From Candidatus Hydrogenedentota bacterium (GTDB taxonomy: Bacteria > Hydrogenedentota > Hydrogenedentia > Hydrogenedentales > SLHB01), in the NCBI GenBank assembly GCA_020848835.1, contig JADLHJ010000012.1, positions 1 to 64,000 on the forward strand: a DNA stretch of 64,000 nt. The letters run 5' to 3'. Under the pieces are notes generated by a model. That model saw nothing but the letters and a program-made list of their open reading frames with translations. It searched no databases and was not told the origin of the DNA. Shown in pieces: positions 1 through 64,000 of the stretch. Every line of letters starts with the position of its first letter. Position 1 is the first letter of the stretch. The position numbers were made by a program, and so were the translations under genes.

Positions 1-159
1 CGGACAAAGTTGGGGGAGTAACGCGCGTTAGGCGGGAAACCCAGACTCTGGTAGAGCGCTATGTAGGAGAAAAGACTGAATGTGAATTAACCTGCCACCA
101 AATCGGCAGGCCTACACTGTTGACAAGGTTACCATAGTTGTAAGTTAAAGGCAAATTTC

Positions 160-332
160 TCTTTGTAGCGCCCGGTCTCCGAGCCGGGCGGCTTCGGAGC
201 AGGTGCACTGTTCAGCCCACAGTCGCTTTATTATCCGCATCCACTGTCATTTGCACATAATTGCGCCAAATCGTGATACACCACGCCACCCTTCGAGAAC
301 ACCCGGCGCGGAGACCGGGCGCAACAAAGAGG
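160..332. repeat. Pair of inverted REP-like palindromes
   Basis: The left copy (about 161-190) reads CTTTGTaGCGCCCGG, then TCTCCGaGCCGGGcG. The reverse complement of 300-332 gives nearly the same sequence, CTTTGTtGCGCCCGG followed by TCTCCGcGCCGGGtG. Each copy can form a hairpin (GCCCGG/CCGGGC), and the two face each other about 110 bp apart, as in bacterial interspersed mosaic elements. Related palindromes occur at 2284-2305, 13605-13630 and 16339-16368. Confidence 0.7.
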
Positions 333-386
333 CCTGCCCGAGGCACTCCACCGTAATTCCGCTGTATTGATTGCGTTGAAGCTAAA

Positions 387-424
387 GGCGGGTTGGAAAA
401 CCCGCCCTGCCCAGAGGCTATACT
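387..424 (+). promoter_or_regulatory. Hairpin plus -10-like box before mdh
   Basis: A perfect hairpin (GGCGGGTT at 387-394, AACCCGCC at 399-406) is followed by TATACT at 419-424, 46 bp before the mdh start. There is no well-spaced -35 box (TTGGAA at 393-398 would leave a 20-bp spacer), so promoter assignment is tentative. Confidence 0.35.
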
Positions 425-469
425 ATTTCCCTTCATAGGTTAACTTCGACGAAGGGAGAATTTTGAGTC

Positions 470-1420
470 ATGGCATCGGGTAAGCGGTTCAAGATTGCGT
501 GTATTGGCGCGGGCAACGTGGGCGCGGCGTGCGCGCAATATTGTTTGGATATGGAGTTGGGCGACGTCGTGTTGACCGACGTGGTCGAGGGCGTGCCGCA
601 GGGCAAGGCGCTGGACCTGACGGAAGCGGGCCCCGTGCGCGGGTATAGCTGCATGTGCACCGGCACGAACGACTACAAAGACATTGCGGGCGCGGACGTG
701 TGCGTGGTGACGGCGGGGCTGCCGCGCAAGCCGGGCATGACGCGCCTTGATCTGTTGGAAAAGAACGGCAATATCATCAGCGACGTGTGCGCGAATATTA
801 AAAAGCACGCGCCGGATTCGATCGTGATCATCGTGACGAATCCACTCGATGTGATGGCCTACGTCGCGTACAAGAAACTCGGCTTCCCCGCAAAGCGCGT
901 CATCGGTATGGCCGGTATTCTCGACAGCTCGCGCATGCGTTCCTTCGTGGCGATGGAACTCGGTTGCAGCATGAAGAACGTGGATACGATGGTCCTCGGT
1001 TCGCACGGCGACGACATGGTGCCGCTGCCGGAATACACGACGGTGTCGGGTATTCCGATCACGAAGCTGATGCCGAAAGAACGCGTAGATGCAATCGTCG
1101 AGCGCACGCGCAAAGGCGGCGGTGAGATCGTCGCACTGCTCAAGACCGGCTCTGCGTTCTACGCACCTGGTGCGAGCGCCGCGCGCATGGTGGAATCAAT
1201 TGTCCGCGATGAGAAACAAATTCTCCCCTGCGCGGCATATTTGGAAGGTCTGTATGGTTTGAAAGATGTGTACGCTGGCGTGCCCTGCAAACTGGGCAAG
1301 GACGGCGTTGAAGATATCATCGAACTCGAACTCACTGCCGATCAGAAGGCCGCGCTGCACAAGTCGTCGCAGGAAGTGCAGAGTGGCATTGATGGATTGA
1401 AACAGGTGGGAATTCTGTAA
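470..1420 (+). CDS. mdh: Malate dehydrogenase (LDH-like type)
   Basis: A 316-residue NAD-dependent malate dehydrogenase that interconverts malate and oxaloacetate in the TCA cycle. The Rossmann motif GAGNVG is at residues 13-18, the substrate-loop arginines lie in LPRKPGMTR (R86, R92), TNP is at 123-125, DSSR at 152-155, and the catalytic histidine is H179 in GSHGDDMVPL. Length and motifs fit the lactate-dehydrogenase-like bacterial family. ATG is preceded by AAGGGAG about 11 bases upstream. The stop codon shares one base with the start of the BON-domain gene (TAATG), so the two are probably co-transcribed and translationally coupled. Function is well supported; malate rather than lactate specificity follows from the overall pattern. 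Confidence 0.93.
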   Translation: MASGKRFKIACIGAGNVGAACAQYCLDMELGDVVLTDVVEGVPQGKALDLTEAGPVRGYSCMCTGTNDYKDIAGADVCVVTAGLPRKPGMTRLDLLEKNGNIISDVCANIKKHAPDSIVIIVTNPLDVMAYVAYKKLGFPAKRVIGMAGILDSSRMRSFVAMELGCSMKNVDTMVLGSHGDDMVPLPEYTTVSGIPITKLMPKERVDAIVERTRKGGGEIVALLKTGSAFYAPGASAARMVESIVRDEKQILPCAAYLEGLYGLKDVYAGVPCKLGKDGVEDIIELELTADQKAALHKSSQEVQSGIDGLKQVGIL

Positions 1421-2253
1421 TGCAGCGTTTGTTGTACACCGCGATGTTTTCTGTGCTCGCCCTCATGGCGAATGCGCAGGCGTCGTTGGAAGGCACCAAG
1501 GAAGCAATCACCGATACGGCGATCACCGCACGGATCGAAACGCTGTTCGCGGTGAACGAGCACCTCAGTCCCTTCAACATCAACACGACGACGGCTGCCG
1601 GTGTGGTGACGCTGACCGGCAGTGTGTCCGACGATGTGCAAAAGCAACTCGCGACGGACCTGGCGAAGACGGTTGATGGCGTCGCGGACGTGAAGAATGA
1701 GTTGACCGTTGTTGGAACGGTGGTGTCTCAGCGGCCGCCGAAGACATGGCGGCAGAAGATCGACGATGCATCGCTCACCGCGGCAATTCGATCGAACTTG
1801 CTGTGGAACCGCGAATTGAAGGGGCTGAACATCGGCGTCGAAAGCGACACCGGGAATGTGACCATTTTCGGCGTTGTCGGCAATGAGTTCGCCAAGCAAA
1901 GCATCGAAAAGATCGTGATGGATACGCGTGGCGTGAACAAGGTGACGAATAACATCACCGTGCACACGGCCAATAAAGTGGATCCGATCACGACGGTCAC
2001 GCGCGCGGTGTCCGATGATGTTGTCGCGGCGCGGGTAAAGAGCAATCTGCTGGTGAACCGGTACGTAACGACGCGCAACCTAAACGTGAAGGTATCGGAT
2101 GGGTTGTGCATTCTCACGGGCACTGTGGATAGCGAAGCGCAGCGCGAAGCGGCGGGAAATTTGGCCGCGAGTATTAGCGGGGTTACAAGCGTGCAGAATG
2201 ATTTGAAAGTCTATGTGCCGCCAGCACCGACGGCCCCGCCGCCTGCACCATGA
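1420..2253 (+). CDS. Secreted protein with three BON domains
   Basis: A 277-residue protein with an N-terminal signal peptide (about residues 1-21, ending near ANAQA) followed by three BON repeats at about 30-97, 113-178 and 197-265. Each begins with a helix of the type D..[IV]..R[IV].[ST].L and contains a V..G.V.L.G.V strand pattern. BON domains bind phospholipid or other surfaces and occur in periplasmic stress proteins such as OsmY. The C-terminus is a short proline/alanine tail. The gene starts on the last base of the mdh stop and ends at an intrinsic terminator. Coupling of a periplasmic BON protein to mdh is unusual and may simply reflect operon packing. Confidence 0.85.
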   Translation: MQRLLYTAMFSVLALMANAQASLEGTKEAITDTAITARIETLFAVNEHLSPFNINTTTAAGVVTLTGSVSDDVQKQLATDLAKTVDGVADVKNELTVVGTVVSQRPPKTWRQKIDDASLTAAIRSNLLWNRELKGLNIGVESDTGNVTIFGVVGNEFAKQSIEKIVMDTRGVNKVTNNITVHTANKVDPITTVTRAVSDDVVAARVKSNLLVNRYVTTRNLNVKVSDGLCILTGTVDSEAQREAAGNLAASISGVTSVQNDLKVYVPPAPTAPPPAP

Positions 2254-2283
2254 TCGAGACCTCGCGAAGTGCATATTTCGAAG

Positions 2284-2311
2284 CGCCCGGCCTCCTCGCC
2301 GGGCGTCTTTC
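2284..2311 (+). terminator. Intrinsic terminator after the mdh-BON operon
   Basis: The arms CGCCCGGC and GCCGGGCG (2284-2291 and 2298-2305) form a GC-rich hairpin followed by a T-rich tail (TCTTTCGTT). The sequence also belongs to the REP-like GCGCCCGG palindrome family of this window. Confidence 0.7.
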
Positions 2312-2371
2312 GTTAAAAAGGAGCACGGGCTATCCGTTGGTGGGGATGTGTATTGGCAGGAAGTTGTGCTG

Positions 2372-3655
2372 ATGCCAACACTCGGCGTCGTGATGATCGT
2401 GAAAAATGAAGCGGAATGGCTTGAGGACTGCCTCGAAAGCGTCTGCGCGATTGCCGATGAGATTGTGATCGGCGATACAGGATCTACGGACAATTCCAAT
2501 GCGATTGCGCAGGAATTCAAAGCAAAGATTATCGATGTACCTTGGACAGATGACTTCGCCGCTGCGCGAAACGCTGTGCTCGCCGCAGCGGCGAGCGATT
2601 GGTTGCTACACATGGACGCGGACGAGACGCTCGATGAAGACAGTGCCCAGGCAATCCGCGATCTTGTCGATGCCGATGCAGACGGCGCTGATGCGGTCGA
2701 GCTGATGCTTGCCAATTATAGCGACGATATGCGCGCGTGGTTGTGGCGTCCGGTTTCGCCGGAAGATCCGAACGCGCGCGGCAAGGCGGGTTACATAGCC
2801 GTGCCGTTATTGCGTTTGTTCCGCAACCGGCGCGGATTTGAATACCGCGAGCCGGTACATGAAAACATCACGGAAAGTGTTGTGGAGCTGGGCGGCGTGG
2901 TGCTGCCTGAACACGAGATCGTTATTCACCACCACGGTTTTGGAAAAGGCGGAAACGAGAAGTCGGAGTTTTACCTCCGCATTGCACGCGCGAAAACGGA
3001 AGCGCGTCCGAACGATGCAAAAGCGTGGCACGACTTCGGCGAACAGCTCGTTGCGCTGGGCCGTCCGGAAGAAGCAGAGCCTGCGGTGCGCAAGGCGCTT
3101 ACGCTGGACGCGGCGCATCTCGGCGCGGGTACCACACTCGCAAATCTGTTGCTCAATCGCGGCGAATTGGATGCCGCGCGCGAAGTGTTGTTGCAGTTCG
3201 AAGAGACTGGCGCGCCACACATTCTCGTCGCGCTTGCGGCAATCGCCTGCAAGCAGGGGCACATCGACGATGCGGACGAATATGTGACACGCGCAGTTGC
3301 GCACGCGCCACGCCACGTGCTCGCGCGGCTCACGGCCGCACGCATCGCGGATGTGCGCGGCTACCCAAAAGCCGCGCACATGCAGCTTGAGGCGGCGTAT
3401 TCGTTCGCGCCCACAATCGCTGAAGTGCTGGAACGAATTGATGCGATGCGCATGCGCGATGAGGCGGACGCGTTAGCAGAGAAAGGTGATGTGAAATCGG
3501 CGCTGACCATTCTGGTTGCCGCATTGAAACACGATCCAGAAGATCCACTGATTCATTTGCGGCTTGCCAAAGCGCTCGATCACTTTGGCGACGCGAAGCG
3601 CGCGGAGGAATCGCGTGCGCGCGCGTTTACGCTCGCGCCAAGCTTGAACGCCTGA
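2372..3655 (+). CDS. Family 2 glycosyltransferase with C-terminal TPR repeats
   Basis: About 427 residues. The N-terminal GT-A domain (about 1-200) shows the opening strand LGVVMIVKNEA, GDTGSTDNS and the nucleotide-sugar metal motif in LLHMDADETLD. The second half (about 220-427) is a helical array of TPR-like repeats rich in A/L/E. This architecture (SPBc2-type or SunS-like GT2 with TPR) transfers sugars to proteins, lipids or polysaccharide; the acceptor cannot be told from sequence. An open frame extends upstream to 2213, but I chose ATG 2372 because AGGAAG lies about 9 bases before it and the conserved domain begins there. It stands alone after a terminator and converges on nikR. Confidence 0.85.
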   Translation: MPTLGVVMIVKNEAEWLEDCLESVCAIADEIVIGDTGSTDNSNAIAQEFKAKIIDVPWTDDFAAARNAVLAAAASDWLLHMDADETLDEDSAQAIRDLVDADADGADAVELMLANYSDDMRAWLWRPVSPEDPNARGKAGYIAVPLLRLFRNRRGFEYREPVHENITESVVELGGVVLPEHEIVIHHHGFGKGGNEKSEFYLRIARAKTEARPNDAKAWHDFGEQLVALGRPEEAEPAVRKALTLDAAHLGAGTTLANLLLNRGELDAAREVLLQFEETGAPHILVALAAIACKQGHIDDADEYVTRAVAHAPRHVLARLTAARIADVRGYPKAAHMQLEAAYSFAPTIAEVLERIDAMRMRDEADALAEKGDVKSALTILVAALKHDPEDPLIHLRLAKALDHFGDAKRAEESRARAFTLAPSLNA

Positions 3656-3676
3656 CGCGACGGCTTCACTCGCGCG

Positions 3677-4093
3677 CTACACCAGCTTTTTCCCGATAGA
3701 ACTCAACGAAAGCGATGCGTGCAGCACGCCTTTCTCTCGCGAAATTGCGTCCGCCATCGCGCGGATTAGGCGGGCCTTACCTTTAATCATGATCATCTCT
3801 GCGCAGAGATCGTGTGTGAGATGGACGTGCGTCGTCGCGAGAATGTTGCTGTGATGATCGTGCTGCAGATGGGTGAGCCGATCGCTGAGCCCGCGCGTGT
3901 GATGATCATAGAGCAGCGTCACCGTGCCCAGGGCTTCTTCGTTACCCTCCCACTCCTGCTCGACGATCTTATTGCGAATGAGGTCGCGTATGTACTCCGA
4001 GCGGTTGGTGTAGTGCGAATCCTTCACCAACTTTTCCAAACGCCCGTATAAGGGCTTTTCGATTGATATGCTTAATCGCTCAAGATCGGACAT
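3677..4093 (-). CDS. nikR: Nickel-responsive regulator NikR
   Basis: A 138-residue ribbon-helix-helix repressor. Residues 1-45 (ERLSISIEKPLYGRLEKLV, SEYIRDLIRNKI) form the DNA-binding domain. The C-terminal ACT-like domain keeps the four nickel ligands of E. coli NikR (H76, H87, H89, C95), here H78, H89, H91 and C97 within QHDHH, THVHL and DLCAE. The start is ATG at 4093, with GGAG 8 bases upstream; a longer frame to 4186 lacks support. NikR represses nickel uptake genes when nickel is bound, yet no nickel transporter, hydrogenase or urease gene lies nearby, so its targets are elsewhere. Confidence 0.93.
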   Translation of the reverse strand: MSDLERLSISIEKPLYGRLEKLVKDSHYTNRSEYIRDLIRNKIVEQEWEGNEEALGTVTLLYDHHTRGLSDRLTHLQHDHHSNILATTHVHLTHDLCAEMIMIKGKARLIRAMADAISREKGVLHASLSLSSIGKKLV

Positions 4094-4214
4094 GAAATTT
4101 CTCCGGGAAAACTTTTCTACCGTTGTGAAGTATACTTTCGCAATTAGGCCCACGAATTCCGAAAACCTGCGAACCCACAGAGCCAATATGTTTGCATTCT
4201 ATATGCTCCCTCAC

Positions 4215-5090
4215 ATGAACCGAAAGCGCCTAAAGTTATTAGCAGCTCTCTTCGTAATCGTTCTGCTCGCCGGGACCGGAATCGCGTGGGCTATAGGAAG
4301 CGACTTTTCATTGCCGCAGCGCGTGGCCGCCGGGATTCCACCGAATGACCTGGATTACGAAAAAATCGAATTCGCAAGTCCGTCTGGAAGCGCAATCGCG
4401 GGTTGGTATTTTCCCGCAGCAGATCCGATTGCCGGAGTGGTGTTGCTTCATGGCGTACGTTCAAACAGAAGAGGGGTCACAAACCGAGTACCGTTTTTAC
4501 ACACCGCGAACTACGCCGCGCTCGCGATCGATTTCCAGGCCCACGGCGAAAGTGCAGGGGATCACATTACATTTGGCTACTTAGAGCGACACGATGCGCG
4601 TGCAGCCGTAGAATGGCTACGTGGCCGGTTGCCAGGCAAGAAGGTCGCGGTTATCGGCGAGTCCATGGGTGCCGCTGCTGCAGTGATGAATGGTTCCGGC
4701 CTTGGTGCAGATGCACTTGTTATTGAAACCATGTATCCATCGCTCAGCGAGGCGGTAAACAATCGCATGCGGGACAACTTGGGAAGGTGGGGACCAGCAT
4801 TTTCCTGGGTACTTCTCGCGCAGACAAAACCGCGGCTCGGGTTCTGGTGTTCGGAGCTGTGCCCAATTTTCAAGATAGAGGAAATCCACGCCCCTACCTT
4901 TGTAATTGCAGGCGAGAAAGACACCTACACATTACTGGACGAATCAAAGCGAATTTTCGAGCGCGCACGCGAACCGAAGGAATTCTGGTCGGTCGAAAAT
5001 GCGAAGCACGAAGATATGTGGGTTTTCGCCAAGGGAGAATATGAGCACCACGTGCTCGATTTTCTTTCCCGAGCCCTAAAGTCAGAATAA
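4215..5090 (+). CDS. Exported alpha/beta hydrolase
   Basis: About 291 residues. A positively charged N-terminus plus hydrophobic segment (residues 1-27) is a signal peptide or membrane anchor. The hydrolase fold shows VVLLHG at 75-80, the nucleophile elbow GESMG with S150, a likely acid D236 in AGEKDTYT, and the catalytic histidine H265 in NAKHEDMW. It resembles the S33/BAAT-like serine hydrolases; the substrate is unknown. Start choice is uncertain: in-frame ATGs also exist at 4188 and 4203, and none has a strong ribosome-binding site. I prefer 4215 because it gives a canonical signal peptide. It is divergent from nikR, with about 120 bp between starts. Confidence 0.8.
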   Translation: MNRKRLKLLAALFVIVLLAGTGIAWAIGSDFSLPQRVAAGIPPNDLDYEKIEFASPSGSAIAGWYFPAADPIAGVVLLHGVRSNRRGVTNRVPFLHTANYAALAIDFQAHGESAGDHITFGYLERHDARAAVEWLRGRLPGKKVAVIGESMGAAAAVMNGSGLGADALVIETMYPSLSEAVNNRMRDNLGRWGPAFSWVLLAQTKPRLGFWCSELCPIFKIEEIHAPTFVIAGEKDTYTLLDESKRIFERAREPKEFWSVENAKHEDMWVFAKGEYEHHVLDFLSRALKSE

Positions 5091-5170
5091 AGACTGTGAT
5101 TGCATGACGCGCGCATAGGCGCTAGTATTATCCCAAATGCAGCCGGGGTGCTGCGGAGAGGGGTCTGTTC

Positions 5171-5533
5171 GTGCGTTATTCGGGTCAAGAACGCAGGCGG
5201 TATGCGCGCAGCCGGCGCGGGTTTCCGGCGGTGGTGGACGATGGCGGTCCTGGCGTGCTCAACCACATCGATAACATCAGCGCGAACGGCGTGTTGTGCC
5301 ATACCGTCAAGCCGATTCCGCTGATGACCAAGATGAGCATGGCGCTGGAACTGCCTCGACCGAACGAACGGCGCATAGAGTGCGAGGGCATCGTGGTCCG
5401 TTGCGAACCGCACGATGTTGGCGACGACCATTTTAAGGTCGCGATTCTCTACACGAAGATCGGCGAAGAAGACCGCGATGCGATCCATGAGTTCGTGGAG
5501 AGCGATACTGCGAACGGCAACGGCGGAGACTAA
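5171..5533 (+). CDS. PilZ-domain protein
   Basis: A 120-residue single-domain protein with the c-di-GMP-binding signature of PilZ: QERRRYARS near residues 6-14 (RxxxR-type arginine motif) and N-I-S-A-N-G at 35-40 ([DN]xSxxG). The body alternates strands as in the PilZ beta-barrel. PilZ proteins are c-di-GMP effectors that control motility, pili or exopolysaccharide. The start is GTG at 5171, preceded by GGAGAGG 9-10 bases upstream. No cyclase or phosphodiesterase is adjacent. The window's prepilin and polysaccharide genes are possible but unproven output systems. Confidence 0.85.
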   Translation: MRYSGQERRRYARSRRGFPAVVDDGGPGVLNHIDNISANGVLCHTVKPIPLMTKMSMALELPRPNERRIECEGIVVRCEPHDVGDDHFKVAILYTKIGEEDRDAIHEFVESDTANGNGGD

Positions 5534-5551
5534 GCATCGCGCCGATCGGGT

Positions 5552-7195
5552 ATGCTAACGCGCATGGCTACTGCGCCGCCGGTCAAACCTAAATTCCTGT
5601 TTCGCCGTATCGATTTGCTCCTTCTATCGATTTGCCTTACCGTGCTCGGCTTGACGATCGCTTACCCAACGTTGCGCTTGCTTCTTGAGGCAATTGCGCA
5701 TTGGCAACCCGATGCGCTCTCGCGCAATGCAGGCTGGATAGCCGTGCGCAATACGGCGCTCATTTCAATGTTGTCCGTAATTTGCGCCGGAATAGTCGGT
5801 ACTGGATTGGCGCTCGCGCTTGCGCGCTTTTCATTTCCAGGACGGCGCGTTCTCGCCGCGCTGGCCTACTTGCCCTTTACGCTGCCGCCGCTTGTCGGCG
5901 TAGTCAGCTTCTACTACATCATCGGCCGCGACGGATTCATTCCGCGCCTGCTGGAACAGCGGCTCGGTTGGGAAAACGCCGCGCTCGAAGGCCCGGGCGC
6001 GATATTGCTGATTCACACCTACTCATTTTTTGTTTTCTTTTACGCGATGGTCAGCGCATCGCTCGAATCGATGGACGCTTCGCTGGTGGAAGCTGCGCGC
6101 ACGCTGGGGGCGTCACGCTGGCGCGTATTCACGCGGGTCACCCTGCCACTATTGCGCCCTGCATTGGTCGGCGCTTCGCTGTTGACGTTCATGTCCTCTG
6201 GCGCCTCGTTCAGCGCGCCGCTGATCTTCGGTAATGACTATCCCATGCTGAGTGTGCGCATCTACGAAGAACAAAGCGCGCACCACGATGCGGAGGCGCA
6301 AACGCTCACCGTTGTACTTGCCGCGGTTTCGCTGCTGGGCGTGCTGGTGTTTCGTTCGTCGCGTGTCCTGCGCAGCGGTGCGAGCAAAGGGGTGCGCAAA
6401 CCGATCCGCAGCGCGGCAGGCCGATACGCAACGTTTGCCGGTGCGGCGCTCATCACGTTTGTATTGCTTGTTCCGCACCTCACGATATTCTGGCTGTCCT
6501 TTGTCGATCATCGGAAATGGTACGCGGAAATATTTCCGACCGTGTTCACGCTCGACAATTACACATCGATCTTCAGCGATCCCGCGTCGTTTGGCCCGAT
6601 ACGCAATAGCTTGTGGATGAGCGCGGTGGCCTCGATTGCCACGTTACTGATTGCGTTGCCGGCGGCCTATCTGTCTGCGCGACGCCGCAGCGGCGGGCGG
6701 ATCGTGAATGCGCTGGTGATGGTGCCTTGGGCTTTGCCGGGTACAGTCATCGCCATTAATCTGATCGTCGCGTTCAACGACAACTGGCTGCCGCTGGTTG
6801 GCACTGTATGGCTGATACCGCTCGCTTATTTTGTGCGCGATGTTCCGCTGATGACGCGCTTCTGTGCATCGGCAATCGAACCCTTCGATGCGACATTGAT
6901 CGAAGCAGGCAGGTCGCTCGGCGCTACACCCGCGTACTGTTTCCGGCGTATCGTTGTGCCGCTGCTCGCACCCGCGATTGGTGCTGGTCTCGCGCTGGTA
7001 TTCGCAACGAGCTTGGGCGAATTTGTCGCGTCGGTGCTGTTATGGGTACCGGCGAATATTCCCATCGCCGTGCAGATCAACAGCGCGTGGCGCGGCTCCG
7101 GCATTGGCGCGGCATTTGCCTACAGCGTGTTGCTGATGATCCTCGTCGGCGCGACGTATCTAATCTCGCGCCGCTTCTCGTCGAGGATGATCTAA
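5552..7195 (+). CDS. ABC transporter permease, Fe(III)/thiamine type (fused two-domain)
   Basis: A 547-residue inner-membrane protein with about 12 hydrophobic segments in two homologous halves. Each half carries an EAA loop: EAARTLGASRWRVFTR around residue 180 and EAGRSLGATPAYCFRR around residue 455. This fused layout is typical of FbpB/ThiP-like permeases that import ferric iron or thiamine with a periplasmic binding protein and an ATPase. Neither partner is in the window, so it is an orphan here. The start may be ATG 5552 or ATG 5564; neither has a clear ribosome-binding site. It converges on the ceramidase-like gene across a long palindromic element at 7224-7346. Confidence 0.88.
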   Translation: MLTRMATAPPVKPKFLFRRIDLLLLSICLTVLGLTIAYPTLRLLLEAIAHWQPDALSRNAGWIAVRNTALISMLSVICAGIVGTGLALALARFSFPGRRVLAALAYLPFTLPPLVGVVSFYYIIGRDGFIPRLLEQRLGWENAALEGPGAILLIHTYSFFVFFYAMVSASLESMDASLVEAARTLGASRWRVFTRVTLPLLRPALVGASLLTFMSSGASFSAPLIFGNDYPMLSVRIYEEQSAHHDAEAQTLTVVLAAVSLLGVLVFRSSRVLRSGASKGVRKPIRSAAGRYATFAGAALITFVLLVPHLTIFWLSFVDHRKWYAEIFPTVFTLDNYTSIFSDPASFGPIRNSLWMSAVASIATLLIALPAAYLSARRRSGGRIVNALVMVPWALPGTVIAINLIVAFNDNWLPLVGTVWLIPLAYFVRDVPLMTRFCASAIEPFDATLIEAGRSLGATPAYCFRRIVVPLLAPAIGAGLALVFATSLGEFVASVLLWVPANIPIAVQINSAWRGSGIGAAFAYSVLLMILVGATYLISRRFSSRMI

Positions 7196-7223
7196 TCGCG
7201 ATCAGTCTTGCATTAAGGAAAAA

Positions 7224-7346
7224 CTATTTGGAGTGCGGCGGCGTACAGACGCCGCTTTGGCTGTCTTGGGAAGAAAATTTCGCGTTATTAAGAAACAGCC
7301 AAAGCGGTGTCTACGCTAGCCGCTCCGCCACAGCACTCGAAATAGC
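7224..7346. repeat. Long inverted-repeat element between convergent genes
   Basis: The left arm (7224-7264) contains CTATTTGGAGTGC and ACAGACGCCGCTTTGGCTGT. The reverse complement of the right arm (7296-7346) contains CTATTTCGAGTGC and AGACACCGCTTTGGCTGT, with about 10 extra bases in the middle. The arms are separated by about 31 bp, so the transcript could form a very long hairpin. It may serve as a bidirectional terminator, or be a small mobile palindrome. Confidence 0.65.
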
Positions 7347-7368
7347 GCTTGCGGTGATTCGAACTGCA

Positions 7369-8673
7369 CTATTTAGCCGAGGCAGTTTTCCCAAGGAGTA
7401 CCTTGCCCGCATCAATCGCTTGTTCAACCACCGTTGGCCCAAGGGTGTCCCCGTAGAAGGACACGCCGGGTTCGTAGCCGCCTTTGTGGTATTCGTCCGG
7501 CGGAAGCATGTAGCTGATCCACTCGTTGCCAAGTCCCGCGATGATCGGGTTCTTCGCGCCGGCCTCGCGTAACGCGTTCTTGATCTCGATTCCCAATGAT
7601 GACGCCATCTCGCCTGGGATAGACACGGCCACTAAATCACCTACGCGAAGCACGCCAAGGTATGAAGACTTTGGCGACACCGCGTCCAATAGCGGCATCA
7701 GGTTTTCCGGCGTCAGACCGTACTCAGGACCAGCAGCGTCTTTCAAAGCGGCGGGGATTTCGTGCGGTGGAAGATTGAGCGTGGTCATGGAATAGTCGAA
7801 CGCAGGGTTGCCGGACGTCTCGATGTTCTGAATGAGATCCAAAACCTTTACTGCAAGTTTGCGACCGTAATCTTCCATGCGCGCGAACTCGCTTGGGCCT
7901 TGCGCGCCGGCGGTTGAAATGTCGCCCTCTGCGCCGTTCGAGTAAAGGCAGGTCGCGCCCGGCAGGAATCCTTCAATCTCGCGCTGCAAATAGCCCGGCC
8001 AATCGGCGGTGACCGTCATCGTCTCCGGGCCGGAAAAGGTCGGATGTGCGGTCCAATTCACAAACACCGCGACAGATTTGCCGTCCGTGCCGTCGAACTT
8101 GGTAACCGTCAATTCGTTATCGATGATCGGCGAGTTGCGCCGGTTGCGATTCATGCCTTCGAGCTTTGTGGAAACTGTGCCCACGCGCACGGGCTGGTAC
8201 TTTTTGTCGGCGGTGATAATGGCTTCGGCGATGCGATCGGCGGTGAATAACAGTAACTTCTCATCGTAGATACCGATGGCCTTGTTATCGAACACGTTCT
8301 TGCGATTCATCGCGGCCATTTCGGTAGAGCCGTGCGAATGGCTTGCGAGCATCATCAGATTGTCGGAGGCGATACCCGTTGCGCCGATGCGCGTCAATGT
8401 TTCGTCGCGCAAGGAGCGAGGAATCCCGAGTAGGTCTACCGTCACCAGTGCGAACTTGCGATCGCCCTGTTTCAGGATCAGCGCCTTGCAGAGCGTATTG
8501 TCGTGCACGCCTTCGGCGGGGGCGTTCTGCCGTTCGCCGTAGCCGCCGAGCGGCACGTGCAGCGCTTTGGTATCCGGTGTGATGTTCGAGGTCGCGATAC
8601 CCGCCAGGAGTGGTTCGGCGGCCATACTCATCGAAACGCATGTAAGAATTAATAGTGCGGCGCGGATTGTCAT
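7369..8673 (-). CDS. Neutral/alkaline ceramidase-like secreted hydrolase
   Basis: A 434-residue protein with a cleavable signal peptide (about 1-19, ending SMAA). It has the hallmarks of the neutral/alkaline non-lysosomal ceramidase family: SHSHGS with H112 and H114, WTAHPT with H210 (zinc-binding region), and NGAEGDIS at 246-253, which matches the family's conserved GDVSPN-like active-site loop. Family members cleave the amide bond of ceramides, but bacterial paralogues of this length often have unknown substrates and lack the C-terminal Ig-like domain. The start is ATG 8673 with GAGGA 7 bases upstream; the open frame to 8721 has no such site. Confidence 0.8.
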   Translation of the reverse strand: MTIRAALLILTCVSMSMAAEPLLAGIATSNITPDTKALHVPLGGYGERQNAPAEGVHDNTLCKALILKQGDRKFALVTVDLLGIPRSLRDETLTRIGATGIASDNLMMLASHSHGSTEMAAMNRKNVFDNKAIGIYDEKLLLFTADRIAEAIITADKKYQPVRVGTVSTKLEGMNRNRRNSPIIDNELTVTKFDGTDGKSVAVFVNWTAHPTFSGPETMTVTADWPGYLQREIEGFLPGATCLYSNGAEGDISTAGAQGPSEFARMEDYGRKLAVKVLDLIQNIETSGNPAFDYSMTTLNLPPHEIPAALKDAAGPEYGLTPENLMPLLDAVSPKSSYLGVLRVGDLVAVSIPGEMASSLGIEIKNALREAGAKNPIIAGLGNEWISYMLPPDEYHKGGYEPGVSFYGDTLGPTVVEQAIDAGKVLLGKTASAK

Positions 8674-8775
8674 GACTCGTCCTCGGTTAAACAGCCAGCG
8701 GTGCGGACACGATATACCCACTTAACATTCCTATTCCAATCCGCGTAAAATCAGGGGCGAAGGAGACACTGACTT

Positions 8776-9522
8776 TTGGCTGAAGAGATAAAGGCGTTGT
8801 TGTATGGGGCGGAGGCGGATTCGCTGTTGCCGCATGTCAAGGCGTTTCGGCAAGTAAGGGTAGTCGAAAAGTCGCCGGACGTGGTGATTTGTTACGGTGG
8901 CGATGGGACGCTGCTTTCTGCCGAGTTGAAGTGGCCGGGTGTGCCCAAGGTGCCGATTCGGAACAGCCGGCGGGGGCACCGCTGTATCCCGCACCCGCCG
9001 TCGAAGGTGTTGGATCGGCTCGTGAACAACAAGTTGACGCGCACGGAGTTTGTGAAGATTTCGTGTACGGTGTTTAACGATGGCGCGGACAAACCGAAGT
9101 ACACCGTGAGCGCGATGAACGAGTGCAACGTGCATATGGGTCATATCAACCTTGCGGTGCGCTTCAAGATTTGGCTGGACGACGAGCCTTTCGCAAATGG
9201 CATCGAGATCTTGGGCGATGGGTTTATTGTGAGCACGCCTTTTGGCAGTACGGCGTATTTCAATCAGATTACACGTGGCGTGTTTCATACCGGGCTTGGG
9301 CTCGCATTCAAGAACACGACGGAACTCACCAGCCACGTCATCGTGCCGGATACCGTTGTGGTGCGCGCGCAGATTACGCGCGGTCCAGCGGTCCTCGCGT
9401 ATGACAGCACCGAGAAGTATCTCGATCTGCGGCAGGGCGATCGGTTGGAGTTACGCAAATCGGAAATGCCGGCGACGGTGTTGACGTGGGCGAAACTCTC
9501 GAATCCGGCAAACGGCTTTTAG
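8776..9522 (+). CDS. nadK: NAD kinase
   Basis: A 248-residue ATP-NAD kinase that phosphorylates NAD to NADP. The phosphate-binding motif GGDGT is at residues 41-45, the NE pair is at 115-116 within AMNECNV, and the second conserved block TPFGSTAY is at 154-161 (family TPTGSTAY). It is somewhat shorter than the usual 270-300 residues, mainly at the N-terminus. The start is TTG at 8776, supported by AAGGAGA about 8 bases upstream; there is no ATG that would retain the GGDGT domain. Confidence 0.85.
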   Translation: MAEEIKALLYGAEADSLLPHVKAFRQVRVVEKSPDVVICYGGDGTLLSAELKWPGVPKVPIRNSRRGHRCIPHPPSKVLDRLVNNKLTRTEFVKISCTVFNDGADKPKYTVSAMNECNVHMGHINLAVRFKIWLDDEPFANGIEILGDGFIVSTPFGSTAYFNQITRGVFHTGLGLAFKNTTELTSHVIVPDTVVVRAQITRGPAVLAYDSTEKYLDLRQGDRLELRKSEMPATVLTWAKLSNPANGF

Positions 9523-9819
9523 TTAATCGTTTGCCGGGGAGTGAGCAGGCCGGAACCATGCCACCACGCGATTCCACCAGGAGCCCACTTTCAGTTCTTG
9601 GCCGTTGCCCATGACGGTTTGAGCGGCGTAGGCAGCGTTTTCTTTCACGCGCTTGAGCAGTCGTGCGGCCCACACGAACTCCGTGCTGAGAATGGCCAGG
9701 CCGATCGGGATGACGACGAAGGCAGGCCCGGGTAGCACCAAGAGCACTACACCGACAAGCAACACGGTTGATCCGATGACCAATACTGCCAAGCGGCGGG
9801 CATGCTTGAGTGGGTCCAT
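9523..9819 (-). CDS. PGPGW-family small membrane protein (copy 1)
   Basis: A 98-residue membrane protein with one long hydrophobic stretch (about 10-50) broken by the motif LVLPGPAFVVIPIGLAILS, then a basic tail. It matches the putative transmembrane PGPGW family (here PGPAF). Function is unknown. The start is ATG 9819 with AGAGGA about 9 bases upstream. It is paralogous to the gene at 9896-10198: both begin MDP[LI]K, share LxLLVLPGP and LSTEFVWAA, and lie in tandem about 76 bp apart. It converges directly on nadK. Confidence 0.8.
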   Translation of the reverse strand: MDPLKHARRLAVLVIGSTVLLVGVVLLVLPGPAFVVIPIGLAILSTEFVWAARLLKRVKENAAYAAQTVMGNGQELKVGSWWNRVVAWFRPAHSPAND

Positions 9820-9895
9820 ACGCCCAAATCCTCTTCGCCGAAAGTGTTTCCCGATCGCTTCCATTTTACACCATTATCGCGCTTGCGATAAGACG

Positions 9896-10198
9896 TTAGT
9901 TCAGGGTCGCTTTGCTTTCCGGTGGTTTGGAGAACACGGAACGAATACGCCTGCGGAAGGGCTGGTTACCATAAATCTCGCCGCGCCCCATGACTACGCG
10001 GGAAGCATGGGCGGCGCGCTCTTTGATGCGTTTGACCAGCACCGCGGCCCATACGAATTCCGTGCTCAACACCACAAGCCCGACGTAAATCACGATCGAT
10101 CCAGGCCCCGGCAGCACGAGCATTGCAGTGCCCGCAAGCAGCGCGATCGTGCCTACTATGATTACGGCTACCCGGCGAAGTTGTTTGATGGGATCCAT
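9896..10198 (-). CDS. PGPGW-family small membrane protein (copy 2)
   Basis: A 100-residue tandem paralogue of the gene at 9523-9819. The shared core is MLVLPGPGSIVIYVGL, then VLSTEFVWAAVL, followed by a basic helix (KRIKERAAHASRVVMG). One or two transmembrane segments are predicted; function is unknown. Its ATG is preceded by GAGGGAA. The duplicated pair is probably co-transcribed. Confidence 0.8.
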   Translation of the reverse strand: MDPIKQLRRVAVIIVGTIALLAGTAMLVLPGPGSIVIYVGLVVLSTEFVWAAVLVKRIKERAAHASRVVMGRGEIYGNQPFRRRIRSVFSKPPESKATLN

Positions 10199-10226
10199 TA
10201 CTGCTAGTTCCCTCGTGTTAACGGAA

Positions 10227-11534
10227 TCAACCGCCTTTGCGATTGGCGCCGTTCCAGACGCGCTTAGTTAACACGGCAAAGCGTCGTACCATTTCATCGT
10301 TGCGAAAGGGTTGCACGCCTTTGAGATAGGTGGCTGCGCGGTTTCCGAAGGGTTTCCACCAATGCTCAGGAATACTGCGAATACCGTGGACCGCGCCAAA
10401 AATTGACCCTGCGGTGGCGGCGGTGCAGTCGTTATCGTAGCCCATCGCGACACAGGTGCCGATGACTTTGGTGAAGTCCGTCTTGCCGATGGTTAACCCG
10501 AAGACGGTGAGGCAGGCATTATTGTTCGTGTGAACGTGGTGCATGCCGTTGAAACGTTTTTCGACGGCGGCGCGGGCGTCGCGGAAGTTTATCAGTTTGG
10601 GTGCCGTGCGAAGGGCCCACTTAATGTCCTGTGTAAGACGGCAGTCCTGCGGGATCTCCGTGAGTCCCACTTTGATCGCGAGCACGGGGTCGTCCACGAC
10701 GAACGCCGCCGCAATCGTTGCGGCGAAAAACATTGCGCCATAGATGCCATTGCCGCGGTGTGAAAGTACAGCGTCGCGGTACGCAAATTCTGCGGCGCGT
10801 TCCGGCCAGCCGGCGCAGGCATAGCCCCAAGGATCGCTACGGATGTCCGCGCCGATCCATTCCTGATAGGGATTGTCAATGCCGCCTGCTTTCTCTGGTG
10901 CGACGCCCGCGCGCAGGTTGCGCAATGTGACTTCTTCCGCGGTCCACGCCAGGGGAATGTGTTTCTTCCACATCTCCGCAACGTGCGCGGTGGTGAAGTT
11001 GAGTCCAAACTTTTCGAGAATGAGCAGGCCGAGTTGGGTATATCCGAGATCGTCATCGACGGGTACTTCGGTGATGTTGCCGCGCAGATAGTCTTTAATG
11101 CGTTTGACTTTGTGATGAACGATGCCCTGCTTCGGGTGAGTGGCCCAGTAGTCTTTCAACGGAAATGATTGCTTACCGAGTTTCGCAAGTTCTTCCATAT
11201 CCTCCACAGACCACGATTCGACGGGCACGCCGAGGGTGCAACCCGCGGCGCGGCCAAGCCATGCGCCGCGCAGGCGATCAGTAAAATCGGCGCGGTGCAA
11301 TGGGTTTGCTATCTTGCGCGGACCTTTGGGGCGAAGCCGCCGAATGGCGGGCAATGTATTCGGTTCATGATCGCGGTGCGGGTTTGCGACTTGCGCGAGG
11401 CGCTTGCGCGCAGCCTCGAGATCGCGCGAGATGCGTTTAAATTCGCCAGAGACGTTCGCGCCTTGTTCGTGGCGGAGATCCGCCCAGAGAGAAACTTGTT
11501 CGGCTAACTGTTGAATATCTTTGAAATAGGGCAT
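10227..11534 (-). CDS. ADP-ribosylglycohydrolase family protein
   Basis: A 435-residue protein. The core begins near residue 83 with DRLRGAWLGRAAGCTLGVPVE, the standard opening of the ADP-ribosylglycohydrolase (DraG/ARH) fold. Metal-binding aspartates are in VDDDLGYTQ (160-162) and GYDNDCTAA (365-371), which occupy the positions of the family DDT and GGDxDT motifs. The first 80 residues are a helical, charged extension not found in minimal members. The family removes ADP-ribose from proteins or acts on related ADP-ribose conjugates; the substrate is unknown and the metal motifs deviate slightly. The ribosome-binding site is weak (AGAAGAAAG). No ADP-ribosyltransferase is visible nearby. Confidence 0.8.
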   Translation of the reverse strand: MPYFKDIQQLAEQVSLWADLRHEQGANVSGEFKRISRDLEAARKRLAQVANPHRDHEPNTLPAIRRLRPKGPRKIANPLHRADFTDRLRGAWLGRAAGCTLGVPVESWSVEDMEELAKLGKQSFPLKDYWATHPKQGIVHHKVKRIKDYLRGNITEVPVDDDLGYTQLGLLILEKFGLNFTTAHVAEMWKKHIPLAWTAEEVTLRNLRAGVAPEKAGGIDNPYQEWIGADIRSDPWGYACAGWPERAAEFAYRDAVLSHRGNGIYGAMFFAATIAAAFVVDDPVLAIKVGLTEIPQDCRLTQDIKWALRTAPKLINFRDARAAVEKRFNGMHHVHTNNNACLTVFGLTIGKTDFTKVIGTCVAMGYDNDCTAATAGSIFGAVHGIRSIPEHWWKPFGNRAATYLKGVQPFRNDEMVRRFAVLTKRVWNGANRKGG

Positions 11535-11677
11535 TACGAAATCTTTCTTCTGCGGGTTGATGGTTTATCATACTTCAGCGCGTGCGGGGTTGGACAAGAT
11601 CGCGGGGGGGTGGAAAGCGGCGATATCTCGCCGCACTCCGCCGCGGCGGACGCTTCGCGCGCATCACGGAAGGCCGC

Positions 11678-12238
11678 ATGCATAACAGGCGCGCACAGAT
11701 CCTTTTGGGGGCAATGGCTATCGCAGGTTATTGCGTTCATGCGACGTTTCATGTTTCGCGCGGCGAGCCGGAGAATCTGCTGTGGGTGTGCCATGTTGCC
11801 GCGCTGCTTGTTGGAATTGGATTGATCACGGGCAACAAGTTAATTGCGGGTGTGGGCACAATCGTGCTTTGCATGGGCACGCCACTGTGGCTTTTCGATC
11901 TTTTGCAGGGCAGTGAATTTCTGCCAACTTCTCTGGGTACGCACGTGCTTGGATTGGCGATTGGTTTGTATGGCGTTCGAGCACTTGGTGTGGAGCGCGG
12001 CACGTGGTGGAAGGCGGGCGCGTTCGTGGTTGCCATGATAGTACTCGCTCGGTTTGTCACGCCTAATGTCTCGAATGTGAATGTGACGTTTGCGATTCCG
12101 CCGGGAATGGATCGATACTTTTCGGGCCACCTTGCGTATCTTGCAGTCATGATCGGTATTTCCTGCGCCTATTTCTGGGTTGTTGAAATGTTATTGCGCG
12201 CGTTCGTCGCGAAACGTTCGGAGGCTGCCGCGTCATGA
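11678..12238 (+). CDS. Multi-pass membrane protein of unknown function
   Basis: A 186-residue protein with about six hydrophobic segments (LLWVCHVAALLVGIGLIT, TIVLCMGTPLWLFDLL, GAFVVAMIVLARFV and others). I do not recognise the family. The start is ATG 11678, preceded closely by GGAAGG; the frame is open to 11582 without support for an earlier start. It overlaps the next membrane-protein gene by 4 bp (ATGA), so the pair is likely translationally coupled. Confidence 0.65.
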   Translation: MHNRRAQILLGAMAIAGYCVHATFHVSRGEPENLLWVCHVAALLVGIGLITGNKLIAGVGTIVLCMGTPLWLFDLLQGSEFLPTSLGTHVLGLAIGLYGVRALGVERGTWWKAGAFVVAMIVLARFVTPNVSNVNVTFAIPPGMDRYFSGHLAYLAVMIGISCAYFWVVEMLLRAFVAKRSEAAAS

Positions 12239-12732
12239 AGAGTTCCGTAGCGCCGAAACAACTGCACGAGAAGATCTTGATGTGGGCGGCAATCGCGGGG
12301 ATCTTTTTCGGTCTGATGCCGCCGTATGTCTTGACGATTGTTGTCGTGGCGACATGGGGTGTGCCGCCGCTGGAAGCGCCGGACGTGCAGACGTTTCGCG
12401 CGGTGTATTTGCTGCGGCTGGTGTTGGGGAATGTACTTGGTCTGGTGGTTGGCGGATTTCTCGCGGCGGCGGCGGCGAACATAGGCCTGCGCGTTGCGGG
12501 AAAGCCGACGTATTCGCGCGGTGCGATAGGCGGGGCGGTGCTCGGCGGCGCTGTCGGATCGATTACCGCGGCGGCGTGCCCGCTGATGCTGCTGATCAGT
12601 TCGACCAACGTCGAGTGGGCGTGGATTATGATCCGCCGTTCTTTCGCCGTCGGCGGCATGATGGGCCTCGTGAACGGTTGCTTCGCGGGGCTTGTCATTG
12701 TGTACTTCATTAAACGCGCCCGCGCGGCGTAG
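12235..12732 (+). CDS. Small membrane protein of unknown function
   Basis: A 165-residue protein with four likely transmembrane helices and glycine-rich segments (VLGNVLGLVVGGFLAAAAA and GGAVLGGAVGSITAAA) that suggest tight helix packing. There is no recognised domain. It starts inside the stop of the preceding gene (ATGA overlap), so the two may form a membrane complex. Confidence 0.65.
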   Translation: MKSSVAPKQLHEKILMWAAIAGIFFGLMPPYVLTIVVVATWGVPPLEAPDVQTFRAVYLLRLVLGNVLGLVVGGFLAAAAANIGLRVAGKPTYSRGAIGGAVLGGAVGSITAAACPLMLLISSTNVEWAWIMIRRSFAVGGMMGLVNGCFAGLVIVYFIKRARAA

Positions 12733-12760
12733 CGCGGAAGCGACTCCACCAATCGTTGAC

Positions 12761-12792
12761 CTCTACTACTACGCCCACGGCGTTGCACGCTG
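12761..12792 (+). repeat. 32-bp dispersed repeat, copy 1
   Basis: Contains GCCCACGGCGTTGCAC. A second copy at 45818-45849 matches at 27 of 32 positions. Both lie shortly after the stop codon of a membrane-protein gene on the same strand. Confidence 0.6.
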
Positions 12793-12907
12793 CGCATCAA
12801 TATTTATCACCACGAAGACACGAAGGGCACGAAGTAATCGTGTTCCGCGCGAAACGAGTGGTATTTGGTTGACGCAGTGCTGCCTGTATTGGGTTGGTCG
12901 TATTTCC

Positions 12908-13574
12908 TTCTCGTTCCCAAGCTCCCGCTTGGGAACGGGCTCTTGAAAAGCTCTGCTTTGATCTTCGTTTACAAGGGCAGCGGATCGATCTCCAGCACCG
13001 AATGATCGTCGAGGTAATAATTTCTGGCGGATGAGTGGCGCCAGTGTTCTGGGGCGTCTACGTAGCCTCGTCGGACGGGGTTGTTGTGGATGTATGTGAT
13101 CTTTTGGTTTAAGACTTCATCGTCGCGAATGATTTGTGGGTGTGCGCCTTCTTGCCAGACTTGATGTCTGCTCTCTTCTTTGTAGCCTTTCTTTCGCAGC
13201 ATGAACTTGTTTAGCAATTCGGTGCGGTTGTTGCTTTCTGTTACGGCGAGTATTTCGCGTGCGGTGTAGCTTTTGAAGTCTTGGATTACGCGGCTGAGGT
13301 CTGGTGCGCCTGCGATTAGGTGTAGGTGGTTTTCCATGATGACGTAAGCGTAGAGGCGCATTCCTTTGTTTTTGCGGCAGAAGGTTAGTGAGTTGGTGAT
13401 GATTTCGAGGTACGGGGGTGATTGGAAGATGGGGAACCAGTCGACGATGGTGCAGGTTAGGAAGTAGAGGGCGTCTGTTTCGACGAATTTGTAGCGGGAG
13501 CGCATGGTGGGAGTATAAGACCAAAGCGTAGCTTTTCAAGAGTGCGTTCCCAAGCTGGAGCTTGGGAACGAGAA
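12908..13574. mobile_element. RAYT element bounded by 53-bp inverted repeats
   Basis: The left end (12908-12960) and the reverse complement of the right end (13522-13574) are 53 bp long with 5 mismatches. Each end contains an inner palindrome of the form GTTCCCAAGCTnnAGCTTGGGAAC (left copy with a central CCCG) and the shared block CTCTTGAAAAGCT. Between them sits a single REP-associated tyrosine transposase gene. This is the layout expected of a RAYT with its cognate REP sequences. Confidence 0.8.
12969..13505 (-). CDS. REP-associated tyrosine transposase (RAYT, Y1/HUH)
   Basis: A 178-residue IS200/TnpA-REP-like transposase. The metal-binding HUH motif is H60-L-H62 in MENHLHLI, following the family strand RLYAYVIM. 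The conserved YIHNNPVRRGYV block at 138-149 includes the likely nucleophilic tyrosine (Y138, by analogy). RAYT proteins cut single-stranded REP hairpins and are thought to spread them. The start is ATG 13505; the gene fills most of the space between the 53-bp inverted repeats. The full-length frame suggests it is, or recently was, active. Confidence 0.88.
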   Translation of the reverse strand: MRSRYKFVETDALYFLTCTIVDWFPIFQSPPYLEIITNSLTFCRKNKGMRLYAYVIMENHLHLIAGAPDLSRVIQDFKSYTAREILAVTESNNRTELLNKFMLRKKGYKEESRHQVWQEGAHPQIIRDDEVLNQKITYIHNNPVRRGYVDAPEHWRHSSARNYYLDDHSVLEIDPLPL

Positions 13575-13604
13575 TTTCTGCGGCGATTGGGAACGAGTTA
13601 ATAC

Positions 13605-13630
13605 CGTCCGGCTCGGAGGCCGGACGCTAC
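13605..13630. repeat. REP-like palindrome
   Basis: The arms CGTCCGGC and GCCGGACG enclose TCGGAG, followed by CTAC. In reverse complement it reads GTAGCGTCCGGCCTCCGAGC, a close relative of the palindromes at 167-190 and 16339-16368. It lies 30 bp beyond the RAYT right repeat. Confidence 0.65.
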
Positions 13631-13746
13631 ATTAATGCGATCTGGTCGTAGAAGGTTTCCGCGAACTCCCACCTTTCTCCGGTGTCTCATTCAATAAGCG
13701 CGCAGATGGTATTCATTGCTTAACAAGGCTTATTGGAGAACTTCCG

Positions 13747-16299
13747 ATGTCTACGTTGAAACGGTTGTTGGGAAAGGTTGGTTCGGTTTTGTTTGCGGCG
13801 GCGGTGTTGGCTGGGCCGTCGGGTGTGGCTGGTGGGTTGGAGTTGGTGGACCCTAGCGGTAGTAAGCCGGGGGGCGGGCAGCGGACTATTCTGCCTGGGG
13901 GGTGTGTCGTTGTGCCGCCTAAAGATGGGCGGCCGGAGGGGCAGTGTCCGCTGGAGCATACGGATGTGCGGGTGGAGGTGTCGGGGTTTGTGGCGCGGGT
14001 GACCTTAACGCAGCGTTTTGGCAATCCGTATTCGGAGCCGATCGAGGCGGTGTATACGTTTCCGATGTCGGACCGGGCGGCGGTGGACACGATGTTGATG
14101 AAGGTGGGCAATCGCGTTATCCGCGGGAACATCAAGGAGCGCGAGGAGGCGCAGAAGATTTATCAGCAGGCGCGGGACGCGGGGAAGACGGCGAGCTTGC
14201 TGGATCAGGAGCGTCCGAATATTTTCACGCAGTCGGTCGCGAACATCCTTCCGAGGGAAAACATCGAGATCACGATCTCATATGTGGAGTACCTGAAGTA
14301 TGAGGAAGGCGAGTACGAGTTTTCGTTTCCGATGGTGGTCGGGCCGCGTTACATTCCGGGGAGCACGGACTCCACGCGGCCTGCGCATGTGGATGGTGGG
14401 CTTGGGAATAAGGCGGGGCCGGAGAGTACCGATCAGGTGCCGGATGCGGGGCGTGTGAATGCGCCGATTACGCCTGAGGGTACGCGTGCGGGGCATGACA
14501 TTTCGTTGTCGGTCAAGGTGGATGCGGGCTTGCCGTTGCAGGAAATCCACAGTGAGTTGCATGAGGTGGATGTGCAGACAAATGGCAGCGTGGCGACGGT
14601 GTCGCTGAAGAACAACAAGGAAATCCCGAACCGGGACTTCATCCTTAAATATAAGGTAGCCGGGCAGAACATCGGCGATGCGGTGCTGACGCATGCGGGC
14701 GCGAAGGGCGGATTTTTCTCGGTGGTGCTGCATCCGCCTGCGCGGGTGACGGCGCAGCAGGCTACGCCGAAGGAGATGATCTTCATCATCGATTGCAGCG
14801 GGTCGATGAGCGGGTTCCCGATTGAAACGGCGAAGGCGACGATGAAGCGTTGCATCGAGGGCATGAACCCGAACGATACGTTTAACCTGGTGACCTTTGC
14901 TGGTGGCTTGGGCTATTGCTTCAACAAGGTGGTGCCGAACAGGCCTGAGAATGTGAAGAAGGCTCTCGAATATTTGTCGAACCTGGAAGGCGGCGGCGGT
15001 ACGGAGATGATGCCGGCGATCAACACTGCGCTCGGCGGGCCGCATGATCCGGAGCGGTTGCGCGTGGTGTGCATGATGACGGACGCGTATATCGGCAATG
15101 ACATGGAGATACTCGACGCGATCCAGAAAAACGCGAAAGACACGCGGGTGTTTTCGTTTGGCATCGGGAATTCCGTGAACCGCTTCCTTATTGATGGTAT
15201 GGCGCGCGCGGGGCGTGGCGAGGCGGAGGTGGTGTCGCTGGAATCGGATGGCGATGCGGCGGCGACGCGGTTCCACGAGCGGATCCAGAGCCCGGTATTG
15301 ACGGATATCTCGATCGATTTCGGCGGGCTGAATGTTAGCGAGGTGTTTCCGGATCCGGCGCTTATCCCCGACTTGTTCAGTGCGAAGCCGGTAATTTTGA
15401 CCGGGCGTTATGCCGGGTCGGGCAGCGGCACGATTACCGTGCGTGGCGAGACGGCGGAGGGTGCGTTTGAACGGAGGATCGATGTAAACCTGCCTGCGTC
15501 GGAGCCGGAGCATGATGTGTTGGCGCCGTTGTGGGCGCGGAAACGGATCGACTGGTTGATGGAACAGGACTGGCTGGGCATCCAGCGCGGGAATGCGAAT
15601 AAGGATGTGAAGGGCGATATCACGAAGCTGGGCCTTGAGTTCGGGTTGATGACGCAGTACACGAGCTTTGTCGCGGTGGAAGAGAAGGTCGTGACGGAAG
15701 GCGGCAAGCCGAAGACGGTCGAGGTGCCGGTCGAGATGCCGGACGGCGTGAGCTATGAGGGTATCTTCGGGAAAGAAGCAGAGATGCTGGCGGCGGCGGG
15801 TCAGCCGGTGATGTTGGGCATCACTGCTGCCGGTGCGGCGCCGATGTCTGCGCCGCCGATGCCACAGTTGCGGCAGAAGTCTGTGAACCGCGCTGCGCGC
15901 GTACAGCTCGAATCACTTTCGGATGAATCTGCCCCAGCCCCGGCAACCCCGGCCCCGGCGGAACCTGCGCCAATGCCGACACCGGTTAATGCGCCGAGCA
16001 AGACGGAAGGCGATGCGCGGTCGTCGAAGTTGGATTCCCGGCTGGTTGGTCTGGCGGCAAAGGTCGTAAACGGTAGCTATAGCCAGGGCAATGTGAAGGT
16101 CGTGAATAACCAGATCAAGGTTACCGTGTTCCTCACGGACTTTTCCGAAGCTGCCATTAAGGCGGTGAAGGATGCCGGTGCGCAGGTGGTCGCGGAGCGG
16201 CGTTCGGGTAAGGCGCTGTTGGTGACGGTGCGCGTGGAAGACTTGGAGAAGCTCGCGGCGATCGCGGCGGTAAAGCATATCGAGCCTGCGGGGGCATAG
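13747..16299 (+). CDS. Secreted VIT and von Willebrand A domain protein
   Basis: An 850-residue exported protein. After a signal peptide (about 1-29) comes a VIT domain (about 65-200) with VRVEVSGFVARVTLTQRF, AVYTFPMSDRAAV and IKEREEAQKIYQQA, as in inter-alpha-trypsin inhibitor heavy chains. A vWA domain (about 340-520) follows with an intact metal site, D349-x-S351-x-S353 in IIDCSGSMSG, and a downstream MTDAY aspartate. An Ala/Pro linker then leads to a C-terminal domain of about 90 residues (VVNGSYSQGNVKVV to the end). Marine bacteria have related sortase-target proteins, but there is no LPxTG or C-terminal anchor here. GGAG precedes the ATG; a strong terminator follows. It probably mediates metal-dependent protein adhesion at the surface. 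Confidence 0.88.
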   Translation: MSTLKRLLGKVGSVLFAAAVLAGPSGVAGGLELVDPSGSKPGGGQRTILPGGCVVVPPKDGRPEGQCPLEHTDVRVEVSGFVARVTLTQRFGNPYSEPIEAVYTFPMSDRAAVDTMLMKVGNRVIRGNIKEREEAQKIYQQARDAGKTASLLDQERPNIFTQSVANILPRENIEITISYVEYLKYEEGEYEFSFPMVVGPRYIPGSTDSTRPAHVDGGLGNKAGPESTDQVPDAGRVNAPITPEGTRAGHDISLSVKVDAGLPLQEIHSELHEVDVQTNGSVATVSLKNNKEIPNRDFILKYKVAGQNIGDAVLTHAGAKGGFFSVVLHPPARVTAQQATPKEMIFIIDCSGSMSGFPIETAKATMKRCIEGMNPNDTFNLVTFAGGLGYCFNKVVPNRPENVKKALEYLSNLEGGGGTEMMPAINTALGGPHDPERLRVVCMMTDAYIGNDMEILDAIQKNAKDTRVFSFGIGNSVNRFLIDGMARAGRGEAEVVSLESDGDAAATRFHERIQSPVLTDISIDFGGLNVSEVFPDPALIPDLFSAKPVILTGRYAGSGSGTITVRGETAEGAFERRIDVNLPASEPEHDVLAPLWARKRIDWLMEQDWLGIQRGNANKDVKGDITKLGLEFGLMTQYTSFVAVEEKVVTEGGKPKTVEVPVEMPDGVSYEGIFGKEAEMLAAAGQPVMLGITAAGAAPMSAPPMPQLRQKSVNRAARVQLESLSDESAPAPATPAPAEPAPMPTPVNAPSKTEGDARSSKLDSRLVGLAAKVVNGSYSQGNVKVVNNQIKVTVFLTDFSEAAIKAVKDAGAQVVAERRSGKALLVTVRVEDLEKLAAIAAVKHIEPAGA

Positions 16300-16338
16300 A
16301 CCGCACGACACCAAAAGTCCAAAAGAGGTCGAACAGTC

Positions 16339-16376
16339 GTAGCGCCCGGCTTTCATGCCGGGCGCTACTTTTTTTT
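16339..16376 (+). terminator. Intrinsic terminator after the VIT-vWA gene
   Basis: The arms GTAGCGCCCGGC and GCCGGGCGCTAC (16339-16350, 16357-16368) form a perfect 12-bp stem with a six-base loop, followed by a T-rich run. It is also a member of the GTAGCGCCCGG palindrome family of the window, so the repeat appears to be used as a terminator here. Confidence 0.85.
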
Positions 16377-16497
16377 GAAAGCCCGGAACCTAGCTGTTTG
16401 GTGTTGCCATTGGCCCGCCTTCTGCCGCAACGTCACGCAGGAACGCCAAACACACTACCCGCTGCGTTCTTGCACAAGTTTCAGGGAAGGAAAGAGA

Positions 16498-17481
16498 TTA
16501 TTTTCCCTTACGCGACCCCTGTTCGCGTTGGCGTACCAGCACCGGATCGATGAAGCCGAGAGGATCTGGGCCTTTGGCGTGCGTGGCAATAAAGGACTCC
16601 GTCAGTGACACAATTTCTGGGTTACCGCGCGCATACATTTCGTGGATTGACCAAGAAACCAATTCCATAAGAAATTGCCGCCATTCTCGATGAACATATC
16701 CGTTCTCTAAATCAGCATAAACGTTGAGAAGACCTTTGGCTGCGTCGGGTTGATCAAGCTCGACAAGATATGACGCCAACTCGATGGCGGTACAGTAGTC
16801 GAAAATCGTCCGATACATGGGCACGATACCCGTAAGAAGTTTCAACTGACAGGGCAGCGCGGCTTGCTCTCGTGAGTATGCGATCAGTTCAACTGCCTTC
16901 CCCATTTCGTCTTGACGCTTCGAGTAATCGACAATATTACTCGCGATCGCGAACAACGCTTCATATCGCCTCTGAACCGCCAAGTCATCGCTTTCCAGCA
17001 CGTTGAAAGAAAACTCGGCTCTGACAGGAGGAGAAAATGCTTCAGTCGCCGAAATATTCTCTCCTCGATACACGATTCCCAAAGTGTTAATATCGCATAC
17101 TGCTTTGTAATGGCCAGACGGCATTGCAGTGGAACACCATTCATTAAATACAAACTGTGCACTTGCCGTGTGTTCCTTTGATTCGTCGAATTTCGCCAAC
17201 CAAAGGTTATGTTCCGCGCAATCCCACTTCCTTTGACTCGATTCAGCGACAACTGCGCCTTCTGTGTTGTACACGCGAAGGACGATATTATCGTCGTTTA
17301 CAAAAGCCGCCCTTACATCCCTTTCTTTAAACTTTTGAATCTTGAGCGATATTGCCAGGCCCAGCGGTTCCTGCGGATGGACTTCGGTTTTATCAGGAAT
17401 GATTGAAAAATGGACGGCTTCATTGGAAGCAGCGAGGCAGGTAAAGAACGAGCAAAAGGCAAATGAAACAGAAGTAATCAT
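16498..17481 (-). CDS. Secreted protein of unknown function
   Basis: A 327-residue protein with an N-terminal signal peptide (MITSVSFAFCSFFTCLAASN). Residues 25-165 look like beta-rich Ig-like structure (KTEVHPQEPLGLAISLKI, GHYKAVCDINTLG). The second half is helical, with a TPR-like pattern. I do not recognise a family. The start is ATG 17481 with AAGGG about 9 bases upstream. Its base composition looks more AT-rich than the neighbouring genes, which might mean later acquisition. It lies downstream of the peptide-cluster operon on the same strand, but the 67-bp gap and different composition argue against membership. Confidence 0.6.
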   Translation of the reverse strand: MITSVSFAFCSFFTCLAASNEAVHFSIIPDKTEVHPQEPLGLAISLKIQKFKERDVRAAFVNDDNIVLRVYNTEGAVVAESSQRKWDCAEHNLWLAKFDESKEHTASAQFVFNEWCSTAMPSGHYKAVCDINTLGIVYRGENISATEAFSPPVRAEFSFNVLESDDLAVQRRYEALFAIASNIVDYSKRQDEMGKAVELIAYSREQAALPCQLKLLTGIVPMYRTIFDYCTAIELASYLVELDQPDAAKGLLNVYADLENGYVHREWRQFLMELVSWSIHEMYARGNPEIVSLTESFIATHAKGPDPLGFIDPVLVRQREQGSRKGK

Positions 17482-17548
17482 TTTCAGATCCCTTCTTTGC
17501 TGTTTCACGACGATCGCGTATTAAATGCTTACTCTCTTTAAAGCACCA

Positions 17549-19471
17549 TTATAGTTTGTCTGTAGACAACCCGTACAGATGCACGTCGTGGTAGGCGTCG
17601 TGGACGAAGAGGGCCTCGCGGAGGGTGCCTTCCTTGGTGAAGCCGGAGGCTTCGAGAAATTTTTGCAGGCCGGTTTCGTAGGCGCCGGCGGGGACGGTGA
17701 CGCGGCGGATTTGCTGTTGGCCGCCGGCTTCTTTCAGCAGTGCGCGGAAACCTTTGCGCACGGTGTCGTCGGCGTAGTCGGCTTCGTTGTGGAAATAGAT
17801 CCAGCCTTGGGCGGCGCCGGGTGTGCGGTCGGGTTTCAGTTTAATCAGGCCGAGCGCGGTGCCGTCTTTCTTGATCAGGATCATTTCCTGATCGACGCCT
17901 GAGGGGTGCAGCGCGTCCATCTCGCGATCGTATTTTGTCGTGAGCATGATGCCGCCGTCGGTGAACATGAAGTACGACGAGGGGTTCCAGTTCTCCCACG
18001 TCGCGAGCATTTCCGCGTCGGATTCTTCTATCGGGCGCATGCCCACCGTCATGCGGAACATCGCGCGCACCATCGTGAACAACGACGGCCGTTGCGTGCG
18101 CGTGAGCGTGCGGTACACGCGCGTGAAGTTCACGCCTTGCGACGACAGCAAATTAAATGCGCTGACCGCGGAAGACATCCACGCGCGCTGTGCGTCGCAC
18201 CAAACTTCATTGGGCGCGCGATGCGATCCGGAGAGCGCATGGTGCACCGCGGAGTTGCCGCCGCCGCAAAGATTGCGCGCCCAGCATCGGCGGCACACGC
18301 CAATCGTCGCGGAACCAATTTCGTCGAAGCGCGCGCGGATACGTTCGTCGATCTCGCCGCCCATGACCGTGCCGAGTTTGTACGCCTCTACGCCCATCAA
18401 TCGGCGCGAGGGATAGACGCCGCCGTTTGCATCTACCGCGAGTTCGTTCGTGCCTGCGGGGTCGGTGCGCCGCTGCGGCGACCCGTCGTAGATGCGGTAG
18501 AACAAGGGCGCGATCGGATCGACGCGATAATATTTTTGTTGCAACAGACGCTTTGCATAATAGACTGCGGTCTCCCGCATCGCCGTCAGCATTTCCTGTG
18601 GATTGAGCTGTGGATTCGCGATGTACGCGCCGTCGATATCCAATTCAATCGTCGCGAAGCCGGCCTTTTCCAACTCTTCCACAACACCTGCGAAGTTCGG
18701 ATGATTGGGACGCACGATGATGCGTCCCGTCACACCCGGCGCGTCTGGTTGAACAATCTTTGCAAGCCGCGCGATCGATTCGGATGCGCCCTTCGTATAC
18801 GGACGCAACTGCGTGAGGATATCCGCGGACTCGCCAAATTCGAGCAATGCGGACAAGGTATGCCCTTCAAGTGTCGAAGGCGACTTTGAAACTTCCAGAT
18901 TCTGCACGAGCACCGACGCCGTGAGTTTCTTGCCCGCAAGTTTGCCGCATTTCATCGCATGCGCGCAGAGATCGGAGACGAGTTCGGGGTTGTGAACGTA
19001 GCCGTCTTCTACGAACTCAATCTGCAATTCTTTTTGTTCGCCCGCGCGCCCCAGCAACAACGCAATCGCATCGTGCCCGATGTCGCGCGCGGAACTCGAC
19101 ATCACCGTCGCGCCGGACCCGAACCAGCCCTTCTTCTTCGCGGGCGCTTCGGACACTTCGCGCGGCAGACAAATCGATACGCGCTTCAGACCCTTCTCGA
19201 ACTGGATCTCTTTTTGCAGGTCTTCTTTTTTCGGCGCGGGCAGAATCGCGCGGGTCGAGCGCAACCATTCGAGTTCGCCGATGACCTCTTCGAGTTCCTT
19301 CGCATCGTAGCGTTCGCCCAGCAGATGCACGATGCGCGTCGCGGAGGCCATGGGGTAATACTCGAGCACGTCCCAGGAGATCTGGTCGCACTCAAAGCAA
19401 AAGCACGTCTCCGGATCGATCGCGAATCGGCGATCGCCTTCGACAAACCGGTGTAGCGTGCCGCGCTCCAT
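17549..19471 (-). CDS. Degenerate radical-SAM/SPASM peptide-maturase-like protein fused to a GNAT domain
   Basis: 640 residues. Residues 1-80 resemble the N-terminal wHTH-like region of SPASM peptide maturases (FAIDPETCFCFECDQ, then ISWDVLEYY). Residues 95-340 follow the order of a radical SAM barrel, but the CxxxCxxC cluster motif expected after VSICL (97-101) is absent. A SPASM-like segment at 349-430 keeps C393, C396, C402 and C425 (CRRCWARNLCGGG), while GGVYPS has serine and GGGN has asparagine where cysteine is usual. Residues 475-640 are a GNAT-like domain related to the three upstream GNAT genes. It is last in the operon and starts on the permease stop codon (TGATG). Loss of cluster ligands suggests a non-radical role such as binding a peptide leader. 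The degenerate assignment is a recalled-pattern alignment, not a computed one. Confidence 0.65.
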   Translation of the reverse strand: MERGTLHRFVEGDRRFAIDPETCFCFECDQISWDVLEYYPMASATRIVHLLGERYDAKELEEVIGELEWLRSTRAILPAPKKEDLQKEIQFEKGLKRVSICLPREVSEAPAKKKGWFGSGATVMSSSARDIGHDAIALLLGRAGEQKELQIEFVEDGYVHNPELVSDLCAHAMKCGKLAGKKLTASVLVQNLEVSKSPSTLEGHTLSALLEFGESADILTQLRPYTKGASESIARLAKIVQPDAPGVTGRIIVRPNHPNFAGVVEELEKAGFATIELDIDGAYIANPQLNPQEMLTAMRETAVYYAKRLLQQKYYRVDPIAPLFYRIYDGSPQRRTDPAGTNELAVDANGGVYPSRRLMGVEAYKLGTVMGGEIDERIRARFDEIGSATIGVCRRCWARNLCGGGNSAVHHALSGSHRAPNEVWCDAQRAWMSSAVSAFNLLSSQGVNFTRVYRTLTRTQRPSLFTMVRAMFRMTVGMRPIEESDAEMLATWENWNPSSYFMFTDGGIMLTTKYDREMDALHPSGVDQEMILIKKDGTALGLIKLKPDRTPGAAQGWIYFHNEADYADDTVRKGFRALLKEAGGQQQIRRVTVPAGAYETGLQKFLEASGFTKEGTLREALFVHDAYHDVHLYGLSTDKL

Positions 19472-20388
19472 CAGAACGCCCCGAGCGTGCCTTTGCCGCG
19501 CGCCCAGTTTTCCATTGCCTTGAAGATGGCGAGGCCGATGGGCGTCCACACGGCGACATTCAGAATCAGATAGAAAAATGACGGGTGTGTGAACACGTCG
19601 TTGCCGATGCCTTTCAGCAGCACGAGCTTGAGACAAATCGCTGCGTCGGTGACCGGAATCGTATGTGCAAGCGCCTGCAAAATGATGTGATGGTTGTACA
19701 GCGCGTCGCTCGCGGTCCACGCGATCGCCATCATCGCGAACCGCAGCAGCACCGCAATCTGCCCGACCTGCTTAAACACGAGCACCAGCCCGCCGATCAT
19801 GAAGCCAAACCCGGTCATGCTGAAATAGGTGAGCAAGAACAAAACCGACACCGGCAGCGGGTCCGCGTGCAGTTTTCCGGTGCCTGCCGTTGACGGGAGC
19901 GTGCTCGCGTTTGCTGGCGGAGTCGTCGTGTTCGTCGCGCCATCGACTGTCGCCGCTTGCACCGTTTGCGGATTGCTTGGCGATTCGTTCGAGGACGCGC
20001 GCTGCAGCGACGCCGACATGAACGATAGGATTACGGTCCACGTCACGATACTGAGAATCGTGGAGACGGTCGAGCGCGCCATGAAGTTGGTGATCAGTCC
20101 GTGCGGGCTCATGTAGACCTGTTCGAGTTCGCCGCTGCGCGCCATGCCGGCGAGGCCCGTGCTGAACATGCCCACCATGCTGAACGCGAAGATGCCGATG
20201 ATGAGGCCGAGCGCCTTGTCGATCGCGAGACCGGCCATACCCGTGCCGATGCCCGAAAAAAAGCCGTAGAAAAAGACGGTGAACATGATGCAGGCGACAA
20301 AAAGAGCGGTGAGCGTGGCGAACCAGTAGCGCCGCGAGATAATCATCGTGCGCTTCACTTCGGCTTTCAGGACCAGAAAGAAACCCAT
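19471..20388 (-). CDS. ABC-2 type exporter permease
   Basis: 305 residues with about six transmembrane segments (RYWFATLTALFVACIMFTVF, LGLIIGIFAFSMVGMFSTGL and others). A hydrophilic Ser/Thr/Pro/Ala-rich loop of about 50 residues lies in the middle (near ASSNESPSNPQTV). The element RSGELEQVYMSPHGL is typical of ABC-2 permeases of the NatB/multidrug type. ATG 20388 lies 4 bp after the stop of the ATPase gene, and its own stop overlaps the next gene by one base, so it is part of a tightly coupled operon. It probably exports the peptide products encoded at 24067-24459. Confidence 0.82.
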   Translation of the reverse strand: MGFFLVLKAEVKRTMIISRRYWFATLTALFVACIMFTVFFYGFFSGIGTGMAGLAIDKALGLIIGIFAFSMVGMFSTGLAGMARSGELEQVYMSPHGLITNFMARSTVSTILSIVTWTVILSFMSASLQRASSNESPSNPQTVQAATVDGATNTTTPPANASTLPSTAGTGKLHADPLPVSVLFLLTYFSMTGFGFMIGGLVLVFKQVGQIAVLLRFAMMAIAWTASDALYNHHIILQALAHTIPVTDAAICLKLVLLKGIGNDVFTHPSFFYLILNVAVWTPIGLAIFKAMENWARGKGTLGAF

Positions 20389-20392
20389 GGTG

Positions 20393-21430
20393 TTATGAAC
20401 TCTTGCCCGACTTCGTGTCGGTGTTGGTGATGCGAAGAAAAACGTCTTCCAGGTTCTGTTGCGCGTGATTGATGGCGCGCAGCACAACGCCCGCGCGTTC
20501 GAGCGATGCGACAACCGCATACAACGCGGAGGATCGCTGCGCCTCGTCCGCAACAAGCTGCACGCTGATGCCGATGCCCTCATCATCGTTCAACGCGGCA
20601 GCGCTAAGCACGCCGGGGATCGCTGTCAGTGGCGCGAGATCCGGCACACGATCGAGTCGCAGGTGATACGTTTGATCGGAGAACACTTCGAGCAAATCTT
20701 CCGTGCGCTTGCAGGCGGCCAGCTTGCCTTCGTGCACGATCGCAATGCGGTCGCACAGCTCCTGCGCGGTGTTCATATCGTGCGTCGTGACCAGCACGCA
20801 CTTACCGCGCTGCCGCGTCATCTCGATCACTTTGTCTTTAATCGCGCGGCTGCTCTGCACGTCGAGGCCGGTCGTCGGTTCATCGAGCAATAAGACTGGC
20901 GGATCGGTAATCAACGCGATGCATATCGCAAGCCGTTGCTTTTGGCCGCGCGAAAGTTTGCGCACCTCGACATTCATCTTGTCGGTGAGCCCGATAAAAT
21001 CCAGCAACTCTTTGCTGCGTTCTTTGAGTATCTTGCCTTTCACGTCGCGCAGGTTGCCAAAGTACGACAGGTTCTCCATCGGCGTCAATGGCCAGATCAC
21101 CGTGCGCGTGCCTTCGAGCACCACGCCAATTTTGCGCAACACTTTCAAGCGCTTCGTCTCGACGTCGAGACCATCGACAATAACCTTGCCGGAGTTGGGC
21201 TTCACAAGGCCGGAGATCATCTTCACCATCGTCGTCTTGCCCGCGCCGTTGCGCCCCAGCAAACCGAGGATTTCTCCGGGACGAATGTCGAACGTCACGT
21301 GGTTCACCGCATGCACGGTCTTTTTGTAGTAGATGCGGCGCTTCTGCGTTTCCTCATGCTTCTGGAAGAAATGGTGCGTATGGAAGATCTTGTCTGCGTC
21401 GCACAGTTCGACGGCCGCCGCGCTGCTCAT
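20393..21430 (-). CDS. ABC exporter ATP-binding protein
   Basis: 345 residues. Walker A GRNGAGKTT is at 59-67, the signature LSRGQ at 159-163, Walker B VLLLDEP at 179-185, and the switch histidine in VTTHDM. About 20 extra charged residues (around 20-38) precede the core, and a C-terminal regulatory domain of about 100 residues ends NLEDVFLRIT, typical of drug/bacteriocin-type ABC-2 ATPases. ATG overlaps the CPBP stop by 4 bp. With the adjacent permease it forms a complete export pump. Confidence 0.9.
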   Translation of the reverse strand: MSSAAAVELCDADKIFHTHHFFQKHEETQKRRIYYKKTVHAVNHVTFDIRPGEILGLLGRNGAGKTTMVKMISGLVKPNSGKVIVDGLDVETKRLKVLRKIGVVLEGTRTVIWPLTPMENLSYFGNLRDVKGKILKERSKELLDFIGLTDKMNVEVRKLSRGQKQRLAICIALITDPPVLLLDEPTTGLDVQSSRAIKDKVIEMTRQRGKCVLVTTHDMNTAQELCDRIAIVHEGKLAACKRTEDLLEVFSDQTYHLRLDRVPDLAPLTAIPGVLSAAALNDDEGIGISVQLVADEAQRSSALYAVVASLERAGVVLRAINHAQQNLEDVFLRITNTDTKSGKSS

Positions 21431-22161
21431 ACCTTCTCCAATCGCTGCGCGCTGTACGCGCGATCGATCGCGTGCGCCGCCTGCGCTTCATCGCCCAATT
21501 CTTCGACTTTCTCCAAATACTCAAGGTAGGCAATTTCGATGTCGCGCAAGGCGTGAATCACAATGACCATGATAAAGCTCTGGGTCCAAAAGTAAATTGC
21601 ACCGATCAAGAGTGAAAACGCGATAAACTCCAGCGACACGTGCCACGTATTCTCGAAGAAATGCTTGTGAATCACGACAAATGCAAGCGCCACCAGCACA
21701 ATACCGAGGCTTATTGCCAAGGGATCGCTGAGGAATTTGCTCAATGCCGCAATGGCCAGCGTCTGCGCCACGACGCGCCAGATCAACTCCTCGGCGAACG
21801 CCACGCCGATAAACCGCGTGAGCACGCTTGGGCTTTCCATAGTGAAATTCCAGATCGGTCCGAAATCGAAGAAGTGCGCGGACGCATCGCGCAAGGATAG
21901 ATGCGTTGCCAAAATGGACAGGCCGAAAATGAGATGTCCTGTAACAAGACCCAATCCGAAATACAGCGGTGACACCAGGTCGCGCGAGAACGCGCCCATA
22001 TGCCACGCGATATATGCGGCCGTCCAGAACAGCGGGCCTTGCAGCGTCACATGAACAAAGCGCACCTTGCCTTTCGGCTGTTCGCCCGGCTCGATGCGGT
22101 TCACAACTATCGAGTACCCCACGTGTACCGCGGCGATGATCCAGAAAAGGTACACCGCCAT
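21427..22161 (-). CDS. CPBP-family (CAAX/Abi) intramembrane metalloprotease
   Basis: 244 residues with about seven hydrophobic segments. Motif 1, EELIWR (E124, E125, R129), fits EExxxR; a histidine pair follows near 165-167 (VVIHKH); and motif 3, HALRD, begins at H203. The family includes Rce1-type prenyl proteases and bacteriocin maturation or immunity proteins. Its ATG lies on the last base of the GNAT stop (TGATG), and its stop overlaps the ATPase start, so it is tightly coupled. In this setting it may trim the exported peptides or give self-immunity. Confidence 0.82.
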   Translation of the reverse strand: MAVYLFWIIAAVHVGYSIVVNRIEPGEQPKGKVRFVHVTLQGPLFWTAAYIAWHMGAFSRDLVSPLYFGLGLVTGHLIFGLSILATHLSLRDASAHFFDFGPIWNFTMESPSVLTRFIGVAFAEELIWRVVAQTLAIAALSKFLSDPLAISLGIVLVALAFVVIHKHFFENTWHVSLEFIAFSLLIGAIYFWTQSFIMVIVIHALRDIEIAYLEYLEKVEELGDEAQAAHAIDRAYSAQRLEKV

Positions 22162-22799
22162 CAGGTTGTTTCCTTGACGGCTTCGGTTTGTTGCTGTTGT
22201 TTGTAATCGCTGATCATCGTTTCGAGATCGATGCCCGCGAAGCGCTTCAAGAACCACTCGCGCAACTTGTCGAACTCCGAGCGCAACAAGCCGTATCCAT
22301 ACATCTCGTGCAACTGGCCCTCCCGCGCTACGTGTTCGCGCAACACCAGTTCCTGCTTGGCGCCGGTCAATTCAAACAAGCGCCAGGAGCGCGTGTTGAA
22401 GCCATAGATATAGATATTGATTCGGTTCATGTTCAGCACTTGAAAGCAATATTCGAGCACGCGATAAAACGCGACTGTGCCGAACATGCCATTGCGGCGC
22501 GACTCGCAGATATACGAGTCGATGTTGCAGGAGCGGTTTCGCCAGCTCATGCCCACCACGCTGAACAAACCCACCGGCCCATACTTCGGCGAGTCGGCCA
22601 TGAAGTAAATGCCCATCGGCAACGTGCGCGCGCTCGCGCGGCCGAGCATTCCGACGATCTGTTCGCGGATCTGTTTCGGCGAACGCGCCGGATCGCCGTA
22701 GAGGAAGCGTTGAAACGCAGGGTCTTCCATCCACCCCACGATGGTTTCGAGGTCTTCGCGCTCGGCGCGGCGGATGAACACGCTGGTCTTAAGCGCCAT
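22161..22799 (-). CDS. GNAT-family acyltransferase (third of three)
   Basis: 212 residues. The opening FIRRAEREDLETIVGWMEDP and RFLYGD match the RimJ/RimL-type GNAT pattern, with strand GLFSVVGMSWRN and C-terminal GYGLLRSEFDKL. It is clearly paralogous to the next gene upstream (shared WMxDPxFxRFL[FY]GD, LSWRNR or MSWRNR, and GYGxLRSE). ATG 22799 is one base from the upstream stop. Such enzymes move acyl groups to amines; here a peptide amine or lysine is a candidate substrate, but that is inference. Confidence 0.8.
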   Translation of the reverse strand: MALKTSVFIRRAEREDLETIVGWMEDPAFQRFLYGDPARSPKQIREQIVGMLGRASARTLPMGIYFMADSPKYGPVGLFSVVGMSWRNRSCNIDSYICESRRNGMFGTVAFYRVLEYCFQVLNMNRINIYIYGFNTRSWRLFELTGAKQELVLREHVAREGQLHEMYGYGLLRSEFDKLREWFLKRFAGIDLETMISDYKQQQQTEAVKETT

Positions 22800-22800
22800 G

Positions 22801-23349
22801 CTACGCCACCGCCGTTTGCGCGCGCGCCGATTCGTATTCGCTGCGCAACATGCCATAGCCAATCACATCGATGCCCTTGCCGTCGCGCATTACATGCTGC
22901 TGCATGGTGAATTCGCGCGTGAATCCGAGGCGCTCGCACGCGCCAAGGTAGTCAGACTGGTCTGCTTCGACCTTAATGCCCGCGCGGTGCAGGTTCATTT
23001 CGTCAAAGCAATAGGTAATGACGCTGCGCATTGCGCGCTCAATCGGTTCGGAAGTACGTTGTGCCGGCGCAAGGTAAAGCGCGACAAAACACATGCGATT
23101 GCGCCAGCTCAATTCCTGGATGACCACAATGCCAATGGGACCGATTGACGGATCCTCAATCAACAAATGTCCCACCGTCCCGGTCGCCATCGCAAGGCCG
23201 CTGCTCAACACGCCCATCATTTGCTGCCCCATCGGCAACGCCTTGTCTTCCGCATCGCCGAAGAGAAAACGTCGAAACTCCGGATCGCTCATCCAATCCA
23301 CGAGCACATCGAGGTCCGCGCGTTCAGGACGCCGCAACTGCAGTTCCAT
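22801..23349 (-). CDS. GNAT-family acyltransferase (second of three)
   Basis: 182 residues. The opening LRRPERADLDVLVDWMSDP is followed by RRFLFGD, a GHLLIEDPSIGPIGIVVI strand pair, and GACERLGFTREF, a typical GNAT C-terminal motif. It overlaps the upstream GNAT gene by 26 bp, with GGGAG 5 bases before its ATG. It is paralogous to both neighbours. The acyl-CoA pyrophosphate loop (Q/RxxGxG/A) is not obvious, so activity is uncertain. Confidence 0.8.
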   Translation of the reverse strand: MELQLRRPERADLDVLVDWMSDPEFRRFLFGDAEDKALPMGQQMMGVLSSGLAMATGTVGHLLIEDPSIGPIGIVVIQELSWRNRMCFVALYLAPAQRTSEPIERAMRSVITYCFDEMNLHRAGIKVEADQSDYLGACERLGFTREFTMQQHVMRDGKGIDVIGYGMLRSEYESARAQTAVA

Positions 23350-23884
23350 GTGCGCTCCCGTTGTGTGCCGCGTTGAATAGCGACAACGATTCCAGATCGA
23401 AATATTGCCCGCGTGTGTAGACCATCTGCCGCTGGATTCCGTCGCTCACAAAACCGTGCCGCGCGAGGTATGCGCGATATTGCGTTTCGTTCGACAGACA
23501 ATGCGCGACGAGCTTGTTCAGTTTCTTATCGACGAATCCCATCTTTTCCAGGAATTCGATCACTTCGTCCGCGAGCGGAGTTTCATACGCGGCGTCGCTA
23601 TCCAGCGCGACGACAACCTCGGCGAATTCCGATTCCAGTTTCGCGCCGCGCAATACGCAGCACCCGCGAATCTCGCCGGATCGATCTTCGATCGTAAAAA
23701 ACGACCCTTGCACCACGTCGCGCCGCCCGAGCATTTCGCGCATCTCGTCCTGTGTGGGGATCATCACTTCGCGCGTGGGCCCCAGCAAAAACGAGCGCGG
23801 CCGACTCGGGTCGTACAAGCGCCACATGGCATTTGCATCGTCCGGCTCGGCGGAGCGAATAACTGTGTATGTTCCAGAGATCAT
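23324..23884 (-). CDS. GNAT-family acyltransferase (first of three)
   Basis: 186 residues. VIRSAEPDDANAMWRLYDP and RSFLLGP open the domain, GEIRGCCVLRGAKL fits the central strands, and YRAYLARHGFVSDG is a clear GNAT C-terminal signature. It shares the F-L-[LFY]-G element and overall order with the two following genes. It begins 183 bp after the second peptide gene, beyond an intrinsic terminator, and has no good ribosome-binding site. The expression of the processing genes may depend on readthrough. Confidence 0.78.
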   Translation of the reverse strand: MISGTYTVIRSAEPDDANAMWRLYDPSRPRSFLLGPTREVMIPTQDEMREMLGRRDVVQGSFFTIEDRSGEIRGCCVLRGAKLESEFAEVVVALDSDAAYETPLADEVIEFLEKMGFVDKKLNKLVAHCLSNETQYRAYLARHGFVSDGIQRQMVYTRGQYFDLESLSLFNAAHNGSAHGTAVAAS

Positions 23885-24000
23885 GGGTGTTTTGGATTAT
23901 CGAAATACTTCAAAGAACGCGCGGCATGACCTTATGCCGGCTTGGCCCCGAATTGCATAATTCTACCCCCATCGGCCGCCGAATTCACGCGCGGCGGCGG

Positions 24001-24047
24001 ACAAAAAGAAAGCGCCGGGAACCGGACAATGTGCGGCGCCCCGGCGC
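24001..24047 (-). terminator. Intrinsic terminator/attenuator between peptide genes and processing genes
   Basis: On the minus strand GCGCCGGG (24047-24040) and CCCGGCGC (24019-24012) form an 8-bp GC stem with a 20-base loop, followed by TTTCTTTTTG. It lies just after the second peptide gene. Partial termination here would give much more peptide mRNA than processing mRNA, as in many bacteriocin and RiPP operons. Confidence 0.75.
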
Positions 24048-24066
24048 GGTGATGATCGCAGAGGTC

Positions 24067-24216
24067 TTAACTGGTGACGGGCGTGACGATCTGGTTCTTC
24101 TTCGTGTATACGAAGTCCAACCATGCCTGCCACACGGAATTGTACAGATCAGCCTTGGCGTCGGCCTTAAGGGTCGAAGCGGCCTTCGAGGCGGTGATTT
24201 CGCGAATATGCTTCAT
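24067..24216 (-). CDS. Putative precursor peptide B (49 aa)
   Basis: Encodes a 49-residue peptide starting MKHIREITASKAAST. The middle is amphipathic and aromatic, with W29 and W32 (SVWQAWLDFVY), followed by the basic KKN and a polar tail ending PVTS. The start is ATG 24216 with GGAGGA 9 bases upstream, a strong site. The first eight residues match the neighbouring peptide (M-[KR]-H-[IV]-R-x-I-[ST]), while the remainder differs. This is the pattern of a common leader with distinct cores. There is no signal peptide. I find no resemblance to a known family; it could be a RiPP precursor or one half of a two-peptide bacteriocin. Confidence 0.65.
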   Translation of the reverse strand: MKHIREITASKAASTLKADAKADLYNSVWQAWLDFVYTKKNQIVTPVTS

Positions 24217-24264
24217 GAAGCGGCGTCCTCCGTTTCTATGGTCTGGTATACGGCAAGCGATGCG

Positions 24265-24459
24265 CTAGGTCGTCGGGTTCTTAATGTCGTTATAGGTGTC
24301 CAACGCGCCCAACACGCCATCGAACACGCCAAGGAACGACGTTACAAAGGTGCCGAACAAAGTACCTACCAGCTCCAGAATTGAAAGCAGGAAGGTCAGG
24401 TCACTGGTGCTTTGCTGCGCGATTTGCGGCTTGCGCGATATGGTGCGTACGTGTCTCAC
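24265..24459 (-). CDS. Putative precursor peptide A (64 aa)
   Basis: Encodes a 64-residue peptide starting MRHVRTISRKPQIAQ, then a strongly hydrophobic helix (about 21-53) with GxxxG motifs G32-TLF-G36 and G44-VFD-G48, ending DIKNPTT. The start is GTG at 24459 with AGGAG 8 bases upstream. It is the first gene after a consensus-like promoter. GxxxG motifs are typical of the helices of two-peptide (class IIb) bacteriocins. The shared N-terminus with peptide B suggests recognition by the same partner. An alternative is a small membrane toxin or holin-like peptide. Confidence 0.65.
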   Translation of the reverse strand: MRHVRTISRKPQIAQQSTSDLTFLLSILELVGTLFGTFVTSFLGVFDGVLGALDTYNDIKNPTT

Positions 24460-24535
24460 TGATAGGTCTCCTAAACGCGGCGTCCCAATTTCTCGGTTGG
24501 ATCCCCGGCCACACTGTAACCACCGCGCGGAGCGG

Positions 24536-24564
24536 AGTATAGCAACTGCCCCACAAGCGGTCAA
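24536..24564 (-). promoter_or_regulatory. Sigma-70 promoter of the peptide operon
   Basis: On the minus strand TTGACC (24564-24559), a 17-bp spacer and TATACT (24541-24536). This gives a leader of about 70 nt before the GTG start of peptide A. Near-consensus boxes predict strong expression. Confidence 0.75.
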
Positions 24565-24696
24565 CAATTATGCCAGCCGTCACGCCGCATTGGTTCAGGG
24601 ACGGACCACTCGGTCGACCGCCCCGTTGTTTACCCTACAATGCATGAACGGCGGTGTTACGCGCGGGTTGACGTGCGCGACTAAAATCGCCCTCTG

Positions 24697-24725
24697 TTGA
24701 CACCCGCTTTCCCGCACCCTACAAT
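24697..24725 (+). promoter_or_regulatory. Sigma-70 promoter of smg
   Basis: TTGACA (24697-24702), a 17-bp spacer and TACAAT (24720-24725), about 50 bp before the smg start. Confidence 0.75.
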
Positions 24726-24776
24726 AGCTGCGGTGGGTACGTGCGTGCCCTTTGTGCCAAGTCTCTGGAGTAGTGC

Positions 24777-25235
24777 ATGAAAGCGTCGATCACCAAACTT
24801 GTCGACGTCATCCTCAGACGAATAGAAGAATATCCCGACGGAATCCCCACGGAAACCGGCCTCCGATCATGGCTTGCCGGCCAGGGTTACAACAAACGCG
24901 ACATTGATGCGGCGATGAAACTCATCGCCCCCCGCTTCACGCAGCCATCGGTACGCGAGGAAAACCGCCCTTGGGTCGCGCGATCCTTGTCTTTGTTCGA
25001 GGAATACAAGCTCACACCTGAAGCGCGCAACGCATTGACACGTCTGGAGTTCTACGGTCTGCTCGACCCCTATGAGCGCGAGGCTATTTTCGACCGCCTC
25101 AGCCATTTTGACGGAGAAGTTGGCCTCGATGAGCTCGACTACTTGCTGTCTTGGGTAGTTTTCGGGAACCGCGACTTCGAGTCCCAACAGACCATGTACG
25201 GGGTAATGGACGGCGAAGGCGGCGTCTTTCACTAA
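24777..25235 (+). CDS. smg: Smg/DUF494 family protein
   Basis: A 152-residue acidic helical protein matching the Smg (DUF494) family: an N-terminal helix VDVILRRIEEY, a middle LTPEARNALTRLEFYGLLDP, and a C-terminal EVGLDELDYLLSWVVFG. It is often found near DNA processing (dprA/smf) and topA genes in bacteria; topA lies 3.4 kb downstream here. The molecular role is not established. GGAG lies 7 bases before the ATG. Confidence 0.82.
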   Translation: MKASITKLVDVILRRIEEYPDGIPTETGLRSWLAGQGYNKRDIDAAMKLIAPRFTQPSVREENRPWVARSLSLFEEYKLTPEARNALTRLEFYGLLDPYEREAIFDRLSHFDGEVGLDELDYLLSWVVFGNRDFESQQTMYGVMDGEGGVFH

Positions 25236-25312
25236 AAGGTCCCGGGACTTTCATTACCGCCGCGTTTACGCCATCTTAGAATTAATCGAATCCGAAGAAG
25301 TCATATCATATT

Positions 25313-25348
25313 AAAAGCGCCCAGCGCGGATGACGCGCCGGGCGCTTT
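25313..25348. terminator. Bidirectional terminator between smg and the chemoreceptor gene
   Basis: AAAAGCGCCC and GGGCGCTTT arms flank an inner AGCGCG/CGCGCC stem. An A-run on one side and a T-run on the other allow use from both strands; the flanking genes converge. Confidence 0.75.
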
Positions 25349-25366
25349 GTGCTTAGCGACCACTCC

Positions 25367-28081
25367 TTAGAAGTCGTTCATGTCCGATTCATCCAGCGGG
25401 ATTACCTTTTCGGGCCCCGCGAGGCTACGGCCGGCCGCGCGTCCCGCGGCCGCCTTGGCCTGCGGTAATGCCTTGTGCTTACGGCGTTCAAGCGTCGACG
25501 CCGGGGACCCGTTTCCGCTCGTACCGTTGGCGCCGCGCACCATGATGACCAATTCCGTCACCATGCGCTGCATCTCGTTTGCCTGCGCCGTGAGTTCTTC
25601 TGCCGCTGCGGCCGATTCTTCAGATTCGGCGGCGTTCTTCTGGGTCACCTGATCCATCTGTGAGACCGCGCCGGTAATCTGCTCGATTCCACGCGCCTGC
25701 TCGTTGCTTGCCGCCGCGATTTCACCAACGAGATTGTTTACGCGGGCAGCCGCCTGCGCGATCTCGCCCAGCGATTCCTCGACTTCGCGGCTGATTTGGA
25801 CGCCGCTTTCCGAGCTTTGCACTGACCCTTCGATCATGGACGACGTGGACTTCGCTGCTTCCGCAGAGCGTTGCGCGAGGTTGCGAACTTCCTCAGCAAC
25901 CACGGCAAAACCCTTGCCTGCATCGCCTGCGCGCGCTGCTTCCACGGCCGCATTCAGCGCCAACAGATTGGTTTGGAATGCGATCTCGTCGATCGTCTTG
26001 ATTATTTTCGCCGTTTCGTCGGAAGACTTTTTGATTTCGTCAATCGCCGAGCTCATCTTCTTCATCGCGACGACACCCTTGTCCGCGCACGAGTTTGCTA
26101 CGTTTGCAAGGTTCTTCGCCTGCGTTGCATTCTCCGCGTTCTGTTTTGTCATCGACGTAAGTTGTTCCAGCGATGCGGAAGTCTCTTCCAAGCTCGATGC
26201 CTGCTCGCTCACCCCCGCGGCCATGCCCTGGCTCGATTGTGAAACCTGGCCCGCCGCGGCGCCCACTTGATCCGCGTTCGAGTTGAGTGCGGTGATGATG
26301 CGATTGATCGGCCCCGTGATCCCGCGGGTGATCGTCACGGCCAGTACCACTGCGATTAGTACTGCCACAGCCAATCCAACCATCATGGTAGTGGAGGCCG
26401 TGTTCAACGCAGACGCCGCTCCCGCTGTTCTCTCGGTTGCTGTCTTCACACCAGACTCCGCGACCTCCTTGGCAAGAGCCAATACCTGCTCGCCAGCTTT
26501 GCCGCGCTCGACGCTGATTTCATCCAATTTTTTCCAGTTTGCAAGCAGGCTGGTAAGCGCGGTCTTGTACTGATCCGCAACGGCCTTCGTTTCGTCGATT
26601 TCTTTCAAGTTCGCTTCGATGTACGTAATTTTGCGAAGATTTTCCAGCGTGCTGTCGATTTTTTCGAAATTGCCCAGTGCCTCTTCGGCCAACTTCATAT
26701 CGCGCATGCCTTGCGCCTTCCAGACGGCGATACGCGTGGCATTTCCCAAATCGATGACTTCATTTGCATAAGTAATCTTCTGAAGCCGCTCAATCAACTT
26801 GTCTGCCGGGGCCATCTCGCCTGCTGGCCGCGCAACCATTGTTTTGTGATAGGCATTTATCGGCGTACCCAGCAACTTAGCTTCCTCTGGGTGCGCACCC
26901 AGCCACTCGGTTGCGCCATCTTCGATGTGATATACGGCGCCGACCACTTTGATTTTGCCTGCCTTGGCGGCTTCTTGAACCGGACCGCTCTGCGTGAGCA
27001 AGGCCGCTATGGATTGGTTGACGTTGGTTCGAATTGCGGCGTCGATTAACGCGTCGCTGGATAAGGAAGCATTTGATTTCTTTGCCGCGTCTACAGCGGG
27101 TTTTATCAAGTCAACGAGTTCGGCCACATTGCCATCAACCTGCGCGTTCGTTGCGGCCGCGGTGACAGCGCCACACTTGGAGTGGCCCATAACAACAAGT
27201 AAGGGCGTTTTCAGGTGCTCGATCCCGTACTCGACTGACGCCAGCTCGCTAAGGTCGCAGACATTACCAGCAACTCGAACTACAAAAAGATTGCCAATGC
27301 CTTGGTCGAACAGCAACTCGATTGGCACTCGCGAGTCGGAACAAGATACAAAGGTCGCAATCGGGTGTTGTCCGTTCGCTGCAGTGTCCGAGCGACGGGC
27401 CTGACCGGAATCCGGGTGGGTACTCTTTCCGGCTACGTACCGCGCATTCCCTTCCTTCAACAACCCCAATGTGGCGTCGCCCTCGGGACATGGGGCAGCA
27501 TCCACCGGACTGACTTTGGACTCCGCGGATTGTTCAGGTTGGACGGCGGCAGTGTCTTTCTCTCCTAAGATTTCCCCCTGCATCCGTTTGTATTGCGAAC
27601 TTACAAAAGCGTTGCATGTCTCGATATATTTCGCCGCAGCTTCGTTTAGCGCCGCGCGATCGGTATTCATTGCCTGCACGGTGGTGTGGGTTTGGCTCGC
27701 CAAATCGTTGTAACGGGAAACGTTCTGTTCAATATTATCTGCCGCAGCGTTCAAAGCTGCCAAAGTCTCACTGCTTTTTCCTAGAGCTTGTGCTTCGGCG
27801 ATGTGGTTCTTCACTTCCGCTAGGTTTTTTTCCCCGTCGGCCCAGAATTTCTCGTCTTCGCTGAGCGCGTACCCCCGCATGGCATACATGGTCTCGGAGG
27901 CGAATCGTTCGAGGTCCGTCGCGATGCCTACTTGCGGCATGCTTTCTTTAGAGAGTTTATCCGCGTCACCTCGAACACTTGTCATATTCCAAACTGCCAT
28001 TCCCCCTAATGCGATGGCAATCAGGACTAGCATCGAGAAGCCTAAGGTAATACGCGTCCCCAGTTTCATTTTGTGCAACAT
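25367..28081 (-). CDS. Methyl-accepting chemotaxis protein with an inserted beta-carbonic anhydrase domain
   Basis: 904 residues. TM1 is about 13-33 and TM2 about 566-586, with a HAMP-like region after TM2. The conserved signalling hairpin is around 699-745 ([20 protein letters not shown], then [18 protein letters not shown]). The periplasmic part is a long helical bundle (34-175 and 425-560, like HBM sensors), but residues 198-412 are a complete beta-carbonic anhydrase domain. Zinc ligands C247, H300 and C303 and the D249/R251 dyad are in CSDSR and GHSKC, and the fold continues through GAVYHIEDG. The enzyme would therefore face the periplasm. The start is ATG 28081 with GGGGGA 5 bases upstream. 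There is no C-terminal pentapeptide. It is likely a CO2/bicarbonate-linked receptor; whether it catalyses or only binds is unknown. Confidence 0.9.
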
Positions 28082-28210
28082 AGTGTCCCCCAAATCGTTG
28101 TGCAATCCCCCAATCGACGAAATACTCCCCAAGAGCTGGCGGGCGCCAAACAACATGGGAAAAGTCACAGCGGGGCAATTTGGAAGGATGAGGTTCTCAA
28201 AGCAAACGAT

Positions 28211-28249
28211 CCGATCCGAGCACACCTTAACTCAAGTGTGCTGGATCGG
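28211..28249. promoter_or_regulatory. Palindrome upstream of the chemoreceptor gene
   Basis: CCGATCC-g-AGCACAC (28211-28225) pairs with GTGTGCT-GGATCGG (28236-28249), giving 14 bp of stem with a one-base bulge and a 10-base loop. It sits 130 bp upstream of the receptor start, so it could be an operator or leader hairpin. Confidence 0.5.
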
Positions 28250-28527
28250 GAGAACGAGTCCAGCTACGCCTAGCAAAGTTCCGACCTAATAAAGGCCGAA
28301 CTCGCATATCGCACGCCCCGTTAACTCCAAATATTCAAGTTGTAAAACGCTTTTTCCTTGTTGAATATAGCACTTATTGTATGTTTTAGCAAGAAAACAA
28401 TTTCCCGTGTCTCGCGCTGACAAGCGTTCTCAGCCCTTTCAGCAACGGATTGCGCTAAAGTGGGACAGAAATGACCGCCATTTATCCCGTGTTAGGTCTG
28501 TAATGCCCGAGACGACTGACGCCGAGG

Positions 28528-28556
28528 TTGCCGAGACCGGCCACGTCGGGTATAGT
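28528..28556 (+). promoter_or_regulatory. Candidate sigma-70 promoter of topA
   Basis: TTGCCG (28528-28533), a 17-bp spacer and TATAGT (28551-28556), 72 bp before the topA start. Confidence 0.6.
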
Positions 28557-28627
28557 CTGCCCCCGCACACAGGCAACCTGGGGAATACAACCCTCCGGTT
28601 CTGTCCAATGCAAGGAGTCCGTTTAGC

Positions 28628-31018
<2,391 letters not shown>

Positions 31019-31025
31019 AGTATAC

Positions 31026-31060
31026 AAAAGGGGCACGGGCGTCTCGCCCGTGCCCCTTTT
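31026..31060 (+). terminator. Intrinsic terminator after topA
   Basis: AAAAGGGGCACGGGC and GCCCGTGCCCCTTTT (31026-31040, 31046-31060) form a perfect 15-bp stem with a five-base loop. It can serve both directions; the downstream gene converges. Confidence 0.9.
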
Positions 31061-31111
31061 GTTATCGTTCCACTATTTCCAAACGATTGGCGGACCTCAC
31101 TGCCCACAGGC

Positions 31112-31816
31112 TTACGGTTTCAGCGTCTGTAGCGTGGGTTGGATGTAAAGCGCCATCATGTCCGGCTCGGCCAATTCCGCCAGGGTCGCCGCCTTGTAAT
31201 CCGGCGGCAATACTTCGACGTTTTCGCGAGAATGGTTTTCGTAGCGCCGCGCCAGCATGATGTTGCGAAACTCCTGCGCCGTCGCGAAGGGTTCCTGCGT
31301 TTCCACCCAGTAGCGGTTCAGGTAATTCAACCCTTCCGCGTCCGACGCGTACAACTCGGCCATGCGGCGCGCTTCGCCATATGCGCGCAACCCCGCAGTC
31401 TGCTTCGGATCCGGTCGCACACATGTCACGGTCTCCACGGCATCCGCCAGCGCGCAATACCCCGGCAACGCTGCCGTAGATGGGCGGGCCTGCACAATCA
31501 CGGTCAGATAACCATCGGCACACGCCTGTGCAAACACCTCGCTTGGGGAAGTCATCGCCTCGTACACCGGGTTGTCCGCGCCGAGGACCAGCAGGTTCAG
31601 ATCTTCCGGCAGGGCAATTTCGATTCCCGGCAGAATGCGCAGCCGGTCGCACATCTCGTTCAATGCGGCGATTTCGCGGGCCGACCATACCTTGCCGCGG
31701 TCGGTGAGAAAGACGGCGTCGTAACCCGCCGCTTCGGCCATCTGGATGAGTTCTTTGGGGACAATTCGCGAACCGGGCGAGAAACGCTCGGTGCGGCAGT
31801 GGATGTCTACCTTCAT
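31112..31816 (-). CDS. PHP-domain-like protein
   Basis: 234 residues. MKVDIHCRTERFSPGSR and AAGYDAVFLTDRG fit the first two PHP motifs (DIH and a later TD), and IALPEDLNLLVLG the later core, but several metal ligands of active PHP phosphoesterases (DxHxH, TDHD) are altered: DIHC instead of DLHxH and TDRG instead of TDHD. It may be a divergent or inactive PHP protein; the substrate is unknown. The start is ATG 31816 with GAAGGA just upstream; a longer frame to 32410 is repeat-rich shadow of the opposing lipoprotein gene. Confidence 0.65.
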   Translation of the reverse strand: MKVDIHCRTERFSPGSRIVPKELIQMAEAAGYDAVFLTDRGKVWSAREIAALNEMCDRLRILPGIEIALPEDLNLLVLGADNPVYEAMTSPSEVFAQACADGYLTVIVQARPSTAALPGYCALADAVETVTCVRPDPKQTAGLRAYGEARRMAELYASDAEGLNYLNRYWVETQEPFATAQEFRNIMLARRYENHSRENVEVLPPDYKAATLAELAEPDMMALYIQPTLQTLKP

Positions 31817-32027
31817 GCGTCCTTCCACTTCTAGCGGGTAATCCTGCCGCGCGACACGAGCGGTCCAACGCGCGGCCTTGCAACGCGAACTAATTATAAC
31901 ACACTCAAAAACTACCGCTTTTGCGTTTGCGCGTTGCTCTGTGTAAGCTATCGGCACGGGACTGCGCATTCTGAAGCGCGCCACTAAGCGAAGCGCGGGC
32001 ATAGCCCGCGAGAAGGAGAAACTCACC

Positions 32028-32504
32028 ATGTTCACGATCGCTCGTACTGCGATCCTTTCTTTGGCCCTTGTCCTTTGCTTGACGCTGGTTTCCGGCTGCG
32101 GCGGCGGCACCACCGAAACGCCTGCGCCGGCCGCGGCTGCCACACCTGCGGAACCCGCTGCTGCGCCTGCGGCGCCGGCCACACCCGCGCCCGCGCCTGC
32201 TGAACCGGCGCCCGCTGCTCCTGCGACTCCCGCCGCCCCGGCTGATGCTGCGCCTGCTTCGACACCTGCAGCGCCTGCCGCAGCGCTCGACGCGAAGACC
32301 ATCGTCGGCACGAAGTGGAGCGTCGCTGGTTTTACGCTTGCGTTTGCTGAGAACGGTGCAGTGAAGATCAATGACGAAATGGACGGCACCTGGAAGATCG
32401 AAGGCAACACGCTTACGGTCAGCGCCGGCGGTCAAGAACATGTCGCGACAATCGAAGGCGACAAGATCCTCTACGAAGGAACGCCCTTCGAAAAAGTCCA
32501 ATAG
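32028..32504 (+). CDS. Lipoprotein with Ala/Pro-rich linker
   Basis: A 158-residue lipoprotein: signal peptide with lipobox LVSGC (cysteine near residue 24), an Ala/Pro/Thr repeat linker (about 30-87), then a small beta domain of about 70 residues (IVGTKWSVAGFTLAF, GTWKIEGNTLTVSAGG, KILYEGTPFEKV) resembling META/lipocalin-like envelope domains. The linker likely spans from the membrane. AAGGAG is about 9 bases upstream; a terminator follows. Function is unknown. Confidence 0.75.
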   Translation: MFTIARTAILSLALVLCLTLVSGCGGGTTETPAPAAAATPAEPAAAPAAPATPAPAPAEPAPAAPATPAAPADAAPASTPAAPAAALDAKTIVGTKWSVAGFTLAFAENGAVKINDEMDGTWKIEGNTLTVSAGGQEHVATIEGDKILYEGTPFEKVQ

Positions 32505-32520
32505 TTCATATTTGAATGTA

Positions 32521-32551
32521 ATGGCCCCGGCACGACCGGGGCCATTTTTTT
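32521..32551 (+). terminator. Intrinsic terminator after the lipoprotein gene
   Basis: ATGGCCCCGG and CCGGGGCCAT arms with a loop of CACGA, followed by TTTTTTT. Confidence 0.9.
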
Positions 32552-32617
32552 GTTTCTACGCGAATCGCAGGGCACCGGAATCGAACAGTTCCCCAGGTCC
32601 ATTCCCGTCCTCTGTGC

Positions 32618-34519
32618 CTACCAATTGAATCCCAGCAAATTCCAATACACAAAGAATGGCACGAGCCCCACGCACGCCGCCGTCACCAGCGTGTAATGCA
32701 AGCGTCCCCACGCCGACCAATACCCGCGCCACCACACCGCCAACGTATTGATCGCCAGCAACGCCGCGCCAATCACAATCACTGGCGGTAGCATCAACAA
32801 ATAGATAATGCGCTCGGGAATACCGTAAGTGAATTCCCACTGATCCAAACTCATCAGTGTTGCGCCGAGCACGACCAGCAGGAGCAAGCCAAGCCCCGCG
32901 AAAAACCACGCCGTCACGCGGTAGTACGCGGGCGCTGGTTTAATCGTCGATGCCTTACGAAATCGCGAAAGAAATAGAATCGGCCAGCCGGCCACTGCCG
33001 AAACAAACAGCAGCAGCGCGGCACCGATAAACGCCTTATGAAATCGTGACTGTTCGTACCATTGCAGCCGTTCAAAGGCAGCGCCACCCGTCAACAAATG
33101 CGTTACCGACCCGTCATTCCCCAATCGAAACACCGCCCGTTCGTTTTCGCGCACGTTCAACAAAATTCCATCGCCTGTCGGCGTGAACGTTTTTGGGTCC
33201 CCGCCCGATGATGCGAGCATGAGACGCCCTCTTCCGTCCGAAGCGATGCGCACCTCGGACATCAAGGTAGACAACTTTTCAAGCGTCCGCCGCGCGTAGC
33301 GATTGTTGCGGTAGGTGCCGATGTACTTCACCGATTCACGCTCGACGTCAACAGGGATGACGTCTTGTTTGTCCGGATCGGAAAAATAACGCTCCACAAA
33401 CTGGCCCGTGATCGCGCCGCGCAGCGTGCCATCGTCCACATTGCACGATGTAAAGATTCCGACGCCATCGTCCGGCAACATCCAAATCCGGCTCGCAAAC
33501 CCGTTCAAGTCGCCGCCATGCTCGATGTAGCGATGCCCATTCAAGGTGCCCACAAAAAAACTCACGCCCAATCCCGCGCCAAGGCGCGCGTCGTGTTCGT
33601 ACTGCATGCGGTGCATCTCATTCACATACGTATCGCCAAGAATCCGCACGTCACCGACTTGCCCCTTCTGCAAGTGCGCGATCATGAACTGCGCCATGTC
33701 CGCGCCGCTGCTCAGCATCGCGCCCGCGGGCGGCAGACAAAAATGATCGAAGGGCACGGGCTTCACCTGTACGCCAGAAACCTGATACCCCTGCGCAATG
33801 TCTCCCGCGATCGAATCTTCCCACTCCACGCGCGAATGCGTCATGCCCAGCGGCGTGAAAATGTGATCGCGCACATACGTCGCGTAAGGCTCACCCGACG
33901 CCAGCTCCACCAGATACCCCGCGACGGCCACGCCATGATTCGAATAGCTGGTGGTTGCGCGCGGCGGCATCACCTGCGGTGGCATCCGGCTTGCCAGGTA
34001 TGCACCGAGCGCGGGCACTTTTGATTTGTCCAAGCGCGACATGCCAATCGCCCGTTCATCAAACCCCGCCGTGTGATTGATCAAATCCAGCAACCTGATC
34101 TTCTGCGCGTAGTGATCGCCAATTGCGAACCCTGCGTTATATTGTTTGAGCAAGGCGTTCGCTTCACCGTTGAGATCGAGCTTCCCCTGTTCCACCAACT
34201 GCATCACCGCTGTCGCATTAATCGTTTTCGACACCGACGCAATCCGAAAGAGCGTTCGCTCGGGATCGATTGGCGTTTTCTTTTCCGCGTTTGCGTAACC
34301 GTAGCCCTTGTTCAACAGCACCTGCCCGTCTTTCACGACGGTTACTACCGCGCCCGGTATGCGCCGCTGATACATCACCGTATTCACCACGCCATCCATA
34401 AACGCTTCGAGTTGCGCAGCGTCATTCAGGTCCGCCGAATGCTCGCCCTCGTGCGCCGCAGAGATCCTTGCCGTCGCAACCAGGAACAGCGCCATACACC
34501 ACAAAGCAGGTCGTCCCAT
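32618..34519 (-). CDS. Membrane-anchored beta-lactamase-fold serine hydrolase
   Basis: 633 residues. After a signal peptide (about 1-22) comes a class C beta-lactamase/DD-peptidase-like domain with S95-V-S-K98 (SxxK) and Y192-S-N194 (YxN). A HGG triad in RYIEHGGDLNG replaces KTG. After an intermediate beta domain, the last ~130 residues hold four transmembrane helices (FIGAALLLFVSAVAGWPILF onwards). Related bacterial proteins act as esterases or peptidases on D-amino acid or lactone substrates rather than as true beta-lactamases. The ATG has GGGAGAG just upstream. Its C-terminus converges on the lipoprotein operon. Confidence 0.85.
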   Translation of the reverse strand: MGRPALWCMALFLVATARISAAHEGEHSADLNDAAQLEAFMDGVVNTVMYQRRIPGAVVTVVKDGQVLLNKGYGYANAEKKTPIDPERTLFRIASVSKTINATAVMQLVEQGKLDLNGEANALLKQYNAGFAIGDHYAQKIRLLDLINHTAGFDERAIGMSRLDKSKVPALGAYLASRMPPQVMPPRATTSYSNHGVAVAGYLVELASGEPYATYVRDHIFTPLGMTHSRVEWEDSIAGDIAQGYQVSGVQVKPVPFDHFCLPPAGAMLSSGADMAQFMIAHLQKGQVGDVRILGDTYVNEMHRMQYEHDARLGAGLGVSFFVGTLNGHRYIEHGGDLNGFASRIWMLPDDGVGIFTSCNVDDGTLRGAITGQFVERYFSDPDKQDVIPVDVERESVKYIGTYRNNRYARRTLEKLSTLMSEVRIASDGRGRLMLASSGGDPKTFTPTGDGILLNVRENERAVFRLGNDGSVTHLLTGGAAFERLQWYEQSRFHKAFIGAALLLFVSAVAGWPILFLSRFRKASTIKPAPAYYRVTAWFFAGLGLLLLVVLGATLMSLDQWEFTYGIPERIIYLLMLPPVIVIGAALLAINTLAVWWRGYWSAWGRLHYTLVTAACVGLVPFFVYWNLLGFNW

Positions 34520-34536
34520 CGCTCTCTCCCTGCGCT

Positions 34537-34656
34537 TTATTTCGCGTTATGTAGTCTGCCAACAGTCGCAATTCGCATTGCGCCTGCTAACAGGATTATC
34601 GCCGCTACTGCCATCACCCAATATCCCGATACCGCCGGCATTCCGCTTACTTCCAC
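34537..34656 (-). CDS. Possible short frame with a membrane tail
   Basis: From GTG 34656, a 39-residue frame reads MEVSGMPAVSGYWVMAVAAI and continues as a hydrophobic helix with RIATVGRLHNAK at the end. It begins inside the 3' end of the truncated DUF362 gene in another frame. The MPAVSGYW-helix-basic layout resembles IPTL-type C-terminal sorting signals. It is either a small gene or the out-of-frame tail of a deleted exported protein. I cannot decide from sequence alone. Confidence 0.25.
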   Translation of the reverse strand: MEVSGMPAVSGYWVMAVAAIILLAGAMRIATVGRLHNAK

Positions 34657-35105
34657 GATTTTGAATACCTCGGCTTTTTGCCATAGTCCTTGAGATCGAC
34701 GCACCGAAGTGGTCGCAAATCGAGGATCTCAACTGGAACGCCCAGCGAAGTGGTTAAATCATCCAGCTTGACCAGCGCGCGCAATTGATCGAAGTCCGCA
34801 TCGATCGACGGATTGTCGCCAATCCGGATACGGCCTTTTCCCTGCAAGGCACGTGCGGCAAATTCCGCCGTCGCCCGGATCACCTCCGGGTGCGTGATCG
34901 TGCACCACACACTGTCCTGGCATTTGCATGATTTGCGGTATTGATGCGCTACCCAGTTGGGCTTGATGAAAACCTTGTCGCCCGGCTTGATAATTCCGCC
35001 CAGCGGGTTTTCGCAATCGTATCCCAGCAGATCGAAGAGGCGCGCGAAGGCGCGGCGCACTTCGCCGGAGTCATACGATTCAGCCCGTGTGATTGCGATA
35101 CTCAC
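34647..35105 (-). pseudogene. DUF362 protein, C-terminally truncated
   Basis: 152 residues. GEVRRAFARLFDLLG, GDKVFIKPNWV and THPEVIRATAEFAARAL are characteristic of the N-terminal half of DUF362 proteins, which normally exceed 300 residues. The frame ends at PRYSKSWK shortly after VDLKDYGKK, so the C-terminal half is missing. I chose GTG 35105 because it overlaps the upstream stop by 4 bp (GTGA); GTG 35120 is also open. Co-transcription with the asparagine-synthase-like gene is likely. DUF362 function is unresolved; I list it as a probable pseudogene or remnant. Confidence 0.6.
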
Positions 35106-36157
35106 CGGTTTGCGCTCCACGCATCTTCATCCAGCAATCCGAGAAATCTTTCTAAACAGTAAAGCAACCACTTTTGGTCGCCGGTGAACGTATTCATATC
35201 CAGACCCGGCAGGAATTCGCCGCGACTTGGCCCTCTCCACTCGCTAAGCCACTGCGTCATCGGGCGCGCGAACGGAATCTTTTCAACGGACTCCAAATCG
35301 CGGAATAAGTCTGCGAAAACGGCCTGCAACAGATACTTCGGCTCGCCCGCGCGAATGCGGGCAATGTCCAGCGGCCCATCCAACGCCATACCTTCGTAAG
35401 GTGCGATGACCTTGCAACCGCCGGCATGGATCGCATTTTCAAACGTCTGAATGATGCCCAAACCGTGCACCCGCTTCAGAAATCCCTGCACATTGATCGC
35501 GTCGTTTTGGCGATAGGGTTCATAAATATCGCGAATCGCCACCGGCTCGCGAAGCGCTTTAGACGGCTCGATAAACGTGTAGCGCGCGACGAACTCGTCG
35601 AAGGTCCAATCCTTCGACAGTAGCTTGTCCATCCCCCCAAAGGTCGAATCCGCCCCGTTCCCCACGATTAGGGTCTTCACCCCATCTGCCGCAGCCCGGC
35701 TTGCCGCTTTGTACAGGGCAACCTCGATTGCGTGCAGCGGCGCTTTCTTGCGGACCATCAGCGCGTCCATGGCATCCAGATGATCTTGCCAATGGACCTC
35801 CACGACGTGGTGGTCAAGTCCGCAATAATCGGCGTACACCTTTGCACGCGGCGCCTCGTCAACGGCGCCCTGCGCGACAAAGCGAATCGTGTACGCCTTC
35901 AAACCTTTGGGTAGCAGCGCGGCCAGCACCGCCGAATCAATGCCACCACTGAGCAGAATCCCCGTCTGCTTGTCCACGCGCTGCGCAATCTTGGAGCGCA
36001 AGAACGTCAGTATATCTTTTGCAGACCGGACGATGGTTAAGTCAGAGGCCCTGACATTTGGGAATTCAGGTGCGACCCCCGCCTTCCACGTCTCTCTGGG
36101 ACGGGTAACGTAACGAAAAGCCAGATACGACGAAAGACAGAACGGGTTATAAGACAT
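35102..36157 (-). CDS. Asparagine-synthase-like protein lacking a glutaminase domain
   Basis: 351 residues. The ATP pyrophosphatase motif SGGIDS is at residues 70-75 in TGILLSGGIDSAVLAA, followed by the AsnB synthetase-domain pattern (APRAKVYADYCGLDHHVVEVH, LIVGNGADSTFGG). The N-terminal class II glutaminase domain of AsnB is absent, so it cannot use glutamine by itself. It may adenylate a carboxylate with ammonia or another amine, as in natural product enzymes. The start is ATG 36157 with no clear ribosome-binding site; the region just upstream is notably AT-rich and may hold the promoter. Confidence 0.78.
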   Translation of the reverse strand: MSYNPFCLSSYLAFRYVTRPRETWKAGVAPEFPNVRASDLTIVRSAKDILTFLRSKIAQRVDKQTGILLSGGIDSAVLAALLPKGLKAYTIRFVAQGAVDEAPRAKVYADYCGLDHHVVEVHWQDHLDAMDALMVRKKAPLHAIEVALYKAASRAAADGVKTLIVGNGADSTFGGMDKLLSKDWTFDEFVARYTFIEPSKALREPVAIRDIYEPYRQNDAINVQGFLKRVHGLGIIQTFENAIHAGGCKVIAPYEGMALDGPLDIARIRAGEPKYLLQAVFADLFRDLESVEKIPFARPMTQWLSEWRGPSRGEFLPGLDMNTFTGDQKWLLYCLERFLGLLDEDAWSANR

Positions 36158-36602
36158 AAACTTGCGCCGCCACAATGATGTTAGCTAACCAACTCCCGAG
36201 TGTCCCAAATTTTGAATTCTTTTTCAAATACAATTAGCCAGATTTAAATGGAAAAATTAGCAGAATTGCCAATTAAATACAGGTCGTTTCGCATGCGGAT
36301 TCAACTATCAAGTGTCACTGCAAGCACAACTGTCAACCATTGACGGCTTAATTCGCGTCACCTAACCTTGTTCGCACTGTAAGACCCTCGTTTCCCATCC
36401 GCGTCGATCCGTCCCATCCGTGTAATTCGCGTTCCAGTCTTCCCAGCAAGAGTGCAACGCGCTGGGCTATATAGTGCGAGCCAAGTGGCGACCACACCGG
36501 AGCACTCCCCCGCCGCGGACCATAACGCCACTGGCGAGAAAGATGGCAATATGCGCCGTCGCAATTGACGATCATTCGCGCGGGCGATATGATTCGCTAG
36601 GG
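36158..36602. other. Intergenic region with AT-rich segment and inverted repeat
   Basis: A gene-free stretch of about 445 bp between divergent genes. An AT-rich block at 36195-36280 may carry the promoter for the minus-strand asparagine-synthase gene. The dispersed repeat at 36279-36357 lies in the middle. I see no RNA gene. Confidence 0.55.
36279..36357 (+). repeat. ~80-bp dispersed inverted repeat, copy 1
   Basis: This copy matches the reverse complement of 45893-45973 with about six mismatches and one 2-base gap; the last ~37 bases (CAAGCACAACTG to TTAATTCGCG) are identical. It contains a small palindrome, GTCAA-cca-TTGAC. The two copies face each other around a 9.5-kb block. Confidence 0.85.
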
Positions 36603-37292
36603 ATGAAAATTCTTGGCGTCGATACCAGTACACCCGTGAATACCGTCGCGCTCTGCGCCGACGGGCGCGTCCTCGCGGAAACCGTCGTCGATTGCGGGCG
36701 CGCCCACGCCGAACGCCTGATGGCGACCGTGGATTGGGTGCTGGGCCAGGCCGGCGTCCCGATTGACAAAGTCGAACTGCTCGCCGTCTCGAAGGGACCC
36801 GGATCCTTCACCGGATTGCGCATCGGCGTCGCCGCATGGAAAGGACTCGCCCTTGCAGGCAGCCTCCCCATGATTGGCGTGCCCACGCTCGACGCAATGA
36901 CGCGCATCGGCGCGTTTCACGATTGCGCGGTATGCCCCCTGCTCGATGCGAAGATGAGCGAAGTCTTTGGCGCGGTGTTTCGTTTCTCGCCCAACGGTCG
37001 GGAAAAGATTGTCGAAGACTGCGTCGCGCCAATCGAACAAATCCTAGAACGCGCGCCGGACGACACAATCTTTTTCGGCGATGGCGCGGAGTTGTACCGC
37101 GACGCGATTCAATCGGCGCGTCCGCGCGCGACAATCCTCGGCGGTGCGTTTCGTTCGCCGCGTGCGAGTGCGGTGTGTTTTGAAGCAGCGGCAATGCTTG
37201 CCGGCGGATGCCGCACCTCCGCCGCAGAAGTGCGGCCCGTATACCTGCGGATGTCGCAGCCCGAAGTGGTCCGCGCAAAGGCGGGCCCATGA
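36603..37292 (+). CDS. tsaB: tRNA threonylcarbamoyladenosine biosynthesis protein TsaB
   Basis: A 229-residue ASKHA-fold protein. MKILGVDTSTPVNTVAL opens the family; LLAVSKGPGSFTGLRIGVAA is the TsaB signature. TsaB is a scaffold partner of TsaD and TsaE in making t6A37 of ANN-decoding tRNAs. The start is ATG 36603, chosen by domain start; the longer frame to 36474 is not conserved-looking. Its stop overlaps rimI by 4 bp, a common gene order. Confidence 0.93.
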   Translation: MKILGVDTSTPVNTVALCADGRVLAETVVDCGRAHAERLMATVDWVLGQAGVPIDKVELLAVSKGPGSFTGLRIGVAAWKGLALAGSLPMIGVPTLDAMTRIGAFHDCAVCPLLDAKMSEVFGAVFRFSPNGREKIVEDCVAPIEQILERAPDDTIFFGDGAELYRDAIQSARPRATILGGAFRSPRASAVCFEAAAMLAGGCRTSAAEVRPVYLRMSQPEVVRAKAGP

Positions 37293-37753
37293 GCGTGTCC
37301 GAATCCGCGGTGCTGCGCTTTGTACCGCTCGCGGCGGCGCACCTGCGCGACGTGCTCGCAATCGAAAAAGAGGCATACCCCGAGCCGTGGTCCGAGGGCA
37401 TGTTTCGGGAGGAGATTCATCATCCGCGATCGTATTTCGTCGTGGTGATGCTCGACGATAAACTAATCGGTTACGGCGGGTATTGGCCCTTGCTCGACGA
37501 AGCGCACATCACGAGCGTGACGATTAAAGACGAATGCCGCGGCCTGGGCCACGGGCGCGTGTTGCTCGCGCACTTGCTGCAACATGCGCTGGACGAAGAG
37601 CTGGCCGCGGCCACGCTGGAGGTGCGGGAATCAAACGAGCGTGCGCGGAGTCTGTACGAAAGTTTTGGCTTCGCCATTACTGGGCGGCGCCGCCGGTACT
37701 ATCCGAAGACTGACGAGGATGCGCTGATCATGACGAAGCAGTTGTGTGGGTGA
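37289..37753 (+). CDS. rimI: Ribosomal-protein-alanine N-acetyltransferase RimI
   Basis: A 154-residue GNAT enzyme that acetylates the N-terminal alanine of ribosomal protein S18. VLAIEKEAYPEPWSEGMFREE is the RimI opening; HITSVTIKDECRGLGHGRVL holds the acetyl-CoA loop (RGLGHG); LEVRESNERARSLYESFGF is the C-terminal motif. ATG overlaps the tsaB stop (ATGA), so the pair forms a coupled operon. An upstream in-frame extension has no support. Confidence 0.93.
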   Translation: MSVSESAVLRFVPLAAAHLRDVLAIEKEAYPEPWSEGMFREEIHHPRSYFVVVMLDDKLIGYGGYWPLLDEAHITSVTIKDECRGLGHGRVLLAHLLQHALDEELAAATLEVRESNERARSLYESFGFAITGRRRRYYPKTDEDALIMTKQLCG

Positions 37754-37761
37754 GGTAGCGG

Positions 37762-40383
37762 GTGTCCGGAGCAACATTTAACAATGCAGAAGACGCGGCA
37801 GAGTCCGCACAGCAAACCGTCGGCGTGCCTCTGGGCGGCGTCGGCGCAGGCTGTTGCGAACTCGGCCGTGACGGCCGCTTCCGCAACATCACGATAAACA
37901 ATAACCGCACCAACGACACGCGCATCGACGTATCCCCCGGAAGCATGATCGCCATCCGCGCGGCGCGCCGCGGCAAAGTGGCGTTGCGCATTCTACAGAC
38001 CGACAGCGCGTTGCCTTTCAGCGATGCCGGCATTGCCGCGCCGTATACGGCCTCGCAGCGCCTCGCCTGGCGGGGCGTGTATCCGTGCTCGCATTACAAG
38101 CTCGACGATCCCACTTACCCGCTCGAAGTGACGTGGACCGCACTCACGCCAATTATCCCGTACGATCACGAAGCATCCACGTTGCCGCTGATCTTCCTTT
38201 CTTTCTATATCCAAAACCCATCCGATATTTCGTATGAAGTTTCGTTGGCGATGAATTGGGAAAACGTCTGCGGCTGCACGCGCGGAAATTTTCCCGAACG
38301 ACGAGGTCCGATACGTCCAATCCTTGTGAACATCGACCAGGAAAAGAGCACGCTTGAGTCTCAGGCGCATGAACCCGATCCCCGCCGGCTTATCGCGGGT
38401 CTCGAGTTTGGCTTTCGCGATGAATTCCGAACGAGCGCGGAAGGCAACTATGCCCTATTGATCGCGCAGCAGCGCGACGTGCAAGTCAGCATGATGGGCT
38501 GGAATGAACGCGACCCGCGCGAGCTCGAGGTATTCTGGAACCAGTTCCACGACTCGGGCCGCCTGGGGAACAAGCTGTCGCGACACGAAGCAAGCCATTC
38601 CGGCGCGTTGTGCGCTACCTTCGACGTCGGGCCGCAGCAAACGAAAAACATCGTGTACGTGCTTGCGTGGTATTGCCCGAAGTACGTTGTGTATGGCAGC
38701 GATCAGCGCAACGGTTACGCCAACAATTTCCAGAGCGCCATCGAAGTAGCGACGCAAGGGCTGACCTACCACCAGTACTACTTCAAAGCCGTGGAAGATT
38801 GGCAGCGGCGCATCATGACTTCGACTTTGCCGCAATGGTTGAGCAAGGCGCTGATCAACAACAACTACGTATTGTCAACCAACACACTTTTCAACGGCGG
38901 TAACGATTTTGCCATGTTTGAGACGCCGTCAGACCCGCGCGTGTCCACACTTGATCGGCGTCTATATTCGTCGATCGGATCGCTCCTGTTCTTTCCAAAC
39001 TTCGAAGAGGGCGAACTCGCGAGCATCGCGAAGCCAAAGGATGCACAACATCCCGGCCGCCTTTTTCGCTTCTCGGGCTTACTGGACAATCATCACGCTT
39101 CGCACGGCACTTCCAAGGACGTGATGCTCGACACCAGCATCGCTTTCGTGCTGATGGCGTATCGAAACTACTACATGACGGGCAAGAGGTTTATTCTCGA
39201 TCATCTATTCTCGCGTGTGAAAGAGGCCATGGCCTTCGTGCTCGAACACGATTGCGACGGCGACGGCTTGCCCGAGCAGCGCGGCTGTTCGATGACACGC
39301 GATCGCTGGGCCGTCTACGGTACGAACAGTTATACGAGCAGCCTTTGGATCGTGGCGCTTCGCGCGTACGCGCGTTTGGCGCGCCGGCTTGGCGACAAAG
39401 CAGAAGCGCTCAAGCACGAACAACTGTTGCCGCGCGCGCTCGAGAGTTTTGACCGCAAGTTATGGTTCGAGGAAGGCGGCTATTACCGGTTTTACTGCGC
39501 GACAGGCATCGAAGACGCACCGATGGAATTCAATAACGCCTGCGACGTGGCGCAACTCGCGGGGCAATGGTATGCGGACTTCCTGTGCCTGGGGCAATTG
39601 TTCCCCGCCGAAAAGGTAAAACGCGCGCTGGCTGCAATCTGCAAACTCAATGAACTGCGCAACGGCGTGATGCAGGGTCTCAATCCCGACACCTCGCCCT
39701 GCGCAAACCCTGAGAGCGTTGGTTTTCCACCGGAGGCCGATCGTGCTTGGCCGTCATTCGACATGGGATTTTACGCGAGTCTGATGATCGCGCATGGCTA
39801 TCCCGATCGCGGGCTGTTCGCCGTACAGCGGAATTGCAAGAACGTGCATGCGCGCCGCGGGCGTGTGTTCAACCAGCCGATGATGTGGGACGTCGAAAAA
39901 AATGACGCTGTCGGCTGGGGCCAGGACCGTTACATGGCTTCCATGTCCTCGTGGCACGTGCTCTACGCGCTACAAGGTTTCCATTTGAATGTACCCGATG
40001 GCGTGCTTTGGTTCCGGCCTCACCTGCCAATTGGCGTCTTCAGCTTGAGCGCGCCGCTATTCACCCCGATTAGTTTTGGCTGGGTGCGCTTTCGAGAAGA
40101 TGACGAAAAGATGTATCGGCAGTTTGTGCAACTCACGTTTGACAGCCCGATCTATCTGAAGACCCTCGTGCTGCGTATTCCCGCAGAAGTCGATGACGTC
40201 ACCGTCGAGTGCGAAAGCGAAAACGGCATCGAAAACGTGGACCATATCTTCGGTTACGACGGCAGCGAGCGGCTGATCGAAATCATCACAAAGAAACCGA
40301 TCATGATTGGGGGTATGTTGAAGATATCGCTCGCGCAAACGCGCGGCGCCGCCGTGCGCCTTCCGCGTCCGGCCGGGCGTTAA
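37762..40383 (+). CDS. GBA2-like glucosylceramidase family protein (GH116)
   Basis: 873 residues. The N-terminal domain begins with VGVPLGGVGAGCCELGRDG, typical of GBA2, and carries beta-rich structure. The catalytic (alpha/alpha)6 part includes DCDGDGLPEQRG and RDRWAVYGTNSYTSSLW, where the acid/base Asp of GH116 is expected. In GH116 the nucleophile Glu lies in an NELY-like motif; the equivalent region here reads INNNYVL (around 38848-38868), so that Glu seems absent. The enzyme may be inactive, use another residue, or be misaligned by me. GTG start at 37762 with GAGG 6-8 bases upstream, 8 bp after rimI. Confidence 0.78.
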   Translation: MSGATFNNAEDAAESAQQTVGVPLGGVGAGCCELGRDGRFRNITINNNRTNDTRIDVSPGSMIAIRAARRGKVALRILQTDSALPFSDAGIAAPYTASQRLAWRGVYPCSHYKLDDPTYPLEVTWTALTPIIPYDHEASTLPLIFLSFYIQNPSDISYEVSLAMNWENVCGCTRGNFPERRGPIRPILVNIDQEKSTLESQAHEPDPRRLIAGLEFGFRDEFRTSAEGNYALLIAQQRDVQVSMMGWNERDPRELEVFWNQFHDSGRLGNKLSRHEASHSGALCATFDVGPQQTKNIVYVLAWYCPKYVVYGSDQRNGYANNFQSAIEVATQGLTYHQYYFKAVEDWQRRIMTSTLPQWLSKALINNNYVLSTNTLFNGGNDFAMFETPSDPRVSTLDRRLYSSIGSLLFFPNFEEGELASIAKPKDAQHPGRLFRFSGLLDNHHASHGTSKDVMLDTSIAFVLMAYRNYYMTGKRFILDHLFSRVKEAMAFVLEHDCDGDGLPEQRGCSMTRDRWAVYGTNSYTSSLWIVALRAYARLARRLGDKAEALKHEQLLPRALESFDRKLWFEEGGYYRFYCATGIEDAPMEFNNACDVAQLAGQWYADFLCLGQLFPAEKVKRALAAICKLNELRNGVMQGLNPDTSPCANPESVGFPPEADRAWPSFDMGFYASLMIAHGYPDRGLFAVQRNCKNVHARRGRVFNQPMMWDVEKNDAVGWGQDRYMASMSSWHVLYALQGFHLNVPDGVLWFRPHLPIGVFSLSAPLFTPISFGWVRFREDDEKMYRQFVQLTFDSPIYLKTLVLRIPAEVDDVTVECESENGIENVDHIFGYDGSERLIEIITKKPIMIGGMLKISLAQTRGAAVRLPRPAGR

Positions 40384-40389
40384 CCGTGT

Positions 40390-40989
40390 ATGCGAATTTA
40401 TGGGCTAACCGGCGGCACGGGCAGCGGAAAATCTGAAGCCGCGCGCCGCTTTGCCTCCCACGGCATTCCAATCATCGATGCAGACGCCGTTGGCCACGAA
40501 GTCATCGCACCGGGCGGTGCGGCAGAGAAGTCCGTGATAGATGCCTTTGGCGAAGGCATTCTCACCGATGGCGCCATTGATCGCGGGAAGCTGGGAACCC
40601 AGGTGTTTCGCAACGAAGAGGCACGAAAGAAACTCAATTCAATCGTGCATCCCGCCATCGGCATGGCCATTGCCATGCGCTGTGCTGCGCTCGCCGAGCA
40701 GCGCGATGTCGTCATTATCGATGCCGCGCTGATCGCCGAGAATGGAAAGAAAGAGGACTATCTGAGTGGTCTAATGCTGGTGTTGTGCCCGGATGATTTG
40801 CGTGTGCAACGGCTCGTGGCGCATCGCGGTGTCGATGAGGCGGAGGCGCGCAGGCGCATCGCAGCGCAAACGCCGCCGGAAAAGAAGCTTGCCCTTGCCG
40901 ATTGGGTGATCGACAATAGTGGTGATATCGATGCGCTGCATGCGCGTGTTGACGAAGTCGCCGAGGTACTGATGACCCATGCCGGATAA
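40390..40989 (+). CDS. coaE: Dephospho-CoA kinase
   Basis: A 199-residue P-loop kinase for the last step of CoA synthesis. Walker A GGTGSGKS is at 8-15, the substrate motif is DADAVGHEV, and IVHPAIG fits the conserved HP region. The LID shows RRIAAQTPPEKK. The start is ATG 40390, only 6 bp after the GBA2-like gene. It overlaps the next gene by 11 bp. Confidence 0.95.
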   Translation: MRIYGLTGGTGSGKSEAARRFASHGIPIIDADAVGHEVIAPGGAAEKSVIDAFGEGILTDGAIDRGKLGTQVFRNEEARKKLNSIVHPAIGMAIAMRCAALAEQRDVVIIDAALIAENGKKEDYLSGLMLVLCPDDLRVQRLVAHRGVDEAEARRRIAAQTPPEKKLALADWVIDNSGDIDALHARVDEVAEVLMTHAG

Positions 40990-41482
40990 GTTGGCCAAAT
41001 GCCCGCGTTGCGGGAAGATTTACGCTGAGCAACCCGGCAAGGCCATGTGCGCGCGGTGCAACACGGAAGTCCTCGAATACGAGGACCGCATCCTTGATGC
41101 CATTGGAAAGCGTGGCCTGCGCCAACCCGAGGACATCGCGGAGATCACCGGCATTCCCCTCGAAGCAGTCATTGAACTCGTCGAGTCCAGCGCGTTGATA
41201 GGCCACGAAATCGAGCAGGAACGGCTTTGTGTGGCCTGCAAGGAACGTTTCGCGCAGAAGTATTGCGAATACTGTTTCCACTGCCGGCTGTCGCTCAACA
41301 AGGCCTTTGGCGATGCGGTGAAACTGATTGGCGATATTCAGTCTCGGGAACTGGCGGTGAAGAAGGAACAAGCCCGCGAACTCGATTTTCTCCCGAGTGT
41401 GGACAACGCCCTCAAGCACAAGCGAGACCGCCGAACGCTTCGCAGACCGGACCCGACACCCAAGAGCAAATACTCGCCATAG
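40979..41482 (+). CDS. Zinc-ribbon protein resembling flagellar-operon YvyF
   Basis: A 167-residue protein with CPRCGK and CARCNT (residues 8-13, 24-29) forming one Cys4 site and CVACKE plus CEYCFHC later (around 83-102). Between them DAIGKRGLRQPEDIAEITGI resembles a winged helix. This order is like the YvyF/TIGR03826 family of flagellar-operon proteins, but no flagellar genes lie here. Start ATG 40979 overlaps coaE by 11 bp. The function is unknown. Confidence 0.6.
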   Translation: MPDKLAKCPRCGKIYAEQPGKAMCARCNTEVLEYEDRILDAIGKRGLRQPEDIAEITGIPLEAVIELVESSALIGHEIEQERLCVACKERFAQKYCEYCFHCRLSLNKAFGDAVKLIGDIQSRELAVKKEQARELDFLPSVDNALKHKRDRRTLRRPDPTPKSKYSP

Positions 41483-41624
41483 CTTGCGGCCCTTCGCGTT
41501 TAAACTGTAGACTACGGGTGATTGCGCGGCCAGTCGGGGTAAAGCCGCGAATATGTTGTGCGAATAACTTTTCCGCGGGCCGATTCGGGGACCGGCGCTG
41601 CGTTACGCTGCAAGGATCGGGCGA

Positions 41625-42758
41625 ATGGATTTGACGGTCATCACGACGTATCGCTGCAATTCCCATTGCTCGATGTGTTACATCTGGAAATACCCCACGG
41701 ACCCCGGCGAGGAAGTGAACGCCGAGGACCTGAAGAAGCTCCCCGGCGGGTTCGACAACCTCAACATCACCGGCGGCGAACCCACCTTGCGCAAGGACCT
41801 CCCCGATCTCGTCGAGACGCTGCACCCGAAGGCGCGCATCCTCGAAATTAGCTCGAACGGCCTGCACGCGGAGCGCCTCGAACCGATTATCAAGAAGTAC
41901 CCGCAGACGAAGGTGCGCTTCAGTCTCGAAGGGTTTGACGACACCAACAACCGCATCCGCGGCGAGCAGGACGGCTTCAAGAAGAAGGTCGCAGGCATGA
42001 TGCGCTTGAAGGAATTGGGCGGACAAGACCTCGGCTTTGGCGCGGTGATACAGGACGACAACATCACCGAAGTCGTAGACCTCTACAAATTCGCGCAGGA
42101 GAAAGACGTCGAGTTCGCAACGTCCACGCTGCACAACGCATTCCAGTTTCACAAGAACGACAACGTGATGTACGACCGTATGAAAGTCGCGCGGGAAGTC
42201 GAGAAGCTCATCACGGAGATGCTGAAGACCAACAAGGTGAAGAACTGGTTTCGCGCGTACCTGAACCTCGGCTTGATCGAGAACATTCTCGGTCACGATC
42301 GCCTGATTCCATGCACAGCAGGTAAAGACTTCGCGTTCATCGATCCCTGGTGCGACGTGTACGCCTGCAACGTGCGGCCCGACTTGTTGCTGGGTAACCT
42401 GCGGCGTCAATCGTGGGATGAGATCATGAACAGCCCGAAGTCGCGCGAGATTCGCGATAAAGTGAAGGCCTGCAAGCAGAACTGCTGGATGGTGACCACC
42501 GCGCGGACGGCGATGCGCAATCCCGTAGTGCCGCAATTGCCAAAGGCTAAGCCATTCTGGTGGGTCGTCGTGAACAAGGCGCGCGCCACGCTCGGCATGC
42601 CGATACCGTTTCAGAAATATGTCGATTACGGCGTTGTCGTGAAAGACGACGACGTACCAAAGCGCGAGCATTTCCTCGACAATAAGCAAGTGAAGCGCCG
42701 CAAACAGACGGCGGAAGAAACGCATTATTCCTTTGTGGGTGAATACTTCAACCGGTAG
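41625..42758 (+). CDS. Radical SAM/SPASM protein
   Basis: 377 residues. The cluster motif C11-x3-C15-x2-C18 lies in YRCNSHCSMCYIW, and GGEP is at 50-53. A C-terminal SPASM-like region carries CDVYACNVRPDLLLGNL and CKQNCW. It likely uses 5'-deoxyadenosyl radicals; its substrate is unknown. Position just before a Wzz-like gene and a flippase suggests a role in surface polysaccharide or lipid modification. AAGGA lies about 9 bases before the ATG. Confidence 0.88.
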   Translation: MDLTVITTYRCNSHCSMCYIWKYPTDPGEEVNAEDLKKLPGGFDNLNITGGEPTLRKDLPDLVETLHPKARILEISSNGLHAERLEPIIKKYPQTKVRFSLEGFDDTNNRIRGEQDGFKKKVAGMMRLKELGGQDLGFGAVIQDDNITEVVDLYKFAQEKDVEFATSTLHNAFQFHKNDNVMYDRMKVAREVEKLITEMLKTNKVKNWFRAYLNLGLIENILGHDRLIPCTAGKDFAFIDPWCDVYACNVRPDLLLGNLRRQSWDEIMNSPKSREIRDKVKACKQNCWMVTTARTAMRNPVVPQLPKAKPFWWVVVNKARATLGMPIPFQKYVDYGVVVKDDDVPKREHFLDNKQVKRRKQTAEETHYSFVGEYFNR

Positions 42759-42830
42759 CGCGGTGGTTTGACCGGGAATTTCAGCGTTAACTATAGTCAC
42801 ATGCTCTATCCTTGATGGAGTCAGTACAGA

Positions 42831-44207
42831 ATGCCTACGCCCTCCGAACGAGAAGCCGGCCTCCAAAAATTGAATACGGTCCGCGAGTTGTGGGCCACGT
42901 GGACCTACGTCATTCTCGCGTCCGTCCTGCGTCCGCTCGCGAACAAGGCGAAAATCGCCTACGTCACATTCGCCCTCGTTTTCGTTGTGTTTGTGTGGTA
43001 TTCGCTGCGCACAAGCTATTCGTACTCCGCCACGGCGTCGCTGCTGTTTTCGCCGCCTACGTTCCAAACAAAGAGCCCTGGCGCGGAAATGATGCCGGAA
43101 CCGCTCGATATGCCGTCGTATTCGAAACTGATTCGTGACGGAGCGATTCTCGAAAAGGTCGCGGCGCGACTGTACAAAGAAAAGCCCGAGCTTTGGGAGA
43201 CGATGCACGAGTCCGGACGGATGGTTCCGCAAGTGTTGCAGCAGATGATCTCGGTCGCGACAGAAGTGATCGAAAAGACACCGCAGAAAGTAACGTATGC
43301 GCGCGCGCTGTATCTTACGGCGTCTGCGAATTCCCCGGAGCGCGCGCAGCACCTCGCGAGCGTGTGGGCTGAAGAGGCGGTGGATGCCGCGCGCAAGTTC
43401 ACGCTGCCTAGCGCGGCGGCGACCATCGAGTTTGTGCGCACGGAATTTGATGCAGCCAAGATGGAGCTTGAGGCGAAGGACGAGTTGCTGCGGCAGGACC
43501 AGGCGCAGTTTGACGTAGAACGGATGAAGTTGCTGAAAGAAGAACTCGTCAAGATTCTCGCGAAGCAGAAGGGCGATCTGGCGGCGGCGGTTGTCGAAGT
43601 TGCCGATGCGCGCAGACAGGTAGAAGAGATGCAGAAGCTGTTGGCGAACGAGAAGCCCACGATAGAGATTCGCCGCGCGCCGTCCGTAGACGCGCTTGCG
43701 CAGATCGGCGCGGAGGGCGGGAAGAATGTCCCCATATATAAAGAAGAAATCGCGAACCAAACGTATCCAAGTTTGAAGGTCCATGAGGCGGAGTCAGTGC
43801 AGTTGTTGAGCGGCGCGGAGGGGCGTGTCGAGGCGCTGCAAACTGAAATCGCGAAGATGGAAGCGGACCTCGCGACGTTGAACGAGCAATACGTGCAGCA
43901 CGATACAAAGCAGAAGCAATTGACGCGCGAAATTACCGCGGGCGACGAATACCTGCTTGCGATGGCGAAACAACGCGACGAAATTGCATTGCTCGAAGCG
44001 GCCACGAAGATGGAGCAAGCGAAATCGATTTTCGTCGCCAACGCGCCGACGCTACCGACCGATCCTTCCAACAAGCTTGTGCGCTGGGCGGCGCTTCCCA
44101 TTGGTTTTGCGCTTGCGCTGATCGCAGGCATTGCGGCGGCGAACTTTGCTTACGAAATCGATCGCGTTCGCGCCGCACAACCGAAAGACGAAGAGCCCGA
44201 GGAATGA
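42831..44207 (+). CDS. Wzz/GNVR-type polysaccharide chain-length or export protein
   Basis: 458 residues. One transmembrane segment near the N-terminus (IAYVTFALVFVVFVWYSLRT), a long coiled-coil periplasmic region (about 180-400, many A/E/K/Q heptads) and a second transmembrane segment near the end (LPIGFALALIAGIAAANFAY) give the two-TM Wzz topology. No tyrosine kinase domain follows. A 4-bp overlap with the flippase gene indicates coupling. TGGAG is about 11 bases upstream of the ATG. Confidence 0.85.
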   Translation: MPTPSEREAGLQKLNTVRELWATWTYVILASVLRPLANKAKIAYVTFALVFVVFVWYSLRTSYSYSATASLLFSPPTFQTKSPGAEMMPEPLDMPSYSKLIRDGAILEKVAARLYKEKPELWETMHESGRMVPQVLQQMISVATEVIEKTPQKVTYARALYLTASANSPERAQHLASVWAEEAVDAARKFTLPSAAATIEFVRTEFDAAKMELEAKDELLRQDQAQFDVERMKLLKEELVKILAKQKGDLAAAVVEVADARRQVEEMQKLLANEKPTIEIRRAPSVDALAQIGAEGGKNVPIYKEEIANQTYPSLKVHEAESVQLLSGAEGRVEALQTEIAKMEADLATLNEQYVQHDTKQKQLTREITAGDEYLLAMAKQRDEIALLEAATKMEQAKSIFVANAPTLPTDPSNKLVRWAALPIGFALALIAGIAAANFAYEIDRVRAAQPKDEEPEE

Positions 44208-45796
44208 CCACTGGCCCCGGCGTCGCGTCGGAAGGTGTGACCGCGGGACCAACAGCGGACGCATCGATCCGCGCGAAGATGCGCAGCGGCGTGCTGTGGT
44301 GGGGCCTGGGCAATGCCGTCTCCCGGGTGTTGCGATTTGCGGCTCAGTTTCTCCTTATATGGCTGCTCGCGCCTGCCGAATTGGGTCTCGTCGCGATGAC
44401 GACCGCGTTTCTCAACGTACTGCAAATGGTTTCTGAGTTCGGCGTGGGCGTTTCGGTCATTCAGAAGAAAGACATCACTGATCGCTACGTCCACACCGCG
44501 TTCTGGCTCAATCTCGCGGCGAGTTTGATCATCCTCGATGTGACATGGCACGCGGCACCGTGGATCGCCCAATTTTATGGCGCGGACGAGATTACGTGGC
44601 TCGTGCGCGTTACCAGCCTTAGTTTTCCGATCACCGCGCTGCGCACGATACCGGTTTCGTTGTTGCGCAGGCGCATGCAGTTTGGCCTGAACTCCGCGTT
44701 GGAGACCGCGTGGAACGGTATCAGCGGTTTGCTGATGGTGCTGTTCGCATGGTTTGGCGCGTCGTATTGGAGCCTTGTGATTCCTGCAATGATCGTCGGT
44801 CTGTTGATGACACCGTTCTGGTTCTCCTATGCGAAGTGGAAACCCGCCTTTGTTTTCGATCGCCGCGAGTTTTCCGATCTGTTTCATTACTCGAAGCACC
44901 TCGTCGGCGCTTCACTGTTATCGCTTGTGCTGGGCAATGCAGGCTTTGTGATCGCCGGACATCTGCTGGGCAAAGACGCGGCTGGCCTTTTCAACGTCGC
45001 GAGCGTTTACTCGACGATCGTCTTGATCAATTACGCGTGGCTCATTGGCAACGTGTCGCTGTCCGGCTTTGCAGCAAAGCAAGGCGACAATGAGGCACTG
45101 CGCAGCGGGTTCCTCCGCGTGTATGAACTGCTCGTGGCGACGACGCTGCCAATCCATGTTCTTGGCGTCGTACTCGCGCCGATGTTGTTCACGGTATTCA
45201 TGCCGGACCGCTACCAGCCGGCGCTGGTCTGTTTTCAACTTTTGCTTGCGTTCGCGGCGGTGCGATCTCTGGCGGCCCACGTCGCGCCGTTTTACAACGC
45301 GATCAACAAGGCGCACATCAACCTTTACTACTTCCTGATCTCGACGCCGCTGTGCATCGCGATCATGTACGTTGCGTGCCGGCGCGGATTGGAGACCGGC
45401 GGCGTGCAAGCGGGCCTTGACGCACTCGGCTGGGCCACGGCGCTCTCGCAGGGTCTCTCGACTCTTGGCGTGCTTGCGGTCGCCAAGTATGTTGTCGGCC
45501 GGGACGAGGCCGGGCTCTTGCGCCGGGCGTTGCCCTACGCGACCGCCGCCGCGTTGGCAGCCGCGGTGACCTACGGCGTTGCGTTTGCCGCCATGTCTGT
45601 TTCATCCGGGCTTCCCGTGCGCGTATACGGGTTCATCGTCCTCGTTATCGCGACGGGCGCGGGCATGGCGGTTTACGTCACGACCTTATACGTCGCGGCG
45701 CGGCCGAAACTCGCCGTCCTAGTGCGCGACGCCGTGCCGAGGAAACTCCGCGACCGCGTCGTCTACCGCTGGCTTCCGCAACTCCGCAATGCGTGA
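44204..45796 (+). CDS. Polysaccharide flippase (Wzx/MOP family)
   Basis: A 530-residue membrane protein with about 14 hydrophobic segments and the MOP-family opening GVLWWGLGNAVSRVLRFAAQ. It probably flips lipid-linked saccharide units across the inner membrane. ATG overlaps the Wzz-like gene by 4 bp (ATGA). No glycosyltransferase or polymerase genes follow; repeat DNA begins directly after. Confidence 0.9.
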   Translation: MTTGPGVASEGVTAGPTADASIRAKMRSGVLWWGLGNAVSRVLRFAAQFLLIWLLAPAELGLVAMTTAFLNVLQMVSEFGVGVSVIQKKDITDRYVHTAFWLNLAASLIILDVTWHAAPWIAQFYGADEITWLVRVTSLSFPITALRTIPVSLLRRRMQFGLNSALETAWNGISGLLMVLFAWFGASYWSLVIPAMIVGLLMTPFWFSYAKWKPAFVFDRREFSDLFHYSKHLVGASLLSLVLGNAGFVIAGHLLGKDAAGLFNVASVYSTIVLINYAWLIGNVSLSGFAAKQGDNEALRSGFLRVYELLVATTLPIHVLGVVLAPMLFTVFMPDRYQPALVCFQLLLAFAAVRSLAAHVAPFYNAINKAHINLYYFLISTPLCIAIMYVACRRGLETGGVQAGLDALGWATALSQGLSTLGVLAVAKYVVGRDEAGLLRRALPYATAAALAAAVTYGVAFAAMSVSSGLPVRVYGFIVLVIATGAGMAVYVTTLYVAARPKLAVLVRDAVPRKLRDRVVYRWLPQLRNA

Positions 45797-45817
45797 GGGA
45801 GCCGGTTACCGATGCAG

Positions 45818-45849
45818 CTCTACTATCTAGCCCACGGCGTTGCACTCTG
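45818..45849 (+). repeat. 32-bp dispersed repeat, copy 2
   Basis: Matches 12761-12792 at 27 of 32 positions and shares the core GCCCACGGCGTTGCAC. It is located just after the flippase stop codon. Confidence 0.6.
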
Positions 45850-45892
45850 AGATCCGAAGTTTGGGAAACAAGGGATCGTTGACAGCAAGGTG

Positions 45893-45973
45893 CGCGAATT
45901 AAGCCGTCAATGGTTGACAGTTGTGCTTGGAGTGGCAATGGATAGTTGAACCCGCACGCGAAACGACCCCTGT
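45893..45973 (-). repeat. ~80-bp dispersed inverted repeat, copy 2
   Basis: The reverse complement of this block matches 36279-36357 closely (identical over the ~37 bases nearest GCGAATTAAG). It brackets, in inverted orientation, the block from tsaB to the flippase. Confidence 0.85.
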
Positions 45974-46109
45974 TTGGTGGACAATTTTGAGAAAAATGGG
46001 CTGTTTTTATTGGGCGAGAGGAGTGGGAGATACGAGATCGGTGGGAGGAGTGGAGGCGATGATTAAGATCGTAAGGACGATTGGTAAACTCTTCGAATGT
46101 TGCCAGAAC

Positions 46110-46206
46110 CCCTACAGGGTTCGCTTCGCTTTGGTGTCAGCTTACCCAGGGTAGGTCCGCCTGCGTCGAAGCGACTCCGGCGGCCCAACCCTGGGCTACG
46201 TGCTGC
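46110..46206. repeat. Composite palindromic block
   Basis: AACCC-ctaca-GGGTT forms one hairpin. TACCCAGGGTAGGTCCGCC and the later GGCGGCCCAACCCTGGGCTA form a larger imperfect one. It precedes the tandem array and probably belongs to the same repeat element. Confidence 0.55.
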
Positions 46207-46207
46207 A

Positions 46208-46527
46208 ATCCCTTCGGGATTGAGATGCTCAACACGGCCATCATCGCCGTCGGGATGGAGACGTACAAACGGGGCGTGATCCCCTTCGGGATTGAGATGC
46301 TCAACACGGCCATCATCGCCGTCGGGATCGAGACGTACAAACGGGGCGTGATCCCCTTCGGGATTGAGATGCTCAACACGGCCATCACTGTCGTCGGGAT
46401 AGAGACGTACAATACGGGGCGTGATCCCCTTCGGGATTGAGATGCTCAACACGGCCATCATCGCCGTCGGGATGGAGACGTACAATACGGGGCGTGATCC
46501 CCTTCGGGATACGGATGCTCATCACGC
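46208..46527. repeat. Tandem repeat array, four units of 71-73 bp plus a partial unit
   Basis: Units start at 46208, 46279, 46351, 46424 and 46497 with ATCCC(C)TTCGGGAT, itself a palindrome, followed by TGAGATGCTCAACACGGCCA, a variable CATCGCCGTCGGGAT and ACGTACAA. The units are nearly identical; there are no unique spacers. Copy-number variation between strains would be expected. Confidence 0.9.
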
Positions 46528-46613
46528 GTGGCATGATTTCCTGTGGGAAAATCGAGTTTTGTTGACGGCACTTCGAGGTTGGGCGAAGTACTTGACGGCG
46601 TATTGCCGGTGGA

Positions 46614-47675
46614 CTAGCGGATGGTGTCGAAGATGGGGGTGGCGATGGGCAGTTCGCGGACGGTGTCGGCTTCGAAGAGTTCGGGGCGGCGGAGGATTTG
46701 GAAGGGTTCCTCGCGTTCGCGGTCGAACCATTGCGCGAGGAGTTCCATGCCTTCGGAAGCGGCTTCGCGGAGGGGAATGCGGACGTGGGCGCAGGCTTCC
46801 GGGAGGGAGATTGAGTCTGGGCTGTAGGTCCAGTCTACAAGCTCAAAGTCTTTGCCGGGGATACGGCCCGCGCGGCGTGCGCCTTCGCGGACGCTGGCGG
46901 GGTCTTCGAGCATGGAACAGTCGATGATTGCGGAGGCCTTGCACTCGAGCAAGAGGTAAAGCGTCGCGGCGGTTACGTCACTGCCTGCGAACGACACGGG
47001 GCGGATGAGGGAGTCGTCGATCTCGATGCCTGCTTCTTCGAGTGCACGGGTGTAACCCGAGCGGCGTTCTTTACCGGCCTGGGTATCATGGAAGGCTTGG
47101 AGCATGCCGATGCGCTTGTGGCCGCTCCGGATGAGCCGTTGTGCGGAAAGATACGCTGCCTCGTCGTAATCGACGGACGAGAAACAGAGATCGGGGATTT
47201 CCTCGAAGCGGTTCAGCGCCATGTAGGGATAGCCGCTACTGTGAATTCGGGCGATCACTTTGTCGTTGAGCTGCAGCGCGCCGTGGATGAGGCAACCGTT
47301 GCAGCGCTGCTGCCATAGGGCGCGGGCGTAATCAACGCCCTCGATGCCGTTGGTGTAGGGATTGAGATCGAAGCAGATGAACTTGCCGCGCGCGCCGAAG
47401 ATGCGTTCGAGCTCCAAGAACAGCCAGTGGATTTGCTGGTGGCTGACGGGCCATTTGTTCATGGGTGCCGAGAAAATCACGCCGACGCAGTCGCGCTGCT
47501 GACCGCGCATGCTGCGCGCGCCATGGTGGGGCTGGTAGCCGAGTTCGTCGATGATTCGCGCCACGCGGTCACGGGTCGCGGGGCTGACGCTGGGTTCGTT
47601 ATTCAGGACGCGACTGACCGTCTTGCCGCTCACCCCGGCGAGCCGGGCGATGTCGTAAATCGTGTGCTTGGCCAT
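46614..47675 (-). CDS. LacI-family transcriptional regulator
   Basis: 353 residues. The N-terminal helix-turn-helix reads HTIYDIARLAGVSGKTVSRV (4-23) followed by the hinge region NNEPSVSPATRDRVARI. The remainder is a periplasmic-binding-like ligand domain (VGVIFSAPMNK, GHKRIGMLQAFHDT). The start is ATG 47675 where the HTH begins; an upstream ATG 47720 is in frame and neither has a good ribosome-binding site. It is divergent from the first prepilin-like gene, and the operator TGACAACGGTGTCA in that promoter is a likely target. The ligand is unknown but probably a sugar. Confidence 0.9.
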   Translation of the reverse strand: MAKHTIYDIARLAGVSGKTVSRVLNNEPSVSPATRDRVARIIDELGYQPHHGARSMRGQQRDCVGVIFSAPMNKWPVSHQQIHWLFLELERIFGARGKFICFDLNPYTNGIEGVDYARALWQQRCNGCLIHGALQLNDKVIARIHSSGYPYMALNRFEEIPDLCFSSVDYDEAAYLSAQRLIRSGHKRIGMLQAFHDTQAGKERRSGYTRALEEAGIEIDDSLIRPVSFAGSDVTAATLYLLLECKASAIIDCSMLEDPASVREGARRAGRIPGKDFELVDWTYSPDSISLPEACAHVRIPLREAASEGMELLAQWFDREREEPFQILRRPELFEADTVRELPIATPIFDTIR

Positions 47676-47771
47676 GGATGGGGTATCGACACCGGCGCTT
47701 TCGAGCGAATCTAGTGGCATAGGAGAAGTATACGGTAATGTGGACAGGGATTGCTATTCACTAACGAAACC

Positions 47772-47815
47772 TTGACAAAAGATACAAGTTGCCAATATAT
47801 TGACAACGGTGTCAT
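47772..47815 (+). promoter_or_regulatory. Promoter with LacI-type operator, prepilin gene 1
   Basis: TTGACA (47772-47777), a 17-bp spacer, ATATAT (47795-47800), then the palindrome TGACAACGGTGTCA (47801-47814) directly abutting the -10. Two further copies of the same arrangement lie at 49563-49606 and 51228-51270. The arms TGACA/TGTCA with a central nnGG fit LacI-family operators. Confidence 0.8.
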
Positions 47816-48059
47816 CGTCCGGTCTCGGGTTGGGGCTGGAGTCGCCCCGATGTGTTTCAAACGCACGGACGCCTGTCACCGATGTGGGCTCGATAACTGT
47901 GTTCGCAGGGGCAGGGTTTGATGCGCCTTTTTCAGGGTGGTTTCCGGGCTTGTGCGCCGGAAGTATTGCTCGCGCACTCCTATCTTCTTGTTAGGTGCAT
48001 TCCAATTGCCTGTCTTCGCTTCAACACCGTTCTCTTCCCGCTGGTTTCACATGGTCTCA

Positions 48060-48095
48060 ACCCCAATGTGCGGGGTGGAGCATAGCGGACTCATC
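48060..48095 (+). promoter_or_regulatory. Conserved leader hairpin, prepilin gene 1
   Basis: ACCCC-aatgtgc-GGGGT (48060-48076) followed by GAGCATAGCGGACTCATC. It corresponds to GTCCC...GGGGC and GTCCC...GGGAC hairpins at the same place in the leaders of the two other prepilin genes; the stem bases differ but pairing is kept. Confidence 0.55.
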
Positions 48096-48120
48096 CAACA
48101 ATAGAACGGAGGACTGAGGA

Positions 48121-49143
48121 ATGATGAAGAAGAAGAAAGGCTTTACGCTGATCGAGTTGCTGGTGGTTATCGCCATCATCGCGATCCTTGCGGCGATCCT
48201 GTTGCCCGCGCTTGCGCGTGCACGCGAGGCCGCGCGGCGCGCGAGCTGCCAGAACAATCTCAAGCAGTGGGGATTGTCGTTCAAGATGTTTGCCAACGAA
48301 GCGGCTGGCGAATTGTGGCCTGCTTGTGGCGACGAAGCGTCGTATGAAGAAGGCGCAGATCCACTCACTTGGAGTGACTACGACGGACTCGTTGCGAGCC
48401 CTGATGGCGCACAGATATATCCTGAGTACATGGCGGATATGAACACCTATTTCTGCCCATCGGATCAACAGCAGGCCGATGAATTCCTGGATTGCACAGA
48501 TTTCGAGACGGGCAATAGTTGGTGCACCAGCTCCGCCGGCGATCCTGCTAAGGTTGGTCTACTGGATCCTGAAGAATTCGACGATCGCAGCTACAACTAT
48601 TATGGCTGGATGACGGAAAACGACGTTGTTTGGGGCAGCATGGTTATCGCCTCAATCATCGCCGTAAATCCGGCGATCGGTATCGCGAACCGCGACCAAG
48701 CCTTCGCGGCACGCAACAAAGATCTCGACGTCTTTACGCTCGATGCGCTTGGTAGCGGTGTTGGCTTCAGCTACAACGACGTGATTGTCGGTTCGACGTC
48801 ATCGGTACTTCCGCAGTATGCCTCGACGGTGCGTTCTGGTAACGCGGGAGGCTCAACCTGTTTCAAGCTGCGTGAAGGTATCGAGCGTTTTGTCATTACG
48901 GACATCAACAACCCGGCGTCGAGCGCGACGGGCCAGTCCAACATTCCGGTGATGTGGGACGTCGTGAAGGGTACGGACCCGAACGATCCGGACACGGAAG
49001 AGTTCCACCACGTACCTGGCGGCGCGAACATCCTTTACTTGGATGGTCACGTGTCGTTCATCAAGTACTCGGCGGGCGGTTCGGTGCCGAACACTTCGGT
49101 GCCCTGCACGCCGCTTGTGGCGTTCTTTGGCCGCGGTTACTAA
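48121..49143 (+). CDS. Prepilin-like protein with H-x9-DG motif (copy 1)
   Basis: 340 residues. The type IV prepilin N-terminus KKKG^[16 protein letters not shown] has a likely cleavage after G7, and [20 protein letters not shown] follows. The C-terminal H-x9-DG motif lies in [17 protein letters not shown]. Such DUF1559-like proteins are abundant in Planctomycetes and relatives and are probably assembled or secreted by a type II/IV pilus-like system. GGAGG precedes the ATG; a terminator follows. It is more diverged than the other two copies in its middle part. Confidence 0.9.
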
Positions 49144-49168
49144 ATCGTAGCGATAGTTGAGCGAGAAA

Positions 49169-49207
49169 GCAGCCCCGTCCGGGAAACCGGGCGGGGCTGC
49201 GGCATTT
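49169..49207 (+). terminator. Intrinsic terminator after prepilin gene 1
   Basis: GCAGCCCCGTCCGG and CCGGGCGGGGCTGC arms (from 49169 to 49200) with a GAAA loop. The T-run after it is short (GGCATTTC). Confidence 0.75.
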
Positions 49208-49217
49208 CAAAACCTTA

Positions 49218-49424
49218 CTACTGTGCGGGCTCAGCGCCTTCGGCGGGAGCGGCGCCTTCGGCGGGGGCCGGTTCTTCGCCCGCATTTCTCAGTTTGTCGG
49301 TCAACCCGCCGCTCCGTTCCTGCTTTTCTTCCGCGGGCGTTTTCGGGGCTTCACCGCCGCAGCCCTGCATGATGACAGCCGAAAAGGCAGTGAGCAGGCC
49401 AGCGAGCAATATGTTCTTGAACAT
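49218..49424 (-). CDS. Small lipoprotein (copy 1)
   Basis: 68 residues. Signal peptide with a lipobox-like IMQGC, cysteine at about 22. The mature part is charged and then Ala/Pro/Glu-rich (KTPAEEKQERSGGLTDKLRN, ending AEPAQ). It resembles the small lipoprotein at 52890-53099 in layout and C-terminus, and both converge on a prepilin-like gene. ATG 49424 with GAGGG 7 bases upstream. The function is unknown. Confidence 0.7.
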   Translation of the reverse strand: MFKNILLAGLLTAFSAVIMQGCGGEAPKTPAEEKQERSGGLTDKLRNAGEEPAPAEGAAPAEGAEPAQ

Positions 49425-49562
49425 TAATCTTCCCTCTGCGTTTCGGGCGTGCCACGAAAGCACGAGCCTGCATGGCTGCACAACAAAGAAATACCGCCCG
49501 GTAGCCTGACACAAGGTTAACATTTGTCGAAAAGGAGGACAAGGCGGAAACACTTGAGAATA

Positions 49563-49606
49563 TTGACGAAAATACCAAATCGGGGGTATAATGACATCGG
49601 TGTCAT
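49563..49606 (+). promoter_or_regulatory. Promoter with LacI-type operator, prepilin gene 2
   Basis: TTGACG (49563-49568), an 18-bp spacer and TATAAT (49587-49592); the palindrome ATGACATCGGTGTCAT (49591-49606) overlaps the last bases of the -10 box. Confidence 0.85.
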
Positions 49607-49819
49607 TGTTGCGTTTGGATCGATTTAACGTCGTCTTGAGAGGGCGGCGTGGCGCGGGCGCCAAGGCCGTTCGGGGGAGCGGTGGCGCGAGTGCCGGGGA
49701 AACGGGGGCGTGGTTACGGTAGGGCGCCATTTCTTTGTGCGCTTGCACTTGGAGTCGAGAGTGCGCGCGCATTCATTCCGATTGAACTCCGCTATCGCAG
49801 TACATCACTCACCTTTTTC

Positions 49820-49910
49820 CCGCCTTGCCATTGGGGAATGGCATTCCGGTCCCGCCAGCGATGGCTTCGGTGTTTGTCCCGAAGTGTGGGGCGAACATGC
49901 AGGACTTATC
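49820..49910 (+). ncRNA. Conserved structured leader, prepilin gene 2
   Basis: Two hairpins are shared with 51480-51571: GCCATTGGGGAATGGC (49827-49842) and GTCCC-gaagtgt-GGGGC (49876-49892). Single-stranded blocks ATCCGGTCC-like, TGTTTGTCCC and TGCAGnACTTATC are also shared. It ends about 28 bases before the gene. A cis-regulatory RNA is possible; part of the similarity could reflect gene duplication. Confidence 0.5.
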
Positions 49911-49937
49911 AGTACCAAGTCTTAAGAGGAGTTGAAC

Positions 49938-51005
49938 ATGAAGAGAGGTAGACACGGATTTACGTTGATCGAATTGCTGGTGGTCATCGCGATCATTGCA
50001 ATCCTGGCGGCCATTTTGTTGCCCGCACTCGCGCGCGCACGCGAAGCGGCACGGCGCGCGAGCTGCCAAAATAACCTGAAACAGTGGGGCCTGGTTTACA
50101 AGATGTTCGCAAACGAATCTCCGGGCGAGAAATTGCCTGGACTTCAGTGGGGAAGCTTGCCCGCGTATGACTGTACGCTCGGGGACAACGCCACGATTCT
50201 GGCGAGCCCGCTCGCGATCCCGACCACGGGCGGAGCCGCGTATGCCGCGAATGTAAACCAAATTTATCCCGAATATGTTACCGATGTGAACCTTTATAAG
50301 TGTCCGTCGGATGCGACGGCGCCGGAGACGCAGAACCCATCGTCAGGCGAGACGCTGTGGCTCGGATGCGACGACAACGATTACGGTCACAGTCAGGCCG
50401 ACGAGAGTTATTTTTATTTCGGCAAGTTGGTCGATAAATCCGCGGAAGAGAATGCGGGGCTGACGGTCAGCACATTGGTAGGCCTTGGCGTTTTCGATGC
50501 GGATATCTATCAGCTTGGCGCCTCGCCGACGGATCCTGTTCCGCCGCAGGTCGTTGGATTGCTGGTATGGTTGACGGCTGACCCAATGCCGGACGATCTG
50601 ACCAATGCCGTCACGAACGGAATTTTATCCGGCATCACGGACCCCAAGGCACTCGACAAGCTCGCAACGGCGGTGACCGAGAATGATGTCAACCTGGCCG
50701 ATACTCCGGTATGGCCCTTAATATCGTCGATGAACCCAGGCAACGCGGGCGGCTCGAACATTCTCCATCTTCGGGAAGGCGTCGAGCGGTTTCTGGTGAC
50801 GGACATCAACAACCCGGCATCGGCCGCAAAGGCCCAGAGTGATATTTTCGTAATGGGCGATATCTGGGCGATCGATGTGAAGAACTTCAGCCACCTTCCG
50901 GGCGGCAGTAACCTGCTTTATATGGATGGCCACGTGGGCTTCGTGAAATATCCGAATGCGCCGGCATCGAAAGGCATGGCCATTATCGTTGGTTCTGCCG
51001 GCTAA
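49938..51005 (+). CDS. Prepilin-like protein with H-x9-DG motif (copy 2)
   Basis: 355 residues. KRGRHG^[14 protein letters not shown] opens the protein, with the cleavage site after G7; [17 protein letters not shown] is the H-x9-DG motif. Its middle and C-terminal parts are very close to copy 3, including [14 protein letters not shown] and [11 protein letters not shown] 49938 is preceded by GAGGAG 6 bases upstream. A GC-rich hairpin follows the stop. Confidence 0.9.
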
Positions 51006-51060
51006 TCATCCGCACCGAATCTAGAAGCGTCTGCTCGCATTAGGCGCTACCATTCAGGGC

Positions 51061-51100
51061 GGGGCGCCCCCAGCACAGCGCGTGCTGCGGGGCGCCCCTT
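51061..51100 (+). terminator. GC-rich hairpin after prepilin gene 2
   Basis: GGGGCGCCCCcAGCAC and GTGCTgcGGGGCGCCCC arms from 51061 to 51098. The T-run is only two bases, so it is a strong structure with a weak tail. Confidence 0.6.
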
Positions 51101-51227
51101 GCATTTGGCAGCGGCCACTGGCGGCAACGATTCTTTTTGCCGTAGCCCCTCTTTTTCTGTAAGAAATCGTCGCCAATCGTGATTGTCAGCACGATTTACG
51201 TGATGGCTTGGCCAAACAAATAAGCTA

Positions 51228-51270
51228 TTGACGAATTTGCATAATAAAGGTATATTGACATTGGTGTCAT
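51228..51270 (+). promoter_or_regulatory. Promoter with LacI-type operator, prepilin gene 3
   Basis: TTGACG (51228-51233), a 17-bp spacer and TATATT (51251-51256); the palindrome TGACATTGGTGTCA (51256-51269) begins at the end of the -10 box, as in the two other copies. Confidence 0.85.
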
Positions 51271-51479
51271 AGTTGAGATCGGGCACGGGCTGTGCCGTCA
51301 ATCGGGGACGGCGGCGGTTCGCGCGGTGTTCCTCGGGGTGGGATCAATCGCGTGGGCTGGAGGTAACCGAGTCGCAGATTGAGGCAAGGCGATCTCTTTC
51401 GGGACGTGTGCGCTAGCAGTCACGGGTGCGCCGTCTTAGATCAGATTTACTCGCTATCGTCTCGTCGTTTCGGTTGCTT

Positions 51480-51571
51480 TTCGCAAGCCATAGGGGAATG
51501 GCTATCCGGTCCTATCGGCGAATGACTTCCATGTTTGTCCCAACGTGCGGGACAGGCGTGCAGTACTTATC
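51480..51571 (+). ncRNA. Conserved structured leader, prepilin gene 3
   Basis: Hairpins GCCATAGGGGAATGGC (51487-51502) and GTCCC-aacgtgc-GGGAC (51537-51553), then TGCAGTACTTATC (51559-51571). It aligns over its whole length with 49820-49910 while flanking sequence diverges. Confidence 0.5.
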
Positions 51572-51598
51572 TTTATGTTAGTGATAAAGGAGTGTGCG

Positions 51599-52663
51599 AT
51601 GAAGAGAGGTAGACGTGGGTTTACGCTGATTGAATTGCTGGTGGTCATTGCGATCATCGCAATTCTTGCGGCAATTTTGCTGCCGGCATTGGCGCGTGCG
51701 CGTGAAGCGGCGCGTCGTGCGAGCTGTCAGAACAACCTGAAGCAGTGGGGCATTACGTTCAAGATGTTCGCGAACGAGTCCAATGGCGAAAGATACCCTG
51801 GACTCCAGTGGGGAAGTTTCCCGGCGTATGACTGCGACCTGGGTGACAACGCCACGATTCTGGCGAGCCCTCAGGCAATCCCTGCCACGGGCGAGTCCGC
51901 ATTCTCTGCGAATGTGAACGAGATCTATCCCGAATACCTTACCGATCCCGAGCTCTATCGTTGCCCGTCGGATCCGTCGGGTCCGGAGACGAAGAACCCG
52001 AATTCGGGTGAGACGTTGTGGATCGGCTGCGACGATAACGACTATGGCCACGGTCAGGCAGACGAAAGCTATTTCTATCTTGGCAAAATGGTCGACAAGT
52101 CTGAAGACACCCCGGGCGTGCCGGTGAGCACATTGGTAGGCGCGGGCGTGTTTGACGCTGAAGTGTATGACATGGGCGCGTCGCCGACGGACACCGTTTC
52201 CGGTCAGCTCGTCGGTGTGTTGCTCTGGCTGCTCGACGATCCGATGCCAACCGATCTGGGCGATGCCATTGCAAACGCAATTGGCGCCGGCATAACCGAT
52301 CCGAAAACGTTGGACAAGCTTGCCACAGAAGCAACGGTGAGCGATGCGAACTTGCAGGATACGGCAGCTTGGCCGTTGATCTCGGCAATGAATCCCGGCA
52401 ACGGCGGCGGCTCGACGGTTTACCACCTTCGTGAAGGTATCGAGCGTTTCCTGGTAACGGACATCAACAACCCCGCATCGAGCGCGAAGGCCCAGAGCGA
52501 CATTCTCGTCATGGGTGACCTTGCGGCGATCGCCGTTTCCAACTACAGCCACATTCCTGGCGGTAGCAATTACCTGTACATGGATGGCCATGTCACCTTC
52601 GTGAAGTACCCGAATGCGCCCGCGACGAAGGGCTTCGCCATCGTCGTTGGTTCTAACACCTAA
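51599..52663 (+). CDS. Prepilin-like protein with H-x9-DG motif (copy 3)
   Basis: 354 residues. KRGRRG^[14 protein letters not shown] opens the protein and [17 protein letters not shown] is the H-x9-DG motif. It is a close paralogue of copy 2 throughout, so the gene, its promoter, operator and leader appear to have been duplicated together. ATG 51599 with AAAGGAG 6-7 bases upstream; the frame is open to 51545 without support. Confidence 0.9.
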
Positions 52664-52718
52664 CCGCTTTTCACGAGGCGTTTACGCCTTGGATTAGCTG
52701 CTAGATTCAAAACGACAT

Positions 52719-52750
52719 CGCCCCCGGCACCGTGAGGTGCCGGGGGCGCT
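52719..52750 (+). terminator. Intrinsic terminator after prepilin gene 3
   Basis: CGCCCCCGGCACC and GGTGCCGGGGGCG arms around a GTGA loop, followed by CTTC. Confidence 0.75.
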
Positions 52751-52889
52751 TCATGTTTGGCGTATTCGAGTTTCCAGCGATCAACGTGAAATGGACGGTC
52801 TTGTCACGTGTCGTGAATTTCTGGCGATAGCAATGCGTCTGCGGCTTGAACCGCGCGACCATGGCGCTATCCGCAGGCGGTATGCCTCT

Positions 52890-53099
52890 TTACTGCGCGG
52901 GCTGTTCCTGGGACTCTGTAGCTGGCGCCGGCGCTTCCTGCTGCTGTCCGCCAAGCCTTTCCTGCAGCTTGCGGCTCATCGGGCTTTGCTTCTTTTCTTT
53001 GGGCTCTGACGTGTCGGCCTTTTTCGTTTCGCCGCAACCGACGAGAAGCGACGACATGAACAGGGCTACCAAAGCAGACGATAAGATTTTCTTCATCAT
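52890..53099 (-). CDS. Small lipoprotein (copy 2)
   Basis: 69 residues. Signal peptide with lipobox LLVGC (cysteine at 22), then a Lys/Glu-rich segment (ETKKADTSEPKEKKQ) and a Gln/Pro/Glu tail ending QEQPAQ. The C-terminal half (MSRKLQERLGGQQ) parallels LTDKLRNAGE in the lipoprotein at 49218-49424. Both lie directly downstream of and converge on a prepilin-like gene. Confidence 0.7.
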   Translation of the reverse strand: MMKKILSSALVALFMSSLLVGCGETKKADTSEPKEKKQSPMSRKLQERLGGQQQEAPAPATESQEQPAQ

Positions 53100-53482
53100 A
53101 GAAATTACCCCTTAAAATAGTTTGCAGTCACGCAAACAAGCCACGCTCCACTGACCTGTATCCGAAACGCGCCCCATCAAGATACCCGTCAATCGTGATT
53201 GCTCGAAGGCACGTTTGAAGTCGAAGGCAGACTTCAGGCAAGTAGGGTATCACCTTCGCCCCAAACGCTCAAGGTGAGGCCCTGGCAGCCGTTGTAGCGG
53301 GGCGCAAACGCGCAAGCGACGACCATTGGGGAAGAGCAAGCATTCCGAAGCGGCCTTCGGTTGAGAATCCCTGGAGGGCCGCCTAGTCTCCGTCGAATAC
53401 AAATGATAGATTATCGGCCTTAACCGGAATCACTCGCCGCCATGCCGCGAGCCACTGAAAGACAGAGTACGCACAATCACCC
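53100..53482. other. Intergenic region, nothing recognised
   Basis: About 383 bp between the small lipoprotein and the ABC-F gene on divergent strands. I see no gene, RNA or strong repeat. A short direct repeat (GAAGTCGAAGGCAGACTTCAGG) around 53217-53238 is weakly palindromic (GAAGTC/GACTTC). Confidence 0.5.
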
Positions 53483-55399
53483 ATGAGCTACATCCGTTTT
53501 GAAAATATTGAAAAGCGTTTTGCGGGACGGCCGATCCTGCAGGGCGTGAGTTTGCGCATAGAGGAAGGCGACAAGGCCGGCCTGATTGGGCGTAATGGCG
53601 CGGGGAAAAGCACGCTGTTCAAACTGATGCTCGGCGATCTGGAACCGGACACCGGCACGATCGAGCGGATGCGGCGTGCGCGGGTGGCGTGTCTTGCGCA
53701 GTTGCCGGACCTAAAGCCGAGCGACACGTTGTTCGACGTGGTGATGCATACGTTCGCCGAACTGCTCGCGCTGGAACACAAACTCGCCGAACTCGAAGAC
53801 CGCATGAGCGCGGGAGATGAATCGGCGATAAATGCGTATGGCGCGGTGCAGGAGGAGTTTCAGCGTCGCGGCGGTTACGATTTTCGCGTGCAGGCGAAGA
53901 AGGTGTTGCACGGGCTCGGGTTCACGCTCGACGATTTTAACCTGCACATCAGCGCGTTGAGCGGCGGGCAGCGCACGCGGTTGATGCTCGCGCTGGTGCT
54001 GTTGCAAGAGGCCGACCTGTTGTTGCTGGACGAACCGGAAAACCACCTCGATCTCGAAGCGCGCGAATGGCTCGAACAGTTTTTGAAGGACTGCAACCAC
54101 GCGTTCGTGATCATCTCGCACGATCGGCGGATGCTCACGGCGGTGACGAACCGCATCATCGAGGTCGAGCGCGGGGGCGCACGGTCGTATGCGGGTAACT
54201 ATGAAACCTTCGCCAAAAACAAAGTACTCGAACGCGAGCAGCAGCAGGCGGCGTTCGAGCGGCAGCAGGAACAGATCGCAAAGGAGGAAGCGTGGATCGA
54301 TCGCTTTCGTTACAAGGCGACGAAAGCGGCGGCGGTGCAGAGCCGGATCAAACGGCTCGACAAACTGGAACGCGTTGACGCGCCGCTCTCCGATCAGACA
54401 ACGGCGAAGTTTAAGCTGGGAGAAGTAGTGCGCAGCGGCGCGCTTGTGCTCGAAGGCAAGGGCCTTTCGATGGCCTACGGCGATTTGCAGCTTTACGAGA
54501 ATCTGGACTTCACCGTGGAGCGCGGCGAACGCGTTGGCATTATCGGGCCGAACGGTACGGGCAAGACGACGTTGTTGCGTCAACTCGCGGGCCGCCTTAA
54601 CGGCGCGAGCGGAAAGGTCACCCTGGGTCATAAAGTTTCGCTTGGCTTTTACGATCAGCACCACGAGGGCATTAATCCCGCGAGCGATATTTTTGGAGAG
54701 ATCAGCCGCCTGCGCCCGGACATGAAACCGGAACAAGTGCGCACATTTATGGGGCGCTTCCTGTTTACGGGAGAGGACATCTTCAAACCCATCGCAACGC
54801 TGAGCGGCGGTGAGTTGAGCCGGGTTGCGCTGGCGAAACTCATCCTCACGGGCGCAAACCTTATTCTGCTAGACGAACCGACAAACCATCTCGACATTGC
54901 ATCGCGCGAGGCGCTGGAAGAATCGCTGACGTCCTTTCCCGGCAGCATCGTGATGGTGTCGCACGATCGCACGTTGATCGACAAACTGGTCGAAAAACTG
55001 ATTATCATCGAGCGCGGTCGTGCCACAGTGCACCTCGGCAATTACACGCACTACCGCTGGAAGTTGGCAGACAAGGCCGCGGAGGAATCTGCGAAGTCCA
55101 CCGCTGACGTGTTGAAGATTCGCCGTGATGATGGGAACAAGGGCAAGAAGCCGGCGCAACGCGCGAAGATCGAACAGAAGGAACAGCGCAAACGCCGCAA
55201 CCGGCTCGAAGACCTGGAGCGCGACATCGCAGAGATGGAGGAGATGATCGCGAACATGGAAAAACAGTTTAGCGCGATCGATCCGTCCGACTTCGACAAG
55301 ACACGGCAACTCGGCGAAGAGTACGAAGGATTGAAGAAAGACCTCGCGGAAATGTACGCGGAGTGGGAAGACCAGGCAGAGGAACTCAGCGGCGCGTAG
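53483..55399 (+). CDS. ABC-F family ATPase
   Basis: 638 residues with two nucleotide-binding domains and no membrane segments. Walker A motifs are GRNGAGKST and GPNGTGKTT; signatures LSGGQRTR and LSGGELSR; Walker B ends DEPENHLD and DEPTNHLD, the latter an ABC-F hallmark. The linker between domains is charged and helical, and the C-terminus is a coiled coil (about 560-638). ABC-F proteins bind the ribosome E site and rescue or tune translation, in some cases giving antibiotic resistance. The subtype (Uup/YheS/EttA) is not resolved. Confidence 0.93.
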   Translation: MSYIRFENIEKRFAGRPILQGVSLRIEEGDKAGLIGRNGAGKSTLFKLMLGDLEPDTGTIERMRRARVACLAQLPDLKPSDTLFDVVMHTFAELLALEHKLAELEDRMSAGDESAINAYGAVQEEFQRRGGYDFRVQAKKVLHGLGFTLDDFNLHISALSGGQRTRLMLALVLLQEADLLLLDEPENHLDLEAREWLEQFLKDCNHAFVIISHDRRMLTAVTNRIIEVERGGARSYAGNYETFAKNKVLEREQQQAAFERQQEQIAKEEAWIDRFRYKATKAAAVQSRIKRLDKLERVDAPLSDQTTAKFKLGEVVRSGALVLEGKGLSMAYGDLQLYENLDFTVERGERVGIIGPNGTGKTTLLRQLAGRLNGASGKVTLGHKVSLGFYDQHHEGINPASDIFGEISRLRPDMKPEQVRTFMGRFLFTGEDIFKPIATLSGGELSRVALAKLILTGANLILLDEPTNHLDIASREALEESLTSFPGSIVMVSHDRTLIDKLVEKLIIIERGRATVHLGNYTHYRWKLADKAAEESAKSTADVLKIRRDDGNKGKKPAQRAKIEQKEQRKRRNRLEDLERDIAEMEEMIANMEKQFSAIDPSDFDKTRQLGEEYEGLKKDLAEMYAEWEDQAEELSGA

Positions 55400-55453
55400 T
55401 TCTTGTTTGCGTCCCTCTGCGCGATAGAGCTTTTTCAACAAGAGGGAAGCAAA

Positions 55454-56317
55454 ATGAGAGACCGCATCCTCACGATTGTGTTGTCCGTCGCCACTACGCT
55501 GGGCGTGGTCGAAGTCACGCCACCACCGCAAAAAGAACTCACCGTCGAACGGCTCATCGTCACCAAGGAACTTATCGTTTCGGATACCGGCGAGATCTGG
55601 AAGGCCGGATACGAGAAGCAACAAATCCCGCGCGGCATCTATGCGAAATCACTTGGCGATGGGCCCGGCGGCTTGTGGGTGCGCAGCCGTTTGATCAAGG
55701 GCGAAGTGGACGATCCCTTCGACGATCGCTTTCACGCAATTGAGCGCGACGGGAGCCTCCGCACCGCGCCGGGGCATATCTCCTGGAACGTGTGGCTGGA
55801 CGACAATTGGCGGCAATTGGCGATCATCCAAGGCGAAGGCATGGAATTTTCCGAAGTGCCGCGCGATCAATGGAACGGCGGTACACACCCGGGAAGAATC
55901 CGTTTTCAGACCTATCGGCCAGGTCACGATGAACCGCTGACCGATGCAATCATTGGACAAGGGAAGATGTCGCTTGGCGGCGGAGGTTATGGCGGCGGCG
56001 GTCTGCCTGCGCCGAAAGATGTCTTGCACTTGTGGGGTGGGGGATTGCGCAGCGAGATTATCGCCGCGCCGGTCGCACCAGTGATCACCAAAGATGATGG
56101 TACGGGAGAACATCGATATGCGATCGTTGGCGTAGGGGTGCAGGGCAGGCGTTCTGAAGCATCAAAGGAAACGGTCGCGCGTGGTGTGGCAACCTTGCAG
56201 TGGGACAGCGTGGCGGGTGCGGACGCGTATTACGTGTTGCGCGATGGCAAGGAGATCGCGGGACCGCTGCGTATCGAAGGATCGCAAAAGATTTGGGCGG
56301 ACAATATTGCGCCTTAA
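55454..56317 (+). CDS. Secreted protein of unknown function
   Basis: 287 residues with an N-terminal hydrophobic segment (residues 5-21). It has an early patterned strand region (ELTVERLIVTKELIVSDTGE) as in repetitive beta-structures, a Gly-rich loop (GGGGYGGGG), and a C-terminal fibronectin-III-like part (VARGVATLQWDSVAGADAYY). I do not recognise a family. The start is ATG 55454 with GAGGGAAG 6 bases upstream, 54 bp after the ABC-F gene. Confidence 0.65.
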   Translation: MRDRILTIVLSVATTLGVVEVTPPPQKELTVERLIVTKELIVSDTGEIWKAGYEKQQIPRGIYAKSLGDGPGGLWVRSRLIKGEVDDPFDDRFHAIERDGSLRTAPGHISWNVWLDDNWRQLAIIQGEGMEFSEVPRDQWNGGTHPGRIRFQTYRPGHDEPLTDAIIGQGKMSLGGGGYGGGGLPAPKDVLHLWGGGLRSEIIAAPVAPVITKDDGTGEHRYAIVGVGVQGRRSEASKETVARGVATLQWDSVAGADAYYVLRDGKEIAGPLRIEGSQKIWADNIAP

Positions 56318-56376
56318 TTCGATAGTGCGAATGCCGCTCGCTGAAGCATTGCTCTCGAATTTGCTTGTCCCGTGGT

Positions 56377-56394
56377 GCCGAATTGTAATTCGGC
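56377..56394. terminator. Perfect hairpin between convergent genes
   Basis: GCCGAATT-gt-AATTCGGC (56377-56394) is an 8-bp perfect palindrome between the secreted protein and the propeller gene. It has no T-run, so it may be a REP-type element rather than a true terminator. Confidence 0.45.
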
Positions 56395-56395
56395 T

Positions 56396-57700
56396 CTACG
56401 GCGTTGCGGCGATTGCAAACAGTTTCGCGCGGCCCATCGTGATGCGCAGTGTGCAAGGTTTCCCCGCGAATTTTTTAACCGTCTCTTCGCTGAGCGAAAT
56501 TGGAAGACGCGTGCCATTTTCGTTGCCAATTCGCGCGCGCACTGAATCTAACGGCGCGCCGCTTTCATCGGCCAACTGTACTTCAATCCAGCCGTCGCGC
56601 GCGTCCGCATTCAACGTGAGACCGGAAGCTGGTAGCGCGAAGGGCGTGGTCACAAAAGAGCCCTCGCCTTCGGCAACAACTGCAGTCAACCCACTTTGGC
56701 GATAGGTGATCGTGTTCATGCCACCGTCTTTCCAAATCACGAAGTGCATCTTGTCGCCGATGGTGAAAGGATCTGCGTAGCTCCAGAAGCCGAGGTCTGT
56801 ATCTCGGAAGGGGCGTTGCCATGTGCGCGCGTCGTCGCTGACGATCAGTTCATACTTGAGAATCCCGCTGTGCTTGTTCGGTAACTTTGGATCGCCGTAG
56901 TACTTCATGATCAGCCCTGCGTATTTTCCGCCATACGAGAACACTTTCAACAGATAGAACTCGGTTTCCGGCGCGTCGTCTTTGTCGGGACGAAGGAAGA
57001 TCTCCTGCGGCGTCCACGTGAGCAGATCGGGAGAGGTGCGCACGCAGAGCACGCGCTTAAACTTATCGATATTGTCCGGGTAGGGCTTGTCGGGCCAGGG
57101 CTCTAGCGCGGTTTGATAGAGGATGTATTCGTCGTCTTTGTGGATCAATGTATATGCGTCGTTGTGTTCGGTAAAGACGGTGCCAGAACGCTTTTCCCAT
57201 GTGACACCATCTTTCGATTCCGCGACCATCGCACCGGCTTCCGCGGGTAATTCGGGCTGGTCCCAGTAGAGCATGCGATAGAACTCGCCGACGCGGAGTA
57301 ATTGAAATACGTTGAAACCACCCCAGGTGGGTTTGTGCGGCGAGCGGCGCATGACGACGTTGTTCGGGCCGCCCCATGCTGGCGTTGTTGAATCGAACGC
57401 GGGTAGCGACCATTGATCGCCGCGCAGCTCGCCTACACACAATGTGCGCTGGTCCGAGTATTCCTTTTCGCTTTTGCACACGCGCTGATACCAGATGCGA
57501 ATGGCATCGCCTTCGGGAATTGCCGCTGCGGGCGCGTACCAAAGGTCAGGCTGATGATTGTTGAAGATCAGCGTCTGGCCTGGCTCAGGGAGTTGCGGTT
57601 GAATGCGCACGTTGTTTGCGGACTGCGCGCTGTCGGGCGTAACGAAAACGAGCGGTAGCTCGCTCGCGGACAAGAGACACACGGTCATGAGTGCGATCAT
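56396..57700 (-). CDS. Secreted beta-propeller protein, GH43/GH32-like
   Basis: 434 residues with a short signal peptide. Repeated blade-like strands (IRIWYQRV, YRMLYWDQPE, YILYQTALEPW, YAGLIMKYYGD, MHFVIWKDGG) give the pattern of five-bladed glycosidase propellers of the GH43/GH32/DUF-type. I cannot place the catalytic acids with confidence. The start is ATG 57700 with GGGAG 8 bases upstream. It is co-directional with the GH28-like gene upstream, so the pair may act on plant-like or algal polysaccharide. Confidence 0.65.
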   Translation of the reverse strand: MIALMTVCLLSASELPLVFVTPDSAQSANNVRIQPQLPEPGQTLIFNNHQPDLWYAPAAAIPEGDAIRIWYQRVCKSEKEYSDQRTLCVGELRGDQWSLPAFDSTTPAWGGPNNVVMRRSPHKPTWGGFNVFQLLRVGEFYRMLYWDQPELPAEAGAMVAESKDGVTWEKRSGTVFTEHNDAYTLIHKDDEYILYQTALEPWPDKPYPDNIDKFKRVLCVRTSPDLLTWTPQEIFLRPDKDDAPETEFYLLKVFSYGGKYAGLIMKYYGDPKLPNKHSGILKYELIVSDDARTWQRPFRDTDLGFWSYADPFTIGDKMHFVIWKDGGMNTITYRQSGLTAVVAEGEGSFVTTPFALPASGLTLNADARDGWIEVQLADESGAPLDSVRARIGNENGTRLPISLSEETVKKFAGKPCTLRITMGRAKLFAIAATP

Positions 57701-57780
57701 AGTTGCGCTCCCGAAGTAGCCGGTGAAGACAATGCCCGCGTAAACGCGGAACTACAAACCTGAGAACTCCCAAGTATAGA

Positions 57781-59400
57781 TCATTTGTTTTGCACGGCGT
57801 TTCGGCGTGCGCCGCCGGTAAATCGTACATCTTGTTTTGCGTGGCGTAGACCATTGGCCGAAAGCGTAATGGCAGACGATTGCGGACCTGTTACTTCGAG
57901 AAATACCGCGGTCCGTTCCTGTGCGCTGCTGGATTCGATGATTGATTCGCGGACGTTCTTCATCCAGATTACGGCGTCATCAGATTGTGACGGACGCGCG
58001 CGAAGCATATCGATATGAAGGTCTTCGATATCATCGAACACCAGCGCATTGCCTACACTCGCATCGGCGGCCTTTTCTTTTGGAATGCCACGCAAGGGGA
58101 GCTCCCAGTCGTCTTTGGCGCGCAACACTGCGCGCCAGTAGTTATCCTCCCAGCGGACGTTGACGTTTGAAAAAGTCAGGCTCCGCGCGTGGCGGCAATA
58201 GAACGCATAGCCGGGCATCGCGCCGAAATTGTCCGCGCTGGGATACACCTTCTCGAACTCCGGCATCTCTTCGGTAACAGGTCGGTACGGTGCGCCACCT
58301 ACAAACGAGAGATTGATGTTCGACAGCGAAATGTTCTCGACGCTCCGATCGGGGATGCCGGTGATGGAACACACGAGCGAGGCGTTGGTCGCGATGACGT
58401 TGTCGATGGAAACATTGCGCAAGGTGCCGGGCACGTCGGGGTCCATGTCGCGCCCGCGATTGCCGAGTCGAATGAAGATGGGAGAGGCGACGTTGACCAT
58501 CGTGATGTTCGATGCGACCACGCCGTCGATGTTGGATCCGTCAACACTCTCAATTGCAATGCCGCTGACCGCGTCCCGCTTATCTTTCAAGCCGTCCATT
58601 ACGCAGTTGCTGATCGCGATGCGTTTGAAGTCACCGCCGGACTCGGTGCCGAGTTTGAACGCGTTGCACGCGGTGGCGAGGTAGCAATTTGTTACAGTTA
58701 TATTTTCCGTTGAGCGCAGTTCGCCCAACGAAAAACTCGCCTTCGGCACGATCGCATCGTCCCACGATTCGATATGACAGTTTGAAATGCGCACGTTGCG
58801 GCAGGAGTCGGGATCTATGCCATCGCAGTACGCATTCAGAATTGTAACGCCGTCGATCTCCACGTTGTCCGTGCCCAACATGCTGATGCAGTAATTGGGC
58901 GCGTTGAGAATGCGGATGCCTTCGATGCGCACAAAGCGGCAGCGCTTCAATGCGATTGGCTTCGGCCCTTTGCGCTTGGTGAAGTTCGCGTCAATGGTTC
59001 CGCTACCGTAGATTGCGATATTTTCGAGGTCCTCGCCCCAGATCAGCGCGTGATGAAAGAATGACGTTTCTTCATCCGACTCGTTTTTGAAATCGAGCTT
59101 CTCGTAAGGATCGTATGCGGCGCGATCGGGGATGCCTTTGATGGTCGCGCCGTGGTCAAGGTGCAGCGCGACGTTGCTACGCAGGTGCAGGCTTCCGGAG
59201 AGGTAGACGCCTGGGTCAAAATGGACGGTCCCTCCCACATCGCCCAGCGCGTCAATCGCGGATTGAATCGCTGCGGTATCGTTGGTGGTACCGTTGCCCG
59301 TGGCGCCTTTATCGCGCACGTTGATCGCCGCCTGTGCACACGCAGTGAGAACGATGGCTGTCGCGAGGATGCGCAGCGGTATGCAGTGCGATAGACTCAT
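57781..59400 (-). CDS. Secreted right-handed beta-helix protein, GH28-like (polygalacturonase family)
   Basis: 539 residues. The signal peptide is about 1-24. INVRDKGATGNGTTNDTAAI is the usual start of the GH28/pectate-lyase-3 fold. Later motifs include DGIDPDSCRNVRI and ESWDDAIVPKA, which hold candidate catalytic aspartates (family NTD and DD). The GHG and RIK motifs of active polygalacturonases are not clear; TACNAFKLGTESGG lies at the corresponding place. The protein may act on uronic-acid or rhamnose-containing glycans. ATG 59400 with GGGGGA 6-8 bases upstream. Confidence 0.8.
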   Translation of the reverse strand: MSLSHCIPLRILATAIVLTACAQAAINVRDKGATGNGTTNDTAAIQSAIDALGDVGGTVHFDPGVYLSGSLHLRSNVALHLDHGATIKGIPDRAAYDPYEKLDFKNESDEETSFFHHALIWGEDLENIAIYGSGTIDANFTKRKGPKPIALKRCRFVRIEGIRILNAPNYCISMLGTDNVEIDGVTILNAYCDGIDPDSCRNVRISNCHIESWDDAIVPKASFSLGELRSTENITVTNCYLATACNAFKLGTESGGDFKRIAISNCVMDGLKDKRDAVSGIAIESVDGSNIDGVVASNITMVNVASPIFIRLGNRGRDMDPDVPGTLRNVSIDNVIATNASLVCSITGIPDRSVENISLSNINLSFVGGAPYRPVTEEMPEFEKVYPSADNFGAMPGYAFYCRHARSLTFSNVNVRWEDNYWRAVLRAKDDWELPLRGIPKEKAADASVGNALVFDDIEDLHIDMLRARPSQSDDAVIWMKNVRESIIESSSAQERTAVFLEVTGPQSSAITLSANGLRHAKQDVRFTGGARRNAVQNK

Positions 59401-59497
59401 TGGAAATCCCCCGCGCAGTGTAGTTGTGGCGCGACCCGGTCCGCGCGCGGTTGATTTTACCCAAGGCGCATCACATACACCAAGGATACTCGTTCCT

Positions 59498-60961
59498 ATG
59501 GCAAACGGTACGCTGCGATTGTCGGTAAACGAATCGTCATCTGCTGTTAAGGCTGCCCGCGCTCACATCACGGACCTTGACGGGCGCGTAGTGAAAGTCA
59601 CCGAGTACCCGTGGTGGCACGATCACTTCGTGTTTCCGGGGACTGCAATCGTGGCGCTTTCGGAAGGGGACTACTGTGTAGTCGTGGAGCGTGGCCCCGA
59701 ATATGTTCCAGGCAGCGCGGAGTTTTCGATACGGCCAGACAGCGAGACGAACGTTCAAGTCGAGATCAGTCGATTTGTTGACATGCCCGGGCACGGGTGG
59801 TGGCCCGGTGATCTTCACGTGCATCGACCGCCCGAGAATATCGAGTTGCTCATGCGCGCGGAGGATCTGCACGTCGCGCCGGTAATCACTTGGTGGAATA
59901 ACAAGAACTATTGGGCGAACCGGCCGATTCCGGAACACGCGCTGGTACAGTTCGACGGCAATCGCTTTTATGACGTGATGGCAGGCGAAGATGAACGCAA
60001 CGGCGGTGCGTTTCTTTATTACGGAGAACTCGCGCCAATCGACCTCCTCCATTGTGATAAGGAATATCCGTCACCCCTCTCCATCTCTATGGCATCGAAG
60101 AAATCTGGTGACAACTGGATCGACATTGAGAAACCGTTTTGGTGGGACGTTTCCGCTGCCCTCGCGTTGGGATTCTGTAGCAGCATCGGCATCGCGAACA
60201 ATCACATGTGCCGTAGCAGCATGTACGAAGGCGAGGCCTGGGGAAAGCCCCGCGATGTGGCGCGACTACCCGCGCCGCGCGGCAACGGATATTGGTCTCA
60301 GGAAATCTATTACGAAATATTGAACGCGGGTATTCGCATTCCTCCGTCGGCGGGGAGCGCATCGGGCGTGTTGCCCAATCCCGTTGGGTACAACCGCGTC
60401 TACGTGCAGATCGATCCGCAGCGCGATGGCAAACTCTCGTGGGAAACGTGGTGGGACGGGCTCCGCTCGGGCCGGAGTTTTGTGACCAATGGGCCGATGC
60501 TGATTGTGAAAGCGAACGGCGAATTGCCCGGGCATGTGTTTCAATCGACCGGGCCCATCGACATTTCATTGTCCGCGGAGATTTTGACGCAGGAGAACAT
60601 TCCTTACGTCGAAGTGATTAAGAACGGCGCGATCAATCATACGGTGCCGTTCAACGATTTCAAACGCAGCGGTTCGCTGGGCACGCTGCAGTTTGAGGAG
60701 AGTGGATGGTTTATTGTTCGCGCGGTTACGGACAATTCGAAGACGTTTCGCTTCGCATCTACTGCGCCTTTCTACGTCGAGACCGGCAAGCAGAACATGC
60801 GCATCAGCCGCGCCTCAGCGCAATTTTTTCTCGATTGGGTGCGCGAACGCATCGCGCGAATCAAGCACGACGATCCCGAAAAGCTGATGGAAATCTTGCG
60901 CCATCACCACGAAGCGGAAAAGTTTTGGCGCAGACAGGTGAAGCACGCGAACGCGCCTTAA
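59498..60961 (+). CDS. CehA/McbA-family metallohydrolase (PHP fold)
   Basis: 487 residues. The first ~95 are a beta-sandwich-like domain (AHITDLDGRVVKVTEYPWW). The PHP motif GDLHVHR follows GHGWWPGD, then the family continues through ITWWNNKNYW and the C-terminal WETWWDGLRSGRSFVTNGP, which is a consistent mark of CehA/McbA proteins. They hydrolyse carbamates or related esters in known cases; the natural substrate here is unknown. The start is ATG 59498 with AAGGA 11 bases upstream; the frame is open further without support. It is divergent from the GH28-like gene. Confidence 0.8.
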   Translation: MANGTLRLSVNESSSAVKAARAHITDLDGRVVKVTEYPWWHDHFVFPGTAIVALSEGDYCVVVERGPEYVPGSAEFSIRPDSETNVQVEISRFVDMPGHGWWPGDLHVHRPPENIELLMRAEDLHVAPVITWWNNKNYWANRPIPEHALVQFDGNRFYDVMAGEDERNGGAFLYYGELAPIDLLHCDKEYPSPLSISMASKKSGDNWIDIEKPFWWDVSAALALGFCSSIGIANNHMCRSSMYEGEAWGKPRDVARLPAPRGNGYWSQEIYYEILNAGIRIPPSAGSASGVLPNPVGYNRVYVQIDPQRDGKLSWETWWDGLRSGRSFVTNGPMLIVKANGELPGHVFQSTGPIDISLSAEILTQENIPYVEVIKNGAINHTVPFNDFKRSGSLGTLQFEESGWFIVRAVTDNSKTFRFASTAPFYVETGKQNMRISRASAQFFLDWVRERIARIKHDDPEKLMEILRHHHEAEKFWRRQVKHANAP

Positions 60962-61128
60962 AGTAAAAGCATTGTTTGTAAGACAGTGCGTACCCGGGGA
61001 TCAGTGTTAGCCTACTTCGCGTTGCAGCATTGCCGCACATTCTCCAACACGCCAAGCGTCTACAGTTTCGTTAAAGTCGTTTTGTTCGCCAACCGGCGCA
61101 TTGCGTCATTACGAAAAGCGAGACTGTT

Positions 61129-61590
61129 ATGAGTGAAACATTTACCAAGTCAATCACAATCAGCCGCAACATTGAAGAAGTCTTCGCGCTGTGGATGGAT
61201 TTCGAGCGTTTTCCCGACTTCATGGAGAATGTCAACAGCGTCACGCGAATTGACGATAACCGGACGCATTGGAACGTAAACGGGCCGATGGGCAAAGAAA
61301 TAGAATGGGACGCAGAGACGACGCTGCTCGATCCGGATACGCGTGTGGCGTGGAAGGCCGCGGGCGATCATTTCAAAGTCAGTGGTCAGGTCATCTTCAC
61401 GATGCTCGACACGGAGCTTACGCAAATTACCGCCACGATGCTCGTCGCGCCGCAAGGAATTGTGCGCGTGCTCGCCACTCAGATATTCACGAACGTCGAA
61501 GAGCGTGTCGAGTCAGATATGAATAATTTCAAACGATACGTGGAAACTACGACGCCGCGTTTGGCAAAGACAGCCTCTGTGAACGAGTAG
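61129..61590 (+). CDS. SRPBCC-family protein (polyketide-cyclase-like)
   Basis: 153 residues. The opening SITISRNIEEVFALWMDFERFPDFMENV is typical of the SRPBCC/Coq10-like helix-grip fold, followed by WDAETTLLDPDTRVAWKA. It resembles the small bacterial cyclase/dehydrase family with a hydrophobic ligand cavity. The ligand and function are unknown. The start is ATG 61129. Confidence 0.82.
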   Translation: MSETFTKSITISRNIEEVFALWMDFERFPDFMENVNSVTRIDDNRTHWNVNGPMGKEIEWDAETTLLDPDTRVAWKAAGDHFKVSGQVIFTMLDTELTQITATMLVAPQGIVRVLATQIFTNVEERVESDMNNFKRYVETTTPRLAKTASVNE

Positions 61591-61613
61591 CGAAGCCTTT
61601 CCGGGACGAGGGC

Positions 61614-64000
61614 CTATTTTCCGCCAATGATCGAAAAAGCGCCGCTCGCGCCGTAGATTAAGGGATTGCTCTTCGAATACACCCGAACCGAATAGCCGTC
61701 GCCTAACGGCATCTTGTTTGGGATATCCCAATTGATGCCGCCATCGTTGTTCGTGCTGCCTTTGATCATCTCGATGAATGCGCCGTTGCGCCAAAGTTCG
61801 ACGACAACTTTATCGCCGGTTTCGCCGTTGGATGACCATTTTATCTTGGTCTTCACTTTGCCTTTACGCGCAGAGCTCGAACCGGCCGCGGGTTTCGACA
61901 CGACGATTTCGCCCGGTGCGGGCGCGTCGGCGACGGCAATCTCCACCGTTTCGGATTGTTGTGTGGCGCCATCGCTAGCAGTGAAGGTCACTTGCGCAGG
62001 CGAGAATTCCGAGGCGTGATAGTCTGGTATCCAGTAAAACACCAGCACGCCCGAAATGTTTTCAACGAATTGGGCACCTCGCGGCAGGCCAGACGCCGTC
62101 ACGGTTGGCGTTGCGTCGGGATCGACCGCGATAACCGCGAACGACATTGGCTGTCCCTCGACGGCGTCTTTACCGCCGATCGTTTCGAGGAGCACCGGCA
62201 CGTTCACGTCTGCAATCGTGATGGTGCAATTTGTCGAATCGGACTTGTCGCCATCGGTAGCAATGAACGTAATTGCGTAGGGCGAATTGTCCGCCGACTT
62301 GCGATCGACTTCCCAATTGAATGTGGCTGTGCCGTTTCCGTTGTCGGTTAAGGTGGCGCCGTTTGGCAGGTTTTCCGCACTCAAGGTGAGTGAATCCTGG
62401 TCTGGATCCGATGCAGTTACTCCAAACGAGATTGTGTCACCCTCGTCCGCGGAGACGTTTGCGACGGGATCGATCGACGGCTTGCGGTTGGAGTTGTTCA
62501 CGGTCACGGTGAAATCACGTTGGCCTGTGAGGCCGGATTGCTCGGCGTCTGTCGCGATGATGGTGATTCCGGGATACACGCCGGCGTCGTTGAAATCGGC
62601 GGCCCAGGTGAAGACGCCGGTGCCGTTGTGATTGTCCGTGAAGGTCGCGCCTTGCGGCATGCCTGTAGCGGCCAACAACGGAACAGTTCCGTCGGGATCG
62701 CTTGCGGAGACGTTCACTTGCAGGATTGCATTTTCGCTCACCGATTGATTTCCGATTGCGGAGACGACTGGCGCGCGGTTTACGTTGTTCACGGTGATGT
62801 TGATCGAGCGCGAGTCTTGCTTTGCGGGTGAGCCTGCATCTGTCGCGGTGAACGAAACGTTAGTGTAGGTGCCCGCCTGCACGTAGGTCGGCGTCCAGGT
62901 GAAAGTCCCGGAGCCGTCGCCGTTGTCTACGAATGACGATCCGATTGGTTTGTTCGATGCGGTCATGGTTAGCGCCGTGTCTTCAGGATCGGTCGCGGTG
63001 ACGGTGAATTGCAGTTGCGCGTTTTCATCCACCGACTTGTTACCGACGGTGGCCATGACCGGGGGCTGATTGCCTTCATTGACCGTGATGGAAATCGAGC
63101 GCGTGTGGAACCAGTTTGCGTCCGCGCTGTCCGCGGCTTTGAAGTTCAGGTTCGTATAGTTGCCGGCTTGCGCGTAGGTCGGTGTCCACGAGAAGGTAGC
63201 GGTGCCGTTGCCGTGCGTGACGAAGCTTGCGCCGGAAGGCAAAGTGTTCAGGCTCAGTACCGGCGTGGTGCCGTCCGGGTCTGTTGCGCTCACGGTGAAC
63301 TCCAGCAGTTCGCCTTCGTTGACGGTCTTGTTGCCGATTGCTGCGAGCACGGGGCGTTGGTTCGCGGTGTAGGTGGCGGTGTAGGTCGTGTCGGTCGCGG
63401 GGATGGTGATGTTGTGCGCCGCGGCGCCACTATCAGACCAGGATGCAAAGGTGTATTTCGTATCGACGACGACCTGAGCGGCTGGGGCGACGAGCGTCGT
63501 CGAACCATTTACTACAGCCTGTTTATCGAAAGGTGTTGGGTCGAGCAATGCGAAAATACCCGCTTCGAGACCGATGGGTTCGGTGCGTATCGTAAGCGTC
63601 ACAACTTCGGGTTCAATGTCAATTTCTTTCACGTCGGTCAATCCGTTTGCGCCGGGCTCCGCAACCGTCAATCGGACCGTGATTGAACAGGGATACTCGT
63701 GATCGATAGCGAGCACCGTGCCTTCATCGACACCGGTTTGCGTTTCCATGTGATGCTGATGGCAGTTAGGCGGATTGAGCGAAACGCAATGATTGAGAAT
63801 AAAGTCCCAGGTGAACCCGCTCGGATCGATCGCGCCGGTGTCGGGATCCAGGCCTTCGCCGGAGAAGGGAATTTCGTCACCGACACGCCACAAGTAATTT
63901 TGCACCGGCGTAAGGATGGTTCCGGCGGGCGGGCCGTTGTCAACCGCGATGATGATCGTGTCTATATCAAACTGCGTGCAACAGTCCGTTACCTTCAGGC
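61614..64000 (-). CDS. Large secreted protein with Ig-like repeats, 5' end outside window
   Basis: The frame is open to the right edge, so the N-terminus lies beyond 64000. The visible part (about 795 residues) starts with a PKD-like region seen next to PQQ-dependent sugar dehydrogenases (WRVGDEIPFSGEGLDPDTG, WDFILNHC, DHEYP). A Bacteroidetes-type repeat follows (YTFASWSDSGAAAHNI). Then come about five cadherin/He_PIG-like Ig repeats, each with [AV].D.[DE].T and FTW.P pairs, and a C-terminal Ser-Thr-Pro-N-type cell-wall-like domain (WSSNGETGDKVVVELWRNG). It is probably a secreted or outer-membrane adhesion/dehydrogenase protein. Confidence 0.8.
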   Translation of the reverse strand, partial: LKVTDCCTQFDIDTIIIAVDNGPPAGTILTPVQNYLWRVGDEIPFSGEGLDPDTGAIDPSGFTWDFILNHCVSLNPPNCHQHHMETQTGVDEGTVLAIDHEYPCSITVRLTVAEPGANGLTDVKEIDIEPEVVTLTIRTEPIGLEAGIFALLDPTPFDKQAVVNGSTTLVAPAAQVVVDTKYTFASWSDSGAAAHNITIPATDTTYTATYTANQRPVLAAIGNKTVNEGELLEFTVSATDPDGTTPVLSLNTLPSGASFVTHGNGTATFSWTPTYAQAGNYTNLNFKAADSADANWFHTRSISITVNEGNQPPVMATVGNKSVDENAQLQFTVTATDPEDTALTMTASNKPIGSSFVDNGDGSGTFTWTPTYVQAGTYTNVSFTATDAGSPAKQDSRSINITVNNVNRAPVVSAIGNQSVSENAILQVNVSASDPDGTVPLLAATGMPQGATFTDNHNGTGVFTWAADFNDAGVYPGITIIATDAEQSGLTGQRDFTVTVNNSNRKPSIDPVANVSADEGDTISFGVTASDPDQDSLTLSAENLPNGATLTDNGNGTATFNWEVDRKSADNSPYAITFIATDGDKSDSTNCTITIADVNVPVLLETIGGKDAVEGQPMSFAVIAVDPDATPTVTASGLPRGAQFVENISGVLVFYWIPDYHASEFSPAQVTFTASDGATQQSETVEIAVADAPAPGEIVVSKPAAGSSSARKGKVKTKIKWSSNGETGDKVVVELWRNGAFIEMIKGSTNNDGGINWDIPNKMPLGDGYSVRVYSKSNPLIYGASGAFSIIGGK

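Follow-up and report, generated by a model that had tools for sequence, protein, structure and literature searches.

The window analysed here, a 64,000-nucleotide stretch of one contig from a Candidatus Hydrogenedentota bacterium, encodes on its minus strand a chemoreceptor (MCP) that carries a complete beta-carbonic anhydrase (CA) within its sensor region (Table 1). The frame of 904 codons runs from 28081 to 25367 with no internal stop; an upstream in-frame GTG would add 48 residues if used. A full chemoreceptor with an inserted beta-CA had been proposed in a sequence-only reading of this DNA, and the Pfam matches bear this out. The Pro_CA match spans profile positions 1–155 of 156 (141.8 bits against a cut-off of 25.7), and the signalling part can be aligned to the rod of Escherichia coli MCP I (Tsr). 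The HBM match covers profile positions 5–144 of 254, that is, the second half of the helical bundle only, and a weak match of the same kind is found in a CA-less paralogue in genome G008, which belongs to another genus of the same family. A C-terminal motif of the VIPLDxxDMxxF type (window 25370–25405) is conserved in the CA-less paralogues and ends many MCPs of the group. This tail may be a docking site for adaptation enzymes.

Table 1. Features of the CA-chemoreceptor gene and its surroundings (window coordinates; residues are those of the 904-aa receptor).
Feature	Position	Strand	Remarks
DUF494 (Smg-like) neighbour gene	24777..25235	+	PF04361
Segment from smg/DUF494 to topA promoter	25237..28543		Missing in congeneric G001 and in G008
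Hairpin 3' of CA-chemoreceptor gene	25314..25348	.	-30.4 kcal/mol, z -4.0
CA-chemoreceptor gene	25367..28081	-	904 aa, ATG at 28081
MCP signalling domain, residues 657-813	25643..26113	-	MCPsignal (PF00015) 657-813, 9.4e-46
TM2, residues ~566-593	26303..26386	-	Kyte-Doolittle TM-like segment 558-593
Second helical half of bundle, residues 425-562	26396..26809	-	HBM 427-566, 5.9e-8; homologous to CA-less paralogues
Linker 2, residues 406-424	26810..26866	-	417-429 predicted disordered; 27% identical to G008
Beta-CA domain, residues ~200-405	26867..27484	-	Pro_CA 242-390, 2.9e-41; 2a5v by sequence and fold
Zinc ligand C303	27173..27175	-	
Zinc ligand H300	27182..27184	-	
R251, Asp/Arg dyad	27329..27331	-	
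D249, Asp/Arg dyad	27335..27337	-	
Zinc ligand C247	27341..27343	-	
Flexible linker 1, residues 173-199	27485..27565	-	pLDDT <50
First helical half of periplasmic bundle, residues 37-172	27566..27973	-	4HB_MCP_1 4-145, 5.7e-6, slightly short of cut-off; predicted helices to 171; alignable with CA-less paralogues
TM1, residues 5-36	27974..28069	-	Kyte-Doolittle
topA neighbour gene	28628..31018	+	91% identical to G001 copy

The gene stands alone between the DUF494/smg gene and topA, whose product we take to be DNA topoisomerase I. The smg and topA genes are almost adjacent both in G001, a congeneric genome, and in G008, and approximately 3.3 kb is extra in the window lineage only. This segment is either a recent insertion in the window lineage or was lost in both G001 and G008; the CA-chemoreceptor gene of G008 is sited elsewhere. 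Because it is missing from G001, the CA-chemoreceptor is dispensable. The hairpin downstream of the gene is likely a two-way terminator, and a promoter scan of the gene region gave matches no more numerous than in shuffled sequences.

The CA domain is most similar to secreted beta-CAs of the Rv3588c (2a5v)/PRK15219 kind. Residues 10–193 of the 215-residue CA piece align with Mycobacterium tuberculosis Rv3588c (2a5v; 4.5e-37), spanning the CSDSR and GHSKCGAV motifs. The zinc ligands and the Asp/Arg dyad named in the sequence-only reading (C247, H300, C303; D249, R251) are all present and are invariant in 22 homologues, and the domain limits given there as residues 198–412 were right as to place and have been refined to approximately 200–405. 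A structure prediction, suggested earlier as a check, was made with AlphaFold as a single chain; the CA core is modelled with a pLDDT of approximately 90–97, whereas residues 173–199 and 417–429 fall below 50. The top Foldseek match of the model is again the M. tuberculosis enzyme 2a5v (TM-score of 0.85 by target). This agreement is consistency with the CA fold rather than evidence of activity, since the programme probably met such folds in training. A degenerate CA is ruled out by the conservation of the active site and by a low dN/dS, and the domain is presumed to be catalytically active and zinc-loaded. Fold, zinc ligands and dyad are thus common to the window CA and the secreted enzymes; the latter are free enzymes, whereas the window CA is part of a receptor.

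Only two TM-like segments were found in the receptor (residues 5–36 and 558–593), flanking the sensor. CA lies between them, and a periplasmic location is therefore supported if the usual MCP topology applies. The placement is further supported by eight N-terminal fusions described below, in which CA comes after a signal-peptide-like segment. When seven CA-less receptors from related genomes are aligned with the window receptor, CA takes the place of a short linker between a helix ending near residue 171 and one starting near residue 425. An insertion between two halves of a periplasmic bundle, as first proposed, thus agrees with both the TM-like segments and the alignment. The predicted helices 50–99 and 104–171 form one hairpin after TM1, and by helix parity CA would be inserted at the membrane-proximal turn of the bundle rather than at its tip. 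The bundle itself is modelled with modest confidence (pLDDT of approximately 80–89 for residues 80–170 and 45–59 for residues 420–600) because the alignment given to AlphaFold consisted of CA homologues only.

The half-bundles are HBM/4HB-like. The order TM1, periplasmic helical bundle, TM2 and cytoplasmic MCP signalling rod is common to the window receptor and to HBM/four-helix-bundle chemoreceptors such as McpS, McpK and CtpL of pseudomonads or Tar and Tsr, and the second half of the window bundle is recognised by the HBM profile. Unlike these, the window receptor has a complete CA in the membrane-proximal turn, and no HAMP domain was detected in it by Pfam at E values up to 1. The HAMP linker is frequent in MCPs and is not obligatory.

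Further CA-chemoreceptors were sought with the CA piece in approximately 1,240 genomes, among them draft assemblies, forming four phylum samples. Three fusions (the window, G008 and G018) were found in 68 genomes of the window's own phylum, which suggests itself as a small one, as all 68 sit in one order. Four (L005 in genome G100, G270, G145 and G282) came from 388 genomes of the phylum to which the Verrucomicrobia MAG L005 belongs, one (G580) from 395 genomes of the phylum that includes the MAG behind L004, and two (G1071 and G1011) from 392 genomes of the phylum represented by the Planctomycetota MAG L006. The total is at least 10, with no internal stop in any and with the zinc ligands and the Asp/Arg dyad preserved in each of the ten; it is a lower bound, the fusions having been recognised from long open frames around matches at E ≤ 1e-25 or 1e-40. 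The combination is therefore rare but not unique. Long frames around CA in L133 and L137 lacked an MCP motif and were rejected as fusions; in them, a GC-rich frame seems to read through into a secreted CA of the ordinary kind. In a plasmid search, the 20 matches listed were annotated as carbonic anhydrase or unannotated, and two of them overlap a neighbouring MBL-fold gene.

The CA-chemoreceptors have two layouts. In the window and in G008, a full-length homologue with CA at the same place (53% identity over residues 4–904), the order is TM1, half bundle, CA, half bundle, TM2 and signalling domain. In the other eight (G018, L005, G270, G282, G145, G580, G1071 and G1011), an intact beta-CA and an MCP signalling region are likewise joined in one protein, but the order is signal peptide, CA, linker, TM, TM, helical region, TM and signalling domain, and the fusion events are others. 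The linker is often His/Ala-rich; Pfam was run on five of the eight. Genome G1011 also encodes a tandem double CA (L135:3793-5700), which has a His-rich linker and a TM at its C-terminus but lacks an MCP part; it is possibly a picture of the membrane-anchored CA before fusion.

The sequence-only reading had found this domain combination unfamiliar. No published MCP with a CA domain was found in the open-licence literature, subscription papers and domain-architecture databases being outside that search, so the unfamiliarity stands to that extent; the combination is, however, not a one-off, given ten cases in approximately 1,240 genomes and several separate fusions. Chemoreceptor and beta-CA are each known, and their union appears to be undescribed, although it may be listed somewhere without comment, for example in domain databases.

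The phylogeny is most simply read as repeated joining of CA to chemoreceptors, in two geometries. Forcing seven fused CAs into one clade lowered the likelihood by 115.7 units (p-AU 3.75e-6), for a group chosen after the first tree was seen. In a quick tree with ten fusions, five changes are needed, at least three of them forced by strongly supported branches. A single ancient fusion is thus rejected by the AU test for the CA domains, while fission of fused genes could mimic some of the gains.

In both layouts, the conservation of CA is close to that of the signalling domain, whereas the bundle drifts. Between the window receptor and that of G008, CA is 64.7% and the signalling domain 63.6% identical, as against 39.5% for the first helices, 46.4% for the second helices, and 36% and 27% for the two linkers. 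Between G270 and G282, the corresponding identities are 89.1% (CA), 96.2% (signalling) and 53.6% (TMs and bundle), with dN/dS of 0.10, 0.08 and 0.39 respectively (Nei-Gojobori, one pair). These sequence comparisons show that CA is maintained by purifying selection. Since enzymes are generally conserved, this speaks for maintenance and does not establish a sensing role.

The link to chemotaxis that had been proposed is upheld by the intact signalling domain and by homologues that lie beside cheW and in che clusters. In G008, cheW is followed by a CA-less HBM-type MCP and then by the CA-chemoreceptor. In G018, a cheW gene lies on either side of the CA-chemoreceptor gene; Pfam identifies CheR, CheD and a response regulator in the cluster, and a further frame, read by eye, is presumably CheB-like. 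A CheW-like frame, also read by eye, follows the CA-chemoreceptor in G270. The window genome encodes four MCPs. Its CheW gene clusters with genes for two CheA-type proteins, CheR and CheB are encoded in that stretch too, and a flagellin-family protein shares a contig stretch with another MCP.

On balance, the window receptor is held, with slightly better than even confidence, to be an enzyme-coupled chemoreceptor for CO2/bicarbonate, in which the tethered CA sets the pH or bicarbonate level at the receptor. The periplasmic beta-CA, flexibly tethered by the bundle, would equilibrate CO2 and H2O with HCO3- and H+ at the membrane surface, so that a CO2 gradient would produce a fast local shift in proton or bicarbonate level. 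This shift would be read by the four-helix/HBM bundle, or by pH-sensitive residues of the bundle and TM2, and from there the signal would travel through TM2 and the MCP signalling domain to CheW/CheA and on to the flagellar motor. That the receptor reads the product rather than the shape of CA is an inference, as is the direction of the behavioural response. A shared chemical product is favoured over rigid mechanical coupling because the linkers are predicted to be flexible in the window receptor and because a long linker and an extra TM are present in the eight N-terminal fusions. The broader proposition, that bacteria repeatedly made CO2-taxis receptors by fusing periplasmic CA to chemoreceptors and thereby equipped the receptor with the maker of its own stimulus, is put at even chances.

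Parts of this scheme have precedents. In CO2-responsive squid sperm, a membrane-anchored CA has been proposed to speed acidification (PMC5636881). An external CA there makes CO2 felt as acidity, which resembles the working proposed here, although in animal cells and with separate proteins rather than one fused bacterial protein. Like the receptor proposed here, TlpA of Helicobacter pylori is a chemoreceptor, with a reported role in bicarbonate attraction; bicarbonate and arginine are reported as its ligands, with no enzyme, and direct sensing as against pH is unsettled (PMC5245789). In E. coli, pH sensing is mediated by Tar (PMC9600550). The HBM domains studied have organic acids or a binding protein as ligands (PMC5126104), and the bundle may therefore sense something other than the CA product. 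Further points against the scheme are the rapid divergence of the bundle, which gives no hint of a fixed bicarbonate pocket, the absence of the gene from G001, and the lack of a consistent association with RuBisCO.

The CA could instead be the ligand-binding sensor itself, with bicarbonate, zinc or another anion in a CA dimer shifting the half-bundles directly and catalysis being incidental. The window CA joins a membrane-ward helix to an outward one, so a dimer could move both, and dimer stabilisation by ligand is known for HBM/4HB domains. Both junctions are, however, predicted to be disordered and are poorly conserved, and coupling of this kind is impossible for the eight N-terminal fusions, where a long linker and a TM part CA from the bundle; this explanation is considered unlikely. 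So, to a slightly greater degree, is a membrane-docked housekeeping CA that captures CO2 or buffers pH at the array while the bundle senses an unrelated ligand. Closely related stand-alone secreted CAs are common, and the double CA of L135 has its own C-terminal TM and no MCP part, but repeated fusion to receptors and adjacency to cheW would be odd for mere anchoring, and it is the ligand bundle that drifts whereas CA is kept.

It is quite improbable that the beta-CA fold acts on another substrate, such as carbonyl sulphide or carbon disulphide, to which the receptor would respond. Carbonyl sulphide hydrolase does have the beta-CA fold and gives a weak match (3vqj, 2.5e-4), far below the solved CAs, which match best in sequence and fold alike. 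As to an artefact of assembly or annotation, the window genome is in draft form, in 120 contigs, but the same insertion in G008, the independent N-terminal fusions in eight further genomes and the lack of a stop in any of them, together with the short linker at this place in CA-less relatives, exclude misassembly for practical purposes.

To our knowledge, no bacterial chemoreceptor is known to sense CO2 through an enzyme of its own. If the enzyme-coupled scheme is true, it would provide a molecular entry point to bacterial CO2 taxis and would mean that an enzyme can be the sensory input of a chemoreceptor. It would also define a class of enzyme-coupled chemoreceptors, through whose enzyme CO2, or the acidity that CA makes, may be sensed, and would put a genetically encoded CO2 sensor on offer. 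Given the repeated fusion and the strong constraint on CA, the scheme lends itself to direct testing. A link to carbon fixation by RuBisCO was also considered and was not consistent: the window genome has a weak partial match, and two of the ten genomes have clear matches, possibly to RuBisCO-like proteins.

In another of the four MCPs of the window genome (L104:2003-3979, contig C35), a CZB zinc-binding domain (PF13682, 1.3e-9, residues 166–229) directly follows 4HB_MCP_1 (10–147) and lies well ahead of the signalling domain, possibly within the periplasmic part, although the usual description of CZB is as a cytoplasmic domain. A third MCP (L103:7754-9559, contig C24) has a Tll0287-like sensor domain (PF11845, 4.2e-32).
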